The notes below the pieces were generated by a model, which was not told the origin of the DNA, searched no databases, and saw only the letters and a program-made list of their open reading frames with translations. Of a stretch of 64,000 bases of DNA, positions 1 to 64,000 are shown piece by piece. Position 1 is the stretch's first letter. Every line of letters begins with the position of its first letter. Made by a program: the position numbers and the translations under genes. The stretch comes from Parafrankia discariae (GTDB taxonomy: Bacteria > Actinomycetota > Actinomycetes > Frankiales > Frankiaceae), in contig NZ_KB891230.1 of assembly GCF_000373365.1 (NCBI RefSeq), forward strand, positions 279,975-343,974, read 5' to 3'.

Positions 1-1
1 G

Positions 2-697
2 CCCGCCCTGGTCAACATCGGCGTGGTCGCCACGAACGTGCTGGCAGCGTTCGTGCTGTCGGAGGTGGTCGCCGAGAAGCACCGGGCGGCCGCGCTGGCG
101 CTGGCCTTCTCGCTGGCCTATCTGATCGGCCTGGTCGCGACGACGGTCCTGCTGCGCCGCCGCCTGCGTGGCATCGACGGCAACCGCATCGCGCGGGTGA
201 CGACCCGGGTGAGCGTGACGGCCGGGGTGGGCGCGGTCCTCGCCAGCGTCATCGCGAGCGGCCTGCGTGACCTGCTCGGCAGGGGCTGGCTCGGTTCCGG
301 GGTCGCGGTGGTGCTGGCGCTGGTCGTCGGCGGCCTGGTCTTCGTTGTGATCTCCGTGCGCACCGGCATGCACGAGATGACGGCACTGATGCGCATCGTC
401 GGTGGCCGGCTCGGCCTCGGCCGACGGGCCAAGGCCGCCGGCGCTGGTTCCGGTGCCGGCGCGGCGCCGGCGTCCGCGACGCCGTCACCGCGATCGGCCG
501 GCCGGGGAGACGGCGGCCGGGGCGGGCCCTCAGGCGGTCGTGGCGGCCCCCCCGGTGGGCGTGGCGGGCCCGCGGGCGGACGCGGCGACGGTGGGCGTGG
601 CGGGCCCGCGGACGGTCGTGGCGGGCGCGGCGGACCTTCCGGCCGGCCCGGCGGGCCGTCAGGGCGGCGCGGCGGCTCCTCGGGCCGCCGCGGCTGA
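2..697 (+). CDS. murJ: MurJ/MviN lipid II flippase, C-terminal part
   Basis: This is the 3' end of a gene that begins before the window; 231 residues are visible. The first ~120 residues contain hydrophobic stretches rich in Leu, Val and Ala, separated by short Arg-rich loops, as in the last transmembrane helices of MurJ, which flips lipid II across the plasma membrane. From about residue 140 the protein becomes a Gly/Arg/Pro tail with seven RGG motifs. This tail is not part of the MurJ fold and is probably cytoplasmic. The next gene encodes a membrane pseudokinase, which in mycobacteria is fused to MurJ in one polypeptide (Rv3910). That arrangement supports the assignment, because the helices alone would also fit other MATE/MOP-type exporters. 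Confidence 0.8.
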   Translation, partial: PALVNIGVVATNVLAAFVLSEVVAEKHRAAALALAFSLAYLIGLVATTVLLRRRLRGIDGNRIARVTTRVSVTAGVGAVLASVIASGLRDLLGRGWLGSGVAVVLALVVGGLVFVVISVRTGMHEMTALMRIVGGRLGLGRRAKAAGAGSGAGAAPASATPSPRSAGRGDGGRGGPSGGRGGPPGGRGGPAGGRGDGGRGGPADGRGGRGGPSGRPGGPSGRRGGSSGRRG

Positions 698-1326
698 CCG
701 GCCGCGACACCTGCTGGCACTGGTCCCGCCCGTGCGGGCCGATGGTCTCGATTCCGTCGCCCGGATTCCCCACCGGCATGGCACCAAGGTCCCATCGGCG
801 TGGCGGACGGCGCCCGGCGGCGGGAGCGGAACCCCAACCACGCCCATGCCACCGGCCACCCATCAACACGACTTTAAGTGACAGCAGCAAATCATTCGGC
901 AAAGATTTGACACACCCGAACACAGATAAGCACAGAAAGTGATCCTCTAGTGGCGTCGAACGGGTGTAGGGGTGAAGATGGGTGTGTTACCACTGATTTC
1001 GCACGAGCGCACGCCGGGTCCATGGCGTGTCCATAGGCGGATGGTTCGCCCCGGTGTGCCAAGCTGGCTTGTCCGGAGACATCCGCGAGATGCCAGGGCC
1101 GGACTCGTACACTGAACACGCTGTGCGCGGGCCCCGCCCAACGTCGCCGGTGAACCAGGCGCAGCACCCAGCTCGTCGCGTTGGTCACACGATGCGTTCC
1201 GATGCGACGGAGGGTGTCCGGGATGTTCGTTCGCAGTAGCGGAACGCTGGGCGGATCCCCTGCCCGGGTGAGGTGGGGCAACCCGCCGTCGGGTCGGCCG
1301 GCGGGTGTGCGGACGACGGAGGCGCT
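698..1326. other. intergenic region between murJ and the pseudokinase gene
   Basis: About 630 bp with no convincing gene. A less GC-rich patch at about 870-960 contains a TTGACA hexamer at 907-912, but no good -10 hexamer lies 16-18 bp downstream, so I do not call a promoter. The short reading frames here overlap on both strands and look like chance products of high GC. Confidence 0.4.
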
Positions 1327-3306
1327 GTGGTCGACGGAAGCAACCGACCGCAGGGCGCGGACGTCGATAACGACGTGACCACCGACTCGCCGGGCGAGCG
1401 CCCGGCCAGCACAGCCGTGCTGGCCGAATCCGTCCTCGACCGCCGCTACCGCCTCCTGGCGCCGCTGAACACCCGCGGTCCGGTGACCCTGTGGCGGGGT
1501 GACGACAACACCCTCGCCCGGCCGGTGGCCGTCCGGATCGTCGAGCACGTCGACCCCGGCACCGACCCCGACGCCGCGGCGGAGATCGATCCGGGTGTCC
1601 GGGAGGACGCCGCCCGCGCCCTGCTGAAGGCGGCGATCAACTCCGGGCGGCTGGTCCACCCGGGTGCCGCGTCGACCTACGACGCCACGACCACGACCAC
1701 CGGCACGGCCCGTGTCTCCTATGTCGTCTCGGAGTGGGTGGAGGGGCGCACCCTGCGCCAGCTCGCCACCAACGGGCCACTGCGCCCCGAACAGGCCGGG
1801 GCCATCGTCCTGGCGGCGGCCCGGGTCCTAGCCGCCGCGCACGACCGCGGCATCCACCACGGCGGGCTCAACCCCGGCGACGTGATCGTCTCCGGCCACG
1901 GCACCGTGAAGGTCGTCGACCTGGAGATCGGCGGTGTCCTCGCCGGGCTGGACGGCGCGGCGACCGGCGCGGAGCCGACCATCGGCTCCGACCCGGAGAA
2001 GGACGACGCGCCTCCCTCGGCCGAGCTGGCGGACGTCCGGGCTCTCGGCGGGCTTCTCTACGCCGGGCTGACCGGCACCTGGCCGCTGCTCGGCGAGCAC
2101 GCGCTGCCGGCCGCCCCGACGAGCGACGGCCGGCTGCGGACTCCACGGCAGATCAACTCGGCCGTCCCGCGCGACCTCGACGCGATCACTCTGGCGACCC
2201 TCGGCGACGAGCGGGCCGGTGCGCCGATCACGACCGCCGCGGAGCTGGTCGCCGAGCTCGAGGCGGTCAGCCCGGTCGACCAGGTCCTCGACACCGGCCT
2301 GATGAGCCTCGGTGACGACGGCCCCCCGAGCACCGAGGCGATGTCGGTCGACGGCTACAACCCGGCCACCGACGACTACCCCGCCCCCTCGGACTACCCG
2401 GGCCAGGGCTACGGCGGCGGGAACAACTCGGGCGGCAACGGCTACGGCGGCCGGGACGACTACGACCGCCGCGGCTACGACCAGACCTCCTACCTGGGCC
2501 GCGACGGCTACGACCAGACCTCCTACAACGACCGCGGCTACGGCGGCCGGGACAACTACGACGACCGCGACCGCGGCGGCTACCCGTCGCAGCGCGAGGC
2601 ACCCGAGCAGCGCCGGTACGACGACGACCGCTACCCGCCCGCCGGCGGCCACCGCCAGGGCGGCGGGTCAGGCGGCTCGGCCGGCGGCACGGCCCGCCGG
2701 GTCCTGCCCTGGGTGGCGCTGCTGGTGGTCGTCGCCCTCGTCGCGGTGGTCGCCGTGATCGCCCTGCGCCCGAAGGACGACGGCGGCGGCACCCCGGACG
2801 GAGACACCGGCCCCTCCTCCATGGCCGTGGTGCCCTCCGGCACACCGATCCCCTTCGGCGAGGTCACCTCGTTCGACCCGCAGGCAGCCGACTCGCCGAA
2901 GGACGAGAACCCGGCCGACGTCCCGAAGGCCATCGACGGTGATGCGTCGACCCAGTGGACGACGACCGGCTACAACCCGGACCGGCAGTTCGGTGGGTTG
3001 AAGTCCGGTGTGGGGCTACGGTTCGCCTTCCCCAATGCCATAACTCCGAGCGAAGTCATCGTCACCGTCGGATCCCTGAATCCGGTCTCGTTCGAGCTGA
3101 GAGCCTCGGACACCCTTTCGGAGAACATCGACGACTACCAGGTCATCGGTTCGCCGCAGCTGAACAAGTCGAGCCAGGTGGCGATCACCATGCCCTCCGA
3201 CCCGCAGCCGCACAAGTACTGGGTGCTATGGCTGACGTCGCTGCCCACGAATCCCGAGGACGGCAAGTTCAAGGGGTCGATCGCGGAGATCGTCTTCCGG
3301 GCCTGA
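1327..3306 (+). CDS. Membrane-anchored pseudokinase paired with MurJ
   Basis: A 659-residue protein with a kinase-like domain (about 40-310), a Gly/Tyr/Asp/Arg-rich linker, one transmembrane helix (about 459-480) and an extracytoplasmic C-terminal domain of ~180 residues that may be beta-rich and discoidin-like. The kinase catalytic residues are gone: the VAIK lysine is Arg (PVAVRIV), the HRD loop reads HHGG, and DFG reads DLE. It is therefore a pseudokinase. In Mycobacterium the equivalent domain is fused to MurJ and recruits an FHA protein when phosphorylated; here it is a separate gene just downstream, so a role in controlling lipid II flipping is inferred. The GTG at 1327 is preferred because GGAGG at 1318-1322 lies 4 nt before it; another in-frame GTG at 1273 has no such site. 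Confidence 0.75.
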   Translation: MVDGSNRPQGADVDNDVTTDSPGERPASTAVLAESVLDRRYRLLAPLNTRGPVTLWRGDDNTLARPVAVRIVEHVDPGTDPDAAAEIDPGVREDAARALLKAAINSGRLVHPGAASTYDATTTTTGTARVSYVVSEWVEGRTLRQLATNGPLRPEQAGAIVLAAARVLAAAHDRGIHHGGLNPGDVIVSGHGTVKVVDLEIGGVLAGLDGAATGAEPTIGSDPEKDDAPPSAELADVRALGGLLYAGLTGTWPLLGEHALPAAPTSDGRLRTPRQINSAVPRDLDAITLATLGDERAGAPITTAAELVAELEAVSPVDQVLDTGLMSLGDDGPPSTEAMSVDGYNPATDDYPAPSDYPGQGYGGGNNSGGNGYGGRDDYDRRGYDQTSYLGRDGYDQTSYNDRGYGGRDNYDDRDRGGYPSQREAPEQRRYDDDRYPPAGGHRQGGGSGGSAGGTARRVLPWVALLVVVALVAVVAVIALRPKDDGGGTPDGDTGPSSMAVVPSGTPIPFGEVTSFDPQAADSPKDENPADVPKAIDGDASTQWTTTGYNPDRQFGGLKSGVGLRFAFPNAITPSEVIVTVGSLNPVSFELRASDTLSENIDDYQVIGSPQLNKSSQVAITMPSDPQPHKYWVLWLTSLPTNPEDGKFKGSIAEIVFRA

Positions 3307-3378
3307 CCAGCCGGAATCAGGTGTGGCGACTCTGATGCGCACTGCGGCTGAGCGGCCGTCGCCGGCGTCTGGACGTCG

Positions 3379-4281
3379 GTGAACCCGCCCGCGGCGACGG
3401 GTGCCCGGTCCTCCGGCCGGGCACCCGCGGCCGACCTGGAGGCGCTGCGTCGGCACGTGGCGGGGGACCCGGCCGCGTTCGGCGAGCTGTTCCGCGCGCA
3501 CGCCGACCGACTGTGGTCGGTGGCGTTCGCGCTGCTGCAGGACACCGAGGAGGCGGCGGACGCCGTCCAGGAGGCGATGCTCTCCGCGCACCGGCGGGCC
3601 GCCGACTTCCGGGGTGAGGCGGCGGTCGGCACCTGGCTGCACCGGATCGTCACCAACGCCGCCCTCGACCGGCTGCGCCGCCGCGCCGTGCGCCCGACGG
3701 TGCCGATGCCCTCGACCCCCGACGGCGTCCCCTACGAGCCGCCCGACACCCGGGACGCGATCGCCGAGCACGACACCCGGATGGACATCGGCGCCGCGCT
3801 CGGCATGCTTCCGGTCACACTGCGCACCCCGGTCGTCCTCGTGGACGTCGAGGGCCGGCCGGTCGCCGAGGTGGCCGAACTGCTGGACATACCGGTCGGG
3901 ACGGTCAAGAGCCGCTGCGCGCGCGGCCGGGCGCGACTCGCCGTCCTGCTCGGGCACCTTGCCCCCGAAGGGGCTCGCCGGCCGGCCGCCGGGAACCAGG
4001 CGGCCTCGCCTTCCGTCTGTGATGAGGGACGGTACGACACATCGGCCGGCGGTTTCGAGGAACCGGCCGACCAGTCGATCGAACATTCGGTCGAACCGCT
4101 CGACCAGCCGGTCGGGCGGGCGGGGTCCGACCGCGAGGAGGCGGACGGTACCGACCCCACCGGCACGACCACTCGTGGCGCCGCCGCCGAACCCGTCGAG
4201 ATACCGGGCGCGGCCGGCGTCCCGAGACCCGCCGACCGGACCGGCACCACGGCCGGGCGGCTGACTCGCCGGAGGAGGTGA
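3379..4281 (+). CDS. sigM: ECF RNA polymerase sigma factor, SigM-like
   Basis: A 300-residue ECF sigma factor. Region 2 lies at about residues 30-100 (FRAHADRLWSVAFALL, then DAVQEAM and TWLHRIVTNAALDRLRRR). Region 4 lies at about 135-190 with a helix-turn-helix (VAEVAELLDIPVGTVKSRCARGR). After residue ~200 comes a ~100-residue acidic and Pro-rich tail absent from compact ECF factors. The gene lies 3 nt upstream of a zinc-finger anti-sigma gene and is followed by trxB and trxA; the order sigM, anti-sigma, trxB, trxA is conserved beside actinobacterial origins. The start is GTG. Redox or envelope stress control is inferred from the family and neighbours. Confidence 0.88.
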   Translation: MNPPAATGARSSGRAPAADLEALRRHVAGDPAAFGELFRAHADRLWSVAFALLQDTEEAADAVQEAMLSAHRRAADFRGEAAVGTWLHRIVTNAALDRLRRRAVRPTVPMPSTPDGVPYEPPDTRDAIAEHDTRMDIGAALGMLPVTLRTPVVLVDVEGRPVAEVAELLDIPVGTVKSRCARGRARLAVLLGHLAPEGARRPAAGNQAASPSVCDEGRYDTSAGGFEEPADQSIEHSVEPLDQPVGRAGSDREEADGTDPTGTTTRGAAAEPVEIPGAAGVPRPADRTGTTAGRLTRRRR

Positions 4282-4284
4282 TCG

Positions 4285-6042
4285 GTGGTGGTGACGGACG
4301 AACACGGCGCCCACGCCCCTGATCCGGGCTGGCGCCCCGGCGACCCTGGCCCGCGTTCCCGGGCCGGCACGGCCGCCCAGCGCGCAGCCGCCCAGCGCAC
4401 GGCTGCCCAGCGCACGGCCGACGGGCTCGCCACCGGCGAGCACGCCGCCGGCGGGCATCCCGACGTGGAGGCGCTCGACGCCTACCTGGACGCCCGGCCG
4501 GACCCGGCGGCCCAGGGCTTCCCCCTGGAGCCGGCGGTCGCCCGGGTCGAGCGCCACGTCCACTCGTGTGCCGCCTGCCAGGAGGCGCTCACGGCCCTGC
4601 GCCGGGTCCGCGCCGACCTCGCCCGCCTCGCGAGCATGACGATGCCGGCCGACGTCGCCGAGCGCATCCAGGCCGCGCTGGCCGCCAGGTCGGCCACGGA
4701 CCTCCGGGAACGGGAAGGCGTCCGGCCGGGGCGCGGTTCCCGCGGGGGAACGGCCGGCGGCCCACCGCGGCCACGCCGCCGTCTCGGGCGGGTCGGCTCG
4801 CTGTCGGCCTCGGGCCTCGTCGCCCCTGGGGAGTTCGAACGGAAGACCACCGCGGGCGACCCGGGGCGAACAGCCGCGGGCGTCGGCGCCGGCGGCCTCG
4901 GCTCGGGCATCGCCGAGCGGAACATCGCCGGGTCGGGCACCACGGGATCAGACACCACGGGATCAGGCGCCACCGCACCAGGCAACGCGGGAGCAGGCAA
5001 CGCGGAGTCCGGCACTGGCGAGCCAACCGCCACCGCACCTGGCGCCGCGGCGCCGGACACTTCGGCGCCAGAGGCTTCGACACCAGGCACCAGGGCACCA
5101 GGGCACCAGGCACCAGGCACCCCGACGTCAGGCACCGGGGCTCCGGGCACGACGGCGCCGCGCGGCGCCGGACAGGACACCGCCGACCACGGCACCATCC
5201 GGCACGGCAGCACCCGGCACGGCAGCACCCGGCACGGTGGCGGCGGAAGGCGGCGCAGGGGGCTCGTCGGTGCCGGTGGCCGGGCCGCCCGCGACTGGGT
5301 CTCGATCGCGGCGACCTGCGTCGCGCTGGTGGCGTTCGGCGCCGCCGTACTGACCCTGCGCGGGCTGACCGCGGGCGGCGGGGACGCGAGCTCCACCGCG
5401 GCCAGCGACGCGGCCACGGCGCTGTCAGGCGCCTCCCAGGCGAGCGGCCCGGAGATCGCGCGGGCGCCCGGGCCGGCCGCCGCCGCGACCGTTCCCAACG
5501 CCCCCGAAGCCCCCGAAGCCGCCGGTGCCGCCGGGACGTCCGAGGAGCCGTCCGCGGCCGTCGCGATGGTCGCCGACTCGGGCGAGGCGGTCCGGGCCGA
5601 CGACATAGTCGTGCACGGCCGGAGCCTGCTCACCGGGCAGATCCCGACGACCAGGCTCACCTGGTCCGTCCTGCCCGCCCTTGCCGGTGGGACGCCCGTG
5701 CCGTCCACCGCGGGCACGGAGCGGGCCGCCGAGGGCGGCGCGCCCACCCCGCGACCGGGAACGGACCTGTCGGTGCCCTCCGCCACGACACCGGAGGAAC
5801 TCGCCCGGGTGATTGACACTCCGCAGCTGCGGATGTGCTACGACAGCCTCACCGCCCAGACGGGCGGGTCGGTACTGGCCCTCGACCGGGTGCGTTTCGA
5901 CGGTCAGCGGGCGCTGCTGGTGGTCCTCTCGGTCGCCGGCCAGCCCACCGCCGCGCGGGTCGTCGTGATCGACGCACGCTGCGGCGTGGTACGGATGCCG
6001 GGCGCGGTGTTGTACAGCGCGAACACCACCCGCGTGCTGTAG
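4285..6042 (+). CDS. Membrane-bound zinc-finger anti-sigma factor
   Basis: A 585-residue single-pass membrane protein. The N-terminal part carries the zinc-binding anti-sigma signature H-x3-C-x2-C (HVHSCAAC, about residues 91-98), which normally grips region 2 of an ECF factor. One transmembrane helix follows at about 338-358. The linker between them is a ~200-residue Gly/Thr/Ala/Pro stretch with short internal repeats such as TRHGS. The extracytoplasmic half is unassigned. The gene begins 3 nt after the sigM stop, and GGAGGAGG at 4271-4278 serves as its ribosome binding site, so the two are translationally linked. The protein is much longer than typical RsmA/RslA-type anti-sigma factors because of the linker. 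Confidence 0.82.
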   Translation: MVVTDEHGAHAPDPGWRPGDPGPRSRAGTAAQRAAAQRTAAQRTADGLATGEHAAGGHPDVEALDAYLDARPDPAAQGFPLEPAVARVERHVHSCAACQEALTALRRVRADLARLASMTMPADVAERIQAALAARSATDLREREGVRPGRGSRGGTAGGPPRPRRRLGRVGSLSASGLVAPGEFERKTTAGDPGRTAAGVGAGGLGSGIAERNIAGSGTTGSDTTGSGATAPGNAGAGNAESGTGEPTATAPGAAAPDTSAPEASTPGTRAPGHQAPGTPTSGTGAPGTTAPRGAGQDTADHGTIRHGSTRHGSTRHGGGGRRRRGLVGAGGRAARDWVSIAATCVALVAFGAAVLTLRGLTAGGGDASSTAASDAATALSGASQASGPEIARAPGPAAAATVPNAPEAPEAAGAAGTSEEPSAAVAMVADSGEAVRADDIVVHGRSLLTGQIPTTRLTWSVLPALAGGTPVPSTAGTERAAEGGAPTPRPGTDLSVPSATTPEELARVIDTPQLRMCYDSLTAQTGGSVLALDRVRFDGQRALLVVLSVAGQPTAARVVVIDARCGVVRMPGAVLYSANTTRVL

Positions 6043-6112
6043 GCGGGGGTCGGCGACACGGCGACACACACGTAGGGACGGACACACCCCCTTGCCACGG
6101 TGACCCCGCGGT

Positions 6113-6138
6113 GGAATCAGCGGCGGTCGGCGACGGTT
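6113..6138 (+). promoter_or_regulatory. SigR-type promoter of trxB
   Basis: GGAAT at 6113-6117 and GTT at 6136-6138 are separated by exactly 18 nt. This is the consensus of the thiol-oxidation sigma factor SigR, which drives trxBA in Streptomyces. It lies about 80 nt upstream of the preferred trxB start. Only the sequence match and its position support it. Confidence 0.7.
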
Positions 6139-6219
6139 ATGGGGGCAGACATCACGTCGGCGAGGCAACGTACGACAGGGTCGACGGGGCCCCGTCCGAC
6201 AGTCGTGAAGGGAGTGGGT

Positions 6220-7266
6220 GTGACAGCCCAGGGCAAGGACCAGGCCGGTCAGGCCACCGGAGCGGAGCGTTCCGGCGAGCGCGTCCTGGACGTCGTCATC
6301 ATCGGATCCGGGCCGGCCGGATACACCGCGGCGATCTACACCGCGCGGGCGAACCTGAAGCCGGTCGTCTTCGAGGGCGCGGTGTCCGCGGGCGGCGCAC
6401 TGATGACCACGACCGAGGTGGAGAACTTCCCGGGCTTCCCCGAGGGCATCCAGGGGCCGGCGCTCATGGAGAACCTGCGCGCCCAGGCGGAGCGGTTCGG
6501 CGCCGAGCTCGTCGCGGACGACGTCACCGAGGTCGACCTGGCCGCGGACCCGAAGGTGATCAAGGTGGGCGACGAGACCTACCTCGCCCGCTCGGTCATC
6601 GTCGCGACCGGCTCGGCCTACAAGAAGCTCGGTGTCGAGAACGAGGACCGGCTGCTCGGCCGGGGCGTGTCGGCCTGCGCGACCTGTGACGGCTTCTTCT
6701 TCCGGGACCAGGACATCGCCGTCGTCGGCGGCGGTGACTCGGCGCTGGAGGAGGCCACCTTCCTCACCCGGTTCGCGAAGTCGGTGACGATCGTGCACCG
6801 GCGGGACAAGCTGCGCGCCAGCGCGATCATGCAGGAGCGGGCGTTCGCCAACCCGAAGATCCGGTTCCGGTGGAACGCGGTGGTCGAGGAGATCCTCGGC
6901 GAGGACAAGGTCGCCGGCGTCCGGCTGCGTGACACGGTCACCGGCGAGACGGACGAGCTCGCCGTCACCGGCCTGTTCGTGGCGATCGGCCACCTCCCCC
7001 GCACGGAGCTGATCCACGACCAGCTCGAGCTGGACGGCGAGGGCTACATCAAGGTGGCCCACCCGACCACCCACACCAACCTCCCCGGTGTGTTCGCCTG
7101 CGGCGACGTCGTCGACCACACCTACCGCCAGGCGATCACCGCGGCCGGCACCGGATGTTCGGCCGCCCTCGACGCCGAGCGTCACATCGCCGACCTGGAG
7201 GGCGCCGCGGACACCACCGCCGAGGCACCCCGGGAAGCGGCGCCGGAGCTCGCCGCGACGACCTGA
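6220..7266 (+). CDS. trxB: Thioredoxin reductase
   Basis: A 348-residue NADPH-dependent flavoprotein that reduces thioredoxin in the cytoplasm. The FAD-binding motif [10 protein letters not shown] is near residue 30, the redox-active CATC pair is at about 153-156, the NADPH-binding [10 protein letters not shown] is at about 170, and the FAD-closing ACGDVVD is near the end. The GTG start is chosen because AAGGGAG at 6208-6214 sits 5 nt upstream; earlier in-frame starts at 6100 and 6139 lack a ribosome binding site. A SigR-type promoter precedes it. About 25 residues of variable sequence come before the conserved fold, and the C-terminal tail is Ala/Glu-rich. trxA follows 95 nt downstream. Confidence 0.95.
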
Positions 7267-7361
7267 CGCGAACCACCCCCGCCGTGACGGGTACGCCCCG
7301 CCACGGCAAAGCCGCCAGCCACCAGTCCAGGACACAAGAGTTCAACCCTGAGGAGAGCGCC

Positions 7362-7688
7362 ATGGCAGGCTCCACCACCAAGGTGACGGACGGCACGTTC
7401 GCCGCCGAGGTGCTCAAGAGCGACAAGCCCGTACTCGTCGACTTCTGGGCCGAGTGGTGCGGCCCGTGCAAGATGGTCGCGCCGGTGCTGGAGGAGATCG
7501 CCAAGGAGCACGGCGAGAAGCTCCGGATCGTCAAGCTCAACATCGACGAGAACCCGGAGATCGCGCGCCAGTACCAGATCATGTCGATCCCGACGATGGC
7601 CGTCTTCGTCAACGGCGAGGTCGACAAGAGCATCGTCGGCGCCAAGCCGAAGGCCGCGCTGCTGCGCGACCTGTCGGCCTACATCTGA
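7362..7688 (+). CDS. trxA: Thioredoxin
   Basis: A 108-residue cytoplasmic disulfide reductant, the usual length. The active site WCGPC is at residues 32-36, the buried aspartate is in VDFWAEW, and the cis-proline is in SIPTMAVF. AGGAG at 7351-7355 precedes the ATG with 6 nt spacing. It probably shares the SigR-type promoter of trxB, and a strong intrinsic terminator follows at 7752-7781. Confidence 0.97.
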   Translation: MAGSTTKVTDGTFAAEVLKSDKPVLVDFWAEWCGPCKMVAPVLEEIAKEHGEKLRIVKLNIDENPEIARQYQIMSIPTMAVFVNGEVDKSIVGAKPKAALLRDLSAYI

Positions 7689-7751
7689 TCGGTCCGCACC
7701 CGGCCACGTCCAGGCCGGGCCAGCGCACCCCGCCGGCCATGGTCGATCTCG

Positions 7752-7781
7752 ACGGCCCGCTCCGATCCCGGAGCGGGCCGT
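7752..7781 (+). terminator. Rho-independent terminator after trxA
   Basis: A perfect 12-bp inverted repeat (ACGGCCCGCTCC and its complement) with a 6-nt loop, followed by a pyrimidine-rich tract. It lies 63 nt after the trxA stop. Confidence 0.85.
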
Positions 7782-8327
7782 CTTCGTCTCCGGCCAACCG
7801 CGTCTGTCGCCAACCGCACCGCCGGCCAACCGCACCGCCGGCCGCCCTCTCCGCCGGTCAGCCCCGTCTGTGGAACTTTTGGTAGCCGGAAGCCCACGTC
7901 CGGTGGGATTTTCCGGACTGTCGACCGCTATCGGCCCTGAGCGGGCCGTAGACATGATCGAATGAGCGGCGCATAGCTGCTCATGCACCGCGCACGTCAT
8001 CTTTGGTCACATCAGGTAGTCATCGGCCGTTTCTCCGGGATGGCCACCGCCAGCCGGGGTTCACACCGAACCGAGCTGCCCCACCGGTACATGAAACGGC
8101 TCAGACAACTCACTTCAGCGGCCACCCGCGCCGACTCCGGGTTCCGGCCCGGTCGGCGCGGGGCGCCGGGCGCGGGTACGGGGCACCGGGGCAGAAAGGT
8201 GGGCGAGGGGGATCGCCGTCCTCACAGCCCGGGACCGATGGCCTAATCTGATGACCGGGATTCGGCGGCGGAACCGCCTGACGCAGGTCGACGGCTCGAT
8301 GAACGCGGACTCGAAAGGTACTCATTC
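7782..8327. other. intergenic region upstream of the amidase gene
   Basis: About 550 bp without a gene. A TAATCT hexamer at 8241-8246 could be a -10 element, but no good -35 is visible. The GC-rich leader at 8150-8240 could fold, but I recognise no riboswitch in it. Confidence 0.3.
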
Positions 8328-9557
8328 GTGAAGCTGCTGCGTCTTGGTGACCGTGACCCCTCTGTGGTGGAGGCCCGGGCAGCTTTCATCCACCTGGGTT
8401 TCCTTCCCGTCGCCCCCCGCCAGACCGATGCGGCCGACAGCCCCGGGGCAGCTGTCCCCGGGGTGCCCCCCGCAGCCGACGGGCCGGACGGGAGCGGCGG
8501 GGCTACCGGGAACGGCGGCCAGGTGGACGACACCGACCAGTTCGACAGCGAGCTGGACAACGCCGTCCGGGCGTTTCAGCAGAGCCGCGGGCTGTCGGTC
8601 GACGGCATCATCGGCCCCGACACCTTCCGGGCCATCGAGGAGGCTCGCCGCCGGCTCGGCGACCGGCTCCTCCACTACAGCGTCACCCACCCGTTCGTCG
8701 GTGACGACGTCGCCGCCCTGCAGGAGCGGCTGTCGAACATGGGCTTCGACGTCGGCCGCGCGGACGGCATCTTCGGCGCCCGGACAGACTCCGCCGTCCG
8801 GGACTTCCAGCGCAACCGGGGACTCGACCCAGACGGCCTCTGCGGCCCGCGGACCCTGCGCGAGCTCAAGCGCCTCGAACGCACGGTCACCGGCGGCCGC
8901 CCGGACGTCCTGCGCGAGTCCATGCGCCTGCTGGCCCGGGGGCCGTCGCTGCTCGGGATGGTCGTCGCCATCGACCCCGGGCACGGCGGCGACGACCTCG
9001 GCGTGTCCAGTGGTGGGCTGTGCGAGCGCGACCTGATGGCCGACCTGGCCTCGCGGCTGGAGGCCCGGCTGCTCGCGTCCGGCCTGGAGGCCTACCCGGT
9101 GCACGGTCCGCACGAGTCGCCGCCGGAGGCGGAACGCGCGGCCCGGGCGAACGAGATCGGCGCCGACCTGCTGGTCTCGCTACACGTGGACGCGAGCGGC
9201 TCCGCGCAGGCGCAGGGTGTCTCGACGTACTACTACGGCCACGCGCGAGGCTCGTCGGCGGTCGGTGAGCGCTTCGCCGCCCTGGTGCAGCGCGAGATCG
9301 TCTCGCGGACCGACATGGTGGACTGCCGCGCCCATCCCAAGACCTGGGAGCTGCTGCGCCGGACCAGGATGCCCGCCGTCCAGATCGAGCTCGGCTACCT
9401 CAGCAACACCCACGATGCCGCCGCGCTGGCGTCGACCGAGTTCCGGGCCGCCGTCGCGGAGGGCCTGCTCGCCGCCACCCAGCGCCTGTTCCTGCCGCCC
9501 GAGCAGGACCCGCCGACGGGGCAGCTGCGCGTCCCCCGCATCGCGGCCCGAGCCTGA
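8328..9557 (+). CDS. cwlM: N-acetylmuramoyl-L-alanine amidase-fold protein with two peptidoglycan-binding domains (CwlM-like)
   Basis: A 409-residue protein with two PG_binding_1 repeats (about 5-105, interrupted by a ~35-residue Gly/Pro insertion, and about 120-185), then an Amidase_3 domain (about 210-390). Residues fitting the zinc and catalytic positions are present: His in IDPGHGG, Glu in CERDL, His in SLHVD, and the catalytic-type Glu in QIELGYLSN. No signal peptide is visible. This agrees with CwlM, which in mycobacteria acts in the cytoplasm as a regulator of MurA and MurJ rather than as a secreted lytic enzyme. The place between trxA and parB is conserved in actinobacteria. The start is GTG with GAAAGG 9 nt upstream. 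Confidence 0.87.
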   Translation: MKLLRLGDRDPSVVEARAAFIHLGFLPVAPRQTDAADSPGAAVPGVPPAADGPDGSGGATGNGGQVDDTDQFDSELDNAVRAFQQSRGLSVDGIIGPDTFRAIEEARRRLGDRLLHYSVTHPFVGDDVAALQERLSNMGFDVGRADGIFGARTDSAVRDFQRNRGLDPDGLCGPRTLRELKRLERTVTGGRPDVLRESMRLLARGPSLLGMVVAIDPGHGGDDLGVSSGGLCERDLMADLASRLEARLLASGLEAYPVHGPHESPPEAERAARANEIGADLLVSLHVDASGSAQAQGVSTYYYGHARGSSAVGERFAALVQREIVSRTDMVDCRAHPKTWELLRRTRMPAVQIELGYLSNTHDAAALASTEFRAAVAEGLLAATQRLFLPPEQDPPTGQLRVPRIAARA

Positions 9558-9594
9558 CGCCCCACCCCATCCCACCCAGCACCCCACCCCGCCC

Positions 9595-9657
9595 CGCGCC
9601 GCGCCGCGCCGCGCCCCAGCCTTCGCGCCCCGCCGCGCCGCGCCGCGGGAGTCTCCC
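9595..9657. repeat. GCGCC/GCCGC simple-sequence tract
   Basis: Two short runs of CGCGC-type pentamer repeats just after the amidase gene. They are non-coding and self-complementary; their role is unclear. Confidence 0.4.
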
Positions 9658-9738
9658 CTGCCACCCGAGCTTGTCGCGTTTCACAGTCGCCACCAGCTTT
9701 GCGGCGGACGTCCCGGGAACGTGCAACTCATTGGCGAG

Positions 9739-9752
9739 GTTTCACGTGGAAC
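9739..9752 (+). promoter_or_regulatory. parS centromere site 1
   Basis: GTTTCACGTGGAAC is the 14-bp ParB-binding site used by actinobacterial chromosomes (one asymmetric base from the perfect palindrome). It lies between the amidase gene and the GNAT gene, 850 bp from the end of parB. Confidence 0.9.
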
Positions 9753-9863
9753 AGGTCACGGCGTGCCCGTGGCCACAGGCGGTGGCGACCGTCCTAGGCT
9801 GTTCAAGGTAAGCGGAAGAATCGGCCGGGGACGGTCGTCCGGACCGCTGGGAGGGCTGGCTCG

Positions 9864-10502
9864 ATGAGTCGTCGGATCGCGAACATCACCCTCGACAACA
9901 TCGACGACCTGCCGCCCCTCTGTCGCAGATGCGTCTTCTGGGAGCTCGATCCGGTAGCCCGTAGCCGGGCCGAGGAGGCCGGCGGCACGGACATCGAGAA
10001 GGAGGCCTGGGTCTCGTCCGCGCTTCTCGAATGGGGTAGCTGCGGAAAAGTCGTGTACATCGACAACGTCCCGGCCGGGTTCGTCATGTTCGCGCCGCCG
10101 GCGTACGTGCCGCGCTCCGTGGCGTTCCCGACCAGCCCCGTCAGCCCGGACGCGGTGCTGCTCATGACCGCGCAGATCGTCCAGGAGTTCACCGGTCAGG
10201 GTCTGGGCCGGGTCCTCATCCAGTCGGTGGCCAAGGAGATCACCCGGCGCGGCTACCGCGCCCTGGAGGCGTTCGGCGACCTGCGCGACTCCGGCACCCG
10301 CTGCGTCGTGCCCGCTGACTACCTGCTCGCGGTCGGGTTCAAGACGGTTCGCCCGCACCACCGCTGGCCCCGCCTGCGCCTCGAGGTGAAGAACGCCGTC
10401 AGCTGGCGGGAGGACGTCGAGGTGGCCCTGGAGCGTCTGCTCGGCTCGATGAATCCCGAAGGCGTCCTGCGCCAGGTGAACCCCGTCCCCGGCGCCGTCT
10501 GA
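9864..10502 (+). CDS. GNAT family N-acetyltransferase
   Basis: A 212-residue protein with the acetyl-CoA binding core of the GNAT fold (IVQEFTGQGLGRVLIQSVAKE, about residues 108-128) and a distinctive Cys-containing N-terminus (LPPLCRRCVFWELDP). The family is typically found next to parB or the amidase gene near actinobacterial origins. The substrate is unknown. ATG is preceded by GGGAGGG. The gene converges with parB and shares a bidirectional terminator with it. Confidence 0.8.
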   Translation: MSRRIANITLDNIDDLPPLCRRCVFWELDPVARSRAEEAGGTDIEKEAWVSSALLEWGSCGKVVYIDNVPAGFVMFAPPAYVPRSVAFPTSPVSPDAVLLMTAQIVQEFTGQGLGRVLIQSVAKEITRRGYRALEAFGDLRDSGTRCVVPADYLLAVGFKTVRPHHRWPRLRLEVKNAVSWREDVEVALERLLGSMNPEGVLRQVNPVPGAV

Positions 10503-10541
10503 GCGGGCCGCGCCCGCACCGCACCGACCCCGGACATGCGT

Positions 10542-10572
10542 CGGGGCGCACGTGGCTGGCACGTGCGCCCCG
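10542..10572. terminator. bidirectional terminator between the GNAT gene and parB
   Basis: A 13-bp perfect stem (CGGGGCGCACGTG with its complement) and a 5-nt loop between two convergent genes. A short stem of this strength can stop transcription from both sides. Confidence 0.75.
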
Positions 10573-10599
10573 GGGCCCCGCGGTGAGATCAGGAGACGG

Positions 10600-11529
10600 T
10601 CAGGAGGCCCTCGAGTTCGGGGACATCACCTCGACGATCCGCTCCAGATCCTCGATCGTCGCGAACTCCACGGTGATGCGGCCCTTGCTGCGGCCCATGT
10701 CCACCTTGACCCGGGTCTCCAGTCGGTCCGACAGACGGTCGGCGATGCTGGTCAGCGCCGGCTCAGCCGCCCGCGGCCCGCGCGGAGCCCGCTTGCGGGG
10801 GCCCTCCTCGCCGAGGGCCACGATCTCCTCCACCGCCCGTACGGACAGACCCTCGGCGACGATGCGCGTCGCCAGCCTGTCCTGGGCATCGGGATTCTCC
10901 AGGGAGAGCAGCGCGCGGGCGTGCCCCGCGGACAGCACCCCGGCGGCCACCCGACGCTGCACCGCCGGCGGCAGCCCGAGCAGGCGGATGGTGTTCGTGA
11001 CATGCGAGCGGGAACGGCCCAGGCGGCCGGCCAGCTCCTCGTGCGTCGCCCCGAAGTCGCGCAGCAGCTGCTCGTAGGCCGCGGCCTCCTCGAGCGGGTT
11101 GAGCTGCTGGCGGTGCAGGTTCTCCAACAGGGCGTCGCGCAGCATGGCGTCGTCCGCGGTGTCCCGGACGATGGCGGGCACCCGCTCCAGCCCGGCGAGC
11201 TTCGACGCGCGCAGCCGCCGCTCGCCCATGACCAGCTCGTAGCGGCCGGGCAGGAGCTCCCGGACGACGATCGGCTGGAGGAGCCCCACCTCGCGCAGGC
11301 TGGCGGCCAGCTCCGCGATGGCGTCCTCGTCGAAGTGGGTCCGTGGCTGGCGCGGGTTCGGGGTCACCGAGTCCACCGGGATCTCCCGGAAGACGGCGCC
11401 CGCGACCGGGGCGGGAGCCGGTGCCGGAGCGTGGTCCAGGCCGTTGCTCTGGTACCCGTCCTGCGGCTCGGCGGCCGCCGGAATGAGCGCGCCGAGACCA
11501 CGGCCCAGACCACCGCGCCGCGCCGTCAT
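10600..11529 (-). CDS. parB: Chromosome-partitioning protein ParB
   Basis: A 309-residue ParB. After a short N-terminus ([12 protein letters not shown]) and an Ala/Pro linker comes the CTP-binding ParB/Srx domain with [13 protein letters not shown]. The helix-turn-helix that reads parS follows ([16 protein letters not shown]), then a C-terminal dimerisation domain. It spreads from parS sites and is positioned by ParA. Its ATG overlaps the parA stop (ATGA at 11526-11529), so the two are translationally coupled. Two perfect parS sites flank this operon. Confidence 0.96.
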
Positions 11530-13028
11530 CGACCGGCCCCGTTCAGGTTCGGACCGCCGGACCCGGAGGCCCCGCCGTGCGGGCCGTACCCGTTGGGCCG
11601 TCCGTACCCGTCCCGGGTGCCGGGTGTGCCCGGAACCAGCGGCCCGTCCGGAACGGCGAAGCCCTCCGGCGTGGCCGGCCCGCCCGTGGCGGCGTGACCG
11701 CCCGGCGAGGCGTAGCCGTCGGCGGGCGTGCCGTACCGGTCGTCGTCGGAGTAGCCGTCGCCGCCGGGATAACCGTCGTCACCGGGATAACCGTCGCCGC
11801 CGGAGTAGCTGTCGTCACCGGGGTAGCCACCGTCGGCGCGGTAGCCGGACGGCGCCGGGCCGGGCCGGTCAGGGCTGGTCTGGGCGGCGCCCGTGCCGCG
11901 GCCGACGGGCGGCGGGGGGCCGCTGGGGGAGTGGCCGTTCGCCGGAGCCCCACCGGTCGGGGCGGAACCGCTGGGAGCCCCGTTGCGGGCACTCCCGGCG
12001 CTGCCGCGGGGGGGCGGGTCGACTCCGCGCTCGGCGAGCTCGCGTGCCGCGGCCAGGTAGGACAGCGACCCGCGGGAGGCGGGATCGTAAGTCAGGACGG
12101 ACTGGCCGTAGCTCGGCGCCTCGGCGAGCCGGACGTTGCGCGGGATCGTGGTGCTCAGCACCCTGTCCCCGAAATGCTCCTTCACCTCGTGCACGACCTG
12201 ATCGGCGAGTCGGGTGCGCGAGTCGTACATGGTCAGCAGGATGGTCGACAGCCGGAGCTCCTGGTTGAGATGGGCCTGGACCAGCTCGACGTTACGCAGC
12301 AGCTGACCAAGGCCCTCCAGCGCGTAGTACTCACACTGGATCGGGATCAGGAGCTCCCGGGCCGCCACGAGCGCGTTGACCGTGAGCAGCCCCAGTGACG
12401 GCGGGCAGTCGATGAGGACGTAGTCGACCTCGTTGCGCATGCCGTCGATGGCCCGGCGCAGCCGGGTCTCCCGGGCGACCATCGAGACCAGCTCGATCTC
12501 GGCGCCCGCGAGGTCGATCGTCGCCGGCGCGCAGAACAGCCCGTTGGACTCACTGGACCGCACGACCACGTCGTCGAGGGGGCGGTCTCCGAGCAGCACC
12601 TCGTAGATCGAGGGAGTGCCGGACCGATGGTCCACGCCGAGGGCGGTGGAGGCGTTGCCCTGCGGATCGAGGTCCACGACCAGTACGCGGACTCCGTGCA
12701 TGGCCAGTGCGGCGGCCAGGTTGACGGTGGTCGTCGTCTTGCCGACGCCACCCTTCTGATTGGCGACGGTGATGACACGCCGCCGGCTGGGTCGGGGAAA
12801 GGGTCGTCGTCGTTCCATCGTCAGTGCTTCCACCGCTGCTGCCGCCGCCGCTCCGATCGGGGTCGAGGAGTCGAGGGGGTCCAGGCCCGGGAGGCCGGGC
12901 GTGCCACCCGGACTCCCCCCGTGTACCCGGCCGCCTCGACCCGCCGACGCTGCTTCAGGTGCCCTCGCCGTCTCATATGGCTTCGCTGTTTCACGTGGAA
13001 CGGGACCTCCCACGTGCCGGTCGATCAC
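11526..13028 (-). CDS. parA: Chromosome-partitioning ATPase ParA (Soj)
   Basis: A 500-residue protein. The deviant Walker A ([11 protein letters not shown]) and [10 protein letters not shown] identify ParA. Before it lies a ~110-residue extension with VPRETA and later STPIGAAA. The same landmarks (VSRET, DTPIGAAA) occur in the M. tuberculosis ParA N-terminus as I recall it, so the extension looks genuine. VPRETA is encoded by the parS site at 12988-13001. I prefer the GTG at 13028 because GGGAGGG lies 5 nt upstream; an ATG at 12818 would give a shorter protein lacking the conserved part. The ~130-residue C-terminal tail, with DGYPGDD-type repeats, is unusual. The gene overlaps rsmG by 38 bp and parB by 4 bp. 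Confidence 0.93.
12988..13001 (+). promoter_or_regulatory. parS centromere site 2, inside the rsmG/parA overlap
   Basis: GTTTCACGTGGAAC again, identical to site 1. On the minus strand it contains the rsmG stop codon (TGA, 12991-12993) and, in another frame, encodes the PRET residues of ParA. Confidence 0.93.
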
Positions 13029-13989
13029 GAGTGCCCTCCCGTGGTCGCCGTGGCTGTGTCGTCCGTCTGGCCTGCCGGTCATCCGCGCCGCGCCGTCCCC
13101 TCCCGCCGTCCCCTTGGGTGGACTGAGGTGACCGCATCGCGCGCAGCACACGGGTGGGTTCGTCCACCAGGCCAGCCCCGCACGTCATGACGTTCACCTC
13201 GCGCCAACCCAGGGAATCGAGATCACTACGCGCGGCCTGCAATTCCTCAAGGATTCGCGAACCGCGCAGTGCAAGCATGACACCGCCCGGACGCGTGATC
13301 GGCAGCAGTACCGCGCCAAGACGTCCCAAAGGGGCTACTGCTCGGGCCACCGTAACGTCGAATGTGCGATGCGGCGGCAGCTCGGAAACGTCCGGAGCTC
13401 GTCCGCGCACGACCTCCACCTGGCCCGCCAGACCGAGCTCGGCCACGGCTTCCGCGAGGAAACGGCAGCGCCTTTCCATCGGCTCGAGCAGCGTCACCCG
13501 CAGGTCGGGCCGGGCGAGCGCGAGCGGGATTCCGGGAAGCCCGGCGCCGCTGCCGACGTCGACGACCTCGAGCGCGGGCTCACCGGAACCAGCGGAACCG
13601 GAAGCGGCGGAGTCGGAACCGGGCGGGGTGGAGCCGGGGGAGGACGAGGTGGAACCGGGAGAAAAAGGCCAGGTCGGGATCGCCTCGGCCAGAACGGCGC
13701 TGTTGAGGAGGTGCCGTTCCCAGAGCCGGCCGGTCTCCCGCGGCCCGATCAGCCCTCGCTCGACCCCGGCCGTCGAAAGCAGCTCGGCATATCGCACCGC
13801 GAGACCGAGACGATCACCGAAGACGGTGCGAGCGGCGTCGGGAACCACCTCGGCGGTTCCGGCCGGGCCTTCGGACGTCGTCCCCGGCTGAGCCGGGGCC
13901 GACGGCGACGGCGACGGCGACGGGGCCAGCTGATCCGAGGGGGAGGAGTCGGGACGGCGGTCACCGGCCGTCTGGTCGGGCGGTGTCAT
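12991..13989 (-). CDS. rsmG: 16S rRNA (guanine527-N7)-methyltransferase RsmG
   Basis: A 332-residue protein, longer than the usual ~210-240. The SAM-binding motif is VVDVGSGAGLPGIPLAL and the fold continues with LLEPMERRCRFL. Extra length comes from a Ser/Pro-rich N-terminus of ~50 residues, a ~30-residue Gly/Ser/Pro insertion just before the SAM motif, and a basic C-terminal tail whose last codons enter the parS site. It methylates G527 of 16S rRNA; loss gives low-level streptomycin resistance in other bacteria. It is the first gene of the rsmG-parA-parB run. Confidence 0.93.
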   Translation of the reverse strand: MTPPDQTAGDRRPDSSPSDQLAPSPSPSPSAPAQPGTTSEGPAGTAEVVPDAARTVFGDRLGLAVRYAELLSTAGVERGLIGPRETGRLWERHLLNSAVLAEAIPTWPFSPGSTSSSPGSTPPGSDSAASGSAGSGEPALEVVDVGSGAGLPGIPLALARPDLRVTLLEPMERRCRFLAEAVAELGLAGQVEVVRGRAPDVSELPPHRTFDVTVARAVAPLGRLGAVLLPITRPGGVMLALRGSRILEELQAARSDLDSLGWREVNVMTCGAGLVDEPTRVLRAMRSPQSTQGDGGRGRRGADDRQARRTTQPRRPREGTRDRPARGRSRST

Positions 13990-14338
13990 CGCTTCACCTC
14001 AACCACCAACGCGCCCGACATGCCCAGCCGGCACAGCTGACCGGTCTGAACTGTCGGCCAGGCCGAGAGGGCACGCCGGGCCCGCGGAACCGGGCCCGGA
14101 TGTGGCTCGCCCCCGGCTGAGATCGGACGGCCCGGACAGCCGAAACTGGACGAGCGCGCGGCAGGCGGCCGCGGGCGCTCGGGGCGGGGCGGGAGGGTGC
14201 GACGCGAAGGCACCACCCCAGCATCCCCGGTAGACCCGTTCCGGCGCGTCAGGTGATACCTCAGATAGGCGCTGTGTCGGGAATTCGGCGCCTGGAGCCG
14301 GACAGCGCGGACAGATGTTTCCCGTGAATCATCGCCGG
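13990..14338. other. intergenic region between rsmG and the GH92 gene
   Basis: About 350 bp, presumably containing the promoter for rsmG-parA-parB. I see no recognisable hexamers or strong hairpins. Confidence 0.3.
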
Positions 14339-16699
14339 TCAGCGCCCAGGGCTCGGGGCGGTCGGCTGCTGATCGGACAGTGACCAGGCCAGCGTCGCTC
14401 CGGCGCTGACGTCACGAAAGCGGATCCAGGGCCCGGGGAGCGATTCGCCGTCCCGTCTCAGCCCGACCGGTAGGCGGCCGTCCACCCTGCCGACCTGTTC
14501 GCTCACCGAACGGAGCTGTCCACGCGGGAGGGTGATCTCGACCGATGAGACGGCCGGCGGAGTCACGATGAGCAGGTCTGTTCCCGGCTGGACGGGACCC
14601 AGCCCGAGCCAGGCGAGCACGTACCAGGCCGACAGACCCCCGGTGTCGTCGTTTCCGGGCAGGCCGTCGGGAGTGTCCCGGAACAGGGTCCGGCGCGTCC
14701 GGTCGAGAGCGTCGATCGTCAGATCAACGGCGCCGAACGACGCACCGAGCCAGGGGACGAGCAGGCTGGGCTGGTTTCCCATCTCCGCGTGCGTCCCGAT
14801 CGGGCCGTCGTCGAGCCGGGTGAGGAAGTCGGCGAGCCGGTCGACCGCGGCGCGCCGCCCGCCCATCGCCTCGGCGAGACCGTCGGGATCCTGGGGAACC
14901 AGCCAGGAGTACTGGGCCGCGGTGCCTTCGGTGTAGCCGGGCAGGGTCGTCGGCTCCACCGGCAGGAAGGCGCCGTCCGGGCCGCGGGGGGCCGGCAGCT
15001 TGCTGACCGGATCCCAGACCGACCGCCAGCGCTTCGACCGTCCGGTGAAGACGGTCGCGATCTCGGGCCGGTTCGCGGCAAGCGCCAGTTGCGCTGTAGC
15101 GAAGTCCGCGAGGGCGTACTCGAGGGTGACGGACACGGCGTCCGGGAGACCGCCGGGGCTGACCGGGACGAAACCGAGCCGGTCGTACTCGGCCGCGAAC
15201 GGGCGGCGGGCCGCGCTGGCCAGCGCGGTGGCCAGCGCCTGCGCCGGGTCGACGGGCAGCCCGAGCGCCACCGCCTGGGCGAGCAGGACCGTGCCGCCGT
15301 CACCCGGCATGATGTCGGGCCGACTGGTCGCGAGGGTCCATCCCGGCACCGACCCGGTCTGCGTGGCACCCGCCAGCAACGACCGCGCGGTGTCGGTGGC
15401 GACATCCGGAGCCAGCATCGCCAGTAACGGGAACGAGCTGCGGTAGGCATCCCAGCCGGCGACCCCGCTGCGAACGGTCCAGCCCGGGGCGGCGGCGGCG
15501 GAGCCGTCCCAGCCACGGTAGGTGCCGTCGGTGTCGCTGACGGCGCCGGGGCCCAGCATCGCGTGATAAAGCGCCGTATACAGGACGCGTAACTCCGACC
15601 GCGACGCGGAGACGCCACGCACGGCCGCCAGCCTCCGGTTCCATTCGGCGCGGGTGGCACTCGCGACCGCGTCGACACTGGTGGGGTACTCGGCCGCGAG
15701 GTTGGCCCGCGCCCCCTCGACGCTGGTGTACGACACAGCGGTACGGAGCACGACCGCTCCGTCTGCTGTCGGTGGCATTCTCAGCCAGGCTCCGACCGAG
15801 GCGGAACGCGACGTCGCGGTGGGCCCGCCTTCGTCGGCCGCGCCCGGGCTCGGCGACCAGTTCCCCGCCGACCAGGTGCCGACGGCCGCGGGCGGCCGAT
15901 CCGGCCTCGCGACGAAATAGAGCGTGCTGACGGCCGGCTGCCGGCAGAAGACCCGACTCGTCACCGAGCCGGAGATCTCGCCGGTGGCGGAGTCCACCTG
16001 CAGGTCCGCCCGGAGGGCGCCGTCACCACGGCGGCCCAGGTCGACGAACAGGGATCCCGGCACGCCGGGCGGGAACGAGAAACGACCAACCGCCGCGCGG
16101 GTTCCCGCGGCGAGATCCACGCCTATCCGATCGCCCGCCTGCGAGGTGACCTGGACGCTGTAACGACCGGGCGCGGCCGACTCGTCGTCGTGGGAGAAGC
16201 CGGCCTCCCACGGCGAGGTCTCGTTCACCTCGCCGGTGGGTGGATGGAACGGATAAGGACCGGTGGACGGCATGATCGAGACGTCCTGTGCCGCGGAGCA
16301 CGACGTGCCGTGTAAGTGGGTCAGGCTGAATCCGTCTATCACCGAGTCGGCGTACCGGTATCCTCCCGACCCCGCGGCCGCCCGTCCGTCGGTGTCCGGG
16401 CTCCACTGCACCATTCCGAACGGCGCCGCGGCGCCGGGAAAGGCACCCGCGACCCCGTCGCCGGCTATGACATCCCGGCGCTGTCGCGCGGTGCCGATGA
16501 AAGGGTCGACGAACCCGGCCAGGTCGTCGCCCGCGGCGACAATGGCCGCGGCCTGCGTCGCGGGGTCAGCTGCCCGGGTGGTTCCGCCGGATGAACCCGG
16601 CCGTGTTTCGAGCAGCAGACCCGCCAGCGCCGCCGAGGTGACCAGCAGTGCCAGTGCGACCGATGCGATCAGGCGGGCACGCCGACCTCCGACAGCCAC
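14339..16699 (-). CDS. Secreted glycoside hydrolase family 92 (alpha-mannosidase)
   Basis: A 786-residue exported protein. It opens with an Arg-rich n-region and hydrophobic helix (signal peptide or anchor, about 8-30). GH92 landmarks follow in order: VDPFIGT, FPGAAAPFGMVQWSPDT, GGYRY, GFSLTHLHGTSC, WDAYRSSFPLL, MPGDGG, GNQPSLLVPW and LPGNDDTGGLSAW. The last contains the aspartate pair expected for the calcium-dependent catalytic site. GH92 enzymes trim alpha-mannosides, often alpha-1,2-linked. The gene lies between rsmG and jag, normally neighbours in actinobacteria, next to a membrane glycosyltransferase. This suggests a mannan- or glycoprotein-related pair; the actual substrate is unknown. 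Confidence 0.88.
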   Translation of the reverse strand: MAVGGRRARLIASVALALLVTSAALAGLLLETRPGSSGGTTRAADPATQAAAIVAAGDDLAGFVDPFIGTARQRRDVIAGDGVAGAFPGAAAPFGMVQWSPDTDGRAAAGSGGYRYADSVIDGFSLTHLHGTSCSAAQDVSIMPSTGPYPFHPPTGEVNETSPWEAGFSHDDESAAPGRYSVQVTSQAGDRIGVDLAAGTRAAVGRFSFPPGVPGSLFVDLGRRGDGALRADLQVDSATGEISGSVTSRVFCRQPAVSTLYFVARPDRPPAAVGTWSAGNWSPSPGAADEGGPTATSRSASVGAWLRMPPTADGAVVLRTAVSYTSVEGARANLAAEYPTSVDAVASATRAEWNRRLAAVRGVSASRSELRVLYTALYHAMLGPGAVSDTDGTYRGWDGSAAAAPGWTVRSGVAGWDAYRSSFPLLAMLAPDVATDTARSLLAGATQTGSVPGWTLATSRPDIMPGDGGTVLLAQAVALGLPVDPAQALATALASAARRPFAAEYDRLGFVPVSPGGLPDAVSVTLEYALADFATAQLALAANRPEIATVFTGRSKRWRSVWDPVSKLPAPRGPDGAFLPVEPTTLPGYTEGTAAQYSWLVPQDPDGLAEAMGGRRAAVDRLADFLTRLDDGPIGTHAEMGNQPSLLVPWLGASFGAVDLTIDALDRTRRTLFRDTPDGLPGNDDTGGLSAWYVLAWLGLGPVQPGTDLLIVTPPAVSSVEITLPRGQLRSVSEQVGRVDGRLPVGLRRDGESLPGPWIRFRDVSAGATLAWSLSDQQPTAPSPGR

Positions 16700-16736
16700 G
16701 CACAGCCCCTTTTTCGACGGTCATCGACACCGTGAA

Positions 16737-18686
16737 TCATCCACGGCTCGATACCGGGGGCTTGGAGCAGGCGGAGTAGACCGTGACCGAACCGGTCAGT
16801 CGGAATCGCCGACTCTCACCGGGGCACCAGCCTTCGTCGCGCAAAGCCGCCAGCCCCGGAGCCATCGCGGCCGCATCGATGTCGAAGACGAAGACGACAA
16901 GACGGCCGGGTCGGCGAGACCGTTCCAACTGCGCGGCGAGGGGCACCAGCCGGCCCGCGGAATCACGCCGGCCGGGATCGACGAAAACGGTGTCCGCGCG
17001 GGCCACCCGAGGCGGCTCGTTTCCGGAGGCGGTTCCGGAGAACGTTCCGGAGACGGTCCCCCGGCCGGACTGGGGGAGCGCTTCGGGGATCCGGGGGGCG
17101 TCCGCGCTGACCTCCATCGCGTAGATCCATCCCGGGCGGGCGAGCCGGCCGCCGACCACCACGAGGTCCCCGGGGCGGACCAGCCGGCGGGTGGTCACCG
17201 CCGCGTCCACCATGAGGTCGAGGCCGCGCATCCGATCCTGCCGTTCCCAGACGAGCCGGTCGCCGGACCCGGCACCCGCCAGGGCCACGCCCGCCGCGAG
17301 GACCACCGTGAGGACCACCGCCACCGCACCCCCCGCGTCGACCGCGCGGGCGCGCCGGTCGACCGGGCGAGCCCGCCAGGCCCGAGCCGCCCGGCGGGCG
17401 GCGTGGCGGGTGACCCGATCCCCGCCGACCACTACGACCAGGACGAACAGCGGCACGACGAACTGGTTGGTCCGCGTCGGCCCGAACGGCCAGAAGCGGG
17501 CGGCACTCGCGCCCAGCATGAGCAGTTCCGCGCCGGCGAGCGCGCCGAGCACGCGGCGGCCGTCCGGCCGGCGAGCGAGCGCGGCGGCGCCGGTCACGCC
17601 GAGCACGACGATCGCGGGGGCCAGCAGCCACGGCAGATACCCGGGAAGGTCGACGAATCCCGGCACCAGGCTGGGGTCGAACTGGTCGATCCCGGGCGGC
17701 GAACCGGTGCCGAACCGCCACAGCTGCTCGGCCACGAACCTCACGGCCTGCCAGGGGTCCCGCCCGGCGAGGAACTGAGCGTCCCAGTAGCCCCCGGCGC
17801 GCTGCGCGGACTGGTGACCGATGAAGAAAAGCGTGTGCGCGGCAACCAGCACCACGCTCGGCAGCGTCTCGGCGATCCGCCGCCGCCGGTCCGGGCCGGG
17901 CACGAGGTCCATCACCGCGAGCGGAATGACAAGAAAGATCGCCGGAACGGAAAACAGGGAGATCACGCCAGCCGCCGTGCGGCGGATGAGGCGGCCACGG
18001 TTCAGGCGGCCACGGCCGACCGGGCCGAGACGGCTCCGGGAGCCGGAGCCGGTCTCGGAACCGGGCTCCGGGCGGCCAAGCCACAGCAGGACGACGGCCA
18101 CCGCCGCCAGGGTCTCGATCGTGTACGGCTTGAGCTGGGTGGCGAGGTCCAGGAAGGTCGCGTTCAGACAGAGCCAGCACACCGCGAACAGGGCGGCCAC
18201 AGCTCCGGAGAACCGCCGGGTGAGAACGGCGGTCAGTGCGCCGAGCGCCGGCAGAGCGGCGAAGCCCGGCAGCCGCAACGCCCAGCTGTGCCAGCCGAAC
18301 AGGTCTCCGGAGAGCCGGGTGACACCCAGCCATCCCAGAGCCGACGGCGTGTTCGCGACGGTCAGCTCGGACCACAGAGAGCCGATCGGCTCACTGACGA
18401 AGTGCCCGCGCCAGATCTCGTCGTACCAGAACGGTCGGTCGAGATAGGCGTGCAGCAGCACCACCAGGAGGGTGAGCGCGAGAGCGACGAGACCGGGCAA
18501 CCACAGCCGCGGCCCGCCGCGGATGATGGCGGACGCCTCGGGGGTGGTCGCGGGCGTCGCGGGAATGATCACAGGTGTCGTGGTCGATTCCGGTGGCGGC
18601 CCGCCCACCCTCGGCAGCACCACTGGCGCCCTCGTTCCCCTCGCCGCGCATCCGACGTCCTCGACGGGGGCCGACCACGGCGTCAC
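16737..18686 (-). CDS. Polytopic GT-C type membrane glycosyltransferase
   Basis: A protein of up to 649 residues with about ten transmembrane helices. After the first helix the external loop has FWYDEIW, the acidic pair typical of GT-C (PMT/ArnT-like) enzymes that use polyprenyl-phosphate sugars. A long soluble C-terminal region follows the last helix. The N-terminal ~60 residues are poorly conserved-looking, so the true start may be internal. It stands 37 bp upstream of the GH92 gene on the same strand, probably an operon. The donor sugar cannot be read from the sequence; mannose is a guess from the neighbour. Confidence 0.72.
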   Translation of the reverse strand: MTPWSAPVEDVGCAARGTRAPVVLPRVGGPPPESTTTPVIIPATPATTPEASAIIRGGPRLWLPGLVALALTLLVVLLHAYLDRPFWYDEIWRGHFVSEPIGSLWSELTVANTPSALGWLGVTRLSGDLFGWHSWALRLPGFAALPALGALTAVLTRRFSGAVAALFAVCWLCLNATFLDLATQLKPYTIETLAAVAVVLLWLGRPEPGSETGSGSRSRLGPVGRGRLNRGRLIRRTAAGVISLFSVPAIFLVIPLAVMDLVPGPDRRRRIAETLPSVVLVAAHTLFFIGHQSAQRAGGYWDAQFLAGRDPWQAVRFVAEQLWRFGTGSPPGIDQFDPSLVPGFVDLPGYLPWLLAPAIVVLGVTGAAALARRPDGRRVLGALAGAELLMLGASAARFWPFGPTRTNQFVVPLFVLVVVVGGDRVTRHAARRAARAWRARPVDRRARAVDAGGAVAVVLTVVLAAGVALAGAGSGDRLVWERQDRMRGLDLMVDAAVTTRRLVRPGDLVVVGGRLARPGWIYAMEVSADAPRIPEALPQSGRGTVSGTFSGTASGNEPPRVARADTVFVDPGRRDSAGRLVPLAAQLERSRRPGRLVVFVFDIDAAAMAPGLAALRDEGWCPGESRRFRLTGSVTVYSACSKPPVSSRG

Positions 18687-18775
18687 GGCCGCGCACGGCG
18701 TCAGAGTCGTGCGCGAGCGTCAGATCCGCGATCGGTTCCCTGCCCCGGACAAACTCCGGTGACGGTACACGGCCG

Positions 18776-19360
18776 TCAGTCAGGCAGAACGACGACCCGG
18801 CGGGTGGGCTCCTCACCCTCGGACTCGCTGCGCACGCCGTCGATCGTGGCGATCACGTCGTGCACGACCTTGCGCTCGAAGGGTGTCATCGCAACCAGCT
18901 TCTGGGGCTCGCCGGTGTCGGCGACCCGGTTCGCGGCGTTCGTCGCGACCTTCCCCAGCTCGATCCGGCGGCGGGCTCGATGACCGCCGACGTCGAGCAT
19001 GAGCCGGCTGCGGACGCCCGTCTTCTGGAGCACGGCTAGCCGGGTCAGCTCCTGCAGCGCCTCGAGGGTCTCACCGCCGGACCCGATCAGCTTGTCCAGC
19101 CCGTCCCCGACCACGGCGACGACGGCACGCCCGCCCTCGACGTCGAGATCGAGGTCGCCGTCCATGTCGACGATGTCGAGCAGGCCCTCGATGTAGTCGG
19201 CCGCGATCTCACCCTCCTGCTCGAGGTCGGCGAGCCGGCGCTCGCCGGAGCCGTTCGAGCTCGTGGTGTCCTCGCCCGCGGTCGTGTCGGCCCCGGCCGT
19301 CGGGCCGTCCTCATTGGCCTCGGGTCCTTCCACGGCCAGGTCAGGTGCCGAACCGGTCAT
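18776..19360 (-). CDS. jag: Jag/KhpB-family RNA-binding protein (KH-R3H)
   Basis: A 194-residue cytoplasmic RNA-binding protein. After an acidic N-terminus come a KH-like domain (LIGSGGETLEALQELTRL, about 100-120) and an R3H domain (ELGKVATNAANRVADTG, then MTPFERKVVHDVIA). It has no Jag_N domain, as usual in actinobacteria. The ATG at 19360 has GGAG 9 nt upstream; starts further upstream would add Arg/Pro-rich sequence that looks non-coding. It follows yidC on the same strand as in most Gram-positive origins. Confidence 0.93.
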   Translation of the reverse strand: MTGSAPDLAVEGPEANEDGPTAGADTTAGEDTTSSNGSGERRLADLEQEGEIAADYIEGLLDIVDMDGDLDLDVEGGRAVVAVVGDGLDKLIGSGGETLEALQELTRLAVLQKTGVRSRLMLDVGGHRARRRIELGKVATNAANRVADTGEPQKLVAMTPFERKVVHDVIATIDGVRSESEGEEPTRRVVVLPD

Positions 19361-19537
19361 CAGCGTTACTCCAGGGGAAAGGGGGCGGCGGTGCCGAGCG
19401 TACGGGACGTCCGGGCGCCGCGGGGTCAGCGCGGCGGTTACGGGGGGCAACCGCCCGGGACGAACCGGGGCGTCCGGGGCGGACGGGGCGTTCAGCCCGG
19501 ACGATGCCTGTGGGCGGGACCGGAATCCGCCGGCTCA

Positions 19538-20935
19538 TCAGCGCCGCCCGCCCGGTCGCTTGCCCTTTCCCCGGCGCTTGGCCGGCCGCGACCCACCGGG
19601 GGCGCGGCGCATCCCCGCGGGGACCGGCGGCGGGGTGGACCGGGAGGCTCCCTCGGACTCCGCGACACCGTTCGAACGGGACGTGCCCGCTGCCGCCGTC
19701 GCCGAACCGGTGGCGGCTTCCCGGCCGGAGTCGGCGATCTCGCTCGTGGCGGACGCCTTCCCGGCGCCGCCGGCGGCGTCAACCGCCGTGGCCTTCGGCG
19801 TGCTCTGGGGCGTGCCCTTGGGGGTGGCCTTCGCTCCGGCCGCCTTGGCCGGAGTCTTCGGCTTGCTCGTGGACGTGCCGGACCGGGAGCGGGTTCCGGG
19901 CGGGGCGCTCGACACCCGCTCACCGGACCCGACGGCGACCGCCGAACCGGAGGAGGCCCGCCCGTTCTCGCCCGCCGCCTGGCCGCCGGCACCGGAGTCC
20001 GCGCCCTTCGTCAGGGACGTCGTGGCGGGACGGGGGCGGCTCTTCGACTTCGCGCCCGCGCGGGCACCGGGGGAGGGCCGGGAGACCGCGGCACCGTCAG
20101 ACGGTGCCGTCCGGGCGCCGGGGACCTTGCCGTTCGCGGCGAGCGGCTTGATCGGAGGCATCTTCTTGATGACGAAGAACTGCTGCCCCATGCTCCACAG
20201 GTTCGTGGTCAGCCAGTACAGCAGGACGGCGATCGGGAACCGGAATCCGAAGATCGCCAGCATGAGCGGCGAACCGTACAGCAGGATCTTCTGGACCATC
20301 GCCTGCTGCGGATCGACCGGCCCGGTCCGCGCCATGATCTGGCGCTGGGTGAAGAACGTCGTCGCACCCATCAGGACGATCAGCACGACCGCGAGGATCT
20401 TGGCGTGTGTCCCGTTGGCCCCGAGGAAGTCCAGCAGGTCCTGGGAGGAGCCGAACGAGTTCGACAGCGAGATGCCCCACAGCTTCGCGCTGGCGATCTG
20501 CTCCACCTGGTCGGCGGACAGGCCGACCCGCGGACGCCACACCAGCGAGCCGCCGGGGCCCTCGTTCATCGGGGCGAGGTGGGTGAAGACGTGGAACAGC
20601 GAGATGAACAGCGGGATCTGCAGGAGGATCGGCAGACAGCCGAGCAGCGGATTGCCATGCTCCTTCTGGAGCTTCATGATCTCCGCTTGCATCTGCTGTT
20701 TGTCGTGCCCGTACTTCTCCTTGATCTCCTTGATCCGGGGCTGCATCATCTGCATGGTCCGCTGGGACTTCACCTGCTTGACGAACAGCGGGAAGATCAG
20801 GATCCGGACACAGATGACAAGCAGAACGACCGACAACGCCCACGCGAAGAAGCTGTCCGCGCCGAAGATCGGCCCGAATCCCCTGTGGAAGAAGACGATC
20901 GCGTTCGCCGCGAGATGATAAAGCGGATCCAACAC
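19538..20935 (-). CDS. yidC: Membrane protein insertase YidC/OxaA
   Basis: A 465-residue Gram-positive-type insertase. The conserved core has five membrane segments: MLDPLYHLAANAIVFFHRGF at the start, RILIFPLFVKQVKSQRTM with the groove arginine, the charged cytoplasmic hairpin MMQPRIKEIKEKYGHDKQQM, and GCLPILLQIPLFISLFHVF. The last ~190 residues form a Ser/Ala/Lys-rich cytoplasmic tail ending in a basic run (KRRGKGKRPGGRR), which could bind ribosomes. It inserts membrane proteins alone or with SecYEG. yidD ends 12 bp before it. Confidence 0.96.
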   Translation of the reverse strand: MLDPLYHLAANAIVFFHRGFGPIFGADSFFAWALSVVLLVICVRILIFPLFVKQVKSQRTMQMMQPRIKEIKEKYGHDKQQMQAEIMKLQKEHGNPLLGCLPILLQIPLFISLFHVFTHLAPMNEGPGGSLVWRPRVGLSADQVEQIASAKLWGISLSNSFGSSQDLLDFLGANGTHAKILAVVLIVLMGATTFFTQRQIMARTGPVDPQQAMVQKILLYGSPLMLAIFGFRFPIAVLLYWLTTNLWSMGQQFFVIKKMPPIKPLAANGKVPGARTAPSDGAAVSRPSPGARAGAKSKSRPRPATTSLTKGADSGAGGQAAGENGRASSGSAVAVGSGERVSSAPPGTRSRSGTSTSKPKTPAKAAGAKATPKGTPQSTPKATAVDAAGGAGKASATSEIADSGREAATGSATAAAGTSRSNGVAESEGASRSTPPPVPAGMRRAPGGSRPAKRRGKGKRPGGRR

Positions 20936-20947
20936 CAGACTGTCTCC

Positions 20948-21454
20948 TCACACCCGCGTTCCGCGACGGGAACCGACGATCTCGGAACGCGTCCCCCGGT
21001 GGAGGGACGCAGAGCCATGCCCGTGCCTCGTGCCGGCATCGACGGCGCCCACCGGACCCGAGGCCGTCCGGCACCGACCGGTGCCGGGATCGACGGACCC
21101 TCCGGGCGCCTCACCGGGCACCGGGTCGTAGCCACCCGCGGAAAGCGGCTGGCAGCGCAACAGCCGACGGATGGCAAGCAGACCACCGATGACGCCGCCG
21201 TGGCGGGTCACCGCCGTCAGCGCGTAGGCACTACAGGACGGCTCGAAGCGGCAACAGCCCGCGTTCCGCCCCGACCAGCCGGCCCGGTAGACCCGGACCG
21301 CCATGGCGAGAGCCCAGGCCAGCGGGCCACGCAGCGCGCCGTTGGACGCCCTGGCCAGCATGGTGAACCTCGTGGACGTCGCGAGCGCGACGAGGACGAG
21401 ATCGACGAACGCCAAGACGGCGGCCGCGCTGCCCACACCGGCGACCGCGCTCAT
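20948..21454 (-). CDS. yidD: Membrane protein insertion efficiency factor YidD
   Basis: 168 residues. The conserved YidD core is [20 protein letters not shown] followed by [12 protein letters not shown] and [14 protein letters not shown], with the three cysteines of the family. The family is usually ~70-110 residues; here an extra ~50-residue hydrophobic N-terminus and a ~60-residue C-terminal tail are added. The start is supported by ATGA overlap with the rnpA stop (21451-21454). Its role is to assist YidC-dependent insertion. Confidence 0.9.
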
Positions 21455-21816
21455 CCCGACCGCGCCGATCGCTGCGGCCGCGGGGAGCGGACGGTACGAA
21501 AAGCGGAGTCGAGCGAACGACCGAGATCAGCCGACGTCGCACCCGCCGCCTCAGGTAACGCCCTGATCAGGACAGCGGTTCCCGGTGGCAGCGAGGACAG
21601 CCGGGAGCGCGTCTGCTCGCGCAGCCGCCTGCGGACGCGGTTACGCATCACCGCGTTACCCACCCGGCGGCCGACGACGAACCCGGCCCGAGGCGGTCCG
21701 TCCACATCGGTTTGCACACTGTGGACAACGATTAACCCTGCCCGAACGCGCCGGCCGGAACGCCCGGCAAGGGCGTGTTCCTGCCTGGTGCGAACTCGGG
21801 AGCCCCGGGGGAGCAT
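21451..21816 (-). CDS. rnpA: Ribonuclease P protein component
   Basis: 121 residues, normal length. It contains the RNR signature (NRVRRRLRE) and the preceding [14 protein letters not shown]. The protein binds the RNase P RNA and aids tRNA 5' maturation. It lies 32 bp downstream of rpmH and overlaps yidD by four bases. A perfect DnaA-box-like TGTGGACAA occurs inside the gene at 21720-21728. Confidence 0.95.
21720..21728 (-). promoter_or_regulatory. DnaA box inside rnpA
   Basis: TGTGGACAA here reads TTGTCCACA on the other strand, the form preferred in GC-rich Streptomyces origins. A single copy within a coding sequence may be chance. Confidence 0.4.
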
Positions 21817-21848
21817 GGCTGACGGCGGCGGGCGCGCTCACTCCACCG

Positions 21849-21986
21849 TCAGGCGGAGAGCTGGCTGCGGCCCTTACTGCGACGCGCGGACAGGATCGAG
21901 CGGCCGGCGCGGGTCCGCATCCGGAGCCGGAACCCGTGGGTGCGGGCCCGCCGGCGGTTGTTCGGCTGGAAGGTGCGCTTACTCAC
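21849..21986 (-). CDS. rpmH: 50S ribosomal protein L34
   Basis: A 45-residue, very basic protein: it begins [20 protein letters not shown] and continues [18 protein letters not shown], as in all L34 proteins. The start is GTG at 21986 with GGAG 7 nt upstream. It is the first gene of the rpmH-rnpA-yidD-yidC-jag run and diverges from dnaA. Confidence 0.97.
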
Positions 21987-23011
21987 GTGAGGACTCCGGA
22001 GACACAGACGGGCGGGATGCCGGCTGGACGCCGGCCGTGGCTGGGACCTCGGTGACGGGACCGGAACCCGGGCGACCGATCGACAGGAGCCCTCAGCCTG
22101 AGGAGACCCGCCACCGGAGCCCACGTCCGTGAGGTCAGGCCCGTGAGATCAGGCCCAGCACGAAGCCGGGCCCACGAGCCGACCGCCGCCGTGGTTCGCC
22201 CTAGCCTACACACGATGCCACCAACGCCGGCTCCGTCCGGACCACAGGCCACGACGAGGTGACCGGACGGACACCGCGAGGGCACCCCGGTCCGGGTGTC
22301 CCGGTGTGACTGTTACGGTCGAGTCCGCTGCCCACAGCTCAGTCCGTGAACCGTCTGCCGCCCCTCCGAGCCCACGGGCTCCGTGGGTGGACTCGTGGGT
22401 GGACTCCGTGGGTGGACTCCACACCGGACCACACGGGCAGGAGCACCATCACCGACCGGTCTCCCCGGCGCACCTCGTAGGCCGGCCCCCCTGGCGCACC
22501 TCATAGAGTGGTCCGCTCAGTGGTCCGCGTGGCTGTCATCCACTTTGTGGGCCGGTCGCCGACGCCACGCCGGATGCGGTGTCATGTCCATGCACAGGTT
22601 GTGGACGACGATGTGGAGAACCGCTTCCGGAGGAGCGGCGCGCCGCCGGCCGCGCCCGGCGGGTCCGGTGCGCTCGGGCCGGGGGTCCACGTCCATCGGC
22701 CGCGGCGACACGGAACAATCCTCGGCTACACAACAGTCGCGCATCCTGTCACCATCACCCCCTTAACCACCAGGAACGTCTCGACCACCAGCGCACGAAC
22801 CACCGAACCAGGACCTGAGCCACCGGCGGCACCGGCTGGTCGGCACCGCACCGGCGGCCGACCGGGCGGCACCGCCGGTCGGCGATGTCGCCGGCCCGAC
22901 ACAGCTGACGCGCATTGACGCAAAGAGACCACAGTGCCAGCCAGCGACTCCGGCTCCCGGCGGTCGTGTGGTCCCGCCCGAGAGCCACGAAGAGCCACAA
23001 GGAGCACCCCT
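21987..23011. other. rpmH-dnaA divergent intergenic region
   Basis: 1 kb of regulatory DNA between divergent rpmH and dnaA. It contains the 12-bp tandem repeats at 22383-22419, a duplicated GTGGTCCGC near 22508-22531, and imperfect DnaA-box matches such as TGTGGACGA near 22600. No convincing promoter hexamers were found. Compared with the dnaA-dnaN spacer the DnaA boxes are few and poor, so I do not place oriC here. Confidence 0.5.
22383..22419 (+). repeat. three tandem copies of GTGGGTGGACTC upstream of dnaA
   Basis: Copies at 22383-22394, 22395-22406 and 22408-22419 are identical. The spacing is one helical turn or slightly more. They may bind a regulator of dnaA or rpmH. Confidence 0.8.
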
Positions 23012-24607
23012 GTGACCGACCTCAGCGCCGACTCCGTCGCCGGTCAGCCGTCCCGGGGAGCCGCGCCCACCTCGGAGCCGGACCTGTCGGCGGTGTGGGA
23101 ACAGGCAGTGGCGGGCGTCGCGGACGGCACGCTCTCCGGCCAGCAGCGGGCATGGCTGAGGCTCACCCGTCCACTCGGGCTCGTCCAGGACACCGCGCTG
23201 CTCGCCGCGCCGAACGAGTTCACGAAAGACCTGCTCGACTCCCGGCTGCGCCCGTTCCTCTCCACCGCGCTGTCCACCGCCTACGGCCGGGAGATCCGGG
23301 TCGCGGTCACCGTCGAGCACACGCCGGACCCGGAGCCGATGACCGGTCCCCTCACCCTCCCGGGCATCGACGCCGGCGGCGGCCCACGCTCGCTGCTCTC
23401 GACCGGCCACGAGCCCCGCCTGGGAGAGGACCACCGAGGCGAGGACCGCCGGGAGGACCGCCGGAGCGAAGATCGCCTCGACGGGCGTCTCGAGGGACGG
23501 GTCGACGGAGCGCCCCCCGGGCGGATGGCCCCGGGGCTGGGCCGCGACCCCTCGCCCCGCCCGTCCGAACCGGCCCGGCTCAACCCCCGCTACCTGTTCG
23601 AGACCTTCGTCATCGGTGACAGCAACCGCTTCCCGCACGCGGCGGCCGTGGCGGTCGCGGAGGCTCCGGCGAAGGCCTACAACCCGCTGTTCATCTACGG
23701 TGACTCCGGGTTGGGCAAGACGCACCTACTCCACGCGATCGGTCACTACACGGTCAAGCTCTACCCCGAGAGCAAGATCAAGTATGTGAGCATGGAGGAG
23801 TTCACCAACGACTTCATCGCCTCGATCCGCGACGACCGGCAGCTCGCGTTCCAGCGCCGCTACCGCGACATCGACGTCCTGCTGGTGGACGACATCCAGT
23901 TCCTCGAGAACAAGGAGCGGACGCAGGAGGAGTTCTTCCACACCTTCAACGTCCTGCACGACACCGAGAAGCAGATCGTCATCAGCTCGGACCGCTCACC
24001 CAAGCAGCTCTCGGCCCTCGAGGACCGCCTGCGCAGCCGGTTCGAGTGGGGGCTGATCACCGACGTCACGCCGCCCGACCTCGAGACCCGGATCGCCATC
24101 CTCTCGAAGAAGGCCGCCACCGAGCGGCTGCCGGTCCCTCCGGACGTGCTCGAGTACATCGCCACCCACATCGAGCGCAACATCCGCGAGCTCGAAGGGG
24201 CGCTCATCCGGGTCGCGGCCTTCGCCAGCCTGAACAAGTCCCACGTCGACCGCACGCTCGCCGAGATCGTGCTGCGCGACCTCATCCCCGACGCGGCCAA
24301 CCCGGAGATAACCGCCGCGGCCATCATGAACGCCACCGCGGCGTACTTCGGCATCTCCATGGAAGACCTGTGCGGGACGTCACGCAGCCGGGTCCTGGTG
24401 ACAGCCCGTCAGATCGCGATGTACCTCTGCCGTGAGCTCACCGATCTGTCTCTACCGAAGATCGGTCAGCACTTCGGCGGCCGGGACCACACCACCGTGA
24501 TGCACGCCGACCGGAAGATCCGCGGCCTGATGGCCGAGCGCAGGGCGATCTACAACCAGGTGACCGAGCTGACCAACCGCATCCGCGCCCAGGCCCGACA
24601 CGCCTGA
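23012..24607 (+). CDS. dnaA: Chromosomal replication initiator DnaA
   Basis: 531 residues. Domain I is N-terminal (about 15-95). Domain II is a long charged Arg/Glu/Asp-Gly linker (about 120-190). Domain III is an AAA+ ATPase with Walker [14 protein letters not shown], Walker [12 protein letters not shown] and the Arg finger region SRFEWGL. Domain IV ends with the DnaA-box binding signature [17 protein letters not shown] at 23012 has AAGGAG 7 nt upstream. DnaA-ATP binds the boxes and trio element in the downstream spacer and opens oriC. Confidence 0.98.
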
Positions 24608-24646
24608 CCCCCACGCCTTCGCCCCACCCCCCCAGCCGCCCTCATT

Positions 24647-24700
24647 TCCTTGTGTGGCGGGTGAGTGAGTCCCGGGACTCACTCACCCGCCACACAAGGA
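24647..24700. terminator. 54-bp perfect palindrome after dnaA
   Basis: A loopless perfect palindrome with 27-bp arms, centred on CCCGGG at 24671-24676, starting 40 nt after the dnaA stop. It can terminate dnaA transcription or form a cruciform at the edge of oriC. There is no U-tract after it. Confidence 0.85.
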
Positions 24701-24723
24701 TCCGGAGCCGGTGACCTGGTCCA

Positions 24724-24802
24724 GGTTGGGGCTTTTGGGGTTTGATGGATTTTCTGGTGGTTTTGTTGGGGTTCGGGTTGGGTTTTTGGGTGCGTCCGGG
24801 TG
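24724..24802 (+). other. G/T-rich strand-asymmetric tract in oriC
   Basis: The plus strand is almost devoid of C for about 75 nt and carries at least six runs of three or more G, which could form a G-quadruplex. It lies just after the 54-bp palindrome. Confidence 0.6.
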
Positions 24803-25416
24803 AAGGGGCCCGCGTATCGGTGCGGTGAGGGCTCGAATCGTCGCGGGCTCCGAGCCGCCGGCGCCTCACGCCCAGTCCCGGTCCGGTGTTCGCACAGGAT
24901 CCGGCTGTCGCCAGGATTCCGACCCGCCCGGATCCTCCGAACCCGGGCCGCCGCGACTTCCTGTCAGCGCCCAACCGTTCCGCCGCGGCCACGCCGAATG
25001 CGGAAAGGAACATTCGACGCGCGCGAGGACCGGCGGAGGAAATTGCACAGTCCGCACCGGCCACCGCACTTCGTTCATTCGCGTCCAGGCCCGGGCACGA
25101 CTCCGGGTTACGGGTCGGCGTTCGGATCCGGGCGATCGACTGGCGTGCTTCCCGACTCCGCCGGGTCGGGGTGGAAGCCGATTCAAGCCCGTGTTCAGGT
25201 TCGGGACCGACTCCGGACCGATGCCGGTTCGAGGCTGAGTCCGCTGGTTCGGGGCTGGGTCCGCCCGGTCCGAACAGGAGTCCCGGTCCACGCGAGTACC
25301 GGTCCAGGCGGGAGCACGGATCAGGGCGGGAGCGACGGTTCAGGTAGGTGGGCCGACCCGAGCGGGGATGCCGACCCGGACAGGAGCACCGGTCCGGGCG
25401 GTCCGGTCCCGGTCCT

Positions 25417-25464
25417 GAGTTCGAGTTCGAGTTCGAGTTCGAGTTCGAGTTCGAGTTCGAGTTC
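25417..25464 (+). repeat. eight tandem GAGTTC hexamers in oriC
   Basis: Eight uninterrupted identical hexamers occupy 48 bp, about 130 bp before the first DnaA boxes. In one frame they read as Glu-Phe repeats, but no ribosome binding site or conserved protein surrounds them, so they are treated as non-coding. Confidence 0.9.
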
Positions 25465-25592
25465 GCCTCGAGCGTGGGTTCGCGTCCGGGCGTGCGTTTC
25501 GGATCGGTGCCGCGAGTCGGGGCGGGGCCGGCGGAGAACGAGCGTGCCGATCAAACGATTGAGAGCCCACTGCGTGGCATTCACCCACAGCT

Positions 25593-25613
25593 TGTGGAAA
25601 AGGCTGTGGATAA
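25593..25613 (-). promoter_or_regulatory. DnaA boxes, left cluster
   Basis: TGTGGATAA at 25605-25613 is a perfect box (TTATCCACA on the minus strand). TGTGGAAAA at 25593-25601 differs by one base. The two are 12 bp apart, in the same orientation. Confidence 0.85.
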
Positions 25614-25828
25614 CGGGTGATTCCCGACCTGCGAGGAATCAGTGTTGATCGCCCAGCGCGCTCGGGCGATCGCTCGGATCATCGGACGGGCTTCGAGCGC
25701 ACTCCGAGCGGGCCTCGAAAGGGCGTCGAAGCTGGGGACAGTGGCCTCGTAACCTGTGGGTAGCCGGTGGATGAACGTGTGTACAGCCTGTGTGCATCTG
25801 AGGGTCATCTGTGGAATCGATCAAGCCC

Positions 25829-25855
25829 TGGGGATAAACGCCTTGATCATCCACA
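25829..25855. promoter_or_regulatory. DnaA boxes, middle cluster
   Basis: TGGGGATAA at 25829-25837 (minus-strand box, one mismatch) and TCATCCACA at 25847-25855 (plus-strand box, one mismatch) face each other. Weaker matches occur at 25755-25763 and 25810-25818. Confidence 0.6.
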
Positions 25856-25912
25856 CCGTCACCCCCAGGATGCGCACAGGGACTCACCCACTCTGACCTG
25901 GGAAAATGGCCG

Positions 25913-25930
25913 TTTTCCACAGTTTCCACA
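25913..25930 (+). promoter_or_regulatory. paired DnaA boxes next to the unwinding element
   Basis: TTTTCCACA (25913-25921) is directly followed by GTTTCCACA (25922-25930), both on the plus strand. Four GC bases separate them from the DnaA-trio element, the layout known from the Bacillus subtilis origin. Confidence 0.8.
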
Positions 25931-25934
25931 GCCC

Positions 25935-25949
25935 CTACTACTACTACTA
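25935..25949 (+). promoter_or_regulatory. DnaA-trio element, five CTA repeats (3'-GAT-5' on the other strand)
   Basis: Five consecutive CTA triplets give five 3'-GAT-5' trios on the complementary strand. In B. subtilis such trios guide DnaA filament growth onto single-stranded DNA. An AT-rich stretch (25951-25985) follows and is the likely first melted region. A further box-like TGGGGACAA lies at 25995-26003. Confidence 0.75.
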
Positions 25950-26554
25950 ACGAGATCTTCATTAGAGAGATCAAAAACTCGAAGCAGTAGGAGCTGGGGA
26001 CAACCTCGAAATTTCGATCATGGTGTGGTCCGACAGCCCGGAGTGAGCGCGGAGCAACCCGGTCGCTGCCCTCGGTCAGCCGCCTCCCCATCGAGGCGTC
26101 TCGTGAAACCTCGACCTCCGCCGAGGAGTCGCCCTGACGCCGCGCGGCCCCCAGCCCACCCGGCACCCGGCTCGGGGCTCGACGATCGCCGTGGGACCGT
26201 GCGGCTCCACGGCTCCAGCGCGGGCGCGGTGGTCCCGGGCACGACGCCGTCGCGGGCCGTCGCGGCGGGCGGCCCTGCGCTCTGCCCACCGCGGATCTCC
26301 GATCGGCCGGTGCGGGGTGCGTGCCCGGCAGCCGGGCCCGGTGTGCCACCCTCGGAACACAGACCACCCGCTGCCCGCTCCCGGCGCTCTGGGATGCTGG
26401 ATCGGGTCAGGCTGGTGCTCGACTGCCCGCTCCCCGCCGACCAGGCGGGCGGCGCGCGGGTCGGGAGCTCGGCTCGGCGTAGCTATGCCGGTGATGTCAA
26501 GTTCCGCGAACGGCCGTGGGAACGGCCGCCGCGGGACGACGGGAGGACATGTCC

Positions 26555-27715
26555 ATGAGGTTCCGCGTGGAACGGGACGAATTCACCGACGCGGTGGCCT
26601 GGACGGCCCGCACCCTGCCGAGCCGGGCGACCACGCAGCTCCAGGTACTGGCCGGCCTGCTGCTCGACGCCACCGGTCCGGCGCTCAAGGTCGCGGCGTT
26701 CGACTACGAGGTCGCCGCCCAGGGCGAGCTCGACGCCACCGTCACCGAAGAGGGCCGTGGCCTGGTCAACGGCAAGATGCTCGCGGACATCACCCGCTCC
26801 CTGCCGGCGGCCCCCGTCGACGTCCACGTTGACGGCACCCGCCTCGTCGTCGCCTGTGGCAACGCCCGTTTCGCTCTGCCGATGCTGCCCGTCGACGACT
26901 ACCCGACCCTGCCGCCGATGCCGGAGATCACCGGGCACATCGAGGGCGCCGCGTTCGGTAGCGCCGTCGCGCAGGTCGCCGTGGCCGCGGGCCGGGATGA
27001 CACGCTCCCGGTTCTCACCGGCGTGCGGCTCGAGATCGAGGGTGACACGCTCACCCTCGCCGCTACCGACCGTTACCGCCTCGCCGTGCGCACGCTCAAG
27101 TGGCGTCCCTCGGCCCCGGAGGCCTCCGGCGTCGCGCTCGTCCCGGCCCGCACCCTGCTCGACACGGCCAAGAGCCTGTCCGGCTCGGGCGTCGAGGTCG
27201 CCATCGCGCTCGGTACCGGTCCCTCCGGGGAGACGCTCGCCGGTTTCGCCGGCAACACCCGCCAGACCACCACGCGTCTGCTCGAGGGGACCTTCCCGCC
27301 CTACCGCAAGCTGCTCCCCGACAGCTCACCGCTGATCGCCCAGCTTGAGATAGCTCCGCTCACCGAGGCGGTCAAGCGTGTCGCGCTGGTCGCGGCCCGT
27401 ACCGCACCGGTGCAGCTCACGTTCACCCCGGACCACCTCGTCCTCGAGGCCGGTGCGGGCGGCGAGGCCCAGGCGTCCGAGACCCTGCCCGTCAGCTACG
27501 ACGGGCCCGAACTGACCGTCGCCTTCAACCCCGCCTACCTGCTCGACGCCCTCGGCGCGCTCGAGTCCGACATCGTCCGGATCGGGTTCGCCAGCGCCGA
27601 GGACGCCGCGCTCGCCGCGAGCAAGCCCGCGATCCTCACGGGCAAGGGCGGCGACGACCAGACCGAGATCCCCGACTACCGCTACCTGCTGATGCCGATC
27701 CGACTCAACGGGTGA
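26555..27715 (+). CDS. dnaN: DNA polymerase III beta sliding clamp
   Basis: 386 residues, three clamp domains. It begins [20 protein letters not shown], as in other actinobacterial clamps, and ends [12 protein letters not shown]. It is the ring-shaped processivity factor of the replicase. The ATG at 26555 is preferred because GGGAGG (26541-26546) is 8 nt away; an in-frame ATG at 26549 is only 2 nt from it. The stop is followed one base later by the recF start. Confidence 0.98.
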
Positions 27716-27716
27716 C

Positions 27717-28964
27717 GTGCATCTCACCCACCTGTCGCTGACCGACTTCCGTTCGTACGCCCGGCTGGACCTCGTACTCGAGCCCGGTGTCACGACGTTC
27801 GTGGGTTCGAACGGTCAGGGCAAGACGAACCTGATCGAAGCAGTCGGATTCGTCGCCACGTTGGGTAGTCATCGGGTCGCGAACGACGCTCCCCTGGTCC
27901 GAGAGGGGTGCGGGCAGGCCGTCGTGCGGGCGCGGATCGTACGAGGTGACCGGGCCGCGCTGGTCGAGATGGAGATCGTGCCCGGCAAGGCGAACCGGGT
28001 CCGGCTGAACCGTGCCCCGGTGGCCCGGCCCCGCGACGTCGCGGGGCTGCTCGCCACGGTCCTGTTCGCCCCGGAGGATCTCGCGCTGGTGAAGGGCGAC
28101 CCGGCCGAGCGGCGGCGGTTCCTCGACGACCTGCTCGTCGCGCGATCGCCGCGGATGGCGGCGGTGCAGTCCGACTACGACCGGGTGCTCAAACAGCGTT
28201 CGGCGCTCCTGCGGTCGGCGGGGGCCGCCCGCCGCGCCGGTGGCCGGGGTGACCTGCGCACGCTCGAGGTGTGGGACAGGCATCTCGCCGACCACGGCGC
28301 GGAGCTGCTCGCGGCCCGCCTGGCGCTGGTCGAGGAGCTGCGGCCGCGGGTCGAGAGCGCCTATGTCGCGGTCGCGGGCGAGGACGCGCCCACCGGCGTC
28401 GAGTACCGCTCGACCGTGACGCTCGACTCGTCACCCGATCGGGCCTTGCCCGCAGGCCGAGCTGGCCTGGGCGAGCCGGACGGGCACGTCGACCAGAACG
28501 GGCACGTCGAGCGGGACGGACCCGACGCCGGCCCGGACCGGCCGGGCGGTGGGACGGCGACCCGGGCGGCGCTCGCGGAGGCGATCCTCGCCGGTCTCGC
28601 GGCGGTGCGCACCCAGGAGGTCGATCGCGGTGTGACGCTGGTCGGCCCGCATCGGGACGATCTGCTGCTTTCGGTGAACGGGCGGCCGGCCCGTGGCTAC
28701 GCCAGCCACGGCGAGTCCTGGTCGCTGGCGCTCGCGCTGCGGCTGGCTTCGTTCGAACTGCTGCGCGCGGACGACCGGGAGCCGGTACTTCTGCTCGACG
28801 ACGTGTTCGCGGAGCTGGACACCCGTCGGCGGGCGCGGCTGGCCGCCCTGGTCGCTGACGCGGAGCAGGTACTCGTGACGGCGGCGGTCGACGCGGACGT
28901 GCCGGCGGAGCTCGCCGGTGTGCGCTTCGAGGTGGTCTCCGGGGAGGTGTGCCGTGCCGGCTGA
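27717..28964 (+). CDS. recF: DNA replication/repair protein RecF
   Basis: 415 residues. SMC-like ATPase with Walker [14 protein letters not shown], the family opening [15 protein letters not shown], signature region [14 protein letters not shown] and Walker [14 protein letters not shown]. It loads RecA at gaps. A ~40-residue Gly/Asp/His-rich insertion (about residues 245-285) interrupts the coiled region. The start is GTG, one base after the dnaN stop, implying coupling. No gnd gene separates dnaN and recF, unlike Streptomyces. Confidence 0.96.
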
Positions 28965-29646
28965 CGGATCGGCCGACGAACCAACCGACCGCGCGGGAAA
29001 GCTCCCTCCGCCCGCGGCGCCTCCAACGTCCGGGTCCGCAACGTCCGGGTCCGCGGCGCCAGAGCCCGCGGCGCCAGAGCCCGCGGCGCGCGGGGCCGAT
29101 CTCGCCCGGCAGATGCTCGCGCGGGCGAAGCAGGACGCGCGGGCCCGGGGGACGGGCCGCCCGGGCGGCGCAGCGGGTAGCGGCGGTGGCGGCCGCGCCA
29201 CCGCGGCCGGGCGCCGTGGGCGGGACGACTCCGGCGATCCGCCGGCCCGCCAGCGGCTGCCGGGCATCGCCGCGCCGGGCCGGGAGTGGCGGACACCGAT
29301 GAACTTCGGTTCGGCCGTCGCGCGCCTCGTCGCCGAGCGCGGCTGGCAGACGCGGGCGACCGACGCGTCGGTGCTGGCGCGGTGGGATGTCCTGGTGGGG
29401 CCGGGCATCGCGGCGCACTGTTCCCCGGTCTCGCTGCGGGACGGGGAGCTCGAGCTGGTCGCGGAGTCGACGGCCTGGGCGACGCAGCTGCGCATGCTCT
29501 CCCGGCAGATTCTCGGGATTCTCCGCAAGGAGCTCGGGCCGCACGTGGTTCGGCGCATCACGGTACGGGGGCCGGCCGCGCCCTCATGGAACCACGGCGG
29601 CATGTCCGCGCAGGGTGGCCGTGGCCCGCGGGACACCTACGGATGA
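28954..29646 (+). CDS. dciA: DciA-type helicase-loading protein (DUF721)
   Basis: 230 residues. The DUF721 core is in the second half ([20 protein letters not shown], then [39 protein letters not shown]). The first ~90 residues are an Ala/Pro/Gly-rich disordered lead, while homologues such as Rv0004 have shorter leads. DciA loads or activates the replicative helicase DnaB in bacteria lacking DnaC/DnaI. GTG at 28954 follows GGGGAGG by 6 nt and overlaps recF by 11 bp. The place between recF and gyrB is standard in actinobacteria. Confidence 0.9.
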
Positions 29647-31932
<2,286 letters not shown>

Positions 31933-32129
31933 GCCAGCCTCCGCTGGGGCGGGTCCGGGCTGACCGGGCCGATCGACCCGTCCCGGCAGCCTGGCACCTT
32001 CGACTCCGATCCCGGCGGACCTGCGAGTGAGCGGCCCGCGGAAGGCGTGGCCCGGACCGGGCCATCCCCGCGACCCGGCGCCCGGCCCGCCCCAGCCGAC
32101 TCATCGCCCCCACTGCCTGGAAGGACCCC

Positions 32130-34643
<2,514 letters not shown>

Positions 34644-34751
34644 AGCCGGTGACCTGACCGTCCCGGGCGGCCACGTCGCGCGTCGTCGGTGGCACGCCAG
34701 GACCACAGGCGTGCGACCCCACGTGCGACCAGGAGTGGACGGGGAGAATCC

Positions 34752-36647
34752 GTGAGCGACAGTCAGAATGACCGGCCCGCCCGGTCGGCCGTCCACCGCG
34801 CCTCCCCGGCCCGTCCGGAGCAGCGCACCGCGGCCGTGGCCGGCCGGTCGGACGACCCGGACCGGACCCGCCGGTCGGGCCCGGCGAAGGCCGGCCCCGT
34901 GGGCGCGGCACCGGGCGTGGGTGCCGGCACCGGGACGGGGATCGGAGCCGGGAGCGGTAAGGGAGCTCCCGGGGCAGCCGGCACGGCCGGGGCGGCCGGC
35001 TCCGGCACGAGCGCGGCGGTGGGCGGTGCGGGCGGCCCCCGCTCGACACCGGGGAAGGACGACGGCGAGTCCAAACGCGGGTTCCTCCCCGGAACCGGCC
35101 GTCCCGCGGACGGCCGGCCGGGGGAGAGCCGTCCCGCGGCCGGGCGAGGGGCTGGAACGGGCTCTCGCGGCCCGTCCCGGCCCTCCTCCGGAGCGGCGTC
35201 GCCCGGAGCGGGTGCTCCGGGGCCGGCGTCGCCCGGAAAGGGCGCTCCCGGAGCGGCGTCGCCCGGTGGTTCCGGGGCGGCGCCGCCCGCGCGTGGCGCG
35301 GGTGTGGGCGGTGCCGGCGGTGCGGGTGCCGGCGGTGCGGCGAGCCCCTTCTTCCAGCGTCCCGGCCGGGACGAGAACGCCCCACCCGACCGGGACAACG
35401 CACCCGGCCAGGCCGGTCAGGCCAGCCAGACGACGCGCCTCGGTGCCGGCGGTGCGGGCGAGCCCAAGCCACTGAGCGCGTCGGGGGCCGTTCCGGGCTC
35501 GTCCCCGGCAGGCGCCGGTGGCGGGGCGGACCGCGCTGCCCCCGCGCCACGCGGTGGCGACTCCGAACCCGACGAGGCAGCCCGGCCGTCGGCCGGTCGG
35601 CAGCCCGCCCGCGACGCGGACGCGGCGAGGCCGGCGGGTGACGGCCGGAAGCCGGCGGAGGCGGCCGGTGCGGGCGGTGTGGGCGCCGCCAAGGAGGCCG
35701 CCCCGTCAGCCGGCCCGGGGACATCCCGAACAGGCGCCCGCCCGGACACCGCCCGCCCGGAAACATCCAGAGCCGAGACGACGAGAAAGCACGATGCGCA
35801 GACCACCGTCAGAAGCCCGGCGGCACGCCCCGGCACCCCGGCCGACCCACCCCGGGACAGCGACACGATCTCGCTGGTGCGACCGAACCTGCCCAAACGG
35901 GGCTCGAAGCGCCCGGCGGACCGGGTCGGCGCGGACGTGAAGACCTCCCCGGATCGCGGCACGGTCACCGACCGCATGCCCGCCGAGCGCCGCCCCACCC
36001 CTGAACCGGTGCGGGCAGCCACTCCGTCGGCCCGGCAGGCGCCGCCGCCGGCGGACCGTACCGCCCCCTACGACCGCCCTGGGACGCCGCCAGGGCCGCT
36101 GCCGACGTCCGGTGGCCTGGGCCCGAACGGTCTGTCCACCGAGCCGTTCGACCGGGTCGACGAGGCCGACCGCGCCCGGCCCGCGGGTGCTCCCGGGCCG
36201 CAGGGTGGTCCCCCGCGGGGCCAGCAGCCAGGCGGCCGCGAGCCGGTGCGGGACACCGCCGGCCAGGGGCCGCGCCGGGGCCCGGCCGGTGGCCGACGCG
36301 CCCGCCTGCGGCTCTCCAGAGTGGAACCGCTCTCGGTGACGCGGCTCTCGTTCGCGTTCTCGCTGTGCGTCTTCCTGATCATGGTCGTCGCCGTGGCGGT
36401 GCTGTGGTTCGTGCTGAACTCGATCGGGGTCTTCGACAGTGTCACCGACGCCGCCGACACGCTGACCGACGGCACGAACACCGACGTCTCAGGCTGGCTG
36501 TCCTTCGGGAGGGCGATGCAGATCAGCCTGCTTGTCGGGGCGATCAACGTCGTCCTGATGACGGCGCTGGCGACCCTGGGCGCGCTGCTCTACAACCTCT
36601 GCGCGGACATGATCGGCGGGCTCGAGGTCACCTTGAGCGACCAGTAG
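34752..36647 (+). CDS. DUF3566 membrane protein with a long disordered N-terminus
   Basis: 631 residues. Only the last ~120 are conserved DUF3566: RLRLSRVEPLSVTRLSFAFS, a transmembrane helix, an extracytoplasmic loop (GVFDSVTDAADTL) and a second helix before GLEVTLSDQ. The first ~510 residues are low-complexity Gly/Pro/Ala/Arg, far more than in the ~300-residue mycobacterial homologue (Rv0007). The place after gyrA and before tRNA-Ile is typical. The function is unknown. GTG start with GGGGAG 5 nt upstream. Confidence 0.88.
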   Translation: MSDSQNDRPARSAVHRASPARPEQRTAAVAGRSDDPDRTRRSGPAKAGPVGAAPGVGAGTGTGIGAGSGKGAPGAAGTAGAAGSGTSAAVGGAGGPRSTPGKDDGESKRGFLPGTGRPADGRPGESRPAAGRGAGTGSRGPSRPSSGAASPGAGAPGPASPGKGAPGAASPGGSGAAPPARGAGVGGAGGAGAGGAASPFFQRPGRDENAPPDRDNAPGQAGQASQTTRLGAGGAGEPKPLSASGAVPGSSPAGAGGGADRAAPAPRGGDSEPDEAARPSAGRQPARDADAARPAGDGRKPAEAAGAGGVGAAKEAAPSAGPGTSRTGARPDTARPETSRAETTRKHDAQTTVRSPAARPGTPADPPRDSDTISLVRPNLPKRGSKRPADRVGADVKTSPDRGTVTDRMPAERRPTPEPVRAATPSARQAPPPADRTAPYDRPGTPPGPLPTSGGLGPNGLSTEPFDRVDEADRARPAGAPGPQGGPPRGQQPGGREPVRDTAGQGPRRGPAGGRRARLRLSRVEPLSVTRLSFAFSLCVFLIMVVAVAVLWFVLNSIGVFDSVTDAADTLTDGTNTDVSGWLSFGRAMQISLLVGAINVVLMTALATLGALLYNLCADMIGGLEVTLSDQ

Positions 36648-36720
36648 CCGATCCGTCGGAATTCGGGGGGCGGCGGCCGTCATGGAGCCGTCGCCATCCT
36701 GTACTCTCATCAGCAGCCAA

Positions 36721-36794
36721 GGACCTATAGCTCAGTCGGTTAGAGCGCTTCCCTGATAAGGAAGAGGCCGGTGGTTCAAGTCCACCTAGGTCCA
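36721..36794 (+). tRNA. tRNA-Ile (anticodon GAT)
   Basis: A 74-nt cloverleaf. Acceptor GGACCTA pairs with TAGGTCC. The anticodon stem-loop CTTCC-CTGATAA-GGAAG gives anticodon GAT, and the T-loop is TTCAAGT. CCA is not encoded. A TACTCT hexamer at 36702-36707 may be its -10 element; the same hexamer precedes the tRNA-Ala gene. Confidence 0.97.
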
Positions 36795-36814
36795 CGAGCT
36801 GGCCCGTCGTGTTC

Positions 36815-36834
36815 GCCGACCTTTGGTCGGCTTT
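36815..36834 (+). terminator. terminator after tRNA-Ile
   Basis: A 7-bp stem GCCGACC / GGTCGGC with a TTT loop, followed by TTT, 20 nt after the tRNA. Confidence 0.7.
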
Positions 36835-37471
36835 CCGGCGGGCCGCGATGTTTTCGGAGGGGCCGAGCCCCCCGAACCCCCCACGTGCGCGATCGCGTTT
36901 CGGGTTGGTGGTGTTCGGGCGAGGCAGGGGGTTCGAGTTCCCTCACCCACGGGCACCGGGCCTGGGGTCTGGGGTCTGGTTTGGGCGGGATTGATCGCGC
37001 CCCGGCCCTGCCACGGGTACTGCTGGATGCCGCGGATCGCTGGGCTCGCCGGGTCTGAGTGTGTGCTTCCGGGCCGTTGTGCTTGCCAGGCGCTGTGCGC
37101 TGTGCACAGGGCTGTGGATAAACCTGTGGATGATGCTGTGGATATCCCTGTTCATTCCGTGCGTTCCGGGACGTATCCAGGCAGGATGTGAGCGAGCGGC
37201 GTGTCGGACAGCCGACCCGGGTCGGGCCGTGCTGGCGGAATCTCAGGAGGTAAACCCTGGCCGGGCCAGTGGTCTGACCCCATCCGGTAGCCGCGTGGGT
37301 GCGCCGAGAGAGGGCCGGGAGCCCTTACATCCGATGCGTCCGGTTTGCCTGATCTGGTAAGACGGGCGAGCGGCAGCGGCGAAGGGGCGGGGCGCCGGGC
37401 GGGTCCATCCCGCCGGTCGCGTACCCCGGATCCGCCTCTCGGATCCCCTGACATTGGGACGAGGAGACAAC
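36835..37471. other. intergenic region carrying a DnaA-box array
   Basis: About 640 bp without a convincing gene. It contains a tRNA T-arm-like fragment at about 36926-36952 and the 12-bp DnaA-box array at 37100-37159 described separately. Confidence 0.5.
37100..37159 (-). promoter_or_regulatory. tandem 12-bp array with three DnaA boxes
   Basis: Five 12-bp units beginning CTGT. The middle three contain TGTGGATAA (37113-37121, perfect), TGTGGATGA (37125-37133) and TGTGGATAT (37137-37145), each exactly 12 bp apart and in the same orientation. The flanking units (CTGTGCACAGGG and CTGTTCATTCCG) are degenerate. The array lies 11 kb from oriC, so it may titrate DnaA or regulate neighbouring genes. 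Confidence 0.75.
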
Positions 37472-38089
37472 GTGGACGTGGCGTTGCGGCAGGCGGCCGA
37501 GGCCGCCAAGGGCTTCATGCCACCCGAGGAAGGACAGGCGCTGCACGCGGCCGCGGCCGAACTGCCCGGCGGCGGCCTGATCTGCGAGATCGGCACCTAC
37601 TGCGGGAAATCCACTCTCTATCTCGCCGCCGCCGCCCGGCTCGTCGGCGCCGCGGTCGTCACCGTCGATCATCATCGGGGATCGGAGGAGAACCAGTCGG
37701 GCTGGGAGTACCACGACACCACGCTCGTCGACCCGCGTACCGGCCGGCTGGACACGTTGCCCACGCTGCGCACGACTTTGGAGGCCGCCGGGGTCGAGGA
37801 CGTCGTCACCGCGGTGGTCGGGCGGTCCGAGATCGTCGGGCGATGGTGGTCCACCCCCATCGACCTGCTGTTCCTCGACGGCGGGCACACCGAGAAGCAG
37901 GCGCAGGCCGACTACGAGGCCTGGGCCCGCCACGTGCGTCCCGGCGGCCGGCTGGTGATCCACGACGTGTTCCCCGACCCCGCCGACGGTGGCCAGGCGC
38001 CGTACCACGTCCTGCTGCGCGCCGTTCGGGACGGCTTCAGCGAGATGTCACGCACGGGATCGCTGCGGGTCCTCCGCCGGCTCTTCTGA
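37472..38089 (+). CDS. Class I SAM-dependent methyltransferase (Methyltransf_24 type)
   Basis: 205 residues. SAM motif ICEIGTYCGKSTLYLAAAA, acidic loop VVTVDHHRGSEENQ and LLFLDGGHTEKQAQADYEAW, resembling rhamnosyl O-methyltransferase-like and CmcI-like enzymes. The GTG at 37472 is favoured by GAGGAG 5 nt upstream. Its end overlaps by 42 bp the end of the convergent cyclase-like gene. With the three genes on the opposite strand it forms a probable modification cluster; the substrate is unknown. Confidence 0.8.
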   Translation: MDVALRQAAEAAKGFMPPEEGQALHAAAAELPGGGLICEIGTYCGKSTLYLAAAARLVGAAVVTVDHHRGSEENQSGWEYHDTTLVDPRTGRLDTLPTLRTTLEAAGVEDVVTAVVGRSEIVGRWWSTPIDLLFLDGGHTEKQAQADYEAWARHVRPGGRLVIHDVFPDPADGGQAPYHVLLRAVRDGFSEMSRTGSLRVLRRLF

Positions 38090-39292
38090 GTCACACCCGC
38101 ACGCGCGCCACGGACCGGTGAGCGCCTCGCCGCCCCGACCGGGGGCGGCGAGGTCGCCGGCCCGCTGCTCGCCGCGCGGCGCCCGTTCGCCGGCCGTGCC
38201 TCGCCCGGTGCGGGGCGTCGACGGGTCGCGTGGCTCGGGCAGGTCGTCGCGGTGCACGACGTGCAGGCCCTCGGGCAGATCGTCCCCGCGGAAGGTGCGT
38301 TCGGTGGGGCCGCCGGCCAGGGTGTCGACGGCGAGCACGACCGCGGCCGCCGTCCAGGTCGACTGCTCCTCCGGCCAGTGGCACTTGTCGGCGAACTGCC
38401 AGCCGGTCCAGTAGGCCCCGTCGGGGGTCCGCAGGTGCTGCATCTCCCGGACGAGGTCGGTCGCCGCCCCGGTCTCGCCCACCAGGTGCAGCGCGATGGC
38501 GAGTTCGCAGGTCTCGGCGCCGGTGACCCATGGTTCGTCGGCCACGCAGCGGATGCCGAGGCCGGGCACGACGAAGTCGTCCCAGCGGGAGCGCAGCCTG
38601 GCCCGCCCCTCCGCGCCGCGCAGCGCGCCGCCGATCACCGGGTAGTACCAGTCCATCGACCAGCGGTCCCGCGGCAGGAAGTACTCGGGATGGCGGCGCA
38701 GCGCGTGCCACAGCGCGCCGGCGGCGACCTCCCACTCCGGCCGCGTCTCGCCGACCAGCGCGGCGAGACCGAGGCCGCACCGCAGGCTGTGCAGGGTCGA
38801 CGAGCAGCCGGTGACGAGCGCCTCCGGGTAGTCCTCACCGGCCGCGGTGCGGGCCCACCAGATCTGGCCGCCGGGGGCCTGCAGGTCCACGACGAAGTCC
38901 AGCGCGGCGCGGGCGACCGGCCACATCCGGGCCACGAAGGCGCGGTCGCCGGTGACGAGCCAGCGATGCCACAGCGCCGTCGCCACGTAGGCGCACTGGT
39001 TGCTGTCGGCGAAGTCCTCCTTGACGGCTCCGCCGACGTGGCTGGTGGCCCACGAGCCGTCCGGGCGCTGGTGGTGGCGCAGCCAGTCCCAGGCGGCGTC
39101 CGCGGCGTCGACCCGGCCGGCGATCAGCAGGGCCATCGCGCATTCCAGGTGGTCCCACGGGTCGGTGTGGCCGCCCGCGAACCACGGGATCGCTCCGTCC
39201 GGCTCCTGGACCGCGGCTATCGCGTCCGCGGTGGCGCGCAGTGCCTCACGGGCGAGGAGCGGAACACCCGGCGCCGGCTCACCTGGTCGCAC
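38048..39292 (-). CDS. Prenyltransferase/terpene cyclase-like protein with alpha-toroid repeats
   Basis: 414 residues. Helical repeats resemble the alpha/alpha toroid of squalene cyclases and prenyltransferases, with QW-like motifs QRPDGSWATSH and RTPDGAYWTGW, plus AVQEPDGAIPWFAGGH near the start. The DXDD motif of true class II cyclases is not seen, so activity is doubtful; it may bind or process a glycan or polyprenyl substrate. The C-terminal ~75 residues are Arg/Gly-rich. GTG start with GGAGG upstream. It overlaps the preceding methyltransferase gene by 14 bp, hence an operon. Confidence 0.75.
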   Translation of the reverse strand: MRPGEPAPGVPLLAREALRATADAIAAVQEPDGAIPWFAGGHTDPWDHLECAMALLIAGRVDAADAAWDWLRHHQRPDGSWATSHVGGAVKEDFADSNQCAYVATALWHRWLVTGDRAFVARMWPVARAALDFVVDLQAPGGQIWWARTAAGEDYPEALVTGCSSTLHSLRCGLGLAALVGETRPEWEVAAGALWHALRRHPEYFLPRDRWSMDWYYPVIGGALRGAEGRARLRSRWDDFVVPGLGIRCVADEPWVTGAETCELAIALHLVGETGAATDLVREMQHLRTPDGAYWTGWQFADKCHWPEEQSTWTAAAVVLAVDTLAGGPTERTFRGDDLPEGLHVVHRDDLPEPRDPSTPRTGRGTAGERAPRGEQRAGDLAAPGRGGEALTGPWRACGCDSEEPAEDPQRSRA

Positions 39293-40103
39293 GCTCGACC
39301 TCCGGTGTCCTGCCGGCCAGCGCCGCCGCGTCCGCCGCGTCCGCCGCCCTGGCGGCCAGCGTCGCCGCGTCGGTCGCGTCCGCCGTCCTGGGGCGCGGCT
39401 TGCGCAGGTAGAGCACGATGCTCTTGCCGAGCACCGGGTCCAGCAGGCGCTCGGCCGTCCGGGTGAGCGCCGGGCGTCGCATCATGTCCCAGACCAGGAG
39501 ACGGTGGTACAGCTTCGTGGCGGGGTGGTCGTCGTCGTGCACGCCGACCAGGCAGCGCAGCCACCAGTAGGGGGCGTGCAGGGAGTGCGCGCGGTGCTGG
39601 CCGACCAGTTCGAGGCCACTGACGCGCAGCTTCTCGATCAGCTGGTCGCGCCGGTAGATGCGGATGTGGCCGCCCTCGACGTTGTGGTAGTCGTCCGACA
39701 ACGCCCAGCAGACCCGTTCCGGGAGCCGGGCGGGCACGGTGACCGCCGCGAACCCGCCGGGGCGCAGCACCCGGGCCAGCTCGGCCATCGCACCGGTGTC
39801 CTCGGGCAGGTGCTCCAGGATCTCGGCCGCGATGACCCGGTCGAAGGTGCTGTCCGCGAACGGCAGCGCCAGCGCGTCGCCGCGCACGGGTGCCGCCCGG
39901 GCGCCGCCGGGAACCTGGCCCTCGGCGGACATGGCGGCGAGCATCGCGCCGACGCCGGTGACCTCGTCGGCCGAGTAGTCGAGGGCTATCACGTGCGCGC
40001 CGCGGCGGAACGCCTCGAAGGAGTGCCGCCCCGCGCCGCAGCCCAGGTCGAGCACCCTCGCCTCGCGCGGGACGGGGAACCGGGCGAAGTCGACGGTCAG
40101 CAT
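39279..40103 (-). CDS. Class I SAM-dependent methyltransferase
   Basis: 274 residues. Motif I is ARVLDLGCGAGRHSFEAFR, followed by VIALDYSADEV, then GDALALPFADSTFDRVIAAE and LARVLRPGGFAAVTVP, a UbiE/Methyltransf_11 pattern. The second half (YHNVEGGHIRIYRRDQLIEK) is typical of methyltransferases acting on sugars or lipids. It overlaps the upstream GT4 gene by 7 bp and the downstream gene by 14 bp. The ATG at 40103 is the first Met before the conserved fold; sequence further upstream is coding for GT4 in another frame. Confidence 0.87.
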   Translation of the reverse strand: MLTVDFARFPVPREARVLDLGCGAGRHSFEAFRRGAHVIALDYSADEVTGVGAMLAAMSAEGQVPGGARAAPVRGDALALPFADSTFDRVIAAEILEHLPEDTGAMAELARVLRPGGFAAVTVPARLPERVCWALSDDYHNVEGGHIRIYRRDQLIEKLRVSGLELVGQHRAHSLHAPYWWLRCLVGVHDDDHPATKLYHRLLVWDMMRRPALTRTAERLLDPVLGKSIVLYLRKPRPRTADATDAATLAARAADAADAAALAGRTPEVERATR

Positions 40104-41497
40104 GCCGGCTCGACCGGTGCCACCGCGCCGGTCGAGGCGGCGACGGGCGGTGGCCCACTGCCCGGGACGGCCGCCCGTACGGCCGCGATCCGCCGTTCGT
40201 ACCAGGCCGCGGTGCCGGCGGCGGCGGCCTGCCAGGAGAACCGCTCCTCCACCCGGCGCCGGCCGGCGGCGCCCATCCGCGCCCGCAGTTCCGGGTCGTC
40301 GAGCAGCGTGGCGATCGCGCCGGCGAGCGCGCCGGCGTCGCCGGGGGGCACCAGCAGCGCGGCCTCGCCGTTCGGCCCGGCCACCTCGGGCAGCGCGCCC
40401 GCGGTGGTCGCGACCAGCGGCAGCCCGCACGCCATCTCCTCGACCAGCGGCAGGCTGAAGCCCTCGTAGAGGGACGGGACGACGGCGACCTCGGCGGAGC
40501 GCAGCAGGTCCACCATCTCGGCCTGTGGGACGTTGGACCGGAACGTCACCGCCTCGGTGAGCCCGAGCTCGCCGACCTGGCGCTGCGCGGCCCCGCCCTC
40601 GCGCACCTTCCCGATGCACACCAGGTGCACCGGGCGTTCGGCCCGCAGCTTCGCCAGCGCCTCCAGCAGCACCATCAGCCCCTTGAGCGGGACGTCCGCG
40701 CTGGTCACCACGATGATCCGCCCCGGCACCGGCGTGGCGGCGCCGCCGTCGGCGCTGCCCCCGGTGCCGGGCGCGGCGTCGGACGGCGGCGCCGGCCGCG
40801 GGGTGAACACGTCGGCCTCCACGCCGAGCGGGACGGTGTGCAGGGTCTCGATGGGGACGTTCATGTCGGCGACGATCTCGTGCCGGGAGCTCTCGGAGGG
40901 AACCACCACGCCGTCCAGACCACGGGCCACCCGGGCCTGCATGGGCAGGAACGAGTACCAGCGGCGTACGCCCAGCGCGGCCCGGCGACCGGTCGTGGCG
41001 GCCAGGTGCAGGCGCCGGTCGACGGTGATCGGATGGTGGATCGTCGACACGACCGGGATGCCGTAGGGCCGCAACGCCCGGCGCAGCGGCAGCAGGCCGT
41101 AGCCCAGCCCCTGGTTGTCGTGCACGATGTCGAAGTCGGGCCGGCCCTGGCCACGCCGCGGCCGTAGCGCCTCGAAGGCCCGCAGCGAGAACGCCAGCGG
41201 CTCCGAGAACTGCCCGGTGCGCATCATGCCGAACTCGACGACGTCCGCCAGCGAGTGGAACTCACGGAACCCCGGCCAGCGGAAGGGGTCCCCGTCGCGG
41301 TAGAGATCGAGGCTGGGAAGCCTGGTGAGCCCCACCCCCGGGTCGAGGTTCGGGTACGGCGGCCCGCTCACCACCTGAACCTGATGACCCAAAGTCACCA
41401 GTTCACGCGAGAGCTGCCGTACGTACACCCCCTGGCCACCACAAGTAGGCAAACTTCGGTACGACAGCAACGCTATCCGCAACGGTGCGCCCTCCAT
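40097..41497 (-). CDS. GT4-family glycosyltransferase
   Basis: 466 residues. Two Rossmann domains: the N-terminal LSYRSLPTCGGQGVYVRQLS contains the Gly-rich acceptor loop. The C-terminal domain has VVPSLYEGFSLPLVEEMACG with the EX7E-type donor motif (E-G-F-S-L-P-L-V-E). GDP-mannose or UDP-sugar donors are usual in this family. First gene of the three-gene minus-strand operon with a methyltransferase and the cyclase-like gene. A ~30-residue Gly/Ala/Pro insertion links the domains. Confidence 0.9.
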   Translation of the reverse strand: MEGAPLRIALLSYRSLPTCGGQGVYVRQLSRELVTLGHQVQVVSGPPYPNLDPGVGLTRLPSLDLYRDGDPFRWPGFREFHSLADVVEFGMMRTGQFSEPLAFSLRAFEALRPRRGQGRPDFDIVHDNQGLGYGLLPLRRALRPYGIPVVSTIHHPITVDRRLHLAATTGRRAALGVRRWYSFLPMQARVARGLDGVVVPSESSRHEIVADMNVPIETLHTVPLGVEADVFTPRPAPPSDAAPGTGGSADGGAATPVPGRIIVVTSADVPLKGLMVLLEALAKLRAERPVHLVCIGKVREGGAAQRQVGELGLTEAVTFRSNVPQAEMVDLLRSAEVAVVPSLYEGFSLPLVEEMACGLPLVATTAGALPEVAGPNGEAALLVPPGDAGALAGAIATLLDDPELRARMGAAGRRRVEERFSWQAAAAGTAAWYERRIAAVRAAVPGSGPPPVAASTGAVAPVEPAC

Positions 41498-41806
41498 CGC
41501 TCGCGGCCTCCTACGGGTCCCGCGAGCCCGAGGACAGCGCCGTTGCTTGGCACACTAGGACATCGAACCGCGATCTTCACGGAATCGGGACACTTGCCCC
41601 TGCTCCGCGACAAAGCCGGTGACGGCTCGTAATCGGTGCCGAAGGCCCCGAACCGTCTGTCCGATCGCTTGTCCGCGCGTTGGCTGACCCGTCCCCGGGC
41701 TGTGCGCGGTGGGCTGTCCTGCGGCGGGGCTCCCGCTGGCCTGGCGGGCGGCGGGCGCCGCCGCTCAGCCGCCGCGGCTCAGCTCTGGCCGCTCAGCTCT
41801 CGCCGC
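41498..41806. other. intergenic region upstream of the GT4 gene
   Basis: About 310 bp without a gene, probably holding the promoter of the GT4 operon and the 3' end of the ohr transcript. A tandem repeat at its right edge is listed separately. Confidence 0.3.
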
Positions 41807-41818
41807 TCAGCTCTCGCC
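41777..41818. repeat. three 14-bp tandem repeats across the ohr stop codon
   Basis: GCTCAGCTCT followed by GGCC, CGCC and CGCC at 41777, 41791 and 41805. The last copy contains the ohr stop codon and its final codons, suggesting expansion from the gene end. Confidence 0.75.
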
Positions 41819-42235
41819 GTCGACCAGCGTCACCTCCGAAGCGACGTTGCCCCGGGTGGCCCGCGAGTACGGGCACTTGGCGTGCGCCAGGTCGAGCAGC
41901 TCACGGCCGGTCGCCGGGTCGACACCCGGGATCTGTGCCTCGATGCGGGTGGCCAGGTCGAGGCCCTCGTCGGTGCGGCTGATGCTGACCGACACGGTGA
42001 CCGCCGAGTCGGTGACGTCGATCTTGCGTTCCCGGGCGACGGCCTTCAGCGCCCCGTGGAAGCAGGCGGCGTAGCCGGTGGCGAAGAGCTGCTCGGGGTT
42101 CGTACCGGGCCCGTCGTCGCCACCCAGCCCCTTCGGCATGGACAGCTGCAGGTCGATCCGGCTGTCGTTGGACACCACGCGGCCATCGCGGCCGCCCCAG
42201 GCGGTGGACGTGGCGGTGTAGAGCGGTGCGGCCAT
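41807..42235 (-). CDS. ohr: Organic hydroperoxide resistance protein (Ohr/OsmC)
   Basis: 142 residues, typical Ohr length. The two redox cysteines are in YAACFHGAL and AHAKCPYSRATRGN. The protein reduces organic hydroperoxides in the cytoplasm using a lipoamide-type thiol. ATG at 42235 is preceded by an AGAGGA-type ribosome binding site. It diverges from a tetR gene rather than from the usual MarR-type ohrR, so the TetR protein may regulate it. Confidence 0.92.
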   Translation of the reverse strand: MAAPLYTATSTAWGGRDGRVVSNDSRIDLQLSMPKGLGGDDGPGTNPEQLFATGYAACFHGALKAVARERKIDVTDSAVTVSVSISRTDEGLDLATRIEAQIPGVDPATGRELLDLAHAKCPYSRATRGNVASEVTLVDGES

Positions 42236-42274
42236 CGTTTCCTCTGTTCGTGGGCTGGTCTGTTCGGGTGGTCC

Positions 42275-42299
42275 GGTTCCGCGGTCTGGTTCCGCGGTC
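42275..42299. repeat. direct repeat of GGTTCCGCGGTC between ohr and tetR
   Basis: Two identical 12-bp copies at 42275-42286 and 42288-42299, with a 13-bp pitch. Each includes the palindrome CCGCGG. TCCGTTCG-type repeats lie beside them. This is a possible TetR operator in the divergent spacer. Confidence 0.5.
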
Positions 42300-42483
42300 C
42301 GTTCGAGCGGTCCGTTCGTGGGTACCCCGAGATCGCGCGGGATGCCTCCGGGCACAGGCGCACCCGCCGGTCACAACCAGTGCCACAGCCCGGATATTCG
42401 CCGGCATGCTGTGACCCACACCGCCGGGTAGCTCCGCGCTCCGTGAGATCGGTGCCCACGCGGGCGGCCCTTACTCTTGACGG

Positions 42484-43164
42484 ATGCCCCCCGACGAACC
42501 GGCCGCGGAGTGCGCGCGGCCCCGCCGGGGCCGTCCTCGCGACGCGACGATCGACGAACGTGTGCTGCGGGCCGCCGTCGACGAACTGGCTGGTCGTGGC
42601 GTCGGCGGGTTCAGCGTCAACAGCGTCGCCGCCCGTGCGGGCGTGGCGAAGCGGGGCATCTACGCCCGCTGGGCGACCAGGGACGATCTCGTCCTCGCCG
42701 CGCTGGGCACGCTGGCCGCCGGTCTCGTGCCGCCGCGCACCGGATCACTGCGCGAGGATCTCCTGCGACTGGCACCTCTGGTGGACGCCGTCTTCACCGA
42801 GCCGCGGATGTCGATCCTCGCCCGGTGCCTGGCCGAGCTGTCCCGCCATCCCGGGCTGTACGAGGCGTTCCGGCGGGAGTCGGTCGACCGCTGCGCGGCG
42901 GCCGTGCAGGACGCCTTCCACGACGCCCGGCGGCGCGGGGAGACCCGTCCCGACCTCGACACCGACCTGGCCGCCGCCGCGTTCCTCGGCGCCCTGCTGA
43001 CTCGCCAGGCGTTCGGGCGCCAGGCGTTCGGCCGGCCGCGTGCCGACCCCGGCGACGAGCCGGGGGAGCGGCCGCCCGGCGCGGTCACGGCCTACCACCG
43101 CCGGCTCGTCGAGTTCTCCCTCGCCGCGGCGCGGGGTGCCGGCCGGGTCGTCGGTACCGCTTAG
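42484..43164 (+). CDS. TetR family transcriptional regulator
   Basis: 226 residues. N-terminal helix-turn-helix (VLRAAVDELAGRGVGGFSVN, then SVAARAGVAKRGIYARWATR), preceded by a basic PRRGRPRD arm. The C-terminal ligand domain is helical with an Arg/Gly/Pro-rich late segment. It diverges from ohr across a 248-bp spacer containing a duplicated element, so ohr is the likely target. The ligand is unknown. Confidence 0.87.
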   Translation: MPPDEPAAECARPRRGRPRDATIDERVLRAAVDELAGRGVGGFSVNSVAARAGVAKRGIYARWATRDDLVLAALGTLAAGLVPPRTGSLREDLLRLAPLVDAVFTEPRMSILARCLAELSRHPGLYEAFRRESVDRCAAAVQDAFHDARRRGETRPDLDTDLAAAAFLGALLTRQAFGRQAFGRPRADPGDEPGERPPGAVTAYHRRLVEFSLAAARGAGRVVGTA

Positions 43165-43188
43165 CGTCCGGTCAGCGGGGGGAGCCGG

Positions 43189-43863
43189 TCAGCGGGTGAA
43201 GCCGGCGGGCGCGCGCCGGACGTGCTCCACGACGGCGTCGACGAGCCCGTACTCCCGCGCCGCCGCCGCGGTGAACCAGCGGTCGCGGTCCGAGTCGGCG
43301 GCGATCTCCGCCACCGGGTGACCGCTGTGCTCGGCGATCAGCTCCTGCATCCGGCGGCGGGTGTGCAGCGCCTGCTCGGCCTGGATGGCGATGTCGGACG
43401 CGGTGCCGCCGACGCCGCCATGCGGCTGGTGCATCATGATCCGCGCGTTCGGCAGCGCGAAGCGCTTGCCGGCGGTGCCCGCGGTGAGCAGGAACTGGCC
43501 CGTCGAGGCCGCCAGCCCGAGCGCGTAGGTCGTGACGTCGTTCTCGATGAACTGCATCGTGTCGTAGATCGCCATACCGGCGTCGACCGAGCCGCCGGGC
43601 GAGTTGATGTACAGCGAGATGTCCTGGCGCCGGCTGGCCCGGGCGAGCAGCAGGAGCTGCGCGCACACCCGGTTCGCGAGCGCGTCGTCGACGGCGGCGC
43701 CGACGAAGACGATCCGGTCGTCCAGCAGCCGCTGGTAGACCTGCTCGTCCAGGGTCCAGCCCGGCGCCGTCGTGGACGAGGGACCGGCGATGCCCTGGGG
43801 CTGGTCGATCTTCATGGGTGCGGATGGGCAGAGAGGGCCCTTCCGATGACACACTGCTTCCAT
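43189..43863 (-). CDS. clpP: ClpP-family serine protease subunit
   Basis: 224 residues. The catalytic triad is intact: Ser in LAASTGQFLL, His in MMHQPHGG, and Asp near DRDRWFTAAAAREYGL. The oxyanion region is SPGGSVDAGMAIYDTM. It is a solitary ClpP paralogue, without the neighbouring clpP/clpX genes of the housekeeping pair. The ATG at 43863 has GAGGAG 8 nt upstream; the internal ATG at 43815 (MKIDQPQG) lacks one. It diverges from an antitoxin gene across 51 bp with a palindromic operator. Confidence 0.88.
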   Translation of the reverse strand: MEAVCHRKGPLCPSAPMKIDQPQGIAGPSSTTAPGWTLDEQVYQRLLDDRIVFVGAAVDDALANRVCAQLLLLARASRRQDISLYINSPGGSVDAGMAIYDTMQFIENDVTTYALGLAASTGQFLLTAGTAGKRFALPNARIMMHQPHGGVGGTASDIAIQAEQALHTRRRMQELIAEHSGHPVAEIAADSDRDRWFTAAAAREYGLVDAVVEHVRRAPAGFTR

Positions 43864-43884
43864 GGACAGTCTCTCCTCACTGTT

Positions 43885-43904
43885 CGTTCTGTACAGAACG
43901 TACA
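43885..43904. promoter_or_regulatory. palindromic operator between clpP and the phd-like gene
   Basis: CGTTCTGTACAGAACG (43885-43900) is a perfect 16-bp palindrome with core TGTACA, followed at once by a partial half-site CGTACA (43899-43904). TGTACA is the core recognised by YefM-type antitoxins in E. coli. Confidence 0.7.
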
Positions 43905-43914
43905 TCGAGAAGCT

Positions 43915-44250
43915 ATGACGCGCCAGATCCCGGTCACCCAGGCGCGCGCGGAACTGTCGGATCTCGTCAGCCGGGTCGCCTTCAGCGGGGAGCGCGTCAG
44001 CCTCACCCGGCACGGGAAGTCGGTCGCGGCGCTGGTCTCAGCCGCGGACCTGTCCCGCCTCGAAGCCCTCGACGAGGCCGGCGCGGACACCCGAACCGCG
44101 GACACCGGGACCACCGACGACGGCGTTGGAGATCACCCCGAGCGGGTGGATCTGTCGCCCGCGCGCCTGGACCCCGTCACCCCCGCCGAGACCCCGGCCC
44201 ACCGACGCTTCGGGATCGCCGCCGAGCACCGCCATCCGCCCATGGGATGA
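43915..44250 (+). CDS. Phd/YefM-type antitoxin, without adjacent toxin
   Basis: 111 residues. The N-terminal ~55 residues are the Phd/YefM DNA-binding fold (ITQARAELSDLVSR-like, here PVTQARAELSDLVSR, then RVSLTRHGKSVAALVS). The C-terminal ~50 residues are unlike known toxin-neutralising tails and end HRHPPMG. No RelE, Doc or Fic toxin follows; the next gene is a convergent lipase. It diverges from clpP, a protease type that degrades such antitoxins. Confidence 0.8.
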   Translation: MTRQIPVTQARAELSDLVSRVAFSGERVSLTRHGKSVAALVSAADLSRLEALDEAGADTRTADTGTTDDGVGDHPERVDLSPARLDPVTPAETPAHRRFGIAAEHRHPPMG

Positions 44251-44273
44251 CGCTCAGGGCGGGGCGGTGACGT

Positions 44274-45545
44274 TCAGGGCCGGGCGCAGATGTCTCCGGG
44301 TGGCTTCGTCCCGGCGAACCGGGCGTTGATCCAGCCGGTCAGATCGGCCAGGGAGACGTCGAGGATCGTGCCGTGGTCGGCCAGCCAGTACCGGTGGTAC
44401 TCGACCGGGCCGCCCGCGGCGCACAGCCCGCTGACGACGCCGTCGGTGGTGGACCGCCGGACCACGGTGTCCAGGTCGCCCTGGAGCACCAGTTCGGGCG
44501 GCCCGGGCAGCCGCGCCTGCCGCCACTGGCGCGCGAACCCGCCCGCGAACGGCTCCGTGGTGAGCGGGTCCGCGGTGAACACGCTCGCCGTGGACTCCCC
44601 CTGGCTGGCCTTCAGCAGGCCCACCGCGCACTGGTTGCGCGCCACGGCGGTCAGCCGCCGCCCGGTCGCGGTCAGGATGGCGTTCAGGTCGACGGTGGGA
44701 TCCGCGGCGGCCAGGCCGAGCGCGGCGAGGAGCACGTAGGCGACGCCGTCCGGCGCGGTGCGGTCGAGCAGGCGCAGCGACGTGGGCAGGTCCGCCAGCG
44801 GCGCCGTCGCCGCGGCCCCGTGCACCCGTAGGTCGGGCGCGTACGACGCGGCCAGCCCACCGGCGGCGAGCGCCGCCTGGCCACCCTGGGAGTAGCCCCA
44901 GAGCACGACGTCCCGCCCCGCTCGGGCCGCCTGGAGCGAGTGCGCGGCGCGGGCGGCGTCGAGCAGCGCCCGTCCTTCCTGCTCGGCGACGTAGATCGGG
45001 TGCTCACCGGGCCCACCCAGGCCGATGTAGTCGGTGACGGCCAGCACGTAGCCGGCCTGGACGAGGGGCAGCACCCCGCCCACCGTCGACAGGGGCGGCT
45101 CGGCCCGGGACGGCGCGCACGAGTCGTTGATCCCGGTGGTCCCGTGGCCGAAGGAGATCAGCCGGCGGCCGCCGGCCGGCGCGGCGGAGGAACCGGCTGG
45201 GGCGACGACGAGGCCTGTCACCAGGCGGTCCTCGTTGCGGGGGCCACGGGAGTGATAGATCATCCGCCAGGCGCGGACGCCGTGCGGGGCGGACACCTCG
45301 GCAGATGAGACGAGCTCACCCGGGGCTCCGGGCGGCAGGTCGGTGAGATCGGTGGAGCCCCGCCGGCCGCCGGTCATGACGTCCTCCAGGCCGTAGCCGG
45401 CGAGCTGGTAGCCGAAACCGGGTGCCTGGGGGGTTGTGGCCGGCGCCGGCGGTGGGGTCGGCTCCGGCGCGCAGGTGGTGAGCAGCCCCGTCAGAATGAC
45501 GAGCGAGAGGGCAAGTCCGCGCGGAGACAGTCGGGATCTTGCCAC
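44274..45545 (-). CDS. Secreted lipase of the LIP family
   Basis: 423 residues. Signal peptide (ALSLVILTGLLTTCAP) whose Cys might be lipidated, though the lipobox is imperfect. The alpha/beta hydrolase fold has the nucleophile elbow GYSQGG, an oxyanion region with SFGHGTTG, Asp in LQGDLDTVV and His in LADHGTILDV. Family members hydrolyse triglycerides or esters outside the cell. The start is GTG. It converges with the phd-like gene 23 bp away. Confidence 0.85.
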   Translation of the reverse strand: MARSRLSPRGLALSLVILTGLLTTCAPEPTPPPAPATTPQAPGFGYQLAGYGLEDVMTGGRRGSTDLTDLPPGAPGELVSSAEVSAPHGVRAWRMIYHSRGPRNEDRLVTGLVVAPAGSSAAPAGGRRLISFGHGTTGINDSCAPSRAEPPLSTVGGVLPLVQAGYVLAVTDYIGLGGPGEHPIYVAEQEGRALLDAARAAHSLQAARAGRDVVLWGYSQGGQAALAAGGLAASYAPDLRVHGAAATAPLADLPTSLRLLDRTAPDGVAYVLLAALGLAAADPTVDLNAILTATGRRLTAVARNQCAVGLLKASQGESTASVFTADPLTTEPFAGGFARQWRQARLPGPPELVLQGDLDTVVRRSTTDGVVSGLCAAGGPVEYHRYWLADHGTILDVSLADLTGWINARFAGTKPPGDICARP

Positions 45546-45766
45546 GTAATGAGGTTATGGGGCGTTTCGGTGGAGGAGAGGTCGTCTGTGGGTCCGCTGT
45601 GTTTCTTGTGAGCTGAGGGCCCATATAACGAGTTCCGCCCCGGTGTGGGGGCGTGCCGTCGGTGGGCCGGCCTCCCCGAGGCGGGATCGGCGCCGCCCGG
45701 GTGGCGTGAGACCCTGGACGGGCGGGCGCCGGCCCCGTCGCCTGAGTTTCCTGGAGGCCCTCGACA

Positions 45767-46813
45767 GTGACCACGTTCGCGTCGAACACTCTGGCCCTGG
45801 GGCCGGACTTCATCAGTGCCGACAGCCTGGCGAAGGCCGGCCTGGTGGTCGTCCTCCTGATCGTTTTCGCGGAGTCCGGGTTGCTGGTGGGGTTCTTCCT
45901 GCCGGGTGACTCGTTGCTGTTCACGCTGGGTCTGCTGATCTCGCAGGATGAGGTGTCGACGCCGCTGTGGTTGGCGTGTGCCCTGGTCGGTGTGGCGGCG
46001 GTGGCGGGTGACCAGGTGGGTTACCTGTTCGGGCGGAAGGCGGGTCCGGCGCTGTTCCGGCGTCCGGACTCACGGCTGTTCAAGCGGGAGTATGTGGAGC
46101 AGGCGCACGAGTTCTTCGAGAAGCATGGTGGTCGTTCGATCGTGCTGGCGCGTTTCGTGCCGATCGTGCGGACGTTCACGCCGGTGATCGCCGGGGTGAG
46201 TCGGATGAACTACCGGACGTTCGTGGTCTACAACGTGATCGGTGGCCTGTTGTGGGGGTGCGGGGTCACGGTGCTCGGTGCGCTTCTGGGGAAGATCGAT
46301 TTCATCCGGGAGAACGTCGAGGCGATTCTGATCCTGGTGGTGCTGGTCTCGGTGGTGCCGATCATGGTCGAGTTCCTGCGCGCCCGCCGGAAGAAGGCGA
46401 AGGCCGGGGTCACCGCCGGGTCTCCCGACGTTGGTGACGCGGCGGGCGGCTACCAGAGCGCGGGCGGTCACCAGAGCGCGGGCGGCTACCAGGCTGCGGG
46501 CGGTCACCAGGCCGCGGGCGGCTACCAGAGTGGCTATCAGCCCGTTGACGGCTACCAGCCGGTCGACGAGCACCAGACCGCGGCCGGGTACCGGAACGCC
46601 GACGGGTGGCAGCCGGAGAACCACTACGCCGACGGGCGTTACGACCAGTCCCGCGCGAGCGCGGCGGGTCCGAGTGGGCCCGGCGGATACGGGTACGACA
46701 CCGAAAAGTTCCCGGAGGCTCGGCCCCGGGAGGGCGAGGGCCCGATCCGGGAGGACCGTGGCCCGGCCGGGCGCCGTGGCGGCGGCCGGCACTCCGCTCC
46801 TCGGCAACGCTGA
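45767..46813 (+). CDS. DedA/SNARE-associated membrane protein
   Basis: 348 residues. The DedA core occupies about 20-210 with membrane segments and the motifs FLPGDSLLFTLG, GDQVGYLFGRKAG, FEKHGGRSIVLARFVPIVRTFTP and IAGVSRMNY. DedA proteins recycle or flip polyprenyl-phosphate or phospholipids. The last ~140 residues are a hydrophilic Gly/Tyr/Gln/His tail with repeats such as GGYQSAGGHQ. GTG start with CTGGAGG 9 nt upstream. Confidence 0.9.
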   Translation: MTTFASNTLALGPDFISADSLAKAGLVVVLLIVFAESGLLVGFFLPGDSLLFTLGLLISQDEVSTPLWLACALVGVAAVAGDQVGYLFGRKAGPALFRRPDSRLFKREYVEQAHEFFEKHGGRSIVLARFVPIVRTFTPVIAGVSRMNYRTFVVYNVIGGLLWGCGVTVLGALLGKIDFIRENVEAILILVVLVSVVPIMVEFLRARRKKAKAGVTAGSPDVGDAAGGYQSAGGHQSAGGYQAAGGHQAAGGYQSGYQPVDGYQPVDEHQTAAGYRNADGWQPENHYADGRYDQSRASAAGPSGPGGYGYDTEKFPEARPREGEGPIREDRGPAGRRGGGRHSAPRQR

Positions 46814-46826
46814 GCCCTCGGGCCCC

Positions 46827-46864
46827 GCTGATGGCTCCCGGCAGCGCTGACCGGGAGCATCAGC
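46827..46864 (+). terminator. hairpin after the DedA gene
   Basis: Arms GCTGATG+CTCCCGG and CCGGGAG+CATCAGC pair over 14 bp with one bulged G and a 9-nt loop, 13 nt after the stop codon. Confidence 0.6.
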
Positions 46865-47225
46865 CGGGCCGGGAGCGACCGGGAACGCTGAGGCGGGAGC
46901 GCGCGGCGCAGGCCCGTGGGCGGGAGTCCGCGGGTGTGGGACGGGCGTCCGCCGGGTGGCCTGTGCCGCCGGCAGCGAGAGAAGGGCGCGGCCACCGCGA
47001 GGCGGTCTGGCCGTGGCACCGGGGATGTTCTGGGTTCCGGCGGGCGGCCCACTGATACGGGGGGATTCAGTGGGAGACACCCGCCGGAACCTGTCCACCG
47101 TATCCGCTCGGTGGGCCCGATGTCGCCCCGGCGACACAACATAAGCCGAAAAGCTCCCGGATTGTCCCAATACACACATTGCGACCGGTCTTGCGGCGGG
47201 ATGTTCGGGTCCTGGTCAGGGCCTG

Positions 47226-47249
47226 CCCGGGGTCCTTCGGGGCCCCGGG
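47226..47249 (-). terminator. UUCG-loop terminator after the PII gene
   Basis: CCCGGGGTCC-TTCG-GGGCCCCGGG forms a 10-bp stem with one G-T pair on an extra-stable TTCG-type loop (written here for the plus strand), 3 nt beyond the PII stop. Confidence 0.65.
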
Positions 47250-47252
47250 GGC

Positions 47253-47591
47253 TCACAGCGCGTCGGTCCCCCGCTCGCCGGTCCGGATCCGGGCCAGGCC
47301 CTCCACCGGGAGCACCCAGATCTTGCCGGCCCCGCTGGACGTCGACGCCGCCGCTCGCCGGATCACGTTCACCACGTCGGGCGCGTCGGTGTCCGCCACC
47401 ACCAGCTCCAGCCGGATGTTGCTGGTTGACTCGTCATGGAAGGCGTTCCCGCGGTAGGTCTGGGTGCGCCACAGTTCCAGCCCGAATCCGGTGACCTGGC
47501 TGACGGTCATCCCATGAACACCGTAGGTTGTCAGGGCTGCTCGCACGTCGTCGACGCGGTGGGGCCGCACGATCGCGGTGACCAGCTTCAT
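47253..47591 (-). CDS. PII-family nitrogen regulatory protein
   Basis: 112 residues, exact PII length, beginning MKLVTAIVRPHRVDDVRAAL. The T-loop region is VTGFGLELWRTQTYRGNAF: the uridylylation-type tyrosine is kept (YRG), but the usual GRGRQKG sequence is changed. The C-terminal signature region is AASTSSGAGKIWVLPVEGLARIRTGE. It is not next to amtB or glnD, unlike canonical GlnK. Sensing of ATP/ADP/2-oxoglutarate is assumed from the family. Confidence 0.87.
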   Translation of the reverse strand: MKLVTAIVRPHRVDDVRAALTTYGVHGMTVSQVTGFGLELWRTQTYRGNAFHDESTSNIRLELVVADTDAPDVVNVIRRAAASTSSGAGKIWVLPVEGLARIRTGERGTDAL

Positions 47592-47622
47592 GACCCGTCT
47601 CCACCCGTACCGGCGCGCTGAT

Positions 47623-47640
47623 GTTTCATCGCGAGGAAAC
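47623..47640 (-). promoter_or_regulatory. inverted repeat upstream of the PII gene
   Basis: GTTTC and GAAAC, separated by 8 nt, lie 32-49 bp upstream of the PII start codon. It could be an operator. It resembles the GTNAC/GAAAC elements of GlnR boxes only partly. Confidence 0.35.
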
Positions 47641-47706
47641 GCAGAGCCGACGGATTGCCGGCCCTGTCTCCACAGTGTCATCCAACGTGCACGAGAGGAT
47701 CGACCG

Positions 47707-48249
47707 ATGTCCCTGCTGGACCGCAACACCGCACCGGATCCGCTCGACCTGCTGCCCCCGCTGCCGTCGTTCTCGCTGAGCAGCGACGACCTGACCGACG
47801 GAAGCCCGCTCGGCCTGGACCAGGTGTTCAGCGGCGCCGGCGGCGCGGACCTGTCGCCGCACCTGTCCTGGACGGGTTTCCCCGCGCGGACCGAGAGCTT
47901 CGCCGTCACCTGCTTCGACCCGGACGCCCCGACCGGGAGCGGCTTCTGGCACTGGGTCCTCGTCGACGTGCCGGCCAGCGTGACGGAGCTGGCCAAGGGC
48001 GCCGGCAGCGGCGACCTCTCCGGGCTGCCGGCCGGGGCGTACCACGTCCGCAACGACTGGGGCACGGCGAACTACGGCGGCGCGGCGCCTCCTGAGGGGG
48101 ACCGGCCGCACCGGTACGTCTTCGTCGTCCACGCCGTGGACGTCCCGAAGCTGGAGATCGACGCGACGGTGGCGCCCGCGGTCGTCGGGTTCAACCTGAC
48201 CTTCCACAGCCTGGCGCGGGCCGTACTGCGGGCGACCTACCAGCGCTGA
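47707..48249 (+). CDS. YbhB/YbcL (phosphatidylethanolamine-binding protein) family
   Basis: 180 residues. PEBP landmarks: DLSPHLSWTGFP, FAVTCFDPDAP with the ligand-pocket Asp-Pro-Asp-Ala-Pro, GFWHWVLVDVPASV with the pocket His, GGAAPPEGDRPHRYVF and the C-terminal helix. Bacterial members have no settled function. No signal peptide. ATG at 47707; sequence upstream of it in frame is not conserved-looking. Confidence 0.88.
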   Translation: MSLLDRNTAPDPLDLLPPLPSFSLSSDDLTDGSPLGLDQVFSGAGGADLSPHLSWTGFPARTESFAVTCFDPDAPTGSGFWHWVLVDVPASVTELAKGAGSGDLSGLPAGAYHVRNDWGTANYGGAAPPEGDRPHRYVFVVHAVDVPKLEIDATVAPAVVGFNLTFHSLARAVLRATYQR

Positions 48250-48389
48250 CCGGCGGTCGGGCCGGCACCGTGCCGTGCCCCGGTCCCGGAGGTGTGATCC
48301 GATCGTGACCAGATCACGATCGTCGGGGGCGGGGAGCATCCCGCCGAGATACGGTGGCCTGCGAAGGCAGTCGACGAAGGGGAGTCGGT

Positions 48390-48518
48390 ATGCGCAAGTT
48401 CACTGTCGTCGCCCTGGTGGCGAGCGCCGGCGCACTCCTCACCGCCGCCCGCCGCCGCAGGAACAAGGACGAGATCGACCTGTGGCGCGAGGCGACGTCC
48501 GCGGCGGGGAACCGCTGA
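48390..48518 (+). CDS. DLW-39 family small protein
   Basis: 42 residues, MRKFTVVALVASAGALLTAA followed by an Arg run, then NKDEIDLWREATSAAGNR. A hydrophobic N-terminal helix is followed by four Arg and the family signature DLW. The strong ribosome binding site GAAGGGGAG lies just upstream of the ATG. DLW-39 proteins are tiny actinobacterial membrane-associated peptides typically encoded near the origin and a tRNA gene. The function is unknown. Confidence 0.85.
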   Translation: MRKFTVVALVASAGALLTAARRRRNKDEIDLWREATSAAGNR

Positions 48519-48612
48519 CCGAAGCCAACCGGCCCGGCCGGCGAGTGGGCGTGCCCGGTCGCCGGCCGCGCCCGACCGGTGCCGCGGGTACCGCCGCTGT
48601 GGAGGGCGTGCG

Positions 48613-49866
48613 CTAGGACTGGTAGACCGGCTGGAAGATCCTGTTCCACTCGGCCTCCTCCTCCGTCGTCAACATCCGGAAGCGGTGCACGCGGTCGAGT
48701 TCCGCCCGGGTCGGGAACAGCAGCGTGGACTCGGCCAACTCGGCGGAGACATGGTCACGGGCGGCGGGCACCGGCGTCAGGTAGTTGATGTGCTCGGCCA
48801 GCATCCCGGCGACGTCGGGCCTGTACACGAAGTCCATGTAGCTGAGGGCGTCCACCGGGTGCTTGGCGGTCTTCGGGATGCACATGCTGTCGGTCCAGAT
48901 CAGGCCGCCTTCCTCCGGCACCACGAACTTCAGTCTCGTGCCGGCCGCGAGCCGCTGGTGGACGTCCCCCGACCATGCCATCGAGATCCACAGCTCGCCG
49001 CGGGCGAGCGAGTCGATGTAGCGCTGGTCGTAGTACCTGCGGACGATTCCGGCGTCGCGCTGCTCGATCAGTCTGTCGGCCGCGCGCCGCCAGTCCCGCG
49101 GAGTGGAGTCGGCGGGGGCGACACCGATGCCGAGTAACGCCAGGTTCGGCAGCTCCTGGTTCTCACCGAACATTCCGACCCTGCCGGCGAAGGCGGGGTC
49201 CATGAGGTCGGCGAAACCGGTGATCTCCCGGCCGGTCCGCTCCGGGTCGTAGGCGATCCCGGTGATACCGGACTGCCAGGCGACGGTGAACTGGTTTCCC
49301 GGATCGTAGGCGGGATCCTTGACGCTCGGGTCGGCGTTGGCGGCGAAGGCGGGCAGCCTTGCGTGGTCGAGCGGGGCGAGGTAGCCGAGCTGGATGACCC
49401 GGCTGAGGGTGATGCCGTTGGTCAGGACCATCAGGTCGTACCCGATGGGCCGGTCGCCGGCGAGACCGGGCCGGATCTGGGCGAAGAAGGACTCGTTGTC
49501 CCGGATCACCTCGTGATAGGTGACCTTGATGTCTGTCTCCCGGGTGAACAGGTCGAGCGAGGGATGCTCCGTGTCGGTGGCGCCGACATCCATGTAGAGC
49601 GGCCAGTTCGCGAAGTCGAGCGTTCCCGCCTTGTCCCGGCCCGACCAGTAGCCGGCGACGTCGCCGGCCCGCGCCGAATCACCGGCCTCCCCCCCGACCC
49701 CGCAGGCGGCCAGAAACGCGGCACCGCCGGCCGCCCCGGTGAGGCGCAGGAGGTCCCGCCGGTCGAAGCGACGTCTGGTCAGGCCGCGCAGCAGTGCCGG
49801 ATCGGGAACCGTCCCCTGCGACACGTCCGGTGCCGTGGGATTCCCCGGCCGACCGTTGCTGGTCAC
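48613..49866 (-). CDS. PotD-type polyamine ABC transporter substrate-binding lipoprotein
   Basis: 417 residues. The N-terminus combines a twin-arginine motif (TRRRFDRRDLLRLTG) with a lipobox ending in FLAAC, so it is exported and lipid-anchored. The bacterial SBP_8/PotD fold follows (TLDFANWPLYMDV, GYDLMVLTNGITLSRVIQ, WQSGITGIAYD, LWISMAWSGDV). No permease or ATPase genes are adjacent, so its transporter must be encoded elsewhere. GTG start. A 15-bp tandem duplication lies in its leader. Confidence 0.87.
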   Translation of the reverse strand: MTSNGRPGNPTAPDVSQGTVPDPALLRGLTRRRFDRRDLLRLTGAAGGAAFLAACGVGGEAGDSARAGDVAGYWSGRDKAGTLDFANWPLYMDVGATDTEHPSLDLFTRETDIKVTYHEVIRDNESFFAQIRPGLAGDRPIGYDLMVLTNGITLSRVIQLGYLAPLDHARLPAFAANADPSVKDPAYDPGNQFTVAWQSGITGIAYDPERTGREITGFADLMDPAFAGRVGMFGENQELPNLALLGIGVAPADSTPRDWRRAADRLIEQRDAGIVRRYYDQRYIDSLARGELWISMAWSGDVHQRLAAGTRLKFVVPEEGGLIWTDSMCIPKTAKHPVDALSYMDFVYRPDVAGMLAEHINYLTPVPAARDHVSAELAESTLLFPTRAELDRVHRFRMLTTEEEAEWNRIFQPVYQS

Positions 49867-49908
49867 GATGCGAGTCCCTCCGTGTGGTTCTGGCCCGCCC
49901 GCGCGGGA

Positions 49909-49938
49909 CCGATCGGTACAGGGCCGATCGGTACAGGG
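49909..49938. repeat. 15-bp tandem duplication upstream of the PotD-like gene
   Basis: CCGATCGGTACAGGG occurs twice head to tail (49909-49923, 49924-49938), between the divergent PotD-like and mycothiol-enzyme genes. CCGATCGG is itself palindromic, so it may be an operator. Confidence 0.7.
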
Positions 49939-50010
49939 CCGTTCCGCCGTGCGTCAACACCGCCCCGGATGAAGTGGCGCCGGTGACGCGCCGAGGAGGA
50001 CCCTGGACGC

Positions 50011-50835
50011 ATGAACGCCCACGTCGGGCCTCGTTCGGGCTCACCGTCACTTTCGCCGGTCTCGCAGTCGCAGTCGTCGCGGTCGTCATCGTCGCCGGGA
50101 TCGGGACCGGAGTACACACCGTCCGCCGTGCCGCTCGACATCCTGCTGGGCTGCGCGCGCTCGCACGCCAGGCTGCTCGAAGCCGTCGCCCGCGTGGACG
50201 ACCTGACCGCCCGCCGGCCGTCCCTGCTGCCCGGCTGGACCGTCGGCCACCTCGTCACCCACCTGGCGCGCAACGCCGACAGCCACACCTCGATGTTCGA
50301 GGCGGCGGCCGAAGGACGGACCGTCGCGCAGTACCCGGGCGGGCTGACCCAGCGCGACGGCGGCATCGAGGCGGGTGCCCACCAGCCGGCCGACCTGCTG
50401 CTCGCCGACCTCGGCGCCGCGGTGGCCCGGCTCGAACGAGCCTGGGACGGCACCCATGTCGACGTCTGGCGCGGCGGCCTGGGGCTGACCGCGGCGCGCG
50501 GCGCGACGAGCCTGTCCGACCTGGTGTTCCTGCGGTGGCGGGAGGCCGAGATCCACCTCGTCGACCTCGCGCTGACCGATCGCGGCGGCCCGGAGTGGGA
50601 CGACCTCAGCCCCGCCTACGTCGCGGCCGAGTGGGCGTGGAGCACCCGGCTGCTGCCCGAACGGCTGCCCGCCGAGGTCACTGTCCTGCTCACCCCGGGG
50701 GACCGGCCGTCGCGCGCCGTGGGGCGGGGTTCGCGGGTCGTCCGGGTGGACGTCCCGACGCTGCCGGCGCTGCGCTGGCTGACCGGTCGGGACGTCGGCG
50801 ACCCGGCCTGGCCGCAGCTGGGCCCCTGGACCTGA
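50011..50835 (+). CDS. Maleylpyruvate isomerase family mycothiol-dependent enzyme
   Basis: 274 residues. The DinB-like N-terminal bundle begins after a ~40-residue Ser-rich lead: SHARLLEAVARVDDLTARRP, then LLPGWTVGHLVTHLARNAD with the metal-binding His pattern, and FLRWREAEIHLVDL with the third His. Proteins of this family use mycothiol or related thiols to isomerise or detoxify. ATG at 50011 has a GAGGAGGA site ~10 nt upstream, but a GTG at 50128 would start closer to the conserved domain. Confidence 0.82.
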   Translation: MNAHVGPRSGSPSLSPVSQSQSSRSSSSPGSGPEYTPSAVPLDILLGCARSHARLLEAVARVDDLTARRPSLLPGWTVGHLVTHLARNADSHTSMFEAAAEGRTVAQYPGGLTQRDGGIEAGAHQPADLLLADLGAAVARLERAWDGTHVDVWRGGLGLTAARGATSLSDLVFLRWREAEIHLVDLALTDRGGPEWDDLSPAYVAAEWAWSTRLLPERLPAEVTVLLTPGDRPSRAVGRGSRVVRVDVPTLPALRWLTGRDVGDPAWPQLGPWT

Positions 50836-50921
50836 TCCCACCGGCGCCCGTGCCAGGCCGGCCTGCCGGTGTGCCGGCCCGCCCGGGGCGGGGAAATCAC
50901 CGCCATCCAGAATGTCCGGGT

Positions 50922-51983
50922 GTGATCTCGATGGCGCTGTTCAACAACAAGGGCGGCGTGGGCAAGACGACGCTCGCTTACCACCTGGCCCACATGTTCC
51001 AGCGGATGGGACACCGGGTGCTCGCCGTGGACCTCGACCCCCAGGCGAACCTGACCGCCCAGTTCCTGGACGAGGACGAGCTCGCCAGCATCTGGAAAGA
51101 GGACGACGACCTCGGATCCTCCGCGCCCCGGCCGGCCGTGCTCGACCCGCGCCGCAGCCGGATCGGAGCCGGCAACGGCACCCTGGCCACCGCCATCGAA
51201 CCGATCATGGAAGGTGTCGGGGACGTCCGGCTGAGCGAGCCGGTCACCGTCGAGGACGGCCTGTGGCTCCTGCCCGGGGACGTCAATCTCGCCAGTTTCG
51301 AGGACCGGCTCTCCGCGGCGTGGCCCAACAGTTTCCTGGGCCGGGACGTCGCCGCGCTGCGCACCACCACCGCGCTGCACCGCGCCATCGACCACGGTGC
51401 CCGGGAGACCGGCGCGGACATCGTGATCATCGACGTGGGGCCGAACCTCGGTGCCATCAACCGCGCGGCGCTGCTCTCCGCCGACACGATCCTGATGCCC
51501 CTGGCGGCCGACCTCTTCTCGCTGCGCGGCCTGCGCAACATCGGACCCACCCTGCGGGACTGGCGGATGACCTGGCAGGGCACGATCCTGCCGCGGATCC
51601 CCGAGCGGATCCCGGCGCCGCGCGGCCTGATGATGCCGATCGGCTACATCCTGGTCGAACCGCCGGCCCGCGCGGACCGGCCGTCGAAAGGCCATGGGCG
51701 GTGGCTGGACCGCATCCCGGGCGTGTTCGCAACCTCCGTGCTCGGCTCGGCCGTCCCGGCCGCCGGTGACCGCTCCTTCGAGATCGCGACCATGAAGAAC
51801 TACGCCGCGTTGATGCCCCTCGCCCAGGACGCCCGCAAGCCGATGTTCGAGCTGCGCTCCGGGGACGGCGCTGTCGGGGGAACGCAGAGCGCCGTACGGC
51901 GCTGCTTCTCGGACTTCCGGGAGCTGGCGACAAAGGTTCGGGACAGACTCGTCTTCATCGACCCGACGCTGCGCCGAGGCTGA
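50922..51983 (+). CDS. Orphan ParA-like ATPase
   Basis: 353 residues. The deviant Walker [20 protein letters not shown] begins within 10 residues of the start, then AVDLDPQANLTAQF, and the Walker B-like IVIIDVGPNLGAINRAAL. The middle contains ~60 residues not found in chromosomal ParA and the C-terminal half differs clearly from the parA at 11526-13028. No parB follows. GTG (50922) or ATG (50931) could be the start. Immediately downstream lies a gene-free region with seven AT-rich boxes, suggesting a partition-like or DNA-positioning role, which is inference. Confidence 0.85.
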   Translation: MISMALFNNKGGVGKTTLAYHLAHMFQRMGHRVLAVDLDPQANLTAQFLDEDELASIWKEDDDLGSSAPRPAVLDPRRSRIGAGNGTLATAIEPIMEGVGDVRLSEPVTVEDGLWLLPGDVNLASFEDRLSAAWPNSFLGRDVAALRTTTALHRAIDHGARETGADIVIIDVGPNLGAINRAALLSADTILMPLAADLFSLRGLRNIGPTLRDWRMTWQGTILPRIPERIPAPRGLMMPIGYILVEPPARADRPSKGHGRWLDRIPGVFATSVLGSAVPAAGDRSFEIATMKNYAALMPLAQDARKPMFELRSGDGAVGGTQSAVRRCFSDFRELATKVRDRLVFIDPTLRRG

Positions 51984-54215
51984 GCCGCCCGCCGCCCGCC
52001 GCCCGCCCACCGCCACCGGCGCTCACTGGCTCGGCAGAGGCTCGCGGGCGCGGCGGACTCCAGAGATCCGTCATGGTGACGGTTCGCGAAATTTTCTTGT
52101 CGTAAAACGTCGACGATGACCGCCCGGACCGTCGCGATTATCAGGTGACGGATGCCGGCCGGGGTGATGGTTACTTATCTTTGCTTGTCGTCAAAATCTA
52201 CCGATGACCATCGGCGCGTGCCGCATCCTTCTGTATCGATTTCCCCGGCTGGAGAAGGTTGTTTTCTTTTGCTGATCGTCAAACGATCACGGAAACCGTC
52301 GGCGATGGCCGATCGATTCGTCGTCGGACTCCGCGGATGGTCATGGCCATTCATTTTGCTGATTGTCAAATGATACCGATGACCATGGCTGGTGTCCGAA
52401 GGCGTCGCGAACCAATTCCGTGGCCGGTTTCTGTCCAATTATTTTGCTCATCGCCAAACGTTGACGGACTCCAGATGAGGTGTCTGGAGGATCGGACAGT
52501 GCAAGCCCCGCAGGGGTTCTGGTGGTGGAACTCAAAAATTTTGCTTGCCGTCAATCGGAATCGATGACCTCCGGCGCTATGTGCTGGAGGATTCGGACGC
52601 TGCCCGTGTGGGGAGTGAGTGTACGACGTTTGCTTAGCGACAAAATACGTCGGACTCCAGTGAGGACGCCGGTGACCGGCTCGCCCTTTTGCGCTGTCCC
52701 TGGCGTCGCCGTTGGCTTCCCGCTGGCTTCCGTCGGCTCCGCACCCCGCTGGCGGCGCCGGGTTGTCGGCTCCTGTACCCGCCGGGAATGCCGGATCCGG
52801 ACCCACCGGGAACGCCGGGTCCGTTTCGGTCGGGAAGCAGGATCTGTGTCGGTTGTGCTTTCTGAGCCCGCCGTCCGATCAGCTGACCGCACACCCTCCC
52901 CGGAACAAAGCGACCGGGTGCTTATGCATGGCGGGTCCCGCCGTCCAATGATGTGTGGCGCTTGAATGAGTCCTGGCTGTCCCTGGACCGCCACGGTTCC
53001 GCGGAACCGCGCGGAGGGACCTGGCTGGCGCGAATATTTATTGCACCGAACCTTTTTCCGCCAGGTCGGTTCCGCGTGAGACCGATCTGCGGGTGCGGTT
53101 CTCACAACTCCGGCGCACGCCGCCCGCCCGGCGGCGTTGCCGTCCCGAACGACCGGCCGCCATCATCTCCAACCGAAATCGATCATGGTGTTCTGCGGTG
53201 CACCCGCCCCGGGCGCGACACACCGCGGGTCGATCAGTCTCCGCGAGTTGGACCTGGTCGGCGGCGGCTCATCGCGGCAGTGAAGCCGGGCGGCCACGCT
53301 CGGCGTCGCTTCGAACCGCGGGCCGGCGGGTCAGCCCGGCCCAGTCCCGGGCTGACCCGGGTTGTCCACGGCGTTCATCCGAGAAAACCCTGACATCACC
53401 CATCTGAGGGCAGCGTGCGGCGACCGGAGATCCGGTGCCCCAGCCTCGATGCCCCCGGGCAGGCCGCGGAGTCCGCCGCCGGTCAGATGTCCCGCGGCAG
53501 CCGGCTCGTCTCACGGCGGCCGGCTCGCCCCGCTGCCGGGGAATGGCCGCAGTGCGCGCAGAAGGGCCGTGGCCGGGAATGCGTCAACGGATTCCGCGGG
53601 CGGTGCACGTCGCCCAGGGATTCCATGGTCAGCGGCAGGGAACCTTCCACAGCCATCCACAGGGCGTGCTTCTCAGCGCTGCCCAGCCGCGCTGACGATG
53701 CCCGCTGGCGGGCACCGTCGATGGCGGAACAGGCCTAACCGGACACAGCCCCAACCGGTCGAACAACGCTCCCACTGGGGCGAGCTAACGAGATCGTCAT
53801 ATGTGTTCACAACGCTTGTTGTGGAGAGCATGGCGCATTGCCACCCGTTTGTCACGAGCTACGGCCGATTCGTGGCACTCTGGTTCAACACACACCCTGG
53901 GTGGGCAGCGTCGCGGCGCGAAACCTCGACTACACACAACAAAGACCCATGTAAACGGCCCCTGAGCGTGAACTGGATGTGACTACTGGAGAACGACGCC
54001 ACCCACGCGTCGGCGGGGTTGGGCGCGACGGCGGCCGGCGACCCGCTGACGGACGACCGGCGGGCGCCACCGCGACAGCGTGAGCCGGCAGGTCTCTGGA
54101 CGGCCAGGCATCAGCGGCCAGGAGCCAGCCGGACCATCCCCGCGCTGGCAGTCATGCCGTACTCTTGACAGGCATCGGTCACTCAGGGCGGTGACGCCTG
54201 GGCGGTCGACCTCAC
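51984..54215. other. 2.2-kb gene-poor region between the orphan ParA gene and tRNA-Ala
   Basis: No protein-coding gene convinces me here, although several short frames exist. The first third carries the seven-copy repeat array. A partial extra unit (CGGACTCC near 52053) precedes it. Around 52780-52825 a ~20-bp GC-rich sequence (CCGGGAAYGCCGGRTCCG) is repeated twice. Base composition is visibly less GC-rich than in the flanking genes, with long A/T runs. The rest to 54215 shows only scattered box-like TCCACAG motifs near 53650. Confidence 0.6.
52092..52658 (+). repeat. seven-copy array of a 30-bp box with ~88-bp period
   Basis: Boxes begin at 52092, 52180, 52268, 52355, 52443, 52540 and 52629. 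Each has a 16-bp imperfect palindrome TTTGCTNNTCGNCAAA, exactly 7 nt of variable sequence, then GRNNNCC (GATGACC four times, GGACTCC twice, GGAAACC once). Intervals are 88, 88, 87, 88, 97 and 89 bp. The intervening DNA is mostly different but often starts with a hairpin, e.g. a 10-bp stem at 52568-52590. The boxes are too divergent and the spacers too long for CRISPR. See the findings. Confidence 0.85.
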
Positions 54216-54291
54216 GGGGGCGTAGCTCAACTGGCAGAGCACTGCCTTTGCAAGGCAGGGGTTAGGGGTTCAAGTCCCCTCGTCTCCACCA
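54216..54291 (+). tRNA. tRNA-Ala (anticodon TGC)
   Basis: A 73-nt body plus an encoded CCA. Acceptor GGGGGCG pairs with CGTCTCC (two G-T pairs). Anticodon arm CTGCC-TTTGCAA-GGCAG gives TGC. T-loop TTCAAGT. A TACTCT hexamer at 54160-54165 and a TTGACA at 54165-54170 lie upstream. Confidence 0.97.
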
Positions 54292-54626
54292 CGCAGAGTC
54301 ACATACATGATGACCTGCGAAGACGTTCAATTTATTGATCGTTTTTCTTGTGCGGCTGGCTGCGTGTCGCGTGGCGGCGAGGCGTTTGTGCAGGTCAGGG
54401 GCTTGCGGGTGGTTCGAGCCCCTTGCGCTCCTCGACTGCCTTGCTACTCACTGTAGTAAGTGCGGCTTGGGGGTCGCAGTGTCGTGAAGCTGCGATGCCG
54501 TCGAGGCCGGTGGTGAAGGTGGTGCTGTCGCGGTCGGATGCGCGGGCATGGTGCGCATGGGCGAGGTGACCAGCGGCGTAGGCGTTCGGGGTATTGGAGG
54601 GTCACGGAGTTGTCCCAGCTGGGCCG
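54292..54626. other. intergenic region after tRNA-Ala
   Basis: 335 bp without a gene. At 54391-54433 a segment resembles the 3' half of a tRNA (GGTTCGAGCCCC flanked by partly matching sequence), a possible decayed tRNA or attachment-site remnant. Confidence 0.35.
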
Positions 54627-55832
54627 TCACCGGGGTGAGGGCGCTGCCGGGAATGTGATGCGCAGGTCCAGTCCGCCGTCCTGCCTGGGGAGAGCGGTGA
54701 TCTGCGCGTGATGGCTGTCGGAGATGGCCTTGACGATCGTGAGGCCGAGGCCGAACCCGCGGCGGCCTGTGCCACGTGTTCGGTCGGGTCGGCCGCGCCG
54801 GAAGGGTTCGAAGAGTCCGTTCACGTCCTGAGGGCGCAGTAGCGGACCGCTGTTCGTGATGGCCAGGTACGTCGGGCCGGTGCCGGTGCCGATTCTGATC
54901 CAGCCGCCCGGCACGTTGTGGTTGGCCGCGTTCTCGACCAGGTTGCGGACGAGTTGGTGGAGCAGGATGGGATCGCCGAGCACCGGAGCGGTAGCCAGGT
55001 CGGCGGTGATCCGGGCGCTGGTCGGGGTGTCCGTTCTGGTCTGGGCGAGAACGTCGGCCGCGACGTCGGCGAGATCGACGAGGACCGGTTCGGTGAGTTC
55101 GTTACCTCCGTCGGCGAGGGTCAGGAGCCGGTCGACGAGGTCGGTGTTCCTGGTGTTGATGGCCAGCAGGCGGTCGGCGAAGTGGACGGTGTCGGGGTGA
55201 GCGGCTGGTTTGGTCGCTTCGAGCTCGATTACGGCTCGTTCCAGCGCGAGTGGGGTGCGTAGTTCGTGGGAGGCGCTCGCGACGAAGCGGCGTTGGCCAT
55301 CGAAGGCGTGGTCGAGGGTTTCGAGCATGGCGTCGAAGGCATCGGCCAGCCGTCTGATGTCGTCGCTGTGTCTGGTCAGCGCGATCCGCCGGCTGAGGTC
55401 GCGGTGCGGGCCGGTGGACCGCGCGATCTGCTCGGCGGTGGCGGTGATGGCATGGAGTGGTCGCAGGCCGCGGCCGGCGATGATCCAGCCGGTGCCCGAG
55501 GTGGCGAGGCCGATGGCGAGGACGATGCCGCTGCCTCGAACGAGGAGTGTGTCGAGGGCGGCGTTCCGGATCTTTTCCTCGTTGCCTCTGATCTGTTCGG
55601 TGAGGTCGTCGAGGCTGATCCGGCTCCCGTTGGGTGTGGTGATCGTCGTTTCGCCTGCCTGGCCGGCCCGCTGTTGCAGAGCGGCGATGCGGGACTCGGC
55701 GTCTCCGGTGAGCTCGGCGTCGAGGCGGGCTTGGACGACCAGGTAGAGCAGCGTGAGGATTACCGCTGCGGCGAGGATGGACAGTGCGCCGTAGAGGACG
55801 GTGAGACGGGCGCGCAGGCTCAGGCGGCTCAT
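54627..55832 (-). CDS. Sensor histidine kinase of an OmpR-type two-component system
   Basis: 401 residues. Two membrane helices (about 10-32 and 98-118) bracket a ~65-residue sensor loop. Then HAMP, the HisKA box FVASASHELRTPLALERAVIE with the phospho-accepting His, and HATPase_c with N-box LVRNLVENAANHN and GRRGFGLGLTIVKA. Its ATG overlaps the response-regulator stop (ATGA). The stimulus is unknown; the divergent ABC/adaptor operon suggests an envelope or export stress. Confidence 0.92.
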   Translation of the reverse strand: MSRLSLRARLTVLYGALSILAAAVILTLLYLVVQARLDAELTGDAESRIAALQQRAGQAGETTITTPNGSRISLDDLTEQIRGNEEKIRNAALDTLLVRGSGIVLAIGLATSGTGWIIAGRGLRPLHAITATAEQIARSTGPHRDLSRRIALTRHSDDIRRLADAFDAMLETLDHAFDGQRRFVASASHELRTPLALERAVIELEATKPAAHPDTVHFADRLLAINTRNTDLVDRLLTLADGGNELTEPVLVDLADVAADVLAQTRTDTPTSARITADLATAPVLGDPILLHQLVRNLVENAANHNVPGGWIRIGTGTGPTYLAITNSGPLLRPQDVNGLFEPFRRGRPDRTRGTGRRGFGLGLTIVKAISDSHHAQITALPRQDGGLDLRITFPAAPSPR

Positions 55833-56488
55833 CGGATGCGGTATCCGGCCGCCGGCAGCGTTTCGATCAGTTGCGGTGTGCCGAGCTTGCGGCGCAGTTT
55901 CATCACCGTCATGCGGACGGTGTTGGTGAAGGGGTCGATGTTCTCGTCCCAGACCTTCTCCAGTAGCTGCTCGGCGGACAGGACGCCGCCGGCGGCGCGG
56001 AGCAGTTCGACCAGGACCGCGTATTCCTTGTTCGTCAGGGTGATGGAGTGGCCGTCTCGGGTGACGGTCCGGCTGGCCTGGTCTACGCGTAGGCCGGCGC
56101 GTTCGAGGATTGGAGCGGCGGCCGGCGCGGTGCGGCGGGCGAGAGCGTGCACGCGGGCGGACAGCTCGGCCAGGGCGAAGGGCTTCACGAGGTAGTCGTC
56201 GGCGCCGATCGCGAGTCCTTCGACCCGGGCGCGGATCGCCGAGGCGGCGGTGAGCATCAGCACCCGGGTCGATCGTTGGGCCGCGACGATCGCGCGGCAG
56301 ACGTCATCGCCGTGCACGACGGGCAGGTCCCGATCCAGGACGACGACGTCGTAGTCGTGAGCGGCGTATTTCTTCAGTGCCTCGCCGCCGTCGTAGGCGA
56401 CGTCGACCGCGAACGACTCGCGTGTCAACGCCTCGCAGAGCGCACCGGCGAGCTCTGGTTCGTCCTCCACGACCATCACCCGAACCAT
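55829..56488 (-). CDS. OmpR/PhoB-type response regulator
   Basis: 219 residues. Receiver domain with acidic pocket (VVEDEP), phosphorylation site in VVVLDRDLPVVHG, Thr in MLTAAS and Lys in LVKPF. The winged-helix output domain has LTNKEYAVLVELLRAAGGVL and NTVRMTVMKLRRKLG. ATG at 56488 with a GGAAAG-type site. The promoter region between it and the divergent lipoprotein gene contains two 11-bp-spaced direct repeats in mirror arrangement, the expected binding site for this family. Confidence 0.93.
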   Translation of the reverse strand: MVRVMVVEDEPELAGALCEALTRESFAVDVAYDGGEALKKYAAHDYDVVVLDRDLPVVHGDDVCRAIVAAQRSTRVLMLTAASAIRARVEGLAIGADDYLVKPFALAELSARVHALARRTAPAAAPILERAGLRVDQASRTVTRDGHSITLTNKEYAVLVELLRAAGGVLSAEQLLEKVWDENIDPFTNTVRMTVMKLRRKLGTPQLIETLPAAGYRIR

Positions 56489-56553
56489 CCGCTTTCCGCC
56501 CTTCGCCTCGCCTGCGCCCCGGTGCGGTGCCCGTCCAGCGTGGCGCCGTCGGC

Positions 56554-56601
56554 ATAACCGTCGGATAACCAGCGCCGCCGACGTTACGGCCTGGTTATCC
56601 G
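56554..56601. promoter_or_regulatory. putative response-regulator operator between divergent operons
   Basis: ATAACC at 56554-56559 and 56565-56570 (11-bp pitch) is mirrored by GTTA at 56583-56586 and 56594-56597 (11-bp pitch). The inner halves form a perfect 11-bp inverted repeat, CGGATAACCAG / CTGGTTATCCG, at 56562-56572 and 56591-56601. OmpR/PhoB regulators bind direct repeats with an 11-bp pitch. Confidence 0.7.
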
Positions 56602-56658
56602 CGATGCCGTCCACTGGGCGCCGTACTCGGTATCGCTCGACCACGACGGAGGACACGG

Positions 56659-57162
56659 ATGATCAGAACCACGCGGCCGTTGGCGACGGCGGCCGCCGGC
56701 CTGAGCCTGGTGGTCATGGCGTTGGCCGGTTGCGGCTCCGGCGGTGGCACGGCGCCGGGCGGGACGGCGTCCGGCGGCGGTGTCACTGGGACGCCGACGG
56801 TACAGACGTACGCGCAGTGCATGCGCGACCACGACATCGACATGGCTGACCCGGACCCGTCCACGGAAGTTCCGCAGTTCGGGGAGGGTGTTGATCCGGA
56901 CGATCCAGCCGTGAAGCAGGCGCTGGCCGTCTGCCAGGATCTGCTTCCCGCGGGCAGCAGGGGAGAACCGGGCGACGCGGATCTCGATGTCTATGTGGCC
57001 TTCGCGCAGTGCATGCGCGACAACGGTCTGCCGGGCTTCCCCGACCCCCAGCCCGGCTCGGCCGGCGGCTTGTTCGCCGGCGCGGACGTTGACCGTGGCG
57101 ATCCGGCGTTCCAACAGGCGGCCCAGCAGTGCCAGGGCATCCTCGACAAGGCCGGCGCGTGA
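56659..57162 (+). CDS. Lipoprotein with two cysteine-containing repeats
   Basis: 167 residues. Signal peptide with a perfect lipobox (VVMALAGC). The mature part has two related segments, YAQCMRDHDIDMADPDP and FAQCMRDNGLPGFPDP, each followed later by another Cys (AVCQDLL, QQCQGIL), suggesting two disulfide-bonded units. First gene of a four-gene operon with an adaptor and an ABC transporter. A ligand-binding or sensing role at the cell surface is possible; no function is known to me. Confidence 0.75.
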   Translation: MIRTTRPLATAAAGLSLVVMALAGCGSGGGTAPGGTASGGGVTGTPTVQTYAQCMRDHDIDMADPDPSTEVPQFGEGVDPDDPAVKQALAVCQDLLPAGSRGEPGDADLDVYVAFAQCMRDNGLPGFPDPQPGSAGGLFAGADVDRGDPAFQQAAQQCQGILDKAGA

Positions 57163-57164
57163 CC

Positions 57165-58381
57165 ATGACCGGGACCGGGACCGACGAAACCAGAACCGGT
57201 GAGACCAGAACCGGTGAGACTTCCGTGACCGCCCCGCAGACGGCAGCCGAGTACAAGGCCGGCGGCCGGTATGTGCCGAGCAGGGCCTGGGCGCGGGCGA
57301 TGACTGCCTCGTGGACGAGCCCGCTACAGCGCCGACCACGCCGGCACCTGCTCGTCCTCGCGGGGGCGGGAGCCGTCGCGCTGATCGTCGCCGCCGCCCT
57401 GGGATTCGGCGGCAGCCCGCCGCCGTCGCCGACCGGGCCGGTTCCCACGGCGACCGCGACGGTCCAACGCGGCACCCTCACCCAGACCCAGCAGGTCGGC
57501 GGTCTGATCTCCTACGGCGAGCCGGTCGGGCTCGTCGCCCAGCAGCAGTCCGGAGTTGTCACCTGGATCGCAGCGCCGGGCCCAACTGTGAAGATCGGCC
57601 AACCCGTGTACGCGGTCGACGGCAGGCCGGTCATCCTTCTGCACGGCACCGCGACGCCGTACCGGACACTCGCCACAGGCACAGTGGGTCCCGATGTGAA
57701 AGAGCTGGAGGCCAGCCTCCAGGAGCTGGGCTACACCGGTTTCGCCGTTGATGACACCTTCGACGCCGCCACCGCCTCGGCCGTGCAGGCGTGGCAGGCC
57801 AAGAGCGGGCTACCCGTCACAGGCACAGTCTCCCCCGACCAGATCTTCGTCCACGACGGCGACATCCGGGTCGCCCTCCAGGCCATCCCGGTCGGCAGCC
57901 ATCTGGGTCTGCAACCCAACCAGCAGGTCATCACCTACAGCGGCACCACGCAGGTGGCATCGATCCCGCTGGACGTGTCGCTGCAACATCTCGTCCACGC
58001 AGACGACCCTGCGACCATCGCGCTTCCGACCGGTCAACATCTCGACGGCACGGTCAGCAGCGTCGGCACGGTCGCGCAGACCATTGAGGAGCAGAACAAG
58101 ACCTTCGTCACCGTGATCGTGTCGTTCGACGATCCCTCTGCGCTCGCCGGTGGCTTCGATTCGTCGCCGGTGACGTTGACGATCGTCACGGGGCAGCGGG
58201 CGAATGCACTGACCGTGCCGGTGACCGCGCTCGTGGCGAAGCCGGACGGCGGGTACGCGGTCCAGACGGTCCAGGACGGGCAGTCGACGTTCGTACCGGT
58301 GACGACCGGGATGTTCGCCAACGGCAAGGTCGAGATCAGCGGTGCGGGCATCGCCGAGGGCGTCACCGTGCGGGTCGCCCA

Positions 58382-58385
<4 letters not shown>
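57165..58385 (+). CDS. Periplasmic-adaptor-like membrane protein with a peptidoglycan-binding domain
   Basis: 406 residues. A cytoplasmic lead (~65) and one transmembrane helix ([20 protein letters not shown]) are followed by a RND/HlyD-like adaptor fold ([26 protein letters not shown]-like [10 protein letters not shown]). A PG_binding_1 module ([20 protein letters not shown]) lies in the middle, and barrel domains at the end ([20 protein letters not shown]). Such proteins partner MacB-type ABC exporters. It starts just after the lipoprotein stop, and its stop overlaps the ATPase start (GTGA). Confidence 0.82.
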
Positions 58386-59085
<700 letters not shown>

Positions 59086-59089
<4 letters not shown>

Positions 59090-60405
59090 CCACCGCCCGA
59101 TCAACGACCGGTGCCTCACCAACGACCGACGTGTCTACTCAGGACGGCATCTCGCCGACGAGCGAGTCCGGACCTGCGACTCACCCCGGACCGGTGCCGG
59201 ATGCCGACCCGGTGCTTCGCCCGGTCCGGCTCGCGGCGCGGGAGCTGGTCCGAGTCGGCACCGCAGGTCTGCGCTCGCGACCGACGCGTGTCGCGCTGTC
59301 CGCCCTGGGGATCGCGATCGGCATCGCGGCCATGATCTCGGTGATCGGCATCTCCTCCTCCAGCCGGGAGGACTTCCACCGCCAGATCGCCGCACTCGGC
59401 ACCAACCTGCTCACCATCAGCCCCGGCCAGAACCTCTTCGGTGATCAGGCACACCTGCCGACCGAGGCCGTCACAATGATCGGCGTGATCGGCGACGTCG
59501 AGTCGGTCAGCGCCACGGGCCTGGTGCCAGACGCCAAGGTCTACCGCAACGACCACATCCCGGCTGCGGAATCCGGCAGTATCGCCGTGCTGGCAACCAG
59601 GCTGGACCTGCCCGACACCGTCGGCGCCGACATCGTCGCCGGTACCTACCTCAACGAGGCGACCCAGCACTATCCCGCTGTGGTACTCGGATCGACGGCG
59701 GCAGCCCACCTGGGCGTCGACTCGACCGGACCGGATCAGCAGATCCACCTAGACGGCCAGTGGTTCACCGTGGTCGGCATCCTCGCCCCGGTCGGCCTCG
59801 CGCCCGAGCTCGACCGCGCCGCCCTCGTGGGCTGGCCCGTCGCCGCCGACCTGCTCGGCTTCGACACCCACCCGACCACCCTGTACACCCGCACAGACCC
59901 CAACCATGTCGAAGCCGTGCAGACGCTGCTCGCCCGCACGGCCAACCCCACGGCGCCCAACGAGGTCGACGTTTCACGTCCCTCCGACGCCCTCGCCGCA
60001 CAGCACGCGGCCGACTCCACCCTCGGCGGGCTCCTGCTCGGCCTCGGTTCCGTCGCGCTGCTCGTCGGCGGCATCGGCGTCGCGAACACTATGGTCATAT
60101 CCGTCCTCGAACGACGAGGCGAGGTAGGACTTCGCCGCGCGCTCGGGGCCACACGCGGGGACATCCGCAACCAGTTCCTCGCCGAGGCGCTTCTCCTGTC
60201 CACACTCGGCGGGATAGCGGGACTCATCCTCGGCACCGGCGTCACCACGTGCTACGCCACCACTCAGGCCTGGCCTACCGTCGTCCCCTCCTGGGCGATG
60301 CTTCTCGCTTTCGGCGCCACTATCGTCATCGGCGCGGTCGCCGGGCTCTACCCCGCCACCCGCGCCTCCCGCCTCCAGCCCACCGCAGCCCTCACCGCGC
60401 CCTGA
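59086..60405 (+). CDS. MacB/FtsX-type ABC transporter permease
   Basis: 439 residues. One transmembrane helix near residue 75 ([20 protein letters not shown]) is followed by an extracytoplasmic MacB_PCD domain (~220 residues). Three more helices form the FtsX domain ([56 protein letters not shown]). ATG overlaps the ATPase stop. The ~65-residue N-terminal extension is Thr/Ser/Pro-rich. Confidence 0.93.
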
Positions 60406-61118
60406 GCCGCCAGGGCACCGGGGGCCGCTGGCGGGCGGTGTCACGTCACAGGATTCGGAGCCGTCTGCTCGTGCGCCGGACGGCTCACCCACCGCCTCCG
60501 TCGCCGTGCTGACCGACCTGCGGCCCAGCGGGTCGAACAACTCGGCGGCGTCAGCAACGGGGGCGAGTGAACAATGTCGGTCCGTACCCATTCGACCCGA
60601 GCGGCCCGAAAAGGAACGTCAAGCCGACCAGGGCCCTCGATCGGGCCTGTAAGAACGTAGCCTGGAGCAGCTAGGACTCTAGGACTCTAGGACTCTAGGG
60701 CTATGGTCGGCCCCGTGATGTTTGGATAGCGGTTCGCATTGTGGACGGTTTTGTCCACGAGCTGGTTCGGCTGCTTGCTGATCTGTGGTCAGCTGCGCTG
60801 TTGGCCGCGATGTCGCAGGGGGGCGCCCCCCGGGCCCCCGGGTGTCAGGCCGCGCCTGACCTGGCCGGCGGCGATCGACCTCGACCGCGACCGCGGCGGC
60901 TCCCGGGACCGATATCCGCCTATTTCGTTGGGCCGTCCAGTATGCCGTCGGCCCTATCCGCTGTTTCTTGCCGAGTGCCCGGATTCCCTGGCCTGACAGG
61001 AGAAATCGGCCCGGCTGGTCTTTTCAAGATGTGGTCCGGTGCGGGCCGTCGTACCTTCGGAGTTGAAGTTCGCCAGCTTCGCGAATTCCGCGCCCGGCCG
61101 AAAATGGGGGACATGACC
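60406..61118. other. intergenic region after the ABC operon
   Basis: About 710 bp without a convincing gene. It holds the TAGGACTC repeats (60672-60699) and a TTGTCCACG DnaA-box-like sequence near 60752. Confidence 0.4.
60672..60699 (+). repeat. three 8-bp TAGGACTC repeats
   Basis: TAGGACTC three times in tandem, then TAGG. Together with the preceding C this creates four CTAG tetramers in 28 bp, unusual in such a GC-rich genome. Confidence 0.8.
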
Positions 61119-61364
61119 ATGACGCAGACCAGTAGAGACCACGCGGTCGTTGACTGGACGGATCTGGGTAAGGATCTATGGTCTTACCTGACGAGTAGAG
61201 GCGCGGCGATCAACTACCAGTTCGTCGACATGCTCGTCGAGGTACCGCGGGACACCGGGCCCGACGCTCCGCGCGCGACCTGGCGGCTGCATGGCACGCT
61301 GCGGATCGTCACCTCGGATAACGACTCGGGCGGCAACGCAGGAAACGGCGCCGCGCACTCGTGA
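61119..61364 (+). CDS. Small protein of unknown function
   Basis: 81 residues, MTQTSRDHAVVDWTDLGKDL and onward. A predicted helix (TDLGKDLWSYLTSRGAAIN) is followed by strands (FVDMLVEVPR, ATWRLHGTLRIV), then a Gly/Asn-rich tail. I do not recognise the family. The ATG at 61119 lies 8 nt after a GGGGG run; ATGs at 61104 and 61113 are less well placed. It overlaps the next gene by GTGA, so the two are co-translated. Confidence 0.6.
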   Translation: MTQTSRDHAVVDWTDLGKDLWSYLTSRGAAINYQFVDMLVEVPRDTGPDAPRATWRLHGTLRIVTSDNDSGGNAGNGAAHS

Positions 61365-61831
61365 CAGCCCGCTTCGAGGGTGATGTCGCCTTCAGCGCCG
61401 AAGACGGTTCCGGGTCGGTCGGCGGGCGCCTGGAGGCGTCCGGTGACCGTATCCGGATCACCACTCTTCAGCCGGGCCGGCTGTGGTCGATGGCGGGGGA
61501 CCTCCTGGCCGCCCTTCCGCCCGGCGCGCTGCCGGCCACCGTCCCCACCGGGCGTACCGCCCTGCGCGGGCTCGCCGACCTCCTCGCCGCCGAAGGCATG
61601 ACGGTCGAGCTCGACGGCTCGGCCGGCCCGCTCGTCACCATCGGGGCCGACGCCGATTCTCGTATCGGCGGCCTGGCTCTGGGGAGCCGCCGGGTGGAGC
61701 CCGGCATCTCCGGGGTCCTGCCCGGTCTTACGGATGCGGTGAGGCGGGCCGCCGCGGCGGGATTCGCGGCGTCCGCCGCCGTCGTGGCCGGGTTCGCGGT
61801 GCGCGGATGGATCCGTCGCCGGCACGGCTGA
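61361..61831 (+). CDS. Protein of unknown function with a C-terminal membrane helix
   Basis: 156 residues. The first ~115 look like an alternating strand/helix domain (FEGDVAFSAEDGSGSVGGRL, GDRIRITTLQPGRLW, GMTVELDGSAGPLVTIG). The C-terminus is hydrophobic (AGFAASAAVVAGFAVRGWI) and ends RRRHG, so it could be a tail-anchored membrane protein. Start GTG overlaps the stop of the 81-residue gene. I do not recognise the family; the coupling suggests the two proteins act together. Confidence 0.65.
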   Translation: MTARFEGDVAFSAEDGSGSVGGRLEASGDRIRITTLQPGRLWSMAGDLLAALPPGALPATVPTGRTALRGLADLLAAEGMTVELDGSAGPLVTIGADADSRIGGLALGSRRVEPGISGVLPGLTDAVRRAAAAGFAASAAVVAGFAVRGWIRRRHG

Positions 61832-61841
61832 CAACCACCGT

Positions 61842-61898
61842 CGGTATGGCCGGTGGCCATCGGTATGGCTGGTGGCCACCGGTATGGCTGGTGGCCAC
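61842..61898. repeat. three 19-bp tandem repeats
   Basis: CGGTATGGCYGGTGGCCAY occurs at 61842, 61861 and 61880; the last two are identical. It contains the palindrome TGGCCA and lies between the unknown-gene pair and the MerR-AKR gene. Confidence 0.85.
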
Positions 61899-61936
61899 CG
61901 GTTCGGCCGCGGCCGGCACGGCCCGGCTGATGGTGC

Positions 61937-61968
61937 GTCGAGATCACAAATTGTCGAGATCACAAATT
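61937..61968. repeat. 16-bp tandem duplication at the end of the MerR-AKR gene
   Basis: GTCGAGATCACAAATT is repeated head to tail; each copy contains a candidate stop codon for the minus-strand gene, and the one in the second copy (61960-61962) is used. Confidence 0.8.
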
Positions 61969-63453
61969 GACGTTGGACATGTCCGGGTAGCGCTCGCCCT
62001 GTACGGCCTCCCCGGCCCTGGTGAGGATCTCCACCTCGCCCGGTGTCAGCGTGAGGGCGGCGGCGGCGATGTTCTGTTCCAGGTAGTGGCGTCGTTTCGT
62101 TCCGGGGATTGGGACGATGTCGTCTCCCCGGTGGTGCACCCAGGCGAGCGCCACCTGTGCCGGTGTCGCGTTCCGCGCCGTCGCGATCTCCTCGATCCGG
62201 TCGACGACCGAGAGGTTGGCGGCCAGGTTCTCGGAGTTCATCCGAGGCATGCCGGCACGGAAGTCACCGGCCTCGAAATCGTCCAGGGTGCGGAAGGTTC
62301 CGGTCAGGAATCCCCGTCCCAGCGGGCTGTAGGCGACGAAGCCGATGCCGAGTTCACGCAGTGTCGGGAGGATCTCCTCCTCAGGGTGACGTGACCAGAT
62401 CGAGTACTCGGTCTGCAGCGCTGAGATCGGATGCACGGCGTGCGCCCGGCGGATCGTGGCCGGTGATGCTTCGGAGAGGCCGAGGTAGCGCACCTTTCCG
62501 GCGGCGACCAGTTCGGCCATGGCGCCGACGGTGTCCTCGATCGGCACAGTCGGGTCGACCCGGTGCTGGTAGTAGAGGTCGATGTGGTCGACCCCGAGCC
62601 GGGAAAGGGAAGCGTCGCAGGCCGAACGGACGTACTCCGGCCGGCCGTCGATGTTCCTCGCCTGGGGGTTGTCCGGGTCGCGGACGATCCCGAACTTGGT
62701 CGCGAGGGTCACCTCGTCGCGCCGGCCGGAGATGGCCCGTCCGACCAGTTTTTCGTTGGTGTGCGGTCCGTACATGTCGGCGGTGTCGAGGAAGGTGACT
62801 CCCAGGTCGAGGGCCCGCGCGATGGTGGCGAGCGATTCCGTGTCGTCGGTCGCGCCGTAGAAGTCGGACATGCCCATGCAGCCCAGGCCCTGCGCGCTGA
62901 CCTGGAGTCCCTGGGAACCGAGTGGTACCCGGCGCGGTGTGTCGTGGGACATCGGTCGCCTCGTCCTTTCCCGATAGATATCGATCTTGGTGTCGATGGC
63001 CGTGAGATGGCGGCGAACCTCGTCGAGCCGCTCGGCGACGTGCTGTCTGTGGGCGCTGAGCAGCTTGAGTCGTTCGGTCTCGTTGCCGTTGCCGGCCCGT
63101 ACCAGCGCCGCGTACCGCGCGATCTGGCGGATCGGCATGCCGGTACGGCGCAGCGCGGTGAGCGTCGCGATCCAGCGCAGGTCCCCGTCGTCGTAGCGGC
63201 GATGGCTCGACGGAGCCCGCGTCACCCGTTCGAGCATGAGGCCCACCCGCTCGTAGTACCGCAGAGTGTGCGCGCTCACGCCGCTCACCGTCGCCGCCTC
63301 GGCGATGGTGAGGCCGCTGTCCGCCGACCGGGCGACGCCGGCAGAGGGCCGTCCCACCCCGGATTCCCGGCGGCCCGACGCAGGCCCGTCCGGCGCCCGA
63401 GGCCCGTCCTCCGCCTGAGGACCGTCCTCGCTGAGCTCGTCGACCGCGGTCAT
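61960..63453 (-). CDS. MerR regulator fused to an aldo/keto reductase
   Basis: 497 residues. Residues ~45-165 are a MerR-type regulator ([20 protein letters not shown], then ERVGLMLE and a coiled-coil dimerisation helix). Residues ~175-495 are a complete aldo/keto reductase ([34 protein letters not shown] with catalytic Asp and Tyr, VTLATKFG with Lys, [10 protein letters not shown] with His, and PIPGTKR for NADPH). No stop codon separates the parts; the junction reads [19 protein letters not shown]. Elsewhere MerR and AKR are usually adjacent genes. An internal start at the Met of MSHDTP could also produce AKR alone. Confidence 0.87.
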
Positions 63454-63594
63454 GTCTCGAAGCTAGGACTTGGAGTGTGCTCGAAGTCAAACCCGCCCCG
63501 TCATGATCGGTCCCGTCTGCGACGTCGGGTCGGTCAGTTCGCCGCGGTCAACCCGAACGGGCCCCGGGGGCCTCTGGGGGGTTGAGGAGGGCTG

Positions 63595-64000
63595 ATGGAC
63601 GACGATGAACACGATGAGTTCCGGGCGTACTTCGCCGCCCGGCTGCCGGCCCTGCTGCGCGTCGCGTACCTGCTGACCGGCGACGCGGCCGAGGCGGAGG
63701 ACCTGGCGCAGACGGCACTGGCCCGTACCTTCGTCGCCTGGCGGAAGGTCCGGGTGTGCGACTCCCCGGACGCCTACGTGCGGCGAATCCTCGTCAACGC
63801 TCATCGGCGACGGTTCCGCGGCCGCCGGGTGGTCGAGACGCTGATGCCCATGGTGCCCGACAGGCTGGTCGGCGGGTCCGCCGGTGAGCTGGCGGCGGTG
63901 GAGGACCGGGCGGGGCTCGCGACGGCGCTGGCCGCCCTGCCGACGCGGCAGCGGGCCGTCGTGGTGCTGCGTTACTGCGAGGACCTGTCCGAGGCCCGCG
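63595..64000 (+). CDS. ECF sigma factor of the SigE family, 5' part
   Basis: The first 135 codons are visible; the gene runs past the window. Region 2 is clear (FAARLPALLRVAYLLTGDAA, EAEDLAQTALARTFVAW and YVRRILVNAHRRRFR). Region 4 starts (ALAALPTRQRAVVVLRYCED). The N-terminal pattern is that of the SigE70 group common in actinobacteria. ATG with GAGGAGG 5-6 nt upstream. Confidence 0.88.
   Translation, partial: MDDDEHDEFRAYFAARLPALLRVAYLLTGDAAEAEDLAQTALARTFVAWRKVRVCDSPDAYVRRILVNAHRRRFRGRRVVETLMPMVPDRLVGGSAGELAAVEDRAGLATALAALPTRQRAVVVLRYCEDLSEAR

Follow-up and report, generated by a model that had tools for sequence, protein, structure and literature searches.

A 12-bp-phased array of DnaA boxes outside oriC in Parafrankia discariae, part of a set of such arrays around the origin

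The window, by which we mean the whole stretch of 64,000 nucleotides analyzed here, contains dnaA, dnaN, recF, gyrB, gyrA, a DUF3566 gene and tRNA-Ile, in the gene order that is usual around actinomycete origins. Its GyrA is 93% identical to that of several Frankia species. The dnaA gene (22934..24607, plus strand) specifies a protein whose domain IV possesses the standard box-reading motif, GRDHTTV. The dnaA-dnaN interval was taken as oriC; its DnaA boxes (25593..25921, near 25.6 kb) include a pair in 12-bp register (25593/25605), and another 12-bp pair is located upstream of dnaA on the minus strand (22600..22620). In the search of the window for known RNA families only tRNAs were found.

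The array which is the subject of this report (37100-37159) is located between tRNA-Ile and a class I methyltransferase gene, about 11.5 kb from the boxes near 25.6 kb, in good agreement with the figure of about 11 kb given in a preliminary description of this DNA. The tRNA-Ile(GAT) gene (36721..36795, plus strand) is followed by a strong hairpin (36801..36845, plus strand; fold -35.2 kcal/mol, z -3.7) with a weak terminator-like match, which is probably a terminator parting tRNA transcription from the array. The methyltransferase gene (Methyltransf_24, Pfam PF13578; 37472..38089, plus strand) is the constant downstream neighbor of the array in the genus: five relatives carry orthologues which are 93-99% identical and have the array upstream, and in the genus genomes the boxes stand at -256 to -288 or at about -359 from the start codon. 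Immediately ahead of this gene is a second island (37329..37471, plus strand), strongly conserved in a six-genome alignment of the genus and presumed to represent this gene's promoter and 5′ UTR.

The array had been described as lying downstream of tRNA-Ile, and in this genome it does. The link appears to be incidental, because the distance between the two ranges from about 0.3 to 1.3 kb among relatives and because in one of them (G017) they are found on different contigs; a functional link between the array and the tRNA gene was ruled out on the same grounds. In G017 (L144, contig C109) an integrase-like element seems to be inserted at tRNA-Ile.

Five contiguous units of 12 bp make up the sequence, beginning at 37100 (CTGTGCACAGGG), 37112 (CTGTGGATAAAC), 37124 (CTGTGGATGATG), 37136 (CTGTGGATATCC) and 37148 (CTGTTCATTCCG). 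Units 2-4 contain the three DnaA boxes, all of them on the minus strand and with starts exactly 12 bp apart. Box 1 (37113..37121; TTATCCACA) is a perfect match to TTRTCCACA, while box 2 (37125..37133; TCATCCACA) and box 3 (37137..37145; ATATCCACA) each exhibit one mismatch, so that the claim of three near-consensus boxes, one perfect, at 12-bp intervals is confirmed by the coordinates 37113, 37125 and 37137. Ahead of the boxes stands a palindromic half-match (CTGTGCACAG) in unit 1 (37100..37111), a degenerate box which reads on either strand. Unit 5 (37148..37159) contains no DnaA box. All five of the units claimed earlier are present here, but the fifth is shared by no genome other than G019, the closest relative of this one, and does not belong to the element.

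The exact array of three TGTGGAT cores occurs once in the 7.9-Mb genome, as judged by pattern search. One of the two sequences TTGTGCACA and TTGTACACA likewise precedes a box by 12 bp upstream of dnaA in Actinoallomurus and Streptomyces loci. The GC content of the array is 52%, compared to 62-78% in the adjoining 50-bp windows; no AT-rich unwinding element lies beside the boxes, and a second replication origin was rejected for this reason.

All six genomes of the genus possess the array, always upstream of the methyltransferase gene and with the spacing kept exactly. An exact pattern search matched five of them, the sixth, G019, having one N inside the array. Conservation in close strains had been proposed as a check on the array, and this is what the six genomes reveal. 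Their alignment shows the array as a sharp island, with up to 18 of 20 columns invariant versus 0-2 of 20 just upstream. Within it, the three TGTGGAT cores account for 21 columns, none of them variable, while variation is seen in six of the nine gap columns and in two of the six columns making up the boxes' weak ends. Box 1 (TTATCCACA) is without variation; box 2 reads TAATCCACA in G017 and box 3 reads ATATCCACA or CTATCCACA in relatives, the core being invariant in both. Unit 1 is conserved as well (11 of 12 columns invariant), although as a palindrome and not as a full box. Invariant cores separated by variable gaps are the pattern expected of DnaA boxes, and not that of coding sequence or of a drifting repeat. 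At this site the array was not found in the other Frankiaceae genera; Frankia and Pseudofrankia relatives have the methyltransferase orthologue without it. Since the gene is kept where the array is absent, the array is genus-specific, and, as the other genera show, the family can do without it.

The array is one of several. A search of the 7.9-Mb genome for same-strand pairs of boxes at 12 bp, allowing up to one mismatch, gave seven pairs (reversed control, no matches), all on the origin contig and within about 40 kb of oriC. They are found in the present array, at oriC, upstream of dnaA, and in two further arrays at -38 and -31 kb. The first of these is a four-box array (contig C129:267222-267263; L139:7222-7263), 12.7 kb before the start of the window, which is embedded in the coding sequence for the C-terminal tail of a PadR regulator and adjoins an inositol-3-phosphate synthase gene; its boxes are near-identical in the six genus genomes, and Frankia relatives have boxes in the same register. 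The other is a multi-box array (contig C129:274735-274789; L139:14735-14789), 5.2 kb before the start of the window, in the sequence encoding the Ser/Thr-rich N terminus of a DUF6049 protein; several other Frankiaceae genera have counterparts of it. In both arrays the boxes persist at the DNA level across genera while the surrounding codons diverge.

Perfect TTRTCCACA sites show a similar concentration: nine of the 36 in the genome are located in 61 kb surrounding oriC, compared to an expectation of 0.28 if they were evenly spread. At -50 kb, an inverted pair of perfect boxes (contig C129:255753-255776), accompanied by a third box at 255898, stands about 160 bp upstream of dnaB, an arrangement which suggests control of the helicase gene by DnaA. 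A search of 35 family genomes for the pair pattern gave 47 matches versus one for the control, and all but one of the matching loci compared by BLAST align to the origin side of their own contig. A match in G015 was considered as a chance Ser/Thr coding repeat; this was rejected, BLAST having revealed it to be that genome's own -31 kb array.

The 12-bp phasing to which the preliminary description drew attention is exact, but it is also ordinary, 12 bp being the commonest same-strand box spacing in the actinomycete loci examined (55 pairs versus 24 at 11 bp in 79 loci around gyrA, which come from related genomes and are not independent). At least one 12-bp pair is present in 66 of 139 genomes of the class, where a control pattern matched only two genomes. 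Strict triples, on the other hand, were found in few genomes (9 of 247), and six of these belong to the present genus, with its -38 kb array. Thus, it is the run of three that stands out, 12-bp phasing as such being normal for DnaA. In the genomes of genus g6 (L176-L180), a 12-bp DnaA-box pair is found within or beside gyrB.

Could such a run have arisen without selection for DnaA binding? In shuffles of the window a triple at 12-bp spacing is expected 0.00 times. Forty simulated 347-kb contigs, generated by an order-3 Markov model with the tetranucleotide make-up of the real contig, contained neither a pair nor a triple, where the real contig has seven pairs and two triples; the earlier judgment that a random origin is very unlikely is upheld by this result. 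Slippage could create 12-bp units, yet a chance or neutral short tandem repeat is hardly credible for a sequence which is conserved in six genomes amid diverged flanks and whose counterparts, absent from the simulations, are placed exclusively near oriC; simulations, shuffles and conservation together exclude it. It is also highly improbable that the repeat has been selected for another regulator or for a small hydrophobic peptide (plus-strand frame LWINLWMMLWIS). The plus frame is locally open, and the repeat preserves part of the peptide pattern as a by-product, but there is no shared start or stop, the open stretches range from 75 to 316 codons, and the changes fall in the gaps between boxes whatever the codon position; moreover, identical 9-mers recur at further origin-proximal sites in other contexts. 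With no conserved start, stop or frame, a small coding gene in this frame was rejected. The extra-origin DnaA-box array proposed in the preliminary description is supported by its presence throughout the genus, by its invariant cores, and by its membership of an origin-centered, 12-bp-phased set, and we are confident, on this evidence from sequence, that it represents a real DnaA-binding element.

The role of such an element is a separate matter. As the array invariably stands 250-360 bp upstream of one gene, it may have a local role in transcription, in which DnaA bound to the array would regulate the methyltransferase gene, or a divergent transcript, and couple transcription to the replication cycle. 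In each of the six genomes the array keeps to its position upstream of the gene, including those in which tRNA-Ile is no longer close by, and in B. subtilis DnaA serves at certain sites as a transcription factor (PMC4447404). We nevertheless consider this unlikely to be its main role, as the presumed promoter island is found further downstream at a varying distance from the array, the orthologous genes of other genera lack the array, and the genes that accompany the arrays around oriC are of more than one kind. A datA- or DARS-like element, altering the nucleotide state of DnaA by hydrolysis or reactivation and so going beyond mere binding, is more doubtful still. Like the array, datA of E. 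coli is a cluster of DnaA boxes outside oriC and near a tRNA gene; it exerts negative control over initiation, uses oligomeric DnaA on closely spaced boxes, and is affected by read-through from a tRNA operon (PMC10950094). Unlike datA, the array shows no recognizable IHF-type partner site, and it is not placed downstream of a tRNA unit with read-through, the strong hairpin intervening and the proximity, which is not conserved, being lost in G017. We know of no sequence-specific IHF consensus for this phylum. The DARS core consists of three boxes which are not all in one orientation, whereas the three boxes of the array all face one way, on the minus strand.

Titration of DnaA or re-initiation control is the best fit among the roles offered in the preliminary description; an influence on transcription of the adjacent gene is possible but less favored. 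We regard sequestration of DnaA, or negative control, as probably the main role of the array, and infer DnaA binding, cooperativity and an effect on initiation as follows. Several DnaA molecules would bind the three head-to-tail boxes, with the 12-bp spacing serving cooperative binding, and the palindromic unit 1 may act as a fourth, weak site. The -31 and -38 kb arrays, the boxes which precede dnaB at -50 kb, and the present array would jointly form a set of origin-proximal DnaA sinks. Because this set lies close to oriC, the sinks would double soon after initiation, free DnaA would fall, and re-initiation would be restrained. With only three boxes, one of them perfect, the capacity of the array by itself would be small. 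Reviews state that in B. subtilis and S. coelicolor untimely initiation is repressed by DnaA-box clusters located near oriC (PMC4585315, PMC5742627, PMC5295017).

From its sequence the array can be classed as a further case of these oriC-proximal clusters, having at least two boxes outside oriC beyond chance, a location near oriC, and conservation among relatives (all six genomes of the genus). The oriC-proximal DnaA-box clusters (DBCs) of B. subtilis (Okumura et al. 2012, as cited in PMC5295017) resemble the Frankiaceae set in that several clusters near oriC presumably act jointly by binding DnaA. The sites are unrelated, however, and two of the Frankiaceae clusters are embedded in protein-coding tails. 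It is conceivable, though we put it forward tentatively, that Frankiaceae carry distributed, co-evolving DnaA-binding arrays around oriC, two of them in Ser/Thr-rich coding tails (PadR and DUF6049) where DnaA binding places a constraint on the codons, and that the present array was gained in one genus, re-tuning its initiator sink. The control of initiation outside E. coli, above all in actinomycetes, is poorly understood, and genera with and without the extra array offer a natural comparison by which one could test directly what number of DnaA sites near the origin sets the initiation threshold. As the coding-embedded arrays suggest, searches limited to intergenic DNA can miss such elements.

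The S. coelicolor clusters outside oriC, as cited in PMC4585315 and PMC5742627, also belong to an actinomycete and comprise several DnaA boxes outside but near oriC, which are reported to repress untimely initiation. The Frankiaceae array differs in being located at another intergenic site. In the Streptomyces loci that we compared, inverted TTATCCACA pairs are located between crgA and the rhomboid gene, at 5-9 kb beyond tRNA-Ile, in contrast to the three same-strand boxes in 12-bp register of the Frankiaceae array. Smulczyk-Krawczyszyn et al. (2006) reportedly described the S. coelicolor clusters outside oriC under the names H69, H24 and D78, and the rhomboid-crgA inverted pairs are probably the H69 cluster. 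Such inverted pairs are seen between these two genes in Streptomyces and Streptacidiphilus (L026:18787-18970, L052:21259-21309 and L044:22195-22393).
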